Source: Candidatus Zambryskiibacteriota bacterium (GTDB lineage: Bacteria; Patescibacteriota; Minisyncoccia; Phycocordibacterales; DATDWN01). From it: a stretch of DNA of 33,975 nt. Positions 1-33,975 of this stretch are shown one piece after another (the first letter of the stretch is position 1; every line of letters starts with the position of its first letter). Location: contig JAPLZY010000017.1 of the NCBI GenBank assembly GCA_026394775.1, positions 1 through 33,975 on the forward strand, in the 5' to 3' direction. The translations under genes and the position numbers were made by a program. Below the pieces are notes generated by a model. That model saw only the letters and a list, made by a program, of their open reading frames with translations, ran no database searches and was not told the DNA's origin.

Positions 1-99
1 CATTCTCAACTTAATCCTCTGATTTTAAAGAAAGAAATTGAACGATTGAAAACCTCGATGTATGATATCCAAAGGAAACTCGGTGGACCTCAGATCTAA
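1..99 (+). CDS. C-terminal end of an unknown protein (5' end outside window)
   Basis: Frame 1 is open from the first base and stops at TAA 97-99, giving 32 residues that end in KLGGPQI. The stretch is charged and probably helical (KKEIERLKTSMYDIQRK). No family can be recognised from so little. The 50 nt that follow, up to the next gene, hold no clear terminator. The coding call rests only on the open frame and its position, so it is tentative. Confidence 0.4.
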   Translation, partial: HSQLNPLILKKEIERLKTSMYDIQRKLGGPQI

Positions 100-149
100 T
101 CAGTTGGGTAACAGTTAATTATTATCTATTACGGAGAAGACATAAAGAA

Positions 150-1070
150 ATGAAAGAAAACCTTAAGTTGAGTCAAAAGATAAAAGAAATTGTAGAGAGC
201 TTGTCTTTACGACCACAGGAAATATCTGTTGCAATTATTGATCTGAAGGGGTCAGAGCCGCAGATTGCAGGTTTTAATACGGATCATTTTATATATCCAG
301 CAAGTATCTATAAAGTCTTTGTCGCTGCAGAAATATTGAGACAAATAGACGTAGAAGAAAGAAAACTTGAAGATGTTGTACTGATTTCTTCTCTAAATGA
401 AGTTGATACAAATGTTAGGTTTTTCCCAAAAAGTACTCATAAGGATTATCGACCACTTTTGAAGAAGGGAGAGACAGTCACTCTCGACTATTTGCTCGAC
501 CTCATGCTCACTCGGAGCGACAATACTGCGGCAAATATTCTCATTGATATTGCTGATCGGCAAAATATAAACAAACATATTATCATTCCAAATGGTTGGG
601 AAGGAAGTGACGTAACTCGAAAATTTTTAGACCGTCTGAAAGAAGAAGGGGAATATCGGGTTTCAAAAATTACTGTATCAAATACACGACATCTCGCAGA
701 ACTTTTTTATAAAATTGAAACCAATCAGCTTTGTAGTCAGTGGGTATCTCAAAAATTAAAAGAATATTTATTAAAGTGGAATAGAGACAAAAGAGGGGGC
801 TTAAATCTTTCTGTTTTTAAAAGCTATTACAGAAAGGGTGGCTGGCTTGAGATCAATGGATACAAATGGAATGTGTATCGAGGTATTAAAGCTGTATTTC
901 AAAAAGGATATGCAATACTGAGATATAACGGAGATGTGGGGGTGGTAGTGGGCAAAAATTCTCATTATTCTATCGCAGTGCTTACACTTTTAAAAACAAA
1001 GTGGCCATGGCAGAGATTTCCAATGGAGGAACTTTCTCGGAAGATTTATGAAATTATGGAAACAAATTAA
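150..1070 (+). CDS. Class A beta-lactamase-like serine hydrolase (penicillin-binding fold)
   Basis: This 306-residue protein shows the serine-hydrolase motifs of the class A beta-lactamase/DD-peptidase fold. SxxK is in PASIYKV (Ser52, Lys55), SDN is in TRSDNTAAN (residues 123-125), and a KGG at 229-231 sits where KTG or KSG is usual. An obvious Glu166-type ENE segment of true class A beta-lactamases is not visible, so a role on peptidoglycan peptides or a degenerate hydrolase is as likely as antibiotic hydrolysis. No clear signal peptide is seen. The start follows GGAG by about 14 nt (ggagaagacataaagaaATG). The 3' end overlaps the Nudix gene if that gene starts at 1048, suggesting co-transcription. 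Family call is firm, substrate unknown. Confidence 0.8.
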   Translation: MKENLKLSQKIKEIVESLSLRPQEISVAIIDLKGSEPQIAGFNTDHFIYPASIYKVFVAAEILRQIDVEERKLEDVVLISSLNEVDTNVRFFPKSTHKDYRPLLKKGETVTLDYLLDLMLTRSDNTAANILIDIADRQNINKHIIIPNGWEGSDVTRKFLDRLKEEGEYRVSKITVSNTRHLAELFYKIETNQLCSQWVSQKLKEYLLKWNRDKRGGLNLSVFKSYYRKGGWLEINGYKWNVYRGIKAVFQKGYAILRYNGDVGVVVGKNSHYSIAVLTLLKTKWPWQRFPMEELSRKIYEIMETN

Positions 1071-1548
1071 TATGTTTTCTCACTTCAAGCAAAAATTATT
1101 CAAATATATCTTGTATCCGTTTGCTCGGGTGTACTGGAAGATACTGCGGCCGAAGACCTATGGAGCGCGGGCTTTGGTACTGTATGGAGATAATGTTTTA
1201 CTTGTAAAAAATCTCAACCTCCCATATTGGACAATACCGGGAGGAGGAATGGCTAAGGGAGAATCGCCAGAAACTTGTGTGATTCGAGAATTAAAAGAAG
1301 AACTTGACCTTGATATTGATTCTGTAGAGTACAAGCTCGGCATATACACATCAGGCCATGAGGGTAAACAGGATGAAATCCATATTTTTGTAGTTAAGCT
1401 TCTGACCACTCGATTTGTAAAACAATGGGAACTTGCAGATGCACAGTGGTTTCCGATTGATAGCCTTCCTGAAAACATCAGTTCTGCAACAATAAGAAGA
1501 ATTCAGGAACTGAAAGCAGGTTTAAGAAATCTTTTCTTACCGTGGTAA
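1048..1548 (+). CDS. Nudix hydrolase
   Basis: The protein has a Nudix box, GGGMAKGESPETCVIRELKEEL, matching GX5EX7REUXEEXGU except that the late glycine is Asp (KEELDLDI). It should hydrolyse a nucleoside diphosphate linked to another group, with metal bound by the REXXEE glutamates. Length (about 160 aa) is typical. The N-terminus is basic and amphipathic (about 30 residues before the domain). Two starts are possible: ATG 1048, inside the previous gene, or ATG 1072, two bases after its stop. The second would give a clean junction with the preceding serine-hydrolase gene. The substrate cannot be told from sequence. Confidence 0.85.
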   Translation: MKLWKQINMFSHFKQKLFKYILYPFARVYWKILRPKTYGARALVLYGDNVLLVKNLNLPYWTIPGGGMAKGESPETCVIRELKEELDLDIDSVEYKLGIYTSGHEGKQDEIHIFVVKLLTTRFVKQWELADAQWFPIDSLPENISSATIRRIQELKAGLRNLFLPW

Positions 1549-1587
1549 ACTGTTTATAAGATTGCCTATATACGAGTAGTAGTATAG

Positions 1588-1596
1588 TGATATAAT
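1588..1596 (+). promoter_or_regulatory. Extended -10 promoter for the aquaporin-like gene
   Basis: A consensus TATAAT (1591-1596) is preceded by TGA, giving an extended -10 form. The ATG at 1603 begins 6 nt after the box, where transcription itself would be expected to start, so the mRNA should be leaderless. Confidence 0.65.
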
Positions 1597-1602
1597 AAAG
1601 AC

Positions 1603-2187
1603 ATGAAAAAATATATTGTAGAATCATTGGGTACATTTACCCTTACATTAATCGTTGCATTATCATTAGCGGGTAACTTTCAAGTGTCGACTCCGTTTTT
1701 GGCGGCGTTAACATTGGGACTTTTTGTATATTCAGTTGGTCATATTTCAGGAGTACATATCAATCCGGCAGTTACTATCGGTGCGTGGTCAATTAAGAAA
1801 ATCAGTAGTAAGGACGCTCTGTTTTATATTATCAGTCAGTTTATCGGAGCTATTATTGCTGTGTTTATAGTGTCTGGTACAAAAGGTGCAGTTAATCTCT
1901 CAGTTTTTAATACGGGAATGACTTTCTTTGCTGAGCTTTTGGGTACGTTCTTCTTTACGTTCGGCATCGCTTCGGTTGTATATGAAAAAACACCACATCA
2001 GATGAGTGGTATCGTGGTTGGAGGTTCACTCTTGCTTGGTATTGGTATTGCAGCACTTTTGGGTTCAAACAGTGTTCTTAATCCTGCGGTTGCGTTGGGT
2101 ATTGGTTCGTTTAGTTTTGTATACGTGCTTGCTCCTATAATTGGGTCAGTATTGGGCATGCGTACATATCGATATTTGAATCAATAA
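1603..2187 (+). CDS. Small MIP/aquaporin-family channel lacking the loop-E arginine
   Basis: This 194-residue, very hydrophobic protein has the two half-helix motifs of the major intrinsic protein family: NPA in HINPAVTIG (54-56) and NPA in VLNPAVALG (160-162). Six membrane helices are expected, and it is shorter than E. coli GlpF or AqpZ (about 230-280 aa). The residue after the second NPA is Val163, whereas canonical aquaporins and glycerol facilitators have an Arg there as part of the selectivity filter. Transport of water or small neutral solutes is the family role; the altered filter makes the substrate uncertain. It starts 6 nt after a TATAAT and has no ribosome binding site. The DUF4105 gene follows 2 nt after the stop. 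Confidence 0.9.
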   Translation: MKKYIVESLGTFTLTLIVALSLAGNFQVSTPFLAALTLGLFVYSVGHISGVHINPAVTIGAWSIKKISSKDALFYIISQFIGAIIAVFIVSGTKGAVNLSVFNTGMTFFAELLGTFFFTFGIASVVYEKTPHQMSGIVVGGSLLLGIGIAALLGSNSVLNPAVALGIGSFSFVYVLAPIIGSVLGMRTYRYLNQ

Positions 2188-2189
2188 TC

Positions 2190-3041
2190 ATGAGTTTTTT
2201 TAAAAACAAAATAGTTAAGAGAACTTTTCTTACGCTACTTTCTCTTGTTGCTGTTTTCTTCGTCTGGCAGGGTGTAAAGTCTGTTCCTCTGGAGGGGGAT
2301 TGGCAAGAGCACCTCGCAATACCTTCAACAGCAGAATTTAATGGAGACTTGGTGACAGTGAAAAATGTCAGAAATTTCCGCTATGGTCCGACTGAGGCAG
2401 ATATGCAGGCAGGGTATTATGACAGAGTCTATGACCTAAGAGAGCTCAAAAAGATCTGGTATGTGACCGAGCCGTTCAATGAAAACCAGTCTGCGGCACA
2501 TACGTTTGTTTCTTTTGAGTTTAACAATGGGGATTTCTTGGCTATTAGTATTGAAGCACGTAAGACTAAAGCACAGTCGTATAGTATTTGGAAAGGCGCA
2601 CTACGCACATATCCACTCATCTACATAGCAGCAAATGAGCGAGACGTAGTGCTTTTACGAGCCAACTTACGTAAAGACAAAGTATATGTGTATCCAGTAA
2701 AATTAGAAAAACCAGAAAACGGCAGACTTCTTTTGGTGGATATGTTGGAGAAAATGAATAGCCTTGTTTCTACAGAGCCTGCCTGGTACAACACCTTGTT
2801 TACCAACTGTACTTCGGCTATTGCAGCTCATGTAAACAAGCTTTCACCTTCACGACTTTCTATTTTTTCTTGGCAATTATGGCTCACTGCATCTGCAGAC
2901 GAGCTTGCGTTAAAACATGGACTTTTGGACACCACTCTTTCAATCGAAGAAGCGCGTAAAAAGTTTTCAATCAATGAAGCCTCACTTCGGGTAGGAGATG
3001 TACCCGCTTACTCACAGGAAATCAGAAAATTTAAAGAGTAG
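2190..3041 (+). CDS. DUF4105 (Lnb N-terminal-like) membrane-anchored protein
   Basis: The product is 283 aa with one N-terminal hydrophobic helix (about residues 11-26, LLSLVAVFFVWQGV) and an extracytoplasmic body. It matches the DUF4105 pattern as I know it: WQEHL near the start, FRYGPTE, HTFVSFEF, and LFTNCTSAIAAHVN, whose NCT segment is the family's most conserved part. In other bacteria such domains occur in outer-surface or periplasmic proteins of unknown enzymatic role. The gene is tightly coupled to the preceding channel gene (2-nt gap), so the two are probably one transcript. Function is not assigned. Confidence 0.75.
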   Translation: MSFFKNKIVKRTFLTLLSLVAVFFVWQGVKSVPLEGDWQEHLAIPSTAEFNGDLVTVKNVRNFRYGPTEADMQAGYYDRVYDLRELKKIWYVTEPFNENQSAAHTFVSFEFNNGDFLAISIEARKTKAQSYSIWKGALRTYPLIYIAANERDVVLLRANLRKDKVYVYPVKLEKPENGRLLLVDMLEKMNSLVSTEPAWYNTLFTNCTSAIAAHVNKLSPSRLSIFSWQLWLTASADELALKHGLLDTTLSIEEARKKFSINEASLRVGDVPAYSQEIRKFKE

Positions 3042-3102
3042 TTTGTTTCTTGTAACTATAAATAATTCTATCGCAATGAATGAAGAACATACAAAAGAAC
3101 AT

Positions 3103-3732
3103 ATGGGTAAACTTATCATTGCTCGTCATCATGAGTCGGAGTGGAACAAACTTGGAAAATGGACAGGGACTCGAGATCGACATCTCGATGAGTATGGTTT
3201 TCAGAAATCAAACGACATGGGTGTATTGATTAAAGATATTTCAATCGACTGCGCGTTTGCTTCAATGCTTGTGCGGTCAATAGAGACGCTCTCGTGTATA
3301 TTAAACGTCTGCGAGAAATATACAGTACCGACTGAACACTCGGCAGCGCTCAATGAACGAGACTACGGCGACTATACAGGAAAAAATAAATGGGAGATGG
3401 AGAAAGTACTAGAACCGCTAGAATTTGAAAAATTACGTCGTGGTTGGGATTACCCTGTACCAAATGGCGAGACATTAAAAGTAGTATATGAACGAGTTGT
3501 CCCGTACTTTTTAGAAAAGATTCTTCCACGACTGCAAGAAGGAAAAAACGTGCTTGTTGTTGCACACGGCAATTCTCTTCGTGCATTGATGAAATATATC
3601 GAACATATTTCAGATGAAGGTATTGAACACGTAGAATTTCCTTTTGGTTCTATTGTTATCTATGATCTCGATATGGAGGGACATATGATAGATAAAGAAA
3701 TCAGAGAGACAGCTTCGCATGTGCCGGCGTAA
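3103..3732 (+). CDS. gpmA: 2,3-bisphosphoglycerate-dependent phosphoglycerate mutase-like
   Basis: This histidine-phosphatase-superfamily protein interconverts 3- and 2-phosphoglycerate in glycolysis. It shows the phospho-His segment RHHESEWN (residues 8-15), FTG-like KWTGTRD, the NERDYGDYTGK loop and the second catalytic His in VVAHGNSLRAL. The glycine of the usual RHG signature is His here. The ORF track begins at 2998 inside the previous gene. ATG 3103 (MGKLIIARHH) matches the normal family N-terminus, and ATG 3076 is the alternative. Length from 3103 is 209 aa, slightly short of the roughly 230-250 typical for dPGM. It is followed by a clear terminator. Confidence 0.85.
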   Translation: MGKLIIARHHESEWNKLGKWTGTRDRHLDEYGFQKSNDMGVLIKDISIDCAFASMLVRSIETLSCILNVCEKYTVPTEHSAALNERDYGDYTGKNKWEMEKVLEPLEFEKLRRGWDYPVPNGETLKVVYERVVPYFLEKILPRLQEGKNVLVVAHGNSLRALMKYIEHISDEGIEHVEFPFGSIVIYDLDMEGHMIDKEIRETASHVPA

Positions 3733-3756
3733 ATTATCCCTTGGATAAACCACAAA

Positions 3757-3785
3757 AAAACTCTGTATAAAGCAGAGTTTTTTTG
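3757..3785 (+). terminator. Intrinsic terminator after the phosphoglycerate mutase gene
   Basis: AACTCTG / CAGAGTT form a 7-bp stem with a 7-nt loop, followed by a run of T. An A-run on the 5' side would make it work in both directions. Confidence 0.85.
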
Positions 3786-3798
3786 TTAGAATTAATTT

Positions 3799-4365
3799 AT
3801 GTTTGATTTTATTGACACAAAGACTCTCTATACCATAGTTCATGTGTTCGGTGCCATTATTGGTGCGGGTGGTGCGTTTGTAAGTGATGGTGTGTTTTTT
3901 GACACCATTAAGGACGGGAGAATTACTAAGCGTGAACTTGATTTTATGAAGTTAGGGGGGAAGTTTGTGTGGGCGGGAATTAGTGTATTGTTTGTGTCAG
4001 GAACTCTTATTTTCTTAACTGATCCAGCACAGTATCTCGCATCCGCAAAGTTTCTTGCTAAGGTAACTATTGTAGGTGTCATTGTGCTTAACGGCATCAT
4101 ATTCCACACCATTCATATTCCGCATATCCAAGATCATCTTGGTTTGAAGCTTAAAGAATCGAAAACATTTCTTAAAAAATCTTCTCTTATTATAGCTAGT
4201 GGAGCAGTGTCTTTTGTGTCATGGGTTTTCACAGTTGTCCTTGGAAGTCTTCGCAGTGTACCGTATAGCTATACTGACATACTGAGTGTGTATGCAGTGT
4301 GTGTTATCTTGGCTGTACTCGGCGCATGTACTCTGAAAAAAAGATTTTTCAAAATTAAAAAATAA
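3799..4365 (+). CDS. Uncharacterised integral membrane protein (4-5 TM)
   Basis: This 188-residue protein has hydrophobic segments at about residues 10-30 (HVFGAIIGAGGAFVSDG), 55-70, 85-105, 128-150 and 158-175. A histidine early in helix 1 and a HTIHIPHI segment after helix 3 could bind a metal or haem, but that is speculation. I do not recognise the family with certainty. It begins 6 nt after TAGAAT (3787-3792), with no ribosome binding site, directly downstream of a terminator, so it seems to start its own transcript. The YibE/F-like gene follows 18 nt after the stop and may be co-transcribed. Confidence 0.7.
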   Translation: MFDFIDTKTLYTIVHVFGAIIGAGGAFVSDGVFFDTIKDGRITKRELDFMKLGGKFVWAGISVLFVSGTLIFLTDPAQYLASAKFLAKVTIVGVIVLNGIIFHTIHIPHIQDHLGLKLKESKTFLKKSSLIIASGAVSFVSWVFTVVLGSLRSVPYSYTDILSVYAVCVILAVLGACTLKKRFFKIKK

Positions 4366-4383
4366 TGTTAAAAAATACCTAAG

Positions 4384-5496
4384 GTGATTAAAAAATTTTT
4401 ATTTATTTTCTTACTAGCAACACTTATGTCGCCTGCCACTCTTGGTGCGCAGGAGCTTTATAGTGATTATCAGGGCACATGGAGAGGAAAAGTTTTACAG
4501 GTAATAAGTAGTGAAATCAAAGAAATACCGGGTACAGAAGCGAAACATTTGTTCCAAGCCATCGAAGCAGAGATTTTAGACGGTCCTCAGGTAGGAAAAG
4601 TCGTGAGGATTGAAAATGATTATTTGAAACTTGATAAAGGAGATAGGTTTTACTTTAACTACAACGTAGATAGAGATGGAACCGAGCGGTACGGTATTAT
4701 AAATATAGATCGTCGTGGTTCATTGGCTATACTCCTACTACTGTTTGTTGGCACTATTATTCTCTTTGGAAGATGGCAGGGGGTGCGATCGCTTTTGGCT
4801 CTTGCAGGTAGTTTTTTTGTCATTTTCTATGTCTTGATGCCAGGACTTTTAAATGGGTGGAATCCACTACTTGCAAGTTTTTTGGTTGCAAGTGGAATTC
4901 TCTTCGGTGCTATATTTTTCACTCACGGATTTAACAGAGAGTCTGTTGTTGCTTTTTCTGGCACAATGATAGCAGTGTTTTTAACTGGGCTTTTTGCAAT
5001 TGTGGCGGTAAAGATGACAAGTCTTTCTGGTTTTAGTGCAGATGAGTCGATGTATTTAAATTTAAATACAAATGGCACACTTGATTTTACTGGGTTACTC
5101 CTCGGTGCAATTATTGTTGGAGTACTTGGAGTGCTTGATGATATTGCAGTGACGCAAGCAGCTGTAGTAAGCGAACTTTATGATAGTAATCCTCAGATGA
5201 GTAAAGCAGAGGCTTATGCAAGGGCATTGAGGATTGGAAGAGAACATGTGGGAGCTTTAGTAAACACACTTGTTCTTGCTTACACTGGTGCGTCATTGCC
5301 TATACTTCTCTATTTTCAAGTTTCAAAAATGAGCTTTAATTCTGCGGTAAATTTGGAGATTTTTGCAACTGAAATTGTGAGAGCGATTGTCGGTAGTATC
5401 GGGCTTATACTTACGGTACCTATCGTCACCCTACTTGCTGTTTTCTACTTGAAGGGGTACAAGTCGAAAAACCCACATGTACACCACCATCATTAG
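4384..5496 (+). CDS. YibE/F-like multi-pass membrane protein (GTG start)
   Basis: The 370-aa protein matches the YibE/F family. It has an N-terminal signal or TM helix (about 1-22), an extracytoplasmic beta-rich domain (to about residue 110), then about seven TM helices, with the characteristic GVLGVLDDIAVTQAAVV and EALRIGREHVGALVNTLVLAYTGASLP-like segments. The family is widespread in Firmicutes and CPR and has no established activity; a transport role is often supposed. It starts with GTG (GTGATTAAAAAA); no ATG lies nearby in frame. The C-terminus is naturally His-rich (HVHHHH), as might bind metal ions. Confidence 0.85.
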   Translation: MIKKFLFIFLLATLMSPATLGAQELYSDYQGTWRGKVLQVISSEIKEIPGTEAKHLFQAIEAEILDGPQVGKVVRIENDYLKLDKGDRFYFNYNVDRDGTERYGIINIDRRGSLAILLLLFVGTIILFGRWQGVRSLLALAGSFFVIFYVLMPGLLNGWNPLLASFLVASGILFGAIFFTHGFNRESVVAFSGTMIAVFLTGLFAIVAVKMTSLSGFSADESMYLNLNTNGTLDFTGLLLGAIIVGVLGVLDDIAVTQAAVVSELYDSNPQMSKAEAYARALRIGREHVGALVNTLVLAYTGASLPILLYFQVSKMSFNSAVNLEIFATEIVRAIVGSIGLILTVPIVTLLAVFYLKGYKSKNPHVHHHH

Positions 5497-5568
5497 TAAG
5501 TAATTTACGAGTTAGGGTACTTTCAATTGCATATTTTTTAAACTGTAGTAGTCTTCTTTTGAGAGGAC

Positions 5569-6144
5569 ATGGAAATGTTGAACATTGTTTCGTTGGTTTT
5601 TGGTTTCGGCACATCACTTTTGCTTTGCCTTGTTATTTTGAAAGCAGAGGGGGAGAAAAAAAGCTTTGCTTCATTTTTAATGTGGGGAGTACTCAATGCA
5701 ATTATTGCATTCTCTCTCTATGTACAAGCGGGGAACTGGATGCCAGTGGTGCTCTATGCGGTGACAAGCTTTCTCACAAGTATTTGTATTTGTATTAAGT
5801 TTGGTATGGCGTGGAGATCTGAGGATACGTGGATAGCGTGTATCGCATTAACCTGCATGGTCACACGATTTTATGTGGATGCACGGTATGTCACGATCAT
5901 GACTACGGCGGCGGTGATGTTGGTTGGCATCTCGCAGTTGCAGGATATTTCTAGAAACCCTGACCTGCAAAAAAGTTGGCCGTGGATCGGTTTTGGAGCC
6001 GCACACTTTTGCTCTATTCTAGCTGGAAAAGAGTGGAGTGTGCCGGAGCGCCTTTATCCCACTGCATGCCTGCTTTTTTCTCTACTCTTGATACTGCAGG
6101 TTCACAAGAAGTCTAATCGTACTTTTCTGAACACTGTTTTTTAA
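5569..6144 (+). CDS. Uncharacterised membrane protein (about 5-6 TM)
   Basis: This 191-aa hydrophobic protein has helices at about residues 3-24, 36-52, 58-75, 88-102, 108-124, 140-155 and 163-180. It contains an unusual number of Cys and Trp residues (for example ICICIKFGMAW) but no motif I recognise. The start at 5569 has GAGAGG 5 nt upstream (gagaggacATG), one of the few clear Shine-Dalgarno starts in the window. The 72-nt gap from yibE/F holds no obvious terminator, so it may have its own promoter or be read from upstream. Confidence 0.6.
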   Translation: MEMLNIVSLVFGFGTSLLLCLVILKAEGEKKSFASFLMWGVLNAIIAFSLYVQAGNWMPVVLYAVTSFLTSICICIKFGMAWRSEDTWIACIALTCMVTRFYVDARYVTIMTTAAVMLVGISQLQDISRNPDLQKSWPWIGFGAAHFCSILAGKEWSVPERLYPTACLLFSLLLILQVHKKSNRTFLNTVF

Positions 6145-6242
6145 TAACCCATTGTACGGCAGAAAGATCCATAAGCCGTAGAGTGGGTTTTTCTGTGCAG
6201 GTAAGTTGGTGGATAACTATCTTTCTCTGAAATTTTGCTGGT

Positions 6243-6250
6243 GGTATACT
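6243..6250 (+). promoter_or_regulatory. Promoter of the 20-residue ORF
   Basis: Extended -10 TGGTATACT ends at 6250. The ORF starts at 6281, which leaves an untranslated leader of about 24 nt. Confidence 0.5.
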
Positions 6251-6280
6251 TATTAATATAAAAGCATAATAAATAAATGT

Positions 6281-6343
6281 ATGGCAAAAGGAACATCACA
6301 AAGAAAAGAAGTAAAAAAACCAAAAAAGCCAAAAGCTAAGTAA
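6281..6343 (+). CDS. 20-residue lysine-rich micropeptide
   Basis: ATG at 6281 opens a 20-codon frame, MAKGTSQRKEVKKPKKPKAK, with ten lysines and one arginine. It sits alone between its own extended -10 promoter and a strong terminator, so the transcript can hardly serve anything else. Such a basic peptide could bind RNA, DNA or the ribosome. I have an impression of similar tiny lysine-rich ORFs in other Parcubacteria but cannot verify it here. No good Shine-Dalgarno is seen. It is below the cutoff of the supplied ORF track. Confidence 0.55.
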   Translation: MAKGTSQRKEVKKPKKPKAK

Positions 6344-6349
6344 GAAAAA

Positions 6350-6378
6350 AAGACCTAGATTAATTCTGGGTCTTTTTT
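6350..6378. terminator. Bidirectional intrinsic terminator
   Basis: AAGACCTAG / CTGGGTCTT pair over 9 bp with one T-G wobble around a 7-nt loop. T-runs lie on both strands. It ends the micropeptide transcript on + and the HEAGH gene on the minus strand. Confidence 0.85.
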
Positions 6379-6379
6379 G

Positions 6380-6883
6380 TTACATATTTTTTTCAGGGTC
6401 AATACTCGATGCGTAATATAAAGACAGGATACTTCCAATACCAATAGTACATATTCCTAAAAAGTATATTCCAGAGGCCACAATGTCAGTGTGAGGCAGT
6501 AAACCTGTGGTGCTCAGTAGATAATTCCAGTCGTGCATTACCGAATCTCCACCGAGAAGGTCGAGTTGTTGGAGCACAGCATCGCCTGCATATACAGAAA
6601 CACTAAGCAGGCTTTGCCCAGTCCACAGAAGACAGAGTGCACCTGAGATATTTTGTCGGTGATAGAAAAAATAGAGTGCAATAGAGAGAGGAAGCATTAC
6701 TTGGAGACCACTACCTGCGAGTACTTGTATAAAAGTCCCAAGGAAAAAAAAGATAGTGTGACCTGCTTCGTGAAATATCAGGTTTGCATTGTCGATAAAA
6801 TGCCACTCTGTATAGTTTTTAGCGCAATACCAAAAGTATGCACAGGCAAGAACGGTCGAACCAATACGAAAAGATTTATTCAT
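6380..6883 (-). CDS. Membrane protein with HEAGH metalloprotease-type motif
   Basis: The 167-aa protein has about four or five TM helices and the segment LIFHEAGHTIFFFLG, an HExxH zinc site lying within a hydrophobic stretch, as in intramembrane metalloproteases (M50-like) and some uncharacterised families. A later VMHDWNYLL (His and Asp) could supply the third metal ligand, but the usual M50 NPDG motif is absent. It could be a small protease or a non-proteolytic metal-binding relative. It is the only minus-strand gene in the first 18 kb and shares its terminator with the micropeptide unit. Confidence 0.7.
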   Translation of the reverse strand: MNKSFRIGSTVLACAYFWYCAKNYTEWHFIDNANLIFHEAGHTIFFFLGTFIQVLAGSGLQVMLPLSIALYFFYHRQNISGALCLLWTGQSLLSVSVYAGDAVLQQLDLLGGDSVMHDWNYLLSTTGLLPHTDIVASGIYFLGICTIGIGSILSLYYASSIDPEKNM

Positions 6884-6939
6884 CTGTATAAGTATAAGAT
6901 GAATCTTTTTAAAAGTCTTCTGTGATAAACTATAAGCAT

Positions 6940-7104
6940 ATGCAATCTAAAAAAATAATTTTTCTTACAATGACAGTAGGTGGATATGTCGGAAGCTATA
7001 TACCAGCTTTGTGGGGCACAGGGGAGTTTTCATTTGCGTCAATTATTTTTTCTGCCATCGGTGGATTTGCAGGGATTTGGCTTGGATATAAAATAAGTCA
7101 GTAA
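6940..7104 (+). CDS. Small two-helix membrane protein
   Basis: From ATG 6940 the frame gives 54 residues with two hydrophobic segments (IIFLTMTVGGYVGSYIP and ASIIFSAIGGFAGIWLGYKI) rich in small residues, like a glycine-zipper hairpin. The ORF track starts at GTG 6922, which is less likely than ATG. It is divergent from the HEAGH gene, whose start lies 57 nt away. I recognise the general type, short two-TM proteins common in CPR genomes, but no function. Confidence 0.55.
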   Translation: MQSKKIIFLTMTVGGYVGSYIPALWGTGEFSFASIIFSAIGGFAGIWLGYKISQ

Positions 7105-7168
7105 GTAAAGCTTTTTAGGGGAGATAAGGTATGCACAGTAGTATTAATAGTACATCAATATAAGATGC

Positions 7169-7174
7169 TATAAT
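7169..7174 (+). promoter_or_regulatory. -10 box upstream of the DUF2339 gene
   Basis: Perfect TATAAT at 7169-7174 implies a leader of about 22 nt before ATG 7203, with no Shine-Dalgarno in it. No convincing -35 was found. Confidence 0.5.
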
Positions 7175-7202
7175 TAAGATACATTACCATTTATCACAAT
7201 TT

Positions 7203-8996
7203 ATGATCGAACTTATCGTTATCTGTTTGGGGGTTGGAGTATTAATAAGAATTTCAAGTCTCAGTAGTGCGGTCAGAGAAATTAAGGCTGAAGTTGCTGA
7301 ATTGAAAAATCAAAAGCTTGGTGGACAAGTTTTTGTAAAAAATACACAGACTTCTCCTGGTACATTCATGCCACCCACTCCTTCAGAGATGACAGAATCA
7401 CAAATGATAGTAGATAGTGTGGTGCAGGGCACACCATATTCTTCCCCTACGCTTGGTTCTGTAGCTTCAGACGATATCTCACATTGGTTTAAAGAAAATA
7501 TTTTACTTAAGATTGGTATTCTTATGGTTCTTGCTGGTTTTGGTTGGTTTGTAAGCTACGCCTTTATTCAAAACTGGATCGGTCCCGTTGGTCGGATCAG
7601 TCTCGGGTTTATAACAGGGGCACTCATCACTATTTTTGGTACTTTCCGACTCGGTAAAAATGAAGTTCAGGGAAACGCGTTTACAATTCTCGGTTCTGCA
7701 CTCATTATCATCACAGCGCTTGCGGGGCAGTATTATTATGATTTCTTCACGCCATTTATGGTTCTCGGCATCGCTTTTCTTGTGTCTGTATATGTCAGTA
7801 TGACAGCTGTGGCGTACCAGTCCGAAAAGCTCGGGGTGTACGGACTTCTCATTTCACTCTCCGCTCCTTTCTTTTCACATACCACCTCTATAGATCCATT
7901 TATTTTGTACGCATACCTTTTTGTAGTGAGTGCTGCATCTATTGGGCTCTCAGTTATCAAAGGTTGGCGTCTCATAAACGTAGTTGGAATAAGTGGTGTG
8001 CTTTTGTACAGCACATCTATTATTTTTGGCGGGTTAAGTCTTGTAGGAGATTCAAGGTATATGATACTGGCTCTTATCTACGCTATATCACTTTTGTACC
8101 TCTGTGTTAGTTCGTGGAGTCTTATCCAGAAAAGAGAGCAAGCGACATATGAAGATGTCTACCTCACGATTGCAAATACTGCACTTGTGCTCGGCACAAC
8201 GATACAGATAGTACCAGAAACATATCAAGGTCTTATTATTGCCGGATGGATGTTGGTATATGCATTTTCAGGTTTTTTTGTATTTCAGCAAACAAAAAAC
8301 GAAAAACTGTTTTATATTCACGCGCTTGTTTCCATCTTACTTCTTGCAGTCGCTACATCTATCGAGCTCAGTGGGCAGACAACACTCGTTATTGCTTTTG
8401 CTATTGAAGCAGCTGTTATTATTGTCGCTTCTTATGTTGTAACAAATAAGATAAGTATCGCTCGCGGGTTTGGTCTCTTGTTGATCGCGCCCGGCCTCAT
8501 GTCTCTACCAAGTCTTGTTTCCTCAAAATGGGATCAAGGTGTTTTACATTCAGATTTTGCTGTGCTTTTAATTCTTGCTCTCGTCTCGGTTGCGGTGGGG
8601 TATCTCTATAGTTTCTTCAAAGAACAAAACTCCAAAGAACTCCAGTTACATCAATTTATGTTTATTGTCGGAACGTTCTATGTGTATGCCATAATATGGC
8701 TTTCTGCGCACGCTCTTGCCGCAAATGATGACAGTGCAGTGTTTGTCTCTCTCCTCACTTTCACACTTATCGGTCTTACTACACACTTTATAGGATTGTT
8801 TAAGGACAATAGTGTACTAAAAAACTATGGAAAATTCTTACTCATTCTCGTAGTCGGACGACTTTTGCTTGTCGATGTGTGGAAAATGGAACTCGCACTT
8901 CGAGTAGTAACATTCATTGTCCTCGGTATTATGTTTATGAGTACCGCTTTTATCGGAAAAAAGAAGGAGACTAGCGTAATATCACCGATGCAATAA
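7203..8996 (+). CDS. DUF2339 polytopic membrane protein
   Basis: This 597-aa protein has one N-terminal TM helix followed by a short coiled coil ([20 protein letters not shown]), a linker of about 60 residues, then about 15-18 TM helices starting at [23 protein letters not shown]. This architecture and the [16 protein letters not shown]-type opening are those of DUF2339. The family is large, found in many phyla, and of unknown role, probably envelope-linked. The next gene starts one base after its stop, an arrangement that implies co-translation and a joint role with the secreted TSP3 protein. Confidence 0.85.
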
Positions 8997-8997
8997 T

Positions 8998-10197
8998 ATG
9001 AAAAAAATATTCACACTAGCTTTGTTGCTGTTTGTATTTTGTGCAGGGTCTTCGAGTGTTTTCGCGCAAGATTGGAAGCCTATCAAGACAGGAGATTCAG
9101 AGAGCATGGCTTTAGATCAAAAAATGATTCAATCGTTCCAAGAGTATACCCGTGTGGATGCTCAAAACATAGTTGTACCGAAGGTCTTTCAGGTTCAATT
9201 TGACTCACAGCTTGTCCAGAGTAACTCGTTTGGAGTATTCGATGAGACTGATAAAAAATTTATCCCGCACATGCTTTATAACGCCTACTCAAGTACACAG
9301 GTACTGTATGCAAATGAGAAAGTCGCTGGGGCAAATCTTTTAAATTTGTTCTACAAAGACAACATGGTGCCGTATGACTTTAGAGTAATTGATCCTGAAA
9401 AAAACAAAGCTCGCATAGAAGTTGGTTTTGTAAATCCGATTCAGTCTGATTCCTTGAATATTAACTTAGCTGATTATGTGACCTTGCCGGCTGCACTTAC
9501 ACTGAAAGCAGTTATTGATGATAAAGAAGTCGTTATCCTTAACAATTCAAAAATTACATCATCATATATTCGTTTCCCGGTTACTGTGGCACAGCGATGG
9601 ATTATAGAAATAGACTACGTTCAGCCCCTTCGAATAGTGGATATTGAACTTAGTAATGCATATAGTTTATCTAAAAATCGAACCGTAAGGTTTTTAGGGC
9701 TTCCTGGGCATATCTATAGTGTTTATGTAAATCCAGAAGCTTCTTTTCCTTACAGTAGGTCAATGGGAGAAGCACCGAATTTGGATAGTAATGACGACGT
9801 ATCGCGTATTATAGTTTCGTCCCTCTCAAAAAACCCACGTTTTGTGTGGGCTGACTCTGACATGGACGGTGTAGCTGACCGATTAGACAATTGTGCTGGT
9901 GTAGCAAATACTCTTCAAGAAGATGTAGATGGAAATGGTCGTGGAGATGCGTGTGACGACTTTGACCGTGACGGAGTAATAAATTCCTTAGATAACTGTA
10001 GAGATGTTCCAAACGCGAGTCAGATTGATACTGATGGAGATAAGATTGGAGACTCTTGCGACGCAGGTGAAAGTAGAGTTACTGAAAAATACCCAGTAAT
10101 AGTGTGGGGAGCTCTTGGTTTTGCAACGCTTGTTTTCTTCGGGCTTCTGTTTATTGCTGGAAAAAAGATAAAAGAAAACCAGGCTCCTTTGGTATAG
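8998..10197 (+). CDS. Secreted, membrane-anchored protein with thrombospondin type 3 repeats
   Basis: The 399-aa product has a signal peptide (about 1-24, cleavage near VFAQD), a beta-rich body of about 250 residues, and calcium-binding type 3 repeats. These are [39 protein letters not shown] and [12 protein letters not shown] (about residues 282-355). A C-terminal TM helix ([20 protein letters not shown]) and a basic tail follow. The four cysteines lie in the repeats. The body somewhat recalls DUF3999, which I know as a neighbour of DUF2339 genes in proteobacteria; that match is a guess. The gene is translationally coupled to the DUF2339 gene (1-nt gap). Confidence 0.75.
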
Positions 10198-10211
10198 CGC
10201 TGTAGATGCTC

Positions 10212-10240
10212 TTCAACAATTGAATTATTTGTGTTACGCT
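10212..10240 (+). promoter_or_regulatory. Promoter of the ABC-F gene
   Basis: TTCAAC (10212-10217), a 17-nt spacer and TACGCT (10235-10240). The ATG at 10249 lies 8 nt after the -10 box, a leaderless arrangement. Confidence 0.55.
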
Positions 10241-10248
10241 ACAGACTC

Positions 10249-11745
10249 ATGTCAAAAGATGAAGTAATCGTACGCTTTGAAAATATAAGCTTTGAATACG
10301 AACCAAACAAACCTATTTTAGAAGAGGTCTCTTTTTCTGTGCGAAAAAATTCTAAGATCACTATCATGGGTCAAAATGGTGGTGGAAAAAGCACGACTTT
10401 TGGCCTCATTATAGGAAAACTTAAATCAGAAGAAGGAAATATTTTTATGCCCTCAGGGCTCACTATCGCTCTCTCACGCCAGGTGATCCCACGAAACGAA
10501 CTCGACCTCACGGTCCGAGCGTTTTTTGAAAAAGCTTTTTCCGATGCTATATCTGCCGGACTTCGGAAAGATACGGGAAAGATATACGATATTGACCCAC
10601 GTATCGACACAGTGCTTGAAGTAGTAAACCTCAGAGGTCACGAAAAAATGCATGAGCGGATTATCAGATCATTTTCAGGTGGACAGCAGGCACGCCTTCT
10701 TCTTGCGTCTGCGTTGATCCAAGACCCGGACCTACTTTTGCTTGATGAGCCAACAAACAACTTGGATAAAGCGGGAATACAGCACCTCACACAGTTTTTG
10801 AAGGATTACAAAAAAACAGTGATGGTGATTTCTCACGAATCTGACTTTCTCAATGCCTTTACAGACGGTGTGCTCTATCTCGATGTCTACACTAAAAAAA
10901 TTGAACAATATGTTGGAGACTATTTTGATGTGGTAAAGCAGATTGCAGTGCAGGCTGAAAAAGAAAACAGAAAAAATGCTCTGCTTTCAAAGCAAATACA
11001 AGAAAACAAAGACAAGGCAAACTTTTTTGCTAACAAAGGAGGTCAGATGCGTCTCGTGGCTCGCCGAATGCGTGATAAAGCAGAAGAGCTCGAAGAAAGT
11101 AAAGTAGATACACGTAAAGAAGATAAAACTATTCGCTCATTTACGATTCCATTTCAAAATGTGATTGGGGATATTTTGAAAATCACTGAATTTTCTATTA
11201 TCAACCCAAAAACTCACAAACCAGTAAAACGAAAAGTCGAGCTCGCGCTTCGTAAAAACCAGCACCTCCTGCTAAAGGGTCCAAACGGCATTGGAAAAAG
11301 TACATTGCTTGAATCTATTGCACAGGGCACTGCATCGGGCTCTCATATAGCACCTGGTGTTACGGTGGGGTACTATCGCCAAGACTTTTCTACCCTAAAT
11401 TTTGAAGATACAGTCTACGACTCTCTTATCAATGTCACAAAAGATACAAAAGAGGAGACAATGCGAGCTGTAGCAGCAGGTTTTTTGATCACGGGGGATT
11501 TGATGAGAAGCAAGATCGGCAGTCTTTCTGAAGGGCAAAAAGGACTTGTGGCTTTTGCGCGACTCGTGCTTCAAAAACCAAGCCTTCTTATCCTAGACGA
11601 ACCAACAAACCATATAAACTTTAGACACCTTCCGGTTATCGCCGAAGCTCTCAGTACATACGAAGGAGCCATGATTCTCGTGAGCCACGTACCAGACTTT
11701 GTGGAAAAAATCCGTATCGACGAGGTGCTTGATTTGGAGAAATAG
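10249..11745 (+). CDS. ABC-F family ATPase (two nucleotide-binding domains, no TM)
   Basis: The soluble 498-aa protein has two ABC domains. The first has Walker A GQNGGGKST, signature SFSGGQQ and Walker B LLLLDEPTNNLD. The second has Walker A GPNGIGKST, signature SLSEGQKG and Walker B LLILDEPTNHIN. They are joined by a charged linker (about residues 225-300), as in ABC-F translation factors that bind the ribosomal E site. The second signature carries Glu for Gly (SEGQ), which is seen in some members. The ORF track starts at GTG 10231, but ATG 10249 fits the promoter spacing better. Which ABC-F subgroup (EttA, Uup, antibiotic resistance) cannot be told. Confidence 0.9.
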   Translation: MSKDEVIVRFENISFEYEPNKPILEEVSFSVRKNSKITIMGQNGGGKSTTFGLIIGKLKSEEGNIFMPSGLTIALSRQVIPRNELDLTVRAFFEKAFSDAISAGLRKDTGKIYDIDPRIDTVLEVVNLRGHEKMHERIIRSFSGGQQARLLLASALIQDPDLLLLDEPTNNLDKAGIQHLTQFLKDYKKTVMVISHESDFLNAFTDGVLYLDVYTKKIEQYVGDYFDVVKQIAVQAEKENRKNALLSKQIQENKDKANFFANKGGQMRLVARRMRDKAEELEESKVDTRKEDKTIRSFTIPFQNVIGDILKITEFSIINPKTHKPVKRKVELALRKNQHLLLKGPNGIGKSTLLESIAQGTASGSHIAPGVTVGYYRQDFSTLNFEDTVYDSLINVTKDTKEETMRAVAAGFLITGDLMRSKIGSLSEGQKGLVAFARLVLQKPSLLILDEPTNHINFRHLPVIAEALSTYEGAMILVSHVPDFVEKIRIDEVLDLEK

Positions 11746-11773
11746 TATTTTACTTTTTTGAGAAGATTGTGGG

Positions 11774-11802
11774 TTCACAGCAAGTGTGCTTGGTAGTATA
11801 CT
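11774..11802 (+). promoter_or_regulatory. Promoter of the Gmad2 gene
   Basis: TTCACA (11774-11779), 17-nt spacer, TATACT (11797-11802). ATG 11811 is 8 nt downstream, so a leaderless transcript is expected. Confidence 0.65.
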
Positions 11803-11810
11803 TATGGTAT

Positions 11811-12353
11811 ATGAAATATATATCATTTATTGTTCTTGCGTTGTTGGTGTTAGGTATTTGTTTTTTTGGTTTTACTCAGTACAAAAAAGGAAAAGTGATT
11901 ACCAACTTTGTTGAGTGTCAAAAAGCAGGAAACCCTGTTTCAGGAGGTCTTTCTCCTCGGCAGTGTTTGGCAAATGGTGTTTTTTACACAGAGGTTCTTG
12001 GTGACAAGCCTGTCGTTACAAAGCCTGTTGATGACACCGAACTTATCCAAGTTGCATCACCAGAAAAAAATAGCAAAGTCAGTAGCCCGCTTGTAGTGAA
12101 AGGAAAAGCACGAGGTACGTGGTACTTTGAAGCCTCTTTTCCTGTCAGATTACTTGATGCAAACGGTAAAGAACTCGCTGTAGCGCCAGCTCAAGCACAA
12201 GGTGAATGGATGACAGAAGATTTTGTGCCGTTTAGTGTGTCACTAACATTCAAAAAACCAAGTACTGCTACTGGTACTCTCATTTTAGAAAAAGACAACC
12301 CTTCTGGAGAGCCTATGAATGATAGGTCAATCAAAATTCCTGTAACTTTTTAA
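11811..12353 (+). CDS. Membrane-anchored Gmad2 immunoglobulin-like domain protein
   Basis: The product has 180 aa from ATG 11811. An N-terminal TM anchor (ISFIVLALLVLGICFFGF) is followed by a short Cys-containing segment (VECQKAGNPVSGGLSPRQCLANG) and an Ig-like domain. That domain resembles Gmad2: VASPEKNSKVSSPLVVKGKARGTWYFEASFPVRLLDANGKELA, then GEWMTEDFVPFSVSLTF and a C-terminal LEKDNPSGEP. Gmad2 domains are found in sporulation and CPR surface proteins, with an adhesive or structural role assumed. The track's start at 11769 is GTG and lies upstream of the -10 box, so it is rejected. Confidence 0.8.
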   Translation: MKYISFIVLALLVLGICFFGFTQYKKGKVITNFVECQKAGNPVSGGLSPRQCLANGVFYTEVLGDKPVVTKPVDDTELIQVASPEKNSKVSSPLVVKGKARGTWYFEASFPVRLLDANGKELAVAPAQAQGEWMTEDFVPFSVSLTFKKPSTATGTLILEKDNPSGEPMNDRSIKIPVTF

Positions 12354-12360
12354 CCGTATT

Positions 12361-12385
12361 AATATCAAAGAGGCGCTTTGATATT
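12361..12385 (+). promoter_or_regulatory. Perfect 10-bp hairpin directly before the nuclease-like gene
   Basis: AATATCAAAG / CTTTGATATT with loop AGGCG ends 7 nt before ATG 12393. There is no T-run, so it is not a classical terminator. It may control translation or mRNA ends between the Gmad2 gene and the nuclease-like gene. Confidence 0.5.
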
Positions 12386-12392
12386 CCGAAGT

Positions 12393-12944
12393 ATGAACAA
12401 GAAAAAAATAACACTTATGGTCACATTGATCTTTAGTGTTTTTTTGTTGATTTCAGAGTACAGAGGGGACCCCTCTGTATTTCCTCTAGATAAAGTCAAA
12501 CCTTCTACTACAGTGGTTAGTCAAAAAGAAGGTTTTTATCTTGTGACGAGAGTTGTGGATGGGGATACGATTGAGGTGACCAAAAATGGTGTCAAAGAAA
12601 AAGTCCGTCTCCTGGGTATCAACACTCCAGAGACCGTAGACCCCCGAAAAATGGTGGAATGTTTTGGAAAAGAGGCTTCAGCACACGCAAAGGAGTTACT
12701 TGCCGGGAAGCAAGTAAAAATAGTGTCTGATGACTCTCAAACCAAATATGACAAATATGGCAGATTGCTCGCATATGTGTATACCGAAGAAGGTCTTTTT
12801 GTAAACAAACATATGATAGAAGAAGGGTATGCATATGAATACACATACAATGTACCGTATATATTTCAAAAAGAATTTAAAGAGGCTCAAAAAAAGGCAG
12901 AAACGGAAGGGAGAGGTTTGTGGGGAGAGGGGGTATGTGAGTAA
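12393..12944 (+). CDS. Staphylococcal-nuclease-like (thermonuclease) protein, exported or anchored
   Basis: The protein has 183 aa. After an N-terminal hydrophobic helix (about 6-20), the SNase domain runs from about residue 48. It contains VVDGDTI, VRLLGINTPE and YDKYGRLLAYV. The three catalytic residues of S. aureus nuclease have counterparts: Arg72 and Glu80 in the RLLGINTPE segment, and Arg124 in KYGR. It should cleave DNA or RNA, probably outside the membrane, which in a host-dependent ultra-small cell could serve nucleotide scavenging (inference). The track's TTG 12378 start lies in the hairpin; ATG 12393 is preferred. Confidence 0.85.
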   Translation: MNKKKITLMVTLIFSVFLLISEYRGDPSVFPLDKVKPSTTVVSQKEGFYLVTRVVDGDTIEVTKNGVKEKVRLLGINTPETVDPRKMVECFGKEASAHAKELLAGKQVKIVSDDSQTKYDKYGRLLAYVYTEEGLFVNKHMIEEGYAYEYTYNVPYIFQKEFKEAQKKAETEGRGLWGEGVCE

Positions 12945-12971
12945 AAGTATGAGTACTTTAAATACTAGATA

Positions 12972-12996
12972 GTATTAAGTGTTTATACTTTAATAC
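12972..12996 (+). promoter_or_regulatory. Imperfect palindrome around a -10 box
   Basis: GTATTAA (12972-12978) and TTAATAC (12990-12996) flank TATACT (12984-12989), upstream of the gene at 13030. Such symmetry over a promoter could be an operator. Confidence 0.4.
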
Positions 12997-13029
12997 GAGC
13001 TAGACGTTCGATAAGATAAGGAGAAGGAA

Positions 13030-13434
13030 ATGAGTATTAACTTGGAAGATTTTGCCCAAGGTATAAAGAACTTAGAAGAGAAGAAGGCGATGATTCACCT
13101 TATTCTCAATCGACTAAAGCCTGCGATTGAGGAGTTGGTTGAAAAAGATACTTGTGGTAGCTACGGAATTTTTAAATTAAGGGACAATTGCGGTTATTCC
13201 TTAGAGTTGCTTAGTCCGACCGCAAGTTCCCCAAACTTTTCCCTTGCTTTTCAGACTGAAGAGGTTGGGTTCTATATTATGATTATGACGGATTCAAAAC
13301 CATATACGGGGAATGATATTAGTGACTACAGGATCCCTAGCCTTTATGGATTTTTGGAATCTCTCATCAACAAGGTGGCGGAACTGAGCCCAAAAGCACG
13401 AGATTGGTTTGACTTCGTCGTAACTCAAAAATGA
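13030..13434 (+). CDS. Uncharacterised soluble protein
   Basis: The 134-aa protein opens with an alpha-helical stretch (MSINLEDFAQGIKNLEEKKAMIHLILNRLKPAIEELVEK), followed by a likely beta-rich half and a C-terminal helix. No TM segment, signal peptide or recognised motif is present. Unlike most genes here it has a strong ribosome binding site (AAGGAGAAGGAAATG) and a leader of about 35 nt, so it is translated by the Shine-Dalgarno route. It stands alone between a palindromic promoter region and a terminator. Confidence 0.65.
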   Translation: MSINLEDFAQGIKNLEEKKAMIHLILNRLKPAIEELVEKDTCGSYGIFKLRDNCGYSLELLSPTASSPNFSLAFQTEEVGFYIMIMTDSKPYTGNDISDYRIPSLYGFLESLINKVAELSPKARDWFDFVVTQK

Positions 13435-13453
13435 GGCCTTCAGGGCTAAAAAG

Positions 13454-13486
13454 AAAAGGTGTGTGCATCAGCGCATGCCTTTTTTG
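13454..13486 (+). terminator. Intrinsic terminator
   Basis: AAAAGGTGTGTGC pairs with GCGCATGCCTTTT (three wobbles) and is followed by T5-6. It ends the 13030 transcript. Confidence 0.75.
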
Positions 13487-13515
13487 TTGACAAAATATAC
13501 AAGAGGTGCTATTCT
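13487..13515 (+). promoter_or_regulatory. Strong sigma-70-type promoter of the helicase leader
   Basis: Perfect TTGACA (13487-13492), exactly 17 nt, then TATTCT (13510-13515). The -35 begins right after the upstream terminator's T-run. Expected start near 13522, about 285 nt before the helicase ATG. Confidence 0.8.
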
Positions 13516-13521
13516 TATTAA

Positions 13522-13805
13522 GTAACTATATCTCATTTTTTGAAGAGATTTCTCTGCGCCCTTGGCGCCTAAGTCTGAAATTCGAGACCGTTTACAGGTA
13601 AGCTTATTCTGTAGACAAGTTATAGGGCCTCGAAACCTTCAGGAGTATGTAATTAGACCTACTCTAAACTATCACAGGAGTTTCGTAGTCGAGCAAATTT
13701 CTAGACGGACTAGAAAAATAATTTAAGCCGTACTTGTCGTACGGTGAGAATTATTTTTTGAAGTCCAACAACGAAATTTGCCGAATACGGAAGTCCAGTT
13801 AATTT
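13522..13805 (+). ncRNA. Long structured 5' leader of the DEAD-box helicase mRNA
   Basis: The stretch of about 285 nt has no ORF and holds several hairpins. GCGCC-CTT-GGCGC lies at about 13557-13569. TTCGAG / CTCGAA encloses a stem of GTTTACAG with CTGTAGAC. Then comes the 92-nt hairpin repeat (13691-13782), ending 23 nt before the ATG. Leaders of this sort on cold-shock RNA helicases are often self-regulating in other bacteria (for example deaD/csdA mRNA). Control by the helicase itself or by temperature is an inference. Confidence 0.55.
13691..13782 (+). repeat. 92-nt hairpin element, copy A
   Basis: The element folds as nested arms: GCAAATTTC/GAAATTTGC, GGACT/AGTCC, AAAAATAATT/AATTATTTTT, and tip CCGTAC-TTGTC-GTACGG. 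Its reverse complement recurs at 20695-20786 with 80 of 92 positions identical by hand alignment. No coding capacity or transposase. Confidence 0.8.
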
Positions 13806-15041
13806 ATGTATACAAAAAATAAAGGTGGATATGGTGGAGCGCGACCCACTTTCGGCTCCCGTCCATCTTTCGGCTCACGACCTACATCACGGTTTGCACC
13901 ACGCCGACCCGTTAAAAGAGGGCAAGCGTCTTTCAATGACGTTTCTCGATTTATCAATAAAGTTATTGTAACTGAAGAAGCAGAAGTTTTTGTGCCTGAG
14001 CATGCATTTGGCGACTTTGCTGTTCATGATGCTTTGAAAAAAGTGATTGCACTTAAAGGCTACACTACACCGACTCCGATCCAGGACAAATCAATTCCAC
14101 ATATACTTGCTGGTCAAGATATCGTAGGGATTGCAAACACTGGAACAGGGAAGACTGCAGCATTTCTAATCCCGCTTATTCACAAAGTGATGACGGGTAT
14201 TATGGCAAAGCAAAACGAACAGGTGCTTATTGTAGCCCCTACTCGTGAGCTTGCGATCCAGATCGACGCTGAATTCAAAAAATTTACTGATGGACTCAAC
14301 CTTTACTCAGTCTGTGTTGTAGGTGGTGCTCCCATCAACAAACAAATCCGAGATCTCCGGTACCAAAATGATTTTATAATCGGTACGCCAGGACGAATCA
14401 AAGACTTGATGGAACAGGGGTATATAAACCTTTCAAAATTTAATACAATAGTACTCGACGAAGCAGACCGAATGCTCGATATGGGATTTGTAGAAGATAT
14501 GCGCTTTATGATGGCTAAAATGCCCAAAGTACGACATACACTTTTCTTCTCAGCGACTCTTTCAAAAGAAATCGAGCAACTGATCGGAGAGTTCTTAAAC
14601 AATCCGATGCGAGTATCTGTGAAAACACGAGATACATCTAAAAATATTGATCAAGACGTAGTGCGAACAAGAGGTTTAGACAAGCTCGATGTGCTTCATG
14701 ATATTTTGAATCAGCCAGAATGTGACAAAGTGATTATTTTCGGACGAACAAAACATGGAGTAGAGCGTCTCACTGAAATGCTTGCAAAGCGAGGCTTTAA
14801 AGCCGATGCAATCCATGGTGACAAAAATCACACGGGACGTCAGCGAGCACTTACTAAATTTAAAGAAAGCCAGGTTCAGATTCTCGTCGCAACAGATGTT
14901 GCTGCTCGAGGACTCGACATTCCAAACGTTTCTCATGTGATCAACTACGATCTTCCGTCTACGTACGAAGACTATGTTCACCGAATTGGACGAACGGGGA
15001 GAGCTGGGAAGCCGGGGAAAGCCCTGACCTTCATTGACTAG
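13806..15041 (+). CDS. DEAD-box RNA helicase
   Basis: The 411-aa protein carries all helicase motifs in order: the Q motif (TTPTPIQDKSIP), motif I ANTGTGKT, Ia PTRELAIQ, II LDEADRMLDMG, III SATLS, then IV-VI ending in DVAARGLDIP and HRIGRTGRAG. The N-terminus is rich in Gly, Arg and aromatic residues (GGYGGARPTFGSRPSFGSRP), an RNA-binding type tail that CPR and other bacteria usually place at the C-terminus. The protein stops about 12 residues after motif VI (GKALTFID), so there is no C-terminal extension. It unwinds RNA with ATP, with likely roles in ribosome assembly or decay. The long structured leader suggests regulation at the RNA level. Confidence 0.92.
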   Translation: MYTKNKGGYGGARPTFGSRPSFGSRPTSRFAPRRPVKRGQASFNDVSRFINKVIVTEEAEVFVPEHAFGDFAVHDALKKVIALKGYTTPTPIQDKSIPHILAGQDIVGIANTGTGKTAAFLIPLIHKVMTGIMAKQNEQVLIVAPTRELAIQIDAEFKKFTDGLNLYSVCVVGGAPINKQIRDLRYQNDFIIGTPGRIKDLMEQGYINLSKFNTIVLDEADRMLDMGFVEDMRFMMAKMPKVRHTLFFSATLSKEIEQLIGEFLNNPMRVSVKTRDTSKNIDQDVVRTRGLDKLDVLHDILNQPECDKVIIFGRTKHGVERLTEMLAKRGFKADAIHGDKNHTGRQRALTKFKESQVQILVATDVAARGLDIPNVSHVINYDLPSTYEDYVHRIGRTGRAGKPGKALTFID

Positions 15042-15089
15042 TAAAACTTCCATATTTGGCCAATCAATGATAGCGACTCTTGTCCGACT

Positions 15090-15123
15090 TTGTTTTCTTA
15101 GAAGTAGTCTTCTTAGAAAACAA
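15090..15123 (+). repeat. 15-bp hairpin downstream of the helicase gene
   Basis: TTGTTTTCTTAGAAG and CTTCTTAGAAAACAA pair with one mismatch around loop TAGT. It lies in the 200-nt gap before the next gene, which has no ORF. Possibly a 3'-end stability element. Confidence 0.55.
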
Positions 15124-15174
15124 GAAGTACTCTAGTAGTGTCAAATCTGAAAGTTTTAGAAAGCTTAGTAGTTA

Positions 15175-15206
15175 CAACAAAAAACCGCTTTAGCGGTTTT
15201 TTGTTG
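15175..15206 (+). terminator. Intrinsic terminator (bidirectional sequence)
   Basis: A perfect 14-bp stem CAACAAAAAACCGC / GCGGTTTTTTGTTG with loop TTTA. T6 is included in the 3' arm. Confidence 0.85.
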
Positions 15207-15255
15207 AACTTCTCATATCTAGCCTCCAACTTCTATCCATGAGATAATGGTGTAT

Positions 15256-15948
15256 ATGCAAAAAGTACTTATTGGTTTTTGTGTCTTTGTTTTTGTGGTG
15301 TTGGGGTATGTGCTCTATACACGCACCAGTGCTCTTTTAGTTGCTGGTTTTTCTACAAACACAATAGAGACACCTTTTTATGAAATGAAAATCACTCAGC
15401 CTGATAATGCTCTGAAAGATTTTCCTGAGCTCTTTGCGGTAACTAAAAATGCAATCACATTGTTTGAAAAAAATTATGGTAATTGTGAAGGAGAAGAATG
15501 CGATAGAATAACTCCAGAAAGTCTTCCGTATGAGCTTCAGATCGACACCACAGTGGCTACGACAACAAAAACAGTTTCGTACATTGTCAGTCTCTATGAA
15601 TACACAGGTGGTGCACACGGGATTACTGCAATAAAAACTTTTACCTACGATAAGAAAAATAAATTCATCGATGAAAAAGCTGTGTTTGGAGAAAGTTCTT
15701 GGAAGCCTTTGGTTTCAAATCTTACCTTTGAGTATTTGAAAGCAAAACTTAAAGACCAAACGAGTGATGAAGTTCTCAAAGAAGGAACTTCTGTGGTAGG
15801 GTCTGCTTTAGATACATGGTATTTGAAAGACAATGATGTGGTGTTTGTGTTTGGTCAGTATCAAGTAGGGCCCTATGTACTCGGTATCCAAGAAGTGCCA
15901 ATACCACGAGAAAAGTTGAGTGAAGTTTTAACACATAATTTTAAATAA
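15256..15948 (+). CDS. DUF3298/DUF4163 (RsiV-like) anchored protein
   Basis: One N-terminal TM helix (about 3-20, VLIGFCVFVFVVLGYVLY) is followed by an extracytoplasmic domain. That domain shows the family hallmarks YTGGAHGITAIKTFTYD and, near the C-terminus, FVFGQYQVGPYVLGIQEVPIP, typical of DUF3298. Such domains occur in RsiV anti-sigma factors and in stand-alone surface proteins; no anti-sigma part is present here. GATAAT (15243-15248) lies 7 nt before ATG 15256, favouring that start over ATG 15247. msrA begins one base after the stop, so this gene and msrA form an operon, perhaps for envelope protein upkeep. Confidence 0.8.
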   Translation: MQKVLIGFCVFVFVVLGYVLYTRTSALLVAGFSTNTIETPFYEMKITQPDNALKDFPELFAVTKNAITLFEKNYGNCEGEECDRITPESLPYELQIDTTVATTTKTVSYIVSLYEYTGGAHGITAIKTFTYDKKNKFIDEKAVFGESSWKPLVSNLTFEYLKAKLKDQTSDEVLKEGTSVVGSALDTWYLKDNDVVFVFGQYQVGPYVLGIQEVPIPREKLSEVLTHNFK

Positions 15949-15949
15949 T

Positions 15950-16492
15950 ATGACTGATACTATAGAGAAAGCGGTGTTCGGAGGAGGATGTTTCTGGTGT
16001 ACTGAAGCAGTATTTCAAATGCTTAAAGGTGTAAGTGAAGTATATCCGGGGTACGCAGGAGGAAGTGTGCCAAACCCCACCTATGAACAGGTATGTATGG
16101 GAGATACCGGGCACGCTGAAGTGGTGGTTGTGGAGTATGATCCGAGTCTGGTCTCATACAAAGACCTGATGACTGTCTTTTTTGCAAGTCACAATCCAAC
16201 TGAGAAAAACAGGCAAGGGGCTGATGTAGGGACTCAGTACCGTTCATCTATTTTTTATACGACAGAGAAGCAAAAAGAAGAAGCTCTTGCATATATCGAA
16301 GAGATAAATGCCACAGGTGGAGGAAAACCTCTGGTGACAGAAGTAGAGCCCCTGAGAGAGGTCTACAAAGCAGAGAGCTATCACAAAGACTATTACACCA
16401 ATCATTCGACAGCGGGGTATTGTCAGTTGGTTATTAATCCGAAGCTTGATAAGGTGAAGGAAAAGTTCGCGAATTTATTAAAGGAAAAATAA
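15950..16492 (+). CDS. msrA: Peptide-methionine (S)-S-oxide reductase MsrA
   Basis: MsrA reduces methionine-S-sulfoxide in proteins back to methionine. The active-site segment GGGCFWCTEAVF holds the catalytic Cys14. The family signatures VYPGYAGG, YEQVCMGDTGHAEVVVVEYDP and TEKNRQGADVGTQYRSSIFY follow, with a probable resolving Cys in STAGYCQLVINPK. Length (180 aa) is normal and there is no signal peptide, so it acts in the cytoplasm. It directly follows the DUF3298 gene and is separated from msrB by a 161-nt structured element. Confidence 0.97.
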   Translation: MTDTIEKAVFGGGCFWCTEAVFQMLKGVSEVYPGYAGGSVPNPTYEQVCMGDTGHAEVVVVEYDPSLVSYKDLMTVFFASHNPTEKNRQGADVGTQYRSSIFYTTEKQKEEALAYIEEINATGGGKPLVTEVEPLREVYKAESYHKDYYTNHSTAGYCQLVINPKLDKVKEKFANLLKEK

Positions 16493-16495
16493 TAT

Positions 16496-16656
16496 AAAGA
16501 CTTTTTATTCATCATAAGTTTTCTGGGGCAATCTATCTAGCCCTGCTGGGCTAGCGAACTGCTCGTTGCTCAAGAAAATTATAAATGGATTACCATTTTA
16601 ATTTTCTAAGCTCCTGTGCAAGGCCCCAATAAACTTATAATTAAACAAAGTCTTTT
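16496..16656 (+). repeat. 161-nt branched inverted-repeat element between msrA and msrB
   Basis: Outer arms AAAGACTTT/AAAGTCTTT and TAAGTTT..GGGGC/GCCCC..AAACTTA enclose two inner hairpins. These are CTAGCCC-TGCT-GGGCTAG and GAAAATTA(T)AAATGG-ATTA-CCATTTTAATTTTC. This looks like a multi-branched RNA or cruciform DNA. No ORF. It starts 4 nt after the msrA stop and ends 16 nt before the msrB ATG. Confidence 0.7.
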
Positions 16657-16672
16657 AATTAATTAAAAATAT

Positions 16673-17056
16673 ATGGAAATCAACGAAGAAGAATTGAAAG
16701 TCAAGCTTACTCCCGAGGAGTATGCGGTGTTACGAGAAAAGGGAACAGAAGCCCCTTTTTCAGGTGCGCTTTTACATGATGAGCGAAGTGGAATGTATAC
16801 CTGCAAAGTGTGTGGGCAGGACCTTTTTGCATCAGATGCAAAGTTTGATTCAGGTACTGGCTGGCCGAGCTTTGACCAGGCAATACCAGGAAGTGTGGTA
16901 GAGACAGAGGACACTGCTCACGGAATGTCTCGCACAGAAATCACTTGCTCGCGCTGCGGTTCTCATTTGGGGCACGTGTTTCCAGATGGACCAACTCCTA
17001 CAGGTAAACGATATTGTTTGAACAGTGTGTGCCTAGACTTAAAACCATTAGAGTAA
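16673..17056 (+). CDS. msrB: Peptide-methionine (R)-S-oxide reductase MsrB
   Basis: MsrB reduces methionine-R-sulfoxide, complementing MsrA. The 127-aa protein has two zinc CxxC pairs (Cys44/47 in YTCKVCG and Cys92/95 in TCSRCG), the SGTGWPSF segment and the catalytic Cys115 in RYCLNSVCLDL. Cys120 close by is an additional cysteine. The stand-alone domain lacks a signal peptide. No Shine-Dalgarno is seen before ATG 16673. The gene follows the branched repeat and precedes a large perfect hairpin. Confidence 0.97.
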   Translation: MEINEEELKVKLTPEEYAVLREKGTEAPFSGALLHDERSGMYTCKVCGQDLFASDAKFDSGTGWPSFDQAIPGSVVETEDTAHGMSRTEITCSRCGSHLGHVFPDGPTPTGKRYCLNSVCLDLKPLE

Positions 17057-17058
17057 GA

Positions 17059-17104
17059 AATGATGGGGACCATCGGGCGCCCTCGCCCGATGGTCCCCAT
17101 CATT
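17059..17104. terminator. Perfect 21-bp hairpin between msrB and xseA
   Basis: Arms 17059-17079 and 17084-17104 are fully complementary (core GGGGACCATCGGGCG) with loop CCCT. There is no T-run on the + side, so it may be a Rho-independent terminator of unusual form or an mRNA-end stabiliser. It starts 3 nt after the msrB stop. Confidence 0.6.
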
Positions 17105-17109
17105 CAGTT

Positions 17110-17118
17110 TGGTATACT
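17110..17118 (+). promoter_or_regulatory. Extended -10 promoter of xseA
   Basis: TGGTATACT ends at 17118, seven bases before ATG 17126, so a leaderless mRNA is expected. Confidence 0.6.
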
Positions 17119-17125
17119 AATACCC

Positions 17126-18382
17126 ATGCAAGATAGCTCAATGTCACTCGACATAGTCTTTTCTGTCAGCGAATACTTAGACTCTTTGAACCGCTCATTG
17201 AAGCAGGTGCGGGCGCGTATTGTCGGTGAGGTTTTAGGAATACAAGAATATCCTGGCCGAAGCTACATGTATTTTTCAATCAAAGATCCGAAAGATGGAA
17301 GTACAGCAAAGTGCTTCATGTGGAAGCAGGATTACAAAAATTCAAGGGTGAATATTGAAGAAGGTATGGAAGTGGTCCTCACTGCATATCCCAATGTGTA
17401 CAAACCAAATGGTGGCATGACTTTGCAGGTGGAAGAAATAGAACTCGTGGGTGAAGGTGCTCTCAAGATTGCTTATGAAAAACTCAAAACACAGCTTGAA
17501 AAAGAAGGTTTGTTTGATGAAGTAAATAAAAAAGCATTGCCGGCACTACCACATCGTATTGGAGTGATTACTTCTAAAAGCGGAGCAGTGATCAGTGACT
17601 TTCTTTCAAATATCGGCAAGTATGGATTTGAAATCATTTTCGTGGATTCAAAAGTAGAAGGTGAGGGTGCGGTCAAAGACCTTCTTTCGGCCCTCCGTAC
17701 GCTGTATATCCAAAAGGTGGATATACTCGTACTGATGCGCGGAGGAGGCTCCCTGGAGTCATTTCAGGCCTTTAATAATGAGTCTGTGGTGCGAGCGGTA
17801 TCCAAATTTAATGCACCGGTGATTACTGGTATTGGGCATGACAAAGATGCACCACTTGTTTCTTTTGTGTCAGACAAAAATGTATCGACACCGACTGCGG
17901 TAGCAAATCTTTTGAATGCTGGTTGGAAAGAAGCAGAACATGAAGTTGAACTTGCAGAGCAAAAGATTGTAGGGCGATTTGAAAAAGTTTTACACGAACA
18001 GAACTTCCTACTTTCAAATGCAGAGCGTATTATCGAACAGCGTTTTCGAATTGTTTTTGAAACATTCAGGATGTATCAAGAAAGTTTGTCTCGTTCGTTT
18101 GACCGCATCGGAATTGCGATTGAACGAATGAAGGATTCTATTGTAGAGTCTGAGCGAAGAATCCTACGCGAATTTACAGAGGGGTTGGAAAAGAAAAAAG
18201 ATGTGTTGGGACAATTTGAAAAATTACTCACCGGACTCAATCCTGAGCGTCAGTTACGTCTCGGCTGGAGTATTACAAAAAACAAAGCGGGTGTGGTGGT
18301 GCGAAGTGTGAGTCAAGTAAAAAGTGGAGAGGAGCTTGAAGTTTCGCTTGCAGACGGTTCTCTTAATGTTAAAATCAAGTAA
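17126..18382 (+). CDS. xseA: Exodeoxyribonuclease VII large subunit
   Basis: XseA with XseB degrades single-stranded DNA in repair and recombination. The 418-aa protein has an N-terminal OB fold (about 20-100: VRARIVGEVLG, YMYFSIKDP, KCFMWKQD) and the catalytic domain with IGVITSKSGAVISDFLS, VLMRGGGSLESF, NESVVRAV, and PVITGIGHDKDAPLVSFVSD. Long coiled-coil helices (about 275-370) and a C-terminal beta segment (GWSITKN) follow. The ORF track starts at 17060 inside the perfect hairpin; ATG 17126, just after the -10 box, is better. xseB starts 3 nt after the stop. Confidence 0.95.
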   Translation: MQDSSMSLDIVFSVSEYLDSLNRSLKQVRARIVGEVLGIQEYPGRSYMYFSIKDPKDGSTAKCFMWKQDYKNSRVNIEEGMEVVLTAYPNVYKPNGGMTLQVEEIELVGEGALKIAYEKLKTQLEKEGLFDEVNKKALPALPHRIGVITSKSGAVISDFLSNIGKYGFEIIFVDSKVEGEGAVKDLLSALRTLYIQKVDILVLMRGGGSLESFQAFNNESVVRAVSKFNAPVITGIGHDKDAPLVSFVSDKNVSTPTAVANLLNAGWKEAEHEVELAEQKIVGRFEKVLHEQNFLLSNAERIIEQRFRIVFETFRMYQESLSRSFDRIGIAIERMKDSIVESERRILREFTEGLEKKKDVLGQFEKLLTGLNPERQLRLGWSITKNKAGVVVRSVSQVKSGEELEVSLADGSLNVKIK

Positions 18383-18385
18383 TAT

Positions 18386-18604
18386 ATGAAAACAACTGAA
18401 AAAAAATCAACGAAGGGAGAAATCACAGACATGCTTAAAAGACTGGGGGCGATAGTATCGTGGTTTGAGTCTCAGCAAGAAATGGATGTAGAAAAAGCTC
18501 TTGAGCAAGTAAAGGAAGGTGTGGGTTTGATCAAAGAATCAAAAGAGCGATTGAAAGAAATTGAAAATGAGTTTAAAGAAATTAAGAAGAGTATTGAGGA
18601 GTAG
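18386..18604 (+). CDS. xseB: Exodeoxyribonuclease VII small subunit
   Basis: This small acidic helical protein (72 aa) has the pattern of XseB: a helical hairpin with EITDMLKRLGAIVSWFESQ and MDVEKALEQVKEGVGLIKESKERL. It binds the coiled coil of XseA. The call is strengthened by its place 3 nt after xseA. It is followed by a strong terminator. Confidence 0.85.
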   Translation: MKTTEKKSTKGEITDMLKRLGAIVSWFESQQEMDVEKALEQVKEGVGLIKESKERLKEIENEFKEIKKSIEE

Positions 18605-18606
18605 TG

Positions 18607-18633
18607 AAAAAGAGACCGGCTGGTCTCTTTTTT
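18607..18633. terminator. Bidirectional intrinsic terminator
   Basis: AAAAAGAGACC / GGTCTCTTTTT form an 11-bp stem with loop GGCT. T-runs on both strands end xseAB (+) and the small zinc-ribbon gene (-). Confidence 0.9.
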
Positions 18634-18644
18634 GCTTACGATGA

Positions 18645-18818
18645 TCATTCTTTTAGATCATCGTAAAAAACTGCTTGAGCACACCGAGTACACTCTTTTG
18701 GGAGAGGTTCACCTGCAACATGGTTCTCTCCGCCAGCGAAAATTCGGTGTGGTGTCTTTTCCTTACACCAAGCACAGGGCTCACTGGCGCTGCCCCCAAT
18801 AACAACTTTTTTTCCCAT
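18645..18818 (-). CDS. 57-residue double-CxxC (zinc-ribbon-like) protein
   Basis: This gene is not in the ORF track because it is under 60 aa. From ATG 18818 the minus strand reads MGKKVVIGGSASEPCAWCKEKT..., with CAWC and, 25 residues later, CTRC, a spacing suitable for one zinc ion. A GGAG lies about 10 nt upstream (acGGAGcgcaaaactaATG). It lies 30 nt downstream of the LOG-PCD gene and ends at a shared terminator, so it is probably the last gene of that operon. Function unknown; zinc-ribbon-like proteins often bind nucleic acid or protein. Confidence 0.65.
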   Translation of the reverse strand: MGKKVVIGGSASEPCAWCKEKTPHRIFAGGENHVAGEPLPKECTRCAQAVFYDDLKE

Positions 18819-18848
18819 TAGTTTTGCGCTCCGTGTAAAAATGTACCA

Positions 18849-19898
18849 CTATCTCAGTATCTCGTCAATTTTTGCCGCCACAATAAAGTCATTGTCTGAG
18901 AGGCCTTTGATTGCGTGGGTAGTGAGCACAATCTTCACTTTATTGAATTCATAGAGGTGGATATCAGGGTGATGGCTTTCTCCTTCTGCAATATGAGCAA
19001 CTCGGTTTATAAAACGTATTGCTTCTCTAAAGTCAGTAAATTGAATAATTTTTTCAATATGCGTGTCCTCGATGAGTACCCATTGGTTTATTTGCTCAAG
19101 AAGCTCTTCGCTTTTGTCGTGTGAAAGTGGAGCGGTGTTTCCTTCGCACGGTAGACATTCTTTTGTTGCAAGTGGGTTTATGATTTGAAAATGTCCAAGG
19201 GGTACGCCATTTCGAATAGGTGCTTTTTTAATAATATCTAAAATCAAATTCTCATCATCTGTAATGGTATACAAGTTTAAATCATCAGGGTCAATTGTTC
19301 CTCGAGAAAGCAGTTCTTCTTTGAGCATTTTCTGTAGACCACCCCAAAAATCACTTCCGACAAGAATAATAGGGACTTGTTCAATTTTTTTGGTTTGAAC
19401 AAGAGTGAGGATTTCAAAAAATTCATCGAGTGTCCCAAACCCTCCAGGGAAAAATATGTATGCTTCAGCAGCAAAAGAAAGACATACTTTTCGACTAAAG
19501 AAATAGTAGAAATCGAGGTGTCGAGTGAGGTAGGGGTTGATTGCTTGTTCGTGAGGAAGCTGGATTGTGAGTCCGACTGATTCACCTTTAGCTTGAAACG
19601 CTCCTTTGTTTGCTCCCTCCATTACACCTGGTCCTCCGCCAGTCACAACAGCATACTGAAGCTCTTGTGCTATTCGCAAAGCAAGAGATTCGGCTTGTTT
19701 GTAGAGAGGATGTGTTTCGTTAAAACGAGCTCCTCCGAAGAAAGTTACAGATTTGGGAAGATCTTCAAGAAAAGTAAATGCCTCTTTAAATTCTTGTGAA
19801 ATCAAAGAAACTCGTTCGTGTGCCGCTGAGTGGATTTCTTTTTTTGTAAGGGTTTTAAATTCTGGTTTAGAACGATTTATTTTATGTACATCAGTCAT
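18849..19898 (-). CDS. LOG-like Rossmann protein fused to pterin-4a-carbinolamine dehydratase domain
   Basis: The 349-aa protein has two domains. Residues about 25-225 are a TIGR00730/LOG-type fold with FFGGARF, VTGGGPGVMEGANKGA and FPGGFGTLDEFFEIL, the motifs of cytokinin-riboside-monophosphate phosphoribohydrolase relatives. Residues about 245-349 match pterin-4a-carbinolamine dehydratase: ECLPCEG, F-DFREAIRFINRVAHIAEGESHHPDIHL, VLTTHAIKGLSDNDFIVAAKID. The HHP and later TH give the catalytic histidines. The second domain would dehydrate a hydroxy-tetrahydropterin or act as a dimerisation cofactor. No pterin hydroxylase is in the window. The track begins at TTG 19916, but ATG 19898, 6 nt after TACAAT, is preferred. 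Confidence 0.85.
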   Translation of the reverse strand: MTDVHKINRSKPEFKTLTKKEIHSAAHERVSLISQEFKEAFTFLEDLPKSVTFFGGARFNETHPLYKQAESLALRIAQELQYAVVTGGGPGVMEGANKGAFQAKGESVGLTIQLPHEQAINPYLTRHLDFYYFFSRKVCLSFAAEAYIFFPGGFGTLDEFFEILTLVQTKKIEQVPIILVGSDFWGGLQKMLKEELLSRGTIDPDDLNLYTITDDENLILDIIKKAPIRNGVPLGHFQIINPLATKECLPCEGNTAPLSHDKSEELLEQINQWVLIEDTHIEKIIQFTDFREAIRFINRVAHIAEGESHHPDIHLYEFNKVKIVLTTHAIKGLSDNDFIVAAKIDEILR

Positions 19899-19904
19899 AC
19901 ATGT

Positions 19905-19910
19905 ATTGTA
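19905..19910 (-). promoter_or_regulatory. -10 box of the LOG-PCD gene
   Basis: TACAAT on the minus strand, 6 nt before ATG 19898; a leaderless start is expected. Confidence 0.5.
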
Positions 19911-19936
19911 ACTCAAGAAGAGTAAATCTGAAATAC

Positions 19937-20638
19937 TTATAACCCCAGAGAGTTTAAAAATACTTCCTGTTCTTCATCTACTATCTCTCTGTACTGACCT
20001 GGTTTTACAGCGTTAAGTTCAATATTTTGCACACGTACCCGTTTGAGGTCTGTTACGGTGTAGCCGAGTTTTTCGGTCATACGTCTAATCTGTCTGTTTT
20101 TGCCCTCGGTCAATGTCAAAGAAAAAACATCTTCTTTGATTTTTTTAAACTTCGCAGGTTTTGTCATATGGTCTCCGATATCAATACCTGAAGACATGTG
20201 CTTCATAAATGCGGGAGTGAATTTTTTGTTTACGGTCACGACATATTCTTTTTCGTGGTTTTTTTCAGGGTTTAAGAGTCGGTCGGTAATACGTCCGTCG
20301 TTGGTGAGGATAATAAGTCCATATGAGTCTTTGTCGAGGCGTCCGATAGGGAAGACACGTGTCCGATAGTGGACTGCATCCACAATCTCTTTTTCTTCAC
20401 CCTGGGCACCAGTAGTGACAATACCTTTTGGTTTGTTGTATGCCAAATACACATACTGAGTTGGTTTTCTCTTTTGCTTTACCACCACCACGTCTGCTTC
20501 GGTGACTTTGTCCCCAAGCACTGCTCGTTTGCCGTTTATCGTCACGAGGCCTTTGGTGATGATCTCATCGGCTCCTCGACGTGTCTCGTAGCCTTTGAGA
20601 GCCAGGTATTTGTTGATGCGAATAGCTTTTTCTTCCAT
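19937..20638 (-). CDS. RsuA/RluF-family 23S rRNA pseudouridine synthase
   Basis: The 233-aa protein has an N-terminal S4 RNA-binding domain (IRINKYLALKGYETRRGADEIITKGLVTINGK). The catalytic domain follows, with YNKPKGIVTT, the active-site GRLDKDSYGLIILTNDG (catalytic Asp), NHEKEYVVTV and EGKNRQIRRM. HEKEY and the general order are closest to RluF, which modifies 23S rRNA near position 2604, but RluB and RsuA relatives cannot be excluded, so no symbol is given. The stop lies 39 nt before the LOG-PCD start; each gene has its own -10 box. Confidence 0.88.
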   Translation of the reverse strand: MEEKAIRINKYLALKGYETRRGADEIITKGLVTINGKRAVLGDKVTEADVVVVKQKRKPTQYVYLAYNKPKGIVTTGAQGEEKEIVDAVHYRTRVFPIGRLDKDSYGLIILTNDGRITDRLLNPEKNHEKEYVVTVNKKFTPAFMKHMSSGIDIGDHMTKPAKFKKIKEDVFSLTLTEGKNRQIRRMTEKLGYTVTDLKRVRVQNIELNAVKPGQYREIVDEEQEVFLNSLGL

Positions 20639-20646
20639 ATATCCAC

Positions 20647-20675
20647 ACTATACCTTGGATTAAGACATGGTACAA
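20647..20675 (-). promoter_or_regulatory. Promoter of the pseudouridine synthase gene
   Basis: On the minus strand TTGTAC, 17-nt spacer, TATAGT; the ATG (20638) is 8 nt downstream. The promoter lies beside repeat copy B. Confidence 0.6.
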
Positions 20676-20694
20676 TAAGAAGAACTCCACATCT

Positions 20695-20786
20695 GACAAA
20701 TTTCGTTGTTGGACTGCAAAAAATAATTTCCACCGTACAGCGAGTACGCCTACAATTATTTTTCTAGTCCGCCTAGAACTTTGCTC
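20695..20786 (-). repeat. 92-nt hairpin element, copy B (inverted relative to copy A)
   Basis: The minus strand reads GAGCAAAGTTCTAGGCGGAC... and aligns without gaps to 13691-13782 with 12 mismatches. AAAAATAATT/AATTATTTTT, GGACT/AGTCC and the CGTAC/GTACG tip are kept. It lies in the divergent region between the pseudouridine synthase and FKBP genes. Confidence 0.8.
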
Positions 20787-20812
20787 AGATCTGAAGTTCT
20801 AAACTAAATATT

Positions 20813-21268
20813 ATGAAGAAATTAAGTAAAAATGAAAAAATCGCTGTCACCGTTTCTTTGTTTGTGATAGGATTCTTTTTTCTCTTTGGAGAACAAATTT
20901 TACGAGTTGCAATTAATAGCGGAGCACGCGATGTAAAAATTATGACTATTCCACAAATAATAAGTGAAGATAAAGAAATCGGTACAGGAGCAGAAGCGCT
21001 TCCTGGACGACAAGTAACCGTAAACTATACAGGGACATTTACTAATGGAAAACTATTTGATACATCAGTCGGTAAACAGCCATTTACATTTCTTTTGGGT
21101 GCGGGGCAGGTGATACAAGGATGGGATAAAGGTGTGGTGGGTATGAAAGTGGGTGGAAAGAGAATGCTTACTATTCCTCAAGAATACGCTTATGGCGCCA
21201 ATGATTACGGACCGATTCCTGGAGGCTCAACTCTTATATTTGAAATTGAATTATTGAACGTACAGTAA
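20813..21268 (+). CDS. Membrane-anchored FKBP-type peptidyl-prolyl isomerase
   Basis: The 151-aa protein has an N-terminal TM helix (about 9-28, IAVTVSLFVIGFFFLFGEQIL) and a C-terminal FKBP domain. The domain has VTVNYTGTFTNGKLFDTSV, FLLGAGQVIQGWDKGVVGMKVGGKRMLTIP, YGANDYGPIPGGSTLIFEIEL; the drug-binding-pocket residues (Y, D, W, Y) are present. It should assist proline-limited folding outside the membrane. The ATG lies 7 nt after a weak TAAACT, downstream of repeat copy B. tgt follows 20 nt later. Confidence 0.9.
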   Translation: MKKLSKNEKIAVTVSLFVIGFFFLFGEQILRVAINSGARDVKIMTIPQIISEDKEIGTGAEALPGRQVTVNYTGTFTNGKLFDTSVGKQPFTFLLGAGQVIQGWDKGVVGMKVGGKRMLTIPQEYAYGANDYGPIPGGSTLIFEIELLNVQ

Positions 21269-21288
21269 AAGTAAGGTATTGTGTGCGA

Positions 21289-22491
21289 ATGAAGCCTATC
21301 CTATTTAAGATAGAAAAAAAGTTAGAGGGCAAACTCGGGCGAACTGGGGTTTTGTCGACTCCGCATGGTGACATACAAACCCCTGCTTTTGTGACCGTGG
21401 GCACTAAAGCCACTGTCAAAGCGCTCACTCCTGAAATGGTCAAAGACTTGGGTGCTCAGGTGGTGCTTGCCAATACGTATCATTTGTATTTAGAACCCGG
21501 AGACGGGATTGTGCGTGATGCAGGAGGTATACAAAAATTTATGAATTGGAAGGGTCCAACGATGACCGACTCAGGAGGTTTTCAAGTTTTTTCTCTGGGA
21601 GCTGCATATGGAAACGGCTTGGGGAAGATTTTGAAACGTGGAAAAGAAGAGCTTGCATTGCCAGTACTAAACGAAGAGATGTCTCGCAAAGCGATCATCG
21701 ACCCAAATGGAGTGATGTTTCGTTCTCACATCGACGGCTCTTCGCACTACTTCACTCCAGAAAAAAGTATTGAAATCCAGCATAATCTCGGAGCTGACAT
21801 GATTTTTGCTTTTGATGAATGCACTTCACCTCACGAGTCCGACCATTACCAAGGAGAAGCACTGGATCGTACACATCGCTGGGCAAAGCGTTCGCTCGAA
21901 TATCACAAGTCAAAACCAAATAAAGATACACAGGGGCTTTTTGGAATTGTTCAAGGTGGGAGAAGTGAAAAACTTCGTAAAGAAAGCGCGGAGTTTTTGG
22001 GTACATTAGATTTTGACGGATATGGTATCGGAGGCTCATTTGAAAAAGAAGATATGAACAAAGCGGTGGAGTGGTGCAACAGCGTGCTACCTGAAGACAA
22101 ACCAAGACATTTGCTAGGTATTGGTGAGCCAATGGATCTGTTTGGTGCAGTGGAAAACGGCTGTGACCTTTTTGACTGTGTGGCGCCAACACGCATGGGA
22201 CGCAATGGAGGAGTGCATACACGAGACGGCAAGATCAACCTCGGCAATGCAGAATACCGCACTGACTTTACTCCAATAGATGCAGAGTGTGGATGCTATA
22301 CATGTAAAAATTATACCAAAGCGTACTTGGCACACCTTTTCCGCTCGAAAGAAATGCTCGCGGGGACTTTGGCATCAGTTCACAATCTGTATTTTATTAT
22401 TCATATGGTAGATACGATGCGCGAGGCGATAGGGAATGACACTTTTTTTGAATATAAAGAGGAGTTTTTGAAACGGTATTATCGGAAGTAA
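21289..22491 (+). CDS. tgt: tRNA-guanine transglycosylase
   Basis: Tgt exchanges G34 in GUN anticodons for preQ1 on the route to queuosine. The 400-aa protein shows TDSGGFQVFSL, FAFDECTSP, GIGGSFEKEDM, LGIGEP, the nucleophile-bearing DCVAPTRMGRNG and the zinc site CGCYTCKNYTKAYLAHLF. It is about 20-25 residues longer than E. coli Tgt, mostly through an insertion after the substrate loop (AAYGNGLGKILKRGKEELALPVLNEEM). No queuosine biosynthesis genes lie nearby, so the substrate could be guanine-like bases scavenged from elsewhere. ATG 21289 follows TATTGT by 6 nt; the track's GTG 21283 is less likely. Confidence 0.95.
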   Translation: MKPILFKIEKKLEGKLGRTGVLSTPHGDIQTPAFVTVGTKATVKALTPEMVKDLGAQVVLANTYHLYLEPGDGIVRDAGGIQKFMNWKGPTMTDSGGFQVFSLGAAYGNGLGKILKRGKEELALPVLNEEMSRKAIIDPNGVMFRSHIDGSSHYFTPEKSIEIQHNLGADMIFAFDECTSPHESDHYQGEALDRTHRWAKRSLEYHKSKPNKDTQGLFGIVQGGRSEKLRKESAEFLGTLDFDGYGIGGSFEKEDMNKAVEWCNSVLPEDKPRHLLGIGEPMDLFGAVENGCDLFDCVAPTRMGRNGGVHTRDGKINLGNAEYRTDFTPIDAECGCYTCKNYTKAYLAHLFRSKEMLAGTLASVHNLYFIIHMVDTMREAIGNDTFFEYKEEFLKRYYRK

Positions 22492-22574
22492 ATTATTCGT
22501 GCCTTGTGTGAAAAATATCTTTATGTAAGTATACAAGCAGATCTGGTTGTCAGATCAAATCCAAGGAGGGTCCA

Positions 22575-22616
22575 ATGAAGACCTTTACCGTGGAGGTGAT
22601 CCAGAAGATTCGGTAG
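22575..22616 (+). CDS. 13-residue micro-ORF
   Basis: ATG AAG ... TAG encodes MKTFTVEVIQKIR. The ribosome binding site (AAGGAGGG) is one of the best in the window, far better than those of most real genes here. Product function unknown; possibly it is translation of this ORF that matters rather than the peptide. Confidence 0.4.
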   Translation: MKTFTVEVIQKIR

Positions 22617-22659
22617 TTCCCATCCTAGGGAAACAAGGAGGTGGTGCAGGTGACATAAA

Positions 22660-22690
22660 GGCGGTCTTGCCCGACAAGACCGCCTTTTCT
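22660..22690 (+). terminator. Intrinsic terminator
   Basis: GGCGGTCTTG / CAAGACCGCC (10 bp, loop CCCGA), followed by TTTTCT. Confidence 0.9.
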
Positions 22691-22729
22691 CTTGCGTGTA
22701 TAGTTATCCACAGTTTTTTAAAAAAGATT

Positions 22730-22752
22730 TGACAGAAAAATGAGGTGGTGGT
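22730..22752 (+). promoter_or_regulatory. Possible promoter of the GC-rich transcript
   Basis: TTGACA at about 22730-22735 matches consensus; the best -10 after 17 nt is a weak TAAGTT. Expected start is near 22763. Confidence 0.35.
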
Positions 22753-22762
22753 AAGTTAATAA

Positions 22763-23028
22763 AGGAACGAGTGGGATCCCCACTTCCAACTGACAAAGGC
22801 TACTATGAATATGAAAAAAAACAATTGCGGTACCCTTGTGGCTCAAAATTCGGACCCATGCTTGGCGCATGGCACCCCGGCGGCTCATTCCACCCTGACC
22901 TCCCCGTTCCTCTCGGCGGCCTTCGCCGACACCCCGTAACCCTCCGATTGATCCTTCTGGGGGGCTCTGCACAACTCCGAACGGAGTTCGTCACAGTACG
23001 TGACGAACTCCCAACGGGGCTTTTTTTT
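22763..23028 (+). ncRNA. Candidate GC-rich structured RNA upstream of uvrB
   Basis: The roughly 265-nt stretch is far richer in G+C than its neighbours between about 22850 and 23020 and is packed with hairpins. These are AGTGGG-ATC-CCCACT, CCATGC-TTGGC-GCATGG, TCGGCG-GCCTT-CGCCGA and a perfect 12-bp GGAGTTCGTCAC-AGTAC-GTGACGAACTCC. It then has GGGGC and eight T. CCCCGTT (about 22903) can pair with AACGGGG next to the T-run. ORFs across it are not protein-like. I could not match it to tmRNA, RNase P, SRP or 6S RNA. Confidence 0.5.
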
Positions 23029-23056
23029 GTCTATTTTTCTCCAGGTGTAGTATATT
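23027..23056 (+). promoter_or_regulatory. Promoter of uvrB
   Basis: TTGTCT (23027-23032), 18-nt spacer, TATATT (23051-23056). ATG 23063 lies 6 nt downstream, a leaderless arrangement. It overlaps the upstream terminator T-run. Confidence 0.55.
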
Positions 23057-23062
23057 ATGCAT

Positions 23063-25201
23063 ATGAATAGAGAAGGTTTGTTTAATCTAAAAAGTGAATA
23101 CGCTCCGGCTGGAGACCAGCCAGAGGCCATAAAAAGCCTCGTGGAGGGAGTAAAAAAGGGTCTGCGACATCAGACGCTTCTTGGTGCTACAGGCACAGGA
23201 AAGACATTTTCAGCCGCAAACGTGATCGCACAGATCGGCAAGCCAACACTTGTCATTGCCCACAACAAAACACTCGCGGCACAGCTCGCCCAAGAATACC
23301 GAGAGTTTTTCCCCGACAATGCTGTGCATTACTTTGTGTCGTACTACGACTACTACCAGCCAGAGGCGTACATGCCGACCACTGACACTTTTATAGAAAA
23401 AGAAGCGACGATCAACGAAGAGATCGAGCGCCTCAGACATGCATCCACCCAAGCCCTTCTTACTCGTAAAGATGTCATTATTGTGGCATCTGTTTCGTGT
23501 ATTTACGGCCTCGGTTCTCCTGTTGAATATGAAAAGGTAAATATGAAAATAGCAGAGGGGGACAAGGTCACTCGAGCAGACTTTATCAGACGTCTGGTGG
23601 ACATTCACTTTGAGCGCACTCCTGCAGATCTCACTCCAGGAAGTTTTCGGGCACTTGGAAACACGGTGGAGATAATGCCGGTGTCAGAAAAGATTGTGTT
23701 TCGTATCGAGCTTTCACCTGAAGGTATTACGAGTATTTTAAAGCTCGACCCAGTCACTCGCACTATTTTCGAAACTATAAAAGTGTTTTACCTTTTCCCT
23801 GCAAAGCACTTCATTAGTAGTAAAGAAGACTCGGAACGAGCGTTTAAAACGATCAAAGCAGAACTCGCAGAGCAACTCAAAGTATTTGAAGAAAAAGGCC
23901 TAGTGCTTGAAGCAGAGCGTATCAAGCGACGTACGACCTACGACCTCGCAATGATCAAAGAGATGGGTTACTGCAGTGGTATCGAAAACTATTCACGGCA
24001 TTTTTCTGGAAAGATGCCAGGTGAAGCACCCGATACACTCATTTCATATTTTCCACATAAGGCAGATGGAACACCTGACTTTCTCACTATTATCGACGAG
24101 TCGCATGTGACCGTACCTCAGCTTGGAGGAATGTTTGCCGGGGACTCATCTCGAAAAGAAACTCTCGTTAACTTTGGTTTCAGATTGCCTTCAGCGAAAG
24201 ATAACAGACCACTTAAATTTGCTGAATTTGAAAAAGCAGTGGGGCAGACGATCTACACCACGGCGACACCAGGACCTTACGAAAAAGAAAAGAGTACAAA
24301 TGTAGCTCAACAAGTGATCCGACCAACAGGACTAACTGACCCTGAGGTTTTTGTGCGTCCGATTATTGAAAAAGGTAACTACAAAGGACAAGTGTTTGAC
24401 CTGATCGCTGAAGCAGAAAAAGAGATCAAAAAAGGTGGACGTGTTATTGCTACCACACTGACCAAGAAGATGGCAGAAGATTTAACTGAATTTTTGAAAG
24501 AGAAAAAAATAAAAGCGGAGTATATTCATAGTGATATCAAGACCATACAGCGTATTGAGATCCTCACTGAGTTTCGTCGAGGAAAATTTGATGTGATCGT
24601 GGGGGTAAACCTTCTGCGAGAAGGACTCGATCTTCCTGAGGTAACACTCATTGGTATTTTGGATGCAGACAAAGAAGGTTTCTTGCGTTCAGAGACTGCA
24701 CTGGTACAGATTATTGGGCGAGCAGCACGAAATGTGGAAGGGAGAGTTATCTTGTACGCAGACCGTATGACAGGCTCTATGGAGCGAGCAATGGCCGAGA
24801 CAAAGCGTCGCCGGGATATTCAGATTGCATACAATACAAAGCATGGTATTACTCCAAAGACTATTATTAAACAAATCAAAGATATTACAGACCAACTACA
24901 GTCCAAGCACGACAAGACAGTGCTTGGCATGATTGCGCTTGATCAGAAAATGATGGGAGGGGAAGCGAAGCTCACACGCAAAGGTATTGAGAAGATGATC
25001 AAACATAAAGAAAGACAAATGCAGGCATCGGTTAAGATATTGGATTTTGAGACAGCAGCACTTTTGCGTGATGAATTAAAAAAACTAGTTGAAATGAAAG
25101 ATACTAAAGCGGATATTGAAGTAAAGGAAGAAGATTTTACGGTGGTGATAAAGCCTGAACTTGGTGTGCCGAGCAAAAAAGGGAAAAGAGGTGCAAAGTA
25201 A
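23063..25201 (+). CDS. uvrB: Excinuclease ABC subunit B (UvrB)
   Basis: UvrB is the damage-verifying helicase of nucleotide excision repair, loaded by UvrA and binding UvrC. The 712-aa protein has Walker A LLGATGTGKT and a beta-hairpin region YYDYYQPEAYMPTTDTFIEKEATINEEI. Motifs TIIDESHVTVPQL, NFGFRLPSAKDNRPL and IIGRAARNVEG follow, and a C-terminal UVR motif (MIKHKERQMQASVKILDFETAALLRDELKKL) that contacts UvrC. The length is normal. ATG 23057 is 6 nt upstream in frame but would overlap the promoter. Confidence 0.98.
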   Translation: MNREGLFNLKSEYAPAGDQPEAIKSLVEGVKKGLRHQTLLGATGTGKTFSAANVIAQIGKPTLVIAHNKTLAAQLAQEYREFFPDNAVHYFVSYYDYYQPEAYMPTTDTFIEKEATINEEIERLRHASTQALLTRKDVIIVASVSCIYGLGSPVEYEKVNMKIAEGDKVTRADFIRRLVDIHFERTPADLTPGSFRALGNTVEIMPVSEKIVFRIELSPEGITSILKLDPVTRTIFETIKVFYLFPAKHFISSKEDSERAFKTIKAELAEQLKVFEEKGLVLEAERIKRRTTYDLAMIKEMGYCSGIENYSRHFSGKMPGEAPDTLISYFPHKADGTPDFLTIIDESHVTVPQLGGMFAGDSSRKETLVNFGFRLPSAKDNRPLKFAEFEKAVGQTIYTTATPGPYEKEKSTNVAQQVIRPTGLTDPEVFVRPIIEKGNYKGQVFDLIAEAEKEIKKGGRVIATTLTKKMAEDLTEFLKEKKIKAEYIHSDIKTIQRIEILTEFRRGKFDVIVGVNLLREGLDLPEVTLIGILDADKEGFLRSETALVQIIGRAARNVEGRVILYADRMTGSMERAMAETKRRRDIQIAYNTKHGITPKTIIKQIKDITDQLQSKHDKTVLGMIALDQKMMGGEAKLTRKGIEKMIKHKERQMQASVKILDFETAALLRDELKKLVEMKDTKADIEVKEEDFTVVIKPELGVPSKKGKRGAK

Positions 25202-25258
25202 GGCCTACCTATTGTTTTTTTATTAAAAATATAGCATAGTATTTTTAGGAGAAAACTT

Positions 25259-25750
25259 TTGCACTTTATTGTTTCAGAAAGAATTTCTAGATATCAAAAC
25301 GTTGAGCTCTTCTTTGAAAATCAGTTTGCTCGTATGCCAGGGTGGTTTAAAGCTAAAGTGGCAGGGCATGTGATTGTGCTTGTGGGAACGAGTACTGAAG
25401 TAGTAGACCGCATGGAATCCCATTTATCTCGCCCTTTGCCCAAAAGAGTCATCAAAATCATTTCTGTAGTAAATCATGGAAGTACTGTTGTAAGACTTTT
25501 CGCAGGCCTGCTGAGAGAGGTTTTAGAAGCAGATGATGCTCTTAATCAAAAGTTCGCAGAACATGTGGTGGCAATAAAGAAAAGCAGCCTCTCTCTTCAG
25601 GAAGAGGGTAATGTTTTGACTTGCCACCTGGTCGCGTTTTATCTCGGGCTACCAGGTGGGATGCATGATGAGGTCCGACATAAGCTCTGCAGGCAGATCG
25701 CCGCAGAGTTTGAAGAAATTCAATTGGCTGCTCAAGGCACCCTCGTATGA
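25259..25750 (+). CDS. Uncharacterised 163-aa protein (TTG start)
   Basis: The start is TTG, supported by a strong Shine-Dalgarno (TTAGGAGAaaacttTTG). A plausible promoter is TTGTTT-17-CATAGT, about 20 nt upstream of it. The protein is soluble, mixed alpha/beta, with a C-terminal helix and no motif I recognise. The stop codon lies within a terminator hairpin. It stands between uvrB and uvrA but with its own signals, so a link to excision repair is not shown. Confidence 0.6.
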   Translation: MHFIVSERISRYQNVELFFENQFARMPGWFKAKVAGHVIVLVGTSTEVVDRMESHLSRPLPKRVIKIISVVNHGSTVVRLFAGLLREVLEADDALNQKFAEHVVAIKKSSLSLQEEGNVLTCHLVAFYLGLPGGMHDEVRHKLCRQIAAEFEEIQLAAQGTLV

Positions 25751-25764
25751 GGGTGCCTATTTGT
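25736..25764 (+). terminator. Terminator-like hairpin overlapping the stop codon
   Basis: GGCACCCTC / GAGGGTGCC (9 bp, loop GTAT), followed by a weak T-rich tail (TATTTGTATG). The TGA stop at 25748-25750 is in the 3' arm. Confidence 0.6.
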
Positions 25765-25797
25765 ATGTAATATGTAAGTATACAAATTTCCTCTCTG

Positions 25798-25857
25798 TGG
25801 TATTATATGAAAGTTAGCATATAACCCTATGCCCGATGTTCGGGCCTACTTTCGTAT
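25798..25857 (+). promoter_or_regulatory. uvrA promoter and hairpin leader
   Basis: Extended -10 TGGTATTAT (25798-25806) precedes a leader of about 45 nt. TATATGAAAGT.AG pairs with CTACTTTCGTATA around GCCCGA-TGT-TCGGGC, placing the uvrA ATG at the base of the stem. It has no Shine-Dalgarno. Confidence 0.5.
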
Positions 25858-28503
25858 ATGAAAGACAAAAAAACGCACAGACCAGAAGATAAAATAATTG
25901 TCAGAGGTGCACGAACACACAACCTCAAAAATATTACTGTGGAGATGCCACGGGGTACTATGAACGTGTTTACGGGACTTTCTGGTTCTGGTAAGTCATC
26001 TCTTGCCTTTGATACTATTTTTGCCGAAGGCCAGCGTCGCTACGTAGAGTCTCTGTCTTCATATGCACGACAGTTTTTGCGACAAATGCAAAAGCCAGAT
26101 GTAGATGAGATTGTCGGCCTTTCTCCCGCTATTTCTATTGACCAAAAGTCACGCTCCAACAACCCGCGCTCTACCGTGGCGACTATTACAGAAATATACG
26201 ACTACCTTCGTATTTTGTATTCACGTATCGGGCACCCTCACTGTCTTGTTTGTGGAGATGAAATCAAAAAGCTCTCAAACGAAGAGATTAAAAACTTTTT
26301 GCTCGAAAAAGTAGAAATACAAAAAGTAGATTTTGCAAAGATACGAAAAGACAAAAAAGTGCCTATGCCGATGTATGCAGAAATCTTTGCACCTATTGTG
26401 CGTGGGCGAAAAGGCGAATACTATCAGCTCCTCTACGACCTTTTAGGTAAAGGCTACTCTCACGTACTTGTCGACGGCACTCGCGCATCTCTGCGAGAAC
26501 ATATCGAGCTTTCAAAAACAAAACGACATGATATAGATGTTTTGGTAGACAGTATCAGTATTCTCGACTTTATCGACAATCCAAAAGATGCTGAAGAACG
26601 TCTCGCAGAATCTCTAGAAAAAGCGCTTGAAGAATCTGATGGTATGGTCAAAATCGTATTTAGAGACACAGGCCGAGAACAAGATGAAAAAGACTACAAG
26701 GCAGAAGAGATTTTCATGTCTTCAAAACTTTCATGTCCAAAAGACGGTTACTCATATCCAGAAGTTGAGCCGAGACTTTTCTCTTTCAACTCACCATACG
26801 GTGCGTGCCCCGAATGTAATGGTCTCGGTACCAGGCATTTTTTTGGAAACGAACAGTGTCCAAAATGTAATGGAGCTCGTCTGCGAGAAGAAGCACTTCA
26901 TGTGCTTATTGGCAAGAAAAACATTGTCGACTTTGTAGGACTTTCAATCAAAGATGCAAATGAATTTTTAGATACACTCAAGCTCACAGATCGCGAGCAA
27001 AATATTGCAAAGATTGTGCTCAAAGAGATCAAATCTCGTATTGATTTTATGATCAATGTGGGTATTGAATATTTGTCTCTGGATCGTCGTGCTCACACGC
27101 TCTCAGGTGGAGAGGCACAACGTATCAGACTCGCATCCCAGCTCGGTTCAGGGCTTGTCGGGGCACTGTACGTGCTTGATGAACCAACTATCGGTCTCCA
27201 TTCTCGTGACAATGACCGTTTGATCCAAACACTTCTCAATCTTCGTGACCTTGGCAACACTATTATCGTTGTCGAACACGACGAAGATACTATTTTTGCA
27301 TCTGACTACATCATCGACATTGGACCAGGTGCTGGAGTGCATGGCGGAAATGTGGTGGTGGCAGGATATCTTGATGAACTCATCACTGCAAAGAAAAACA
27401 CATCAGGGTCTCTGACACTCGAATATCTTCGAGGAGAAAACTTTGTCGAAGTGCCCGAAAAAAGACGAGACTCACCAAAAGGTGAAATACAGATTCGAGG
27501 TGGAAAAGTATTTAATATTAAAAACCTGAACATCGATATTCCGCTTGGGCGTTTTGTGGCAGTCACGGGTGTGTCAGGTTCAGGAAAATCTTCTTTTGTC
27601 TATGAAATCTTGCATAAAAACTTGCAGGCACGGCTTGAGCGTAAATACCGCAGTGCAGAGACATTTAATGCAAAGACATTTACCGGTTCTGAATACGTGG
27701 GGCGTTCTATTTTGATCGACCAAAGCCCTATTGGCCGTACACCACGTTCAAACCCAGCTACTTACACAGGAAGTTGGACATTTGTCCGTGACCTTTTTGC
27801 CGAGACTCCAGAAGCACGTGCACGAGGGTGGAAGTCGAGCCGTTTTTCTTTCAATGTGAAAGGTGGACGATGCGAAACCTGCCAGGGAAATGGTGAGATC
27901 GAAGTGGAAATGCACTTTTTGCCGACGGTGTATGTGCCATGTGACGTCTGTCGAGGTAAGCGCTTTATGAAAGAGACGCTTGATGTAAAATACAAGAAGA
28001 AAAATATATATGAAGTATTGAAAATGACAGTCGAAGAAGCGCTTGCATTCTTTGAAGATATTCCCGCTATCTATGACAGACTAAAGAGTCTGAACGACGT
28101 AGGTCTTGGCTACCTTGAGCTCGGACAATCCGCAACCACGCTCTCTGGTGGAGAAGCGCAGCGAGTGAAGATCTCTTCAGAGTTGTATCGACCACAGCTA
28201 CAGAAAACTATATATCTTTTGGACGAGCCAACCATCGGTCTTCACTACGAAGATGTAAAAAAACTCATTGAAATTTTGCAGAAACTCGTGGATAAAGGGG
28301 GGACTGTGCTTGTGATCGAACACAACTTGGATATTATAAAATCAGCAGACTATGTCATCGACATTGGTCCCGAAGGAGGTGCGGGAGGGGGAAATGTAGT
28401 GGCCAAAGGAACTCCTGAAGAAGTGGCAAATGTAGAAAAGAGTCATACAGGAAAGTACTTGGCGAAAGTGTTGAAGGATTATCGGATGAGGGGGAAGAAG
28501 TAG
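25858..28503 (+). CDS. uvrA: Excinuclease ABC subunit A (UvrA), compact form
   Basis: UvrA is the damage sensor of excision repair, a tandem ABC ATPase. The 881-aa protein has Walker [10 protein letters not shown] and GVSGSGKSS, signatures LSGGEAQRI and LSGGEAQRV, Walker [11 protein letters not shown] and [10 protein letters not shown], and an intact second zinc module (RCETC...CDVC). E. coli UvrA is 940 aa. Here the region between [10 protein letters not shown] (Cys317/320) and CPKCNGARL (Cys334/337) is only about 13 residues, against more than 100 in E. coli. One ligand of the first zinc module is Asp296 (CPKDG) instead of Cys. It has its own promoter and hairpin leader. Confidence 0.97.
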
Positions 28504-28552
28504 GACAGGTAGAAGTCAGATACTAGAAGAAAGAAGTTAGAGATATGAAAAA

Positions 28553-28582
28553 GCGGGCGCCACAGCGATGTGGGGTGCCCGC
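28553..28582. terminator. Bidirectional hairpin terminator between uvrA and the RHH gene
   Basis: GCGGGC..CCACA pairs with TGTGG..GCCCGC around GCGA. On the minus strand it is followed by TTTTTC, a good terminator for the RHH gene; on + it may also end uvrA. Confidence 0.75.
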
Positions 28583-28590
28583 GTTTCGGG

Positions 28591-28893
28591 TTAGTGGGCG
28601 ACGCCGTTTACCACCTCTTCGGTTTGAGGTAATGCCTGGGCCGACGGAGTGATTACTGGCTCGGTGAGAATTTCGAATAACTCATTGAACTTCTCGTGAA
28701 GTAGCCTTACGTTCTCCGTTAGTTCTTCGATTCTGCTCCCGGTACCTAACCCTTTAGGTTCGAGAACACGAGTTCGGGCATGGTCTGACATGCTCCGGGC
28801 ACCCGAGTTTTTTGTTGCGTCAGTGAGTTCTTGAAACTCTCCTTCACTAACGCGAAAATTTACTATTCGACGGCGTGGCGTTTTGACTGCCAT
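28591..28893 (-). CDS. Ribbon-helix-helix-type DNA-binding protein (MobC/CopG-like)
   Basis: The 100-aa protein starts with a basic arm and a beta-strand-helix-helix pattern typical of ribbon-helix-helix folds (TPRRRIVNFRVSEGEFQELTDATKNSGA-RSMSDHARTRVL). It resembles the N-terminus of plasmid mobilisation MobC proteins or CopG repressors. A helical coiled-coil segment (SRIEELTENVRLLHEKFNELFEIL) could mediate oligomerisation. The start has a strong GGAGGG 8 nt upstream. It is transcribed away from uvrC and their promoters overlap, so it may regulate itself and uvrC (inference). Confidence 0.65.
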   Translation of the reverse strand: MAVKTPRRRIVNFRVSEGEFQELTDATKNSGARSMSDHARTRVLEPKGLGTGSRIEELTENVRLLHEKFNELFEILTEPVITPSAQALPQTEEVVNGVAH

Positions 28894-28896
28894 AGG

Positions 28897-28925
28897 TTGT
28901 TACCCTCCTTTTTTTATAGTATAAT
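28897..28925 (+). promoter_or_regulatory. Promoter of uvrC, overlapping the divergent RHH gene leader
   Basis: TTGTTA (28897-28902), 17-nt spacer, perfect TATAAT (28920-28925); ATG 28933 is 7 nt downstream. The minus strand holds TATACT/TATTAT boxes over the same bases. Confidence 0.75.
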
Positions 28926-28932
28926 ATAAATT

Positions 28933-30213
28933 ATGAATCGTCAACAAGCCTTAGATCTCATAAAGAAATTTCCCGATACACCTGGTGTGTATTTTTTCCG
29001 TAGTGGTTCAGATGTCCTGTATATCGGCAAAGCCACATCTTTACGTGACAGAGTAAAAAGCTATCTTTCTTCTGATATCACAGTCACTCGAGGTCCGAAG
29101 ATTGTCAAAATGCTCACTGAATTTGATTCAATTACAGTTGAAAAGACTGACTCAGTGCTCGAAGCACTTCTTATGGAAGCGCATCTTATAAAAACATATC
29201 AGCCACTTTACAATACCAAAGAAAAAGACGACAAAAGTTTCTACTATGTCGTCGTGACCAAAGAAGATTTCCCTCGAGTACTTTTGGTGCGAGGGCGAGA
29301 TGTGCTTGTTTCCGCACTTTCAAAAGAGGGAACTAAAAAGATAGATTACAAAATCGCTCAGTCCTTCGGACCGTTTCCTTCAGGTCCCACTATTCGAGAA
29401 GCACTCAAACTGATCAGAAAAATATTTCCATATCGAGATAAATGCACACCGTGTATAAAAAACCCTACACCTGGTGTAGGGGACAAATGTAAACCTTGCT
29501 TCAACAGACAGATCGGACTTTGCCCAGGTGTATGTAGTGGAGAAATCACACAAGAAGATTACAACCTTGCTGTGGGACACATTGTCAGGTTTTTTAGAGG
29601 TGAGAAAAAAGCCATCATCAAAGATTTGGAAAAACACATGAAGGCTTTGGCTAAAGAAAAAAGATTTGAAGAAGCGGGGAAAGCAAAACACCAGATTTTT
29701 GCACTCAATCATATTCATGATGTCTCGCTCATTAAAGAAGAAAGCTGGGAAGAGAAAACTCCAAGAGGTTTTCGTATAGAGTCCTATGATATCGCCCACA
29801 TGTCAGGGGCAAATGTTGTCGGAGTGATGACTGTCGTAGAAGACGGTGAGATTGAAAAAGCAGAATACAGAAAATTTAAGATTAAAGAAGACCCAGGGGT
29901 CAACGATACAAAAGCGCTCAAAGAAGTGGTGCGACGAAGACTCGGACACAATGAATGGAGACTTCCCGGGCTCATTGTAGTAGACGGTGGCTTGGCACAA
30001 AAGAGAGCGGTGGAGGCAGTGCTCAAGGAAAACAAGGTAGGGATACCGGTCGTATCTGTCGTAAAAGACGAGCGACACAAACCAAAAGAGATCCTGGGGG
30101 ACCGGGCGTATTTGGTATATGAGAAAGAAATATTACTTTCAAATGCCGAAGCACATCGCTATGCGATTGGCTTTCATAAAGAGCTCCGAAGTAAGGGGAT
30201 GAGGGGTACTTGA
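28933..30213 (+). CDS. uvrC: UvrC-type excinuclease subunit lacking the C-terminal HhH domain
   Basis: UvrC makes both incisions around a lesion. The 426-aa protein has the GIY-YIG domain (GVY 18-20, YIG 30-32, SLRDRVKSYL), the Cys-containing linker (CTPCIKNPTPGVGDKCKPC, GLCPGVC), a UVR motif (EKRFEEAGKAKHQIFAL) and an RNase-H-like domain (IESYDIAHMSG, LIVVDGGLAQ, ERHKPKEI). It ends soon after AHRYAIGFHKELRSK, so the tandem helix-hairpin-helix domain of about 600-aa UvrC proteins is absent. Both catalytic domains appear complete. Such shortened UvrC is, as far as I know, common in CPR genomes. Confidence 0.93.
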   Translation: MNRQQALDLIKKFPDTPGVYFFRSGSDVLYIGKATSLRDRVKSYLSSDITVTRGPKIVKMLTEFDSITVEKTDSVLEALLMEAHLIKTYQPLYNTKEKDDKSFYYVVVTKEDFPRVLLVRGRDVLVSALSKEGTKKIDYKIAQSFGPFPSGPTIREALKLIRKIFPYRDKCTPCIKNPTPGVGDKCKPCFNRQIGLCPGVCSGEITQEDYNLAVGHIVRFFRGEKKAIIKDLEKHMKALAKEKRFEEAGKAKHQIFALNHIHDVSLIKEESWEEKTPRGFRIESYDIAHMSGANVVGVMTVVEDGEIEKAEYRKFKIKEDPGVNDTKALKEVVRRRLGHNEWRLPGLIVVDGGLAQKRAVEAVLKENKVGIPVVSVVKDERHKPKEILGDRAYLVYEKEILLSNAEAHRYAIGFHKELRSKGMRGT

Positions 30214-30238
30214 CAGTTTTTATATACCATGCTATACT
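30210..30238 (+). promoter_or_regulatory. Near-consensus promoter of a candidate small RNA
   Basis: Perfect TTGACA (30210-30215), exactly 17 nt, TATACT (30233-30238). TTGACA overlaps the uvrC stop (TGA 30211-30213). No ORF follows within the next 240 nt. Confidence 0.85.
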
Positions 30239-30244
30239 TTATCA

Positions 30245-30403
30245 CAGTGAACTGAACGAAGTTCATAAATAGTACTTTTTTAGAGAAAACTTTTCCTGCC
30301 AGGCACCCCCAATTTGCCCACCAAAATGCTCCTTAGTAAAAGCCCCTCATTTCCTCATTAAAAAGTTTTCTCAATCCCGCACACTTGTGCGGGATTTCAT
30401 TTA
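30245..30403 (+). ncRNA. Candidate small RNA of about 160 nt with a C-rich loop
   Basis: The transcript would start near 30245 and end at the terminator. It holds a small hairpin (TGAAC-GAA-GTTCA), then a perfect 12-bp stem GAGAAAACTTTT (30283-30294) / AAAAGTTTTCTC (30361-30372). That stem encloses a 66-nt, mostly unpaired, C-rich and G-poor loop with CTCCTT, CCCCTC and TTCCTC, sequences complementary to Shine-Dalgarno sites. The terminator follows directly. There is no ORF. I cannot match it to 6S, SRP, tmRNA or RNase P. Confidence 0.65.
30373..30403 (+). terminator. Intrinsic terminator of the candidate small RNA
   Basis: AATCCCGCAC / GTGCGGGATT (10 bp, loop ACTT), followed by TCATTTAT. 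Confidence 0.8.
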
Positions 30404-30469
30404 TAAAAAAATTAAATACTTCGAAACAAAAAAATGAAAGGGTGAAGTATACAGACGGCTCATGTCGCA

Positions 30470-30478
30470 TGATATAAT
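30470..30478 (+). promoter_or_regulatory. Extended -10 promoter of ddl
   Basis: TGA-TATAAT ends at 30478, 6 nt before ATG 30485; a leaderless start is expected. Confidence 0.6.
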
Positions 30479-30484
30479 ACTTTC

Positions 30485-31459
30485 ATGAATATCTCATCAC
30501 CGAAAAGAGTAGCAGTGCTTCGCGGAGGACCTTCGCACGAATACGACGTATCGTTGCGAACAGGAGGTGAAGTGCTCAAACATTTACCAGAAGGGTATGT
30601 GGGACTAGATGTGTTAATCGATAAAGCAGGAGTCTGGCACATTCACGGACTTCCTAAATCTCCTGAAAAAATATTGGCACATGCAGATGTAGTGTTTAAT
30701 GCACTTCACGGACACTTTGGAGAAGACGGTAAAGTGCATCATATACTCGAAATGCACGGCATGCCACATACAGGCTCTCCGGTGTTACCTTCAGCACTCG
30801 GTATGAACAAATCATTGGCTAAAAATATTTTTGCAAAATACGGTATCCGAACACCACACTTTGAAACTCTTCATAAAGACGACATGACAAATGCTCGGGT
30901 GAGAGAAATATTTACGACACTGCCACACCCCGCTATCGTAAAGCCAGTCAGTGGAGGTTCATCTCTTGGAGTAAAGCTTGTGACGACCATTCCTGAGCTC
31001 GTAGACGCACTTGAAGAAGCGTTTGCATATGGAGAAAAGGTGGTGGTAGAAGAATATATTTCTGGCAGGGAAGCGACCTGTGGGGTGATAGCAGGATATA
31101 GAGACGAGAGTTTGTATTCACTCCCTGTGTTTGAAGTGAAAAAACCTCTCGGGGATTTGGTGCATACATTTGATCATAAAATAAACAACGAAGCAGAGTT
31201 TAGTCACCAGAGTCTCACACCTCTTGAAAAAGCAGAAGCAAAACGCACTGCACTTTTGGCTCACAAAGCTCTTGGTCTTTCACACTATTCAAGAGCTGAT
31301 ATGATAGTTCATCCAAAGCGCGGAGTGTACTTACTTGAAGTCAACAGTCAGCCAAGTCTTGCACTAGGGTCTGCATTTACCTACGGACTCGAACAAGTCG
31401 GTAGTTCACTTTCACACTTTTTGGATCATGTGCTTGTGCGGGCGATGAAGAGGGTTTAA
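30485..31459 (+). CDS. ddl: D-alanine--D-alanine ligase
   Basis: Ddl joins two D-alanines with ATP for peptidoglycan precursors. The 324-aa ATP-grasp protein has VLRGGPSHEYDVSL, NALHGHFGEDG, the glycine-rich KPVSGGSSLGVKLV, VVEEYISGREATCGVI and LLEVNSQPSLALGSAF. The last replaces the usual EVNTLPG(M/F)T; the Mg-binding Asn is kept but the Gly after Pro is Ser, and HE at residues 17-18 fits the HEVS motif written as HEYDVS. The changes raise some doubt about D-Ala specificity over related ligases, but Ddl is the best fit. A sugar dehydrogenase gene follows. Confidence 0.88.
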   Translation: MNISSPKRVAVLRGGPSHEYDVSLRTGGEVLKHLPEGYVGLDVLIDKAGVWHIHGLPKSPEKILAHADVVFNALHGHFGEDGKVHHILEMHGMPHTGSPVLPSALGMNKSLAKNIFAKYGIRTPHFETLHKDDMTNARVREIFTTLPHPAIVKPVSGGSSLGVKLVTTIPELVDALEEAFAYGEKVVVEEYISGREATCGVIAGYRDESLYSLPVFEVKKPLGDLVHTFDHKINNEAEFSHQSLTPLEKAEAKRTALLAHKALGLSHYSRADMIVHPKRGVYLLEVNSQPSLALGSAFTYGLEQVGSSLSHFLDHVLVRAMKRV

Positions 31460-31472
31460 ATTGTGTAGTCCA

Positions 31473-31478
31473 TATTAT
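31473..31478 (+). promoter_or_regulatory. -10 box of the sugar dehydrogenase gene
   Basis: TATTAT, 6 nt before ATG 31485; leaderless arrangement. Confidence 0.4.
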
Positions 31479-31484
31479 TGCGCT

Positions 31485-32600
31485 ATGAAAAAAATCATCA
31501 TCCTTGTAGTAATCTTACTCATACTTGGCTCCGTGAGTGCGCCTTATATGTATCGTGCAGTGTTCAAACCAACCTCGTCTACCATCCCCGTCGTCATACT
31601 CCCTGACCGAGCGGAGATTAAAATCTTGGCTGGCAATCTGCAGGTTCCGTGGGACATCGCAATACTTCCCGACGGCAATCTACTCGCAACCGAGCGACCG
31701 GGAGATTTGGTACTTGTTAGTCACGAGAGAGGAGTGATTGGGCGAACTACAGTGCCGGACGTATCAACTGCTGGAGAAGGAGGGCTTATGGGTATCGCGC
31801 TTCACCCAAACTTTGAGACTAACAATTTTATTTATCTCTATCGCACAACTATGTCAGAAGGTCGTCGGATCAATCAGATTGTTCGCTTTTCATATTCTAT
31901 AGCAAAGCATACTCTCAGTGACGCAAAGGTTATATTAGATAACATCCCTGGTGCCACCTACCACGACGGCGGAGCAATTTCTTTTGGACCAGATGGATAC
32001 CTCTATGTCACCACAGGCGACGCTGGTACACCCGCACTCGCTCGCGACACGAGTTCTTTGGCCGGTAAGACACTTCGTATGACTGATGATGGTTCTCCAG
32101 CGCCTCGCAATCTTTTTGGTAATATAATTTATTCATTTGGTCATCGCAATGCTCAGGGCTTGGCTTGGGATACACAAGGTCGTCTCTGGCAAACGGAGCA
32201 TGGTCGCTCAGGTGTGAGGAGTGGTCTCGATGAACTTAATCTGATTCGGATTGGTGGCGACTATGGTTGGCCAGAGTCTCAAGGTGACACGGTGCTTACG
32301 GGGACAATCGGCCCAATGCTTCACTCTGGTGAATCTGATACCTGGGCACCAGGTAGCATAACAGCTGACGGCGACACATTATATTTCACTGGCCTTCGAG
32401 GTCAAAAGTTGTACCGTGTGACAGGACTAGAGACCAATCCAGCTATCGAAGCTTTGTTGGTTGAAGAATATGGCCGACTGAGAGCTGCGAGGATTTTTAA
32501 TAACACTCTTTACCTCACCACGAGCAATACTGATGGACGCGGAAAGGCAGGTTCAAATGATGATCAATTGATTGCAATTCCGCTTGAGTTAATGCGTTAA
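31485..32600 (+). CDS. PQQ-dependent aldose (glucose/sorbosone) dehydrogenase-like protein
   Basis: The 371-aa protein has an N-terminal signal or anchor helix (IIILVVILLILGSVSAPYMY) and the six-bladed propeller of the soluble GSDH family. Motifs include VPWDIAILPDGNLLATERPG, GEGGLMGIALHPNF, HDGGAISFGPDGYLYVTTGD, SFGHRNAQGLAWD, TEHGRSG and GGDYGWPE. The family oxidises aldose sugars outside the membrane with pyrroloquinoline quinone and calcium. No PQQ biosynthesis genes are in the window, so the cofactor would be scavenged if used. The track begins at TTG 31461, two bases after ddl; ATG 31485 gives a proper signal peptide. Confidence 0.88.
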   Translation: MKKIIILVVILLILGSVSAPYMYRAVFKPTSSTIPVVILPDRAEIKILAGNLQVPWDIAILPDGNLLATERPGDLVLVSHERGVIGRTTVPDVSTAGEGGLMGIALHPNFETNNFIYLYRTTMSEGRRINQIVRFSYSIAKHTLSDAKVILDNIPGATYHDGGAISFGPDGYLYVTTGDAGTPALARDTSSLAGKTLRMTDDGSPAPRNLFGNIIYSFGHRNAQGLAWDTQGRLWQTEHGRSGVRSGLDELNLIRIGGDYGWPESQGDTVLTGTIGPMLHSGESDTWAPGSITADGDTLYFTGLRGQKLYRVTGLETNPAIEALLVEEYGRLRAARIFNNTLYLTTSNTDGRGKAGSNDDQLIAIPLELMR

Positions 32601-32726
32601 TTAACGAGTGCTCATTTTGCAATGATTAGACTATAGTGATGATTTTTCAATTTTTTGTGAAAACGGTGGCTGAACATTTTAACTCCAAGCGTCTATATTT
32701 TAATATATAGTAAGGGATATCATTAT
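32601..32726 (+). other. Intergenic region, no gene seen
   Basis: This is AT-rich DNA with TATAGT near 32706 inside a short palindrome (CTATAT...ATATAG). A six-codon ORF (ATG 32725, MKKTLK) begins at its end and lies inside the 5' arm of the following terminator. I see nothing else here. Confidence 0.5.
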
Positions 32727-32770
32727 GAAAAAGACCCTTAAGTAGATACGTCTACATCAAGGGCTTTTTC
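32727..32770. terminator. Bidirectional terminator with embedded six-codon ORF
   Basis: GAAAAAG.CCCTT..GTAGA pairs with TCTAC...AAGGG.CTTTTTC around TACG. A T-run lies on each strand. It probably ends the minus-strand coiled-coil gene and the + transcript. Confidence 0.75.
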
Positions 32771-32827
32771 TTTATATTTGTTTTGAGAACTTGTGATTGT
32801 GATTATTGAAAAACGTGATCTCAATAC

Positions 32828-33187
32828 TTATTGAGGGATGCCGTCAAAACTTTGTAGCAGTAACAGCCTTCTTTCCTTATTCTCCCTATTCATTTGCATT
32901 AAGTACTCTTTTCTTCTATGTAAATCTTCTCTTTCAGAAGCAATACCATCTTCCAACTTTTTCTTTGTTTCAAGCATGCTATTTCGAATAGACTCGAGTT
33001 CCACTTTTTGTTCATTTTGAGCAGATATCGCAATTAATACTTCAATACCAGCAATATCTTTATTTATCATCTCTAGTAATTCTCCTGAATTATTTAATTC
33101 ATCTTCTAACTCTTGCAATAATTCTGATATTGTTCTCTCAATTTCTAGAAGTTGCTCCTCAGTAGTTATATTTGGTGCTTTTTCCAT
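32828..33187 (-). CDS. Coiled-coil protein of unknown function
   Basis: From ATG 33187 the frame gives 119 residues, almost wholly helical with heptad-like spacing (EEQLLEIERTISELLQELEDELN ... MLETKKKLEDGIASEREDLHRRKEYLM). There is no TM segment. The track's longer form (start 33250) adds a Tyr/Lys-rich stretch encoded by very AT-rich promoter-like DNA (TATAAT present on the minus strand), so it is rejected. The function is not recognised; the Glu/Lys content resembles small structural or phage-type helical proteins. Confidence 0.55.
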   Translation of the reverse strand: MEKAPNITTEEQLLEIERTISELLQELEDELNNSGELLEMINKDIAGIEVLIAISAQNEQKVELESIRNSMLETKKKLEDGIASEREDLHRRKEYLMQMNRENKERRLLLLQSFDGIPQ

Positions 33188-33278
33188 TATTTTTTTTAAA
33201 TAATAATATTTATTATAGTAACATAAGAATGAAAAAGTCAGGTCAGACACCTTTAAATTCTACAGTACATTAAACCTC

Positions 33279-33310
33279 GGAATTTATGATGTCGCCACAT
33301 CATAAATTCC
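33279..33310. repeat. Perfect 14-bp hairpin
   Basis: GGAATTTATGATGT / ACATCATAAATTCC with a 4-nt loop (CGCC). There is no T-run. It is the first of a series of hairpins leading to the tRNA gene. Confidence 0.6.
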
Positions 33311-33317
33311 TGATCAG

Positions 33318-33361
33318 CAGTTTGTCGACAAGCCCTGCTGGGCTCGTAAACCGACAAACTG
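33318..33361. repeat. Nested hairpin CAGTTTGTCG / CGACAAACTG
   Basis: A 10-bp outer stem encloses AGCCC-TGCT-GGGCT. The inner AGCCCTGCTGGGCT is identical to the inner hairpin core at 16539-16552 in the msrA-msrB element. Confidence 0.55.
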
Positions 33362-33402
33362 TTCGAGTCCTGGCGCAAAGCTCTGCTTTGCTTAGGGTCC
33401 AC
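33361..33402 (+). pseudogene. Inverted partial copy of the tRNA-Ala 3' half
   Basis: GTTCGAGTCCTG and AGGGTCCAC reproduce the T-arm and acceptor 3' strand of the adjacent tRNA-Ala on the opposite strand. The two parts are split here by about 21 nt forming the hairpin GCAAAG-CTCTG-CTTTGC. It is mirrored by 33433-33454 in the real gene. Confidence 0.6.
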
Positions 33403-33431
33403 GAAAAAATCCGCTTTCGCGGACTTTTTTC
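33403..33431 (-). terminator. Terminator of tRNA-Ala
   Basis: On the minus strand GAAAAAAGTCCGC-GAAA-GCGGATTTTTTC: a 5-bp GC stem with a GNRA loop, extended by A/T pairing, with six T. It lies 2 nt after the tRNA. Confidence 0.85.
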
Positions 33432-33433
33432 TG

Positions 33434-33506
33434 TGGACCCTACAGGACTCGAACCTGCCACCCCATCATTGCAAATGATGTGCTCTACCAGATGAGCTAA
33501 GGGCCC
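33434..33506 (-). tRNA. tRNA-Ala (anticodon UGC)
   Basis: A 73-nt cloverleaf: acceptor GGGCCCT/AGGGTCC (one G-U), D-arm GCTC-ATCTGGTA-GAGC, anticodon arm CATCA-TTTGCAA-TGATG with anticodon TGC, T-arm GCAGG-TTCGAGT-CCTGT, discriminator A. The 3' CCA is not encoded (the sequence continues CAGAAAA), so it must be added by a nucleotidyltransferase. Confidence 0.95.
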
Positions 33507-33599
33507 AATATACTTTATTTTCTTACAAACAGTCTTACGTTGCAAGTGATGGCCACAGATATTTTTCTGATGAAAAATTCCGCGACCCCATCTCGGCTC

Positions 33600-33664
33600 G
33601 TCAGCCTCCGATCTTGCGAAGTGATAACATCACTCCTCACCCTACCAGATGAGCTAAGAGCCCC
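33600..33664 (-). pseudogene. Degenerate tRNA-Ala-like remnant
   Basis: On the minus strand GGGGCTCTTAGCTCATCTGG repeats the acceptor and D-arm of the neighbouring tRNA (17 identical nt, CTTAGCTCATCTGGTAG). It is followed about 20 nt later by an anticodon-loop-like TTCGCAA. No anticodon stem or T-loop can be drawn, so it is not a working tRNA. Confidence 0.55.
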
Positions 33665-33667
33665 TAA

Positions 33668-33708
33668 AACTTTGCGGAGCAAAGTTCGGTCGACCTGCTG
33701 CTGCAGGT
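33668..33708. repeat. Two adjacent hairpins next to the tRNA remnant
   Basis: AACTTTGC-GGA-GCAAAGTT and ACCTGC-TGCT-GCAGGT. These resemble, in inverted order, the GCAAAG/CTTTGC and TGCT-loop hairpins at 33318-33390. Confidence 0.5.
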
Positions 33709-33842
33709 TTAGCCAAAACTAAACTACTCGTGTATACATACTACCAAAACTGCTTTAAAAATCAACCTTTAAAACTCTAGCTCAACTAGTTGACATTGTT
33801 CCTATTCGATTATATATTAAAAATGGAGGTGGTCACCTCTAG
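33709..33842. other. Non-coding flank, probable end of an IS element
   Basis: It contains the palindrome CAACTAGTTG and, just after the transposase stop on the minus strand, GAGGTG-GT-CACCTC. The right-hand inverted repeat of the IS probably lies here but cannot be fixed without its other end. Confidence 0.4.
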
Positions 33843-33975
33843 TTACCCCTCAAGTAGGACAGATTGAATATTTACATAATAACTCATTGGAGTTCTAAAC
33901 CCAAGCACTTCTCTCGGTCGGTCATTGAGAAAGGAAAGTATTTCCTGCATTTCTTCCTCACTGACGGTACTAATA
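33843..33975 (-). mobile_element. C-terminus of an IS30-family transposase (cut by window edge)
   Basis: The last 44 codons on the minus strand read SEEEMQEILSFLNDRPREVLGFRTPM... and end in SVLLEG-stop. The LNDRPREVLGFRTP stretch is typical of the end of the DDE catalytic domain in IS30 transposases. The start lies outside the window. Confidence 0.85.

Follow-up and report, generated by a model that had tools for sequence, protein, structure and literature searches.

A promoter-to-terminator unit at the 3' end of uvrC in a small Patescibacteria genome

In the tiny genome of a member of the Patescibacteria, two housekeeping genes, uvrC and ddl, are separated by a stretch that is laid out as a transcription unit of its own, running from a promoter to a terminator. 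Is this the gene of a small RNA (sRNA), and how did it come to lie there? Judged by UvrC, the nearest relatives that bear a name are Candidatus Zambryskibacteria and other Parcubacteria. The genome spans 753 kb in 32 contigs, and the window, by which we mean the whole stretch of DNA analysed, is the 33,975 nucleotides of contig C31. Little seems to have been published about regulatory RNAs in Patescibacteria, and one limited full-text literature search found no relevant survey of them. The locus suggests that well-formed units of promoter, RNA, and terminator can be recent and lineage-specific, and the uvrC-ddl junction may offer a convenient place for watching small units come and go.

Anatomy of the unit

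The features of the interval, all on the plus strand, are as follows.
30184 to 30213, plus strand: in-frame 3' end of uvrC (LRSKGMRGT-stop), read here as a replacement copy
30210 to 30238, plus strand: sigma-70-like promoter, TTGACA-17-TATACT, matching 11 of 12 consensus positions, with TG before the -10 box
30247 to 30266, plus strand: 5' hairpin of the predicted transcript, from folding, with a 7-bp stem and a 6-nt loop
30283 to 30372, plus strand: perfect 12-bp stem with a C-rich, G-poor loop of 66 nt (26 C, 7 G)
30373 to 30403, plus strand: intrinsic-terminator-like hairpin (30373 to 30396; 10 bp, 4-nt loop) followed by a weak U-tract
30419 to 30445, plus strand: remnant of the ancestral uvrC 3' end (LRNKKMKG-stop), contiguous with the conserved upstream region of ddl
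30473 to 30478, plus strand: TATAAT in the promoter that belongs to ddl, 6 nt ahead of its ATG; conserved in G001, a genome of the same genus

The promoter-to-terminator anatomy described in the initial annotation is genuine. The promoter is there, with its TG extension, a TTGACA box at 30210-30215 that overlaps the uvrC stop codon, and, after a spacer of 17 nt, a TATACT box at 30233-30238. Likewise present are the perfect 12-bp stem (arms 30283-30294 and 30361-30372, enclosing 66 nt) and the three motifs assigned to its loop, CTCCTT at 30329-30334, CCCCTC at 30343-30348, and TTCCTC at 30351-30356, in a sequence that is 39% C. The 10-bp terminator adjoins this stem (arms 30373-30383 and 30386-30396), though its U-tract, TCATTTATAA, is weak. 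The annotation had also described the bracketed stretch as free of open reading frames, and the transcribed part indeed holds no frame of at least 20 codons beyond those expected by chance; no convincing promoter for a reverse-strand gene was found on that strand at the unit. The 5' hairpin (arms 30247-30253 and 30260-30266) was absent from that annotation. The unit thus has its own promoter and its own intrinsic terminator, both recognized by consensus only, and lacks a protein-coding frame, as an sRNA gene should.

We infer that the unit is transcribed, and it probably makes one short RNA. Transcription from 30210-30238 would start near 30245 and end near 30400, giving a single terminated RNA of about 155 nt, predicted to consist of the 5' hairpin, the stem displaying its long C-rich, G-poor loop, and the terminator hairpin. 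The label of sRNA is plausible on this layout. As an account of the anatomy, the initial proposal of a candidate small RNA was fair; the conservation that it named as a check was not found, and its targeting mechanism is not supported, as described below.

Such structures are more frequent in this DNA than expected by chance. The whole window contains 3 promoters that match at least 11 of 12 consensus positions, against a mean of 0.85 in shuffled sequence. Perfect 12-bp inverted repeats enclosing 20-80 nt number 3 (mean after shuffling 0.13), and there are 12 perfect hairpins with stems of 9 bp or more (mean after shuffling 1.0). The RNA of the unit folds well compared with shuffled sequences (z of -5.4), and because the other intergenic regions of the window reach z values of -2.6 to -7.8, its fold is ordinary here and the excess of structure is no special property of the unit. 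Fold scores alone do not single out functional RNAs in intergenic DNA so rich in hairpins.

Could the unit be a cis-regulatory leader of ddl? This is unlikely. The unit ends in a terminator, a separate and conserved TATAAT lies 6 nt before the ddl start, and the unit is absent upstream of ddl in G001. Because ddl retains its own -10 box next to its start both in the genome of the window (G000) and in G001, we regard the unit as separate from ddl.

Homologues and the uvrC-ddl junction

No Rfam family matches the unit at the gathering threshold, and a permissive scan returned chance matches only. From this one sequence and its structure we built a covariance model, R1; such a model would miss relatives with a diverged loop. 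Searches with it found no convincing copy other than the unit itself in 17 genomes of the family, 297 of the order, and 384 of the class. Two weak matches at the class level (E of 0.0016 and 0.007 in 384 genomes) are at chance level and were rejected as homologues, their alignments lacking the loop or a consistent layout; a match within the window, at 22438-22519 (20.6 bits), lies across the 3' end of tgt and was discarded. A DNA search of 60 relatives gave, the own copy aside, only a promoter-sized match in G010, and searches of IMG/VR with exact patterns, and of phages and plasmids, gave no match. There is no second copy in the own genome and no pair of terminal inverted repeats flanking the unit, which speaks against a MITE-like repeated mobile element.

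The flanking genes tell a different story from the loop. uvrC occurs in 51 of 61 genomes and ddl in 55 of 61, and many genomes of the order have the two side by side, with only a short spacer between them. In G001, which is 81% complete and the only other genome of the genus compared, uvrC directly abuts ddl and leaves no room for the unit. The initial annotation had named conservation of stem and loop downstream of uvrC as a check, and the loss of the loop beside kept flanking genes as a finding that would refute it; this is essentially what the comparison with G001 shows, and no convincing homologue turned up elsewhere. Conservation or covariation in relatives, the usual though not strictly required support for an sRNA, was not found in G001 or by the R1 searches. 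With one copy in one genome, the structure draws support from neither, and this weakens the reading as an orphan RNA. Judged by the genomes available, the unit is local to its own lineage.

The junction itself is not always empty in relatives. Structured units that are unrelated in sequence lie between uvrC and ddl in four members of the family (G003, G004, G006, and G014) and in two genomes of other families (G025 and G038). Because several relatives have such unrelated units there, the junction appears often to gain or keep pieces of this kind. In L162 (G003) and L154 (G014), from two other genera, the junction holds short units with a promoter, a terminator, and C-rich stretches, again with no sequence relation to the unit of the window.

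The junction between tgt and uvrB offers a comparison. At about 22540-22690 of the window it holds a strong Shine-Dalgarno (SD) sequence, a tiny frame (MKTFTVEVIQKIR), and a terminator hairpin, and its counterpart in G001, L177, upstream of uvrB, also has a strong SD, a tiny frame, and a terminator hairpin. The two have the words GGTGATCCAGA and AGGGAAA(CA)AGGAGG in common, a likeness judged by eye on two sequences. Units kept within the genus can therefore be recognized with the present set of genomes, and the one between uvrC and ddl is no such case. Of the two, the tgt-uvrB unit is the more promising as a small RNA or tiny peptide that is conserved.

The probable replacement of the uvrC 3' end

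The comparison with G001 also bears on how the unit arrived. In G001, uvrC ends in LRNKKMRG-stop, and AAGTATACAGACG and the ddl promoter come next. The window contains a homologous end, LRNKKMKG-stop, that lies beyond the unit and outside the gene and runs into the ddl upstream region. This remnant shares 21 of 27 bases with the functional end of uvrC in G001 (51 of 66 when extended up to the ddl start). The end now in frame, LRSKGMRGT-stop, matches G001 at only 12 of 24, and the two uvrC ends of the window are alike at 14 of 24. Identity of uvrC to G001 is even up to 30178, and the window has a segment of about 235-240 bp, roughly 30179 to 30418, that G001 lacks. Probably a piece of about 235 bp was inserted here, bringing the unit together with a replacement for the uvrC 3' end. 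A deletion in G001 between two uvrC ends is the less likely alternative; insertion after the split is simpler, since the remnant still has the look of a coding end that was in use until recently.

The best explanation, in which we place middling confidence, is that a noncoding transcription unit, specific to the lineage and recently acquired, was placed at the 3' end of uvrC on this piece of about 235 bp with its replacement uvrC end. The placement would have occurred after, or near, the split from G001. The unit is possibly an orphan sRNA and possibly only a new terminator of uvrC.

The latter deserves attention. The insert replaces the end of uvrC, and in G001 no terminator hairpin separates uvrC from ddl; the new hairpin might then serve to end uvrC transcripts and uncouple ddl, with an incidental promoter. 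That a promoter matching 11 of 12 positions, with a TG extension, should fall exactly at the uvrC stop is awkward for this proposal, as such sites are rare, and so is the weak U-tract of the hairpin. In read-through RNA, the end of uvrC, AAGGGGATGAGGGG, is predicted to pair with the loop segment CCCCTCATTTCCT, but this pairing ranks only about 100th among 6786 windows for the loop and we did not find it compelling. We consider a replacement 3' untranslated region (UTR) and terminator rather unlikely. Because the 3' end of uvrC could pair with the loop in this way, the unit may still act only as a uvrC 3' UTR.

It is also conceivable, if doubtful, that the acquired stretch is functionless intergenic filler, either a recombination scar or the remnant of a small palindrome-rich element. 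The failure of the family, order, and class searches would fit such an origin, as would the unrelated structured inserts of relatives in this junction and the presence in the window of several palindrome-rich pieces, namely an element present twice (13691-13806 and 20671-20786) and, at 16493-16672, a region bounded by long terminal inverted repeats. Against it stand the single genomic copy, the lack of flanking terminal inverted repeats, and the sensible order and spacing of promoter, RNA, and terminator.

For the acquired unit that we prefer, the plainest way in would be recombination with a related uvrC. Integrative elements that enter tRNA genes and some protein genes provide these with a restored 3' end, and there is a likeness here: the host uvrC keeps a working 3' end and the old end persists as a remnant beyond the insert. 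The insert differs from such elements in being about 235 bp long, having neither an integrase nor high-identity repeats, and being known from a single case; ordinary recombination involving a related uvrC accounts for it equally well. A dedicated mobile cassette is possible, with no second example. Its boldest form would be a tiny mobile RNA cassette of Patescibacteria, made of promoter, structured RNA, and terminator, that enters the 3' end of a conserved gene, brings a replacement end, and belongs to a varied set in uvrC-ddl and similar junctions; this we regard as a long shot.

The C-rich loop and its presumed targets

How might such an RNA act? If it acts at all, its loop might perhaps pair with G-rich stretches of mRNA. 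The initial annotation went further and proposed an anti-SD sRNA, whose loop would block ribosome binding sites of the AAGGAG type, carried by only a minority of genes, those at 13030, 22575, 25259, and 28893. Such an RNA would act in the way of LhrC- or RsaE-type RNAs. The three motifs and the C content of the loop are in keeping with this, and known CU-rich sRNAs, e.g., LhrC, pair with SD regions (PMC4132741). Yet duplexes of the loop with these four starts, the SD-bearing ones within the window that the test covered, are no better than those of 200 shuffled loops, with energy z values of -0.08 (13030), 0.61 (22575), 0.67 (25259), and -0.59 (28893), and at least one anti-SD hexamer occurs in 16% of shuffled loops. 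Complementarity to ribosome binding sites is thus not beyond chance at these four starts. The strongest duplexes of the loop fall elsewhere and probably reflect GC-rich windows. Moreover, the genes at 25259 and 28893 are orphans, found in this genome only among 61, and are hence unlikely to be long-standing targets; the loop itself lacks conservation in the family, order, and class searches. The anti-SD mechanism is not supported, and we judge it improbable.

RsaE is a C/U-rich sRNA of Firmicutes with unpaired segments able to pair with purine-rich mRNA. LhrC, similarly, is a promoter-driven, terminator-ended sRNA with unpaired C/U-rich segments able to pair with purine-rich mRNA (PMC4132741). 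The unit resembles both in having a promoter, a terminator, and an unpaired C/U-rich segment, all predicted from the sequence. It differs in that it has no sequence relation to them (no Rfam family reaches threshold), occurs as a single copy, and has no supported target; its loop lacks the UCCC motif and is long, with 66 nt on one stem.

A further complementarity concerns the stem. Its arm GAGAAAACTTTT is the same as the ribosome-binding region of orf163 (25249-25260), and the 3' arm of the unit is the complement. But the arm is paired in its own stem, and the 12-mer occurs at two more genomic places that resemble coding sequence; the match may serve as a lead only.

Some neighboring features of the window are of interest in their own right. 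The orphan genes with strong SD sequences (25259-25750 and 28591-28893) lie between uvrB, uvrA, and uvrC; no homologues of either were found in 60 relatives, and the second resembles NikA-like mobilization proteins, weakly and below threshold. The palindrome-rich element of 116 nt occurs twice in opposite orientation (13691-13806 and 20671-20786; 80% alike), its copies adjoining a DEAD-box helicase gene and an FKBP-type gene, and looks MITE-like. The 180 nt at 16493-16672, between msrA- and msrB-like genes, have imperfect terminal inverted repeats of about 33 nt (AAAGACTTT...GGGGC) and inner hairpins, and are likewise MITE-like. Finally, at 33642-33673 lies a second, partial copy of a tRNA end (CTACCAGATGAGCTAAG), 157 nt away from the corresponding sequence of the tRNA gene at 33434-33506, which is the only tRNA that Rfam identifies there.
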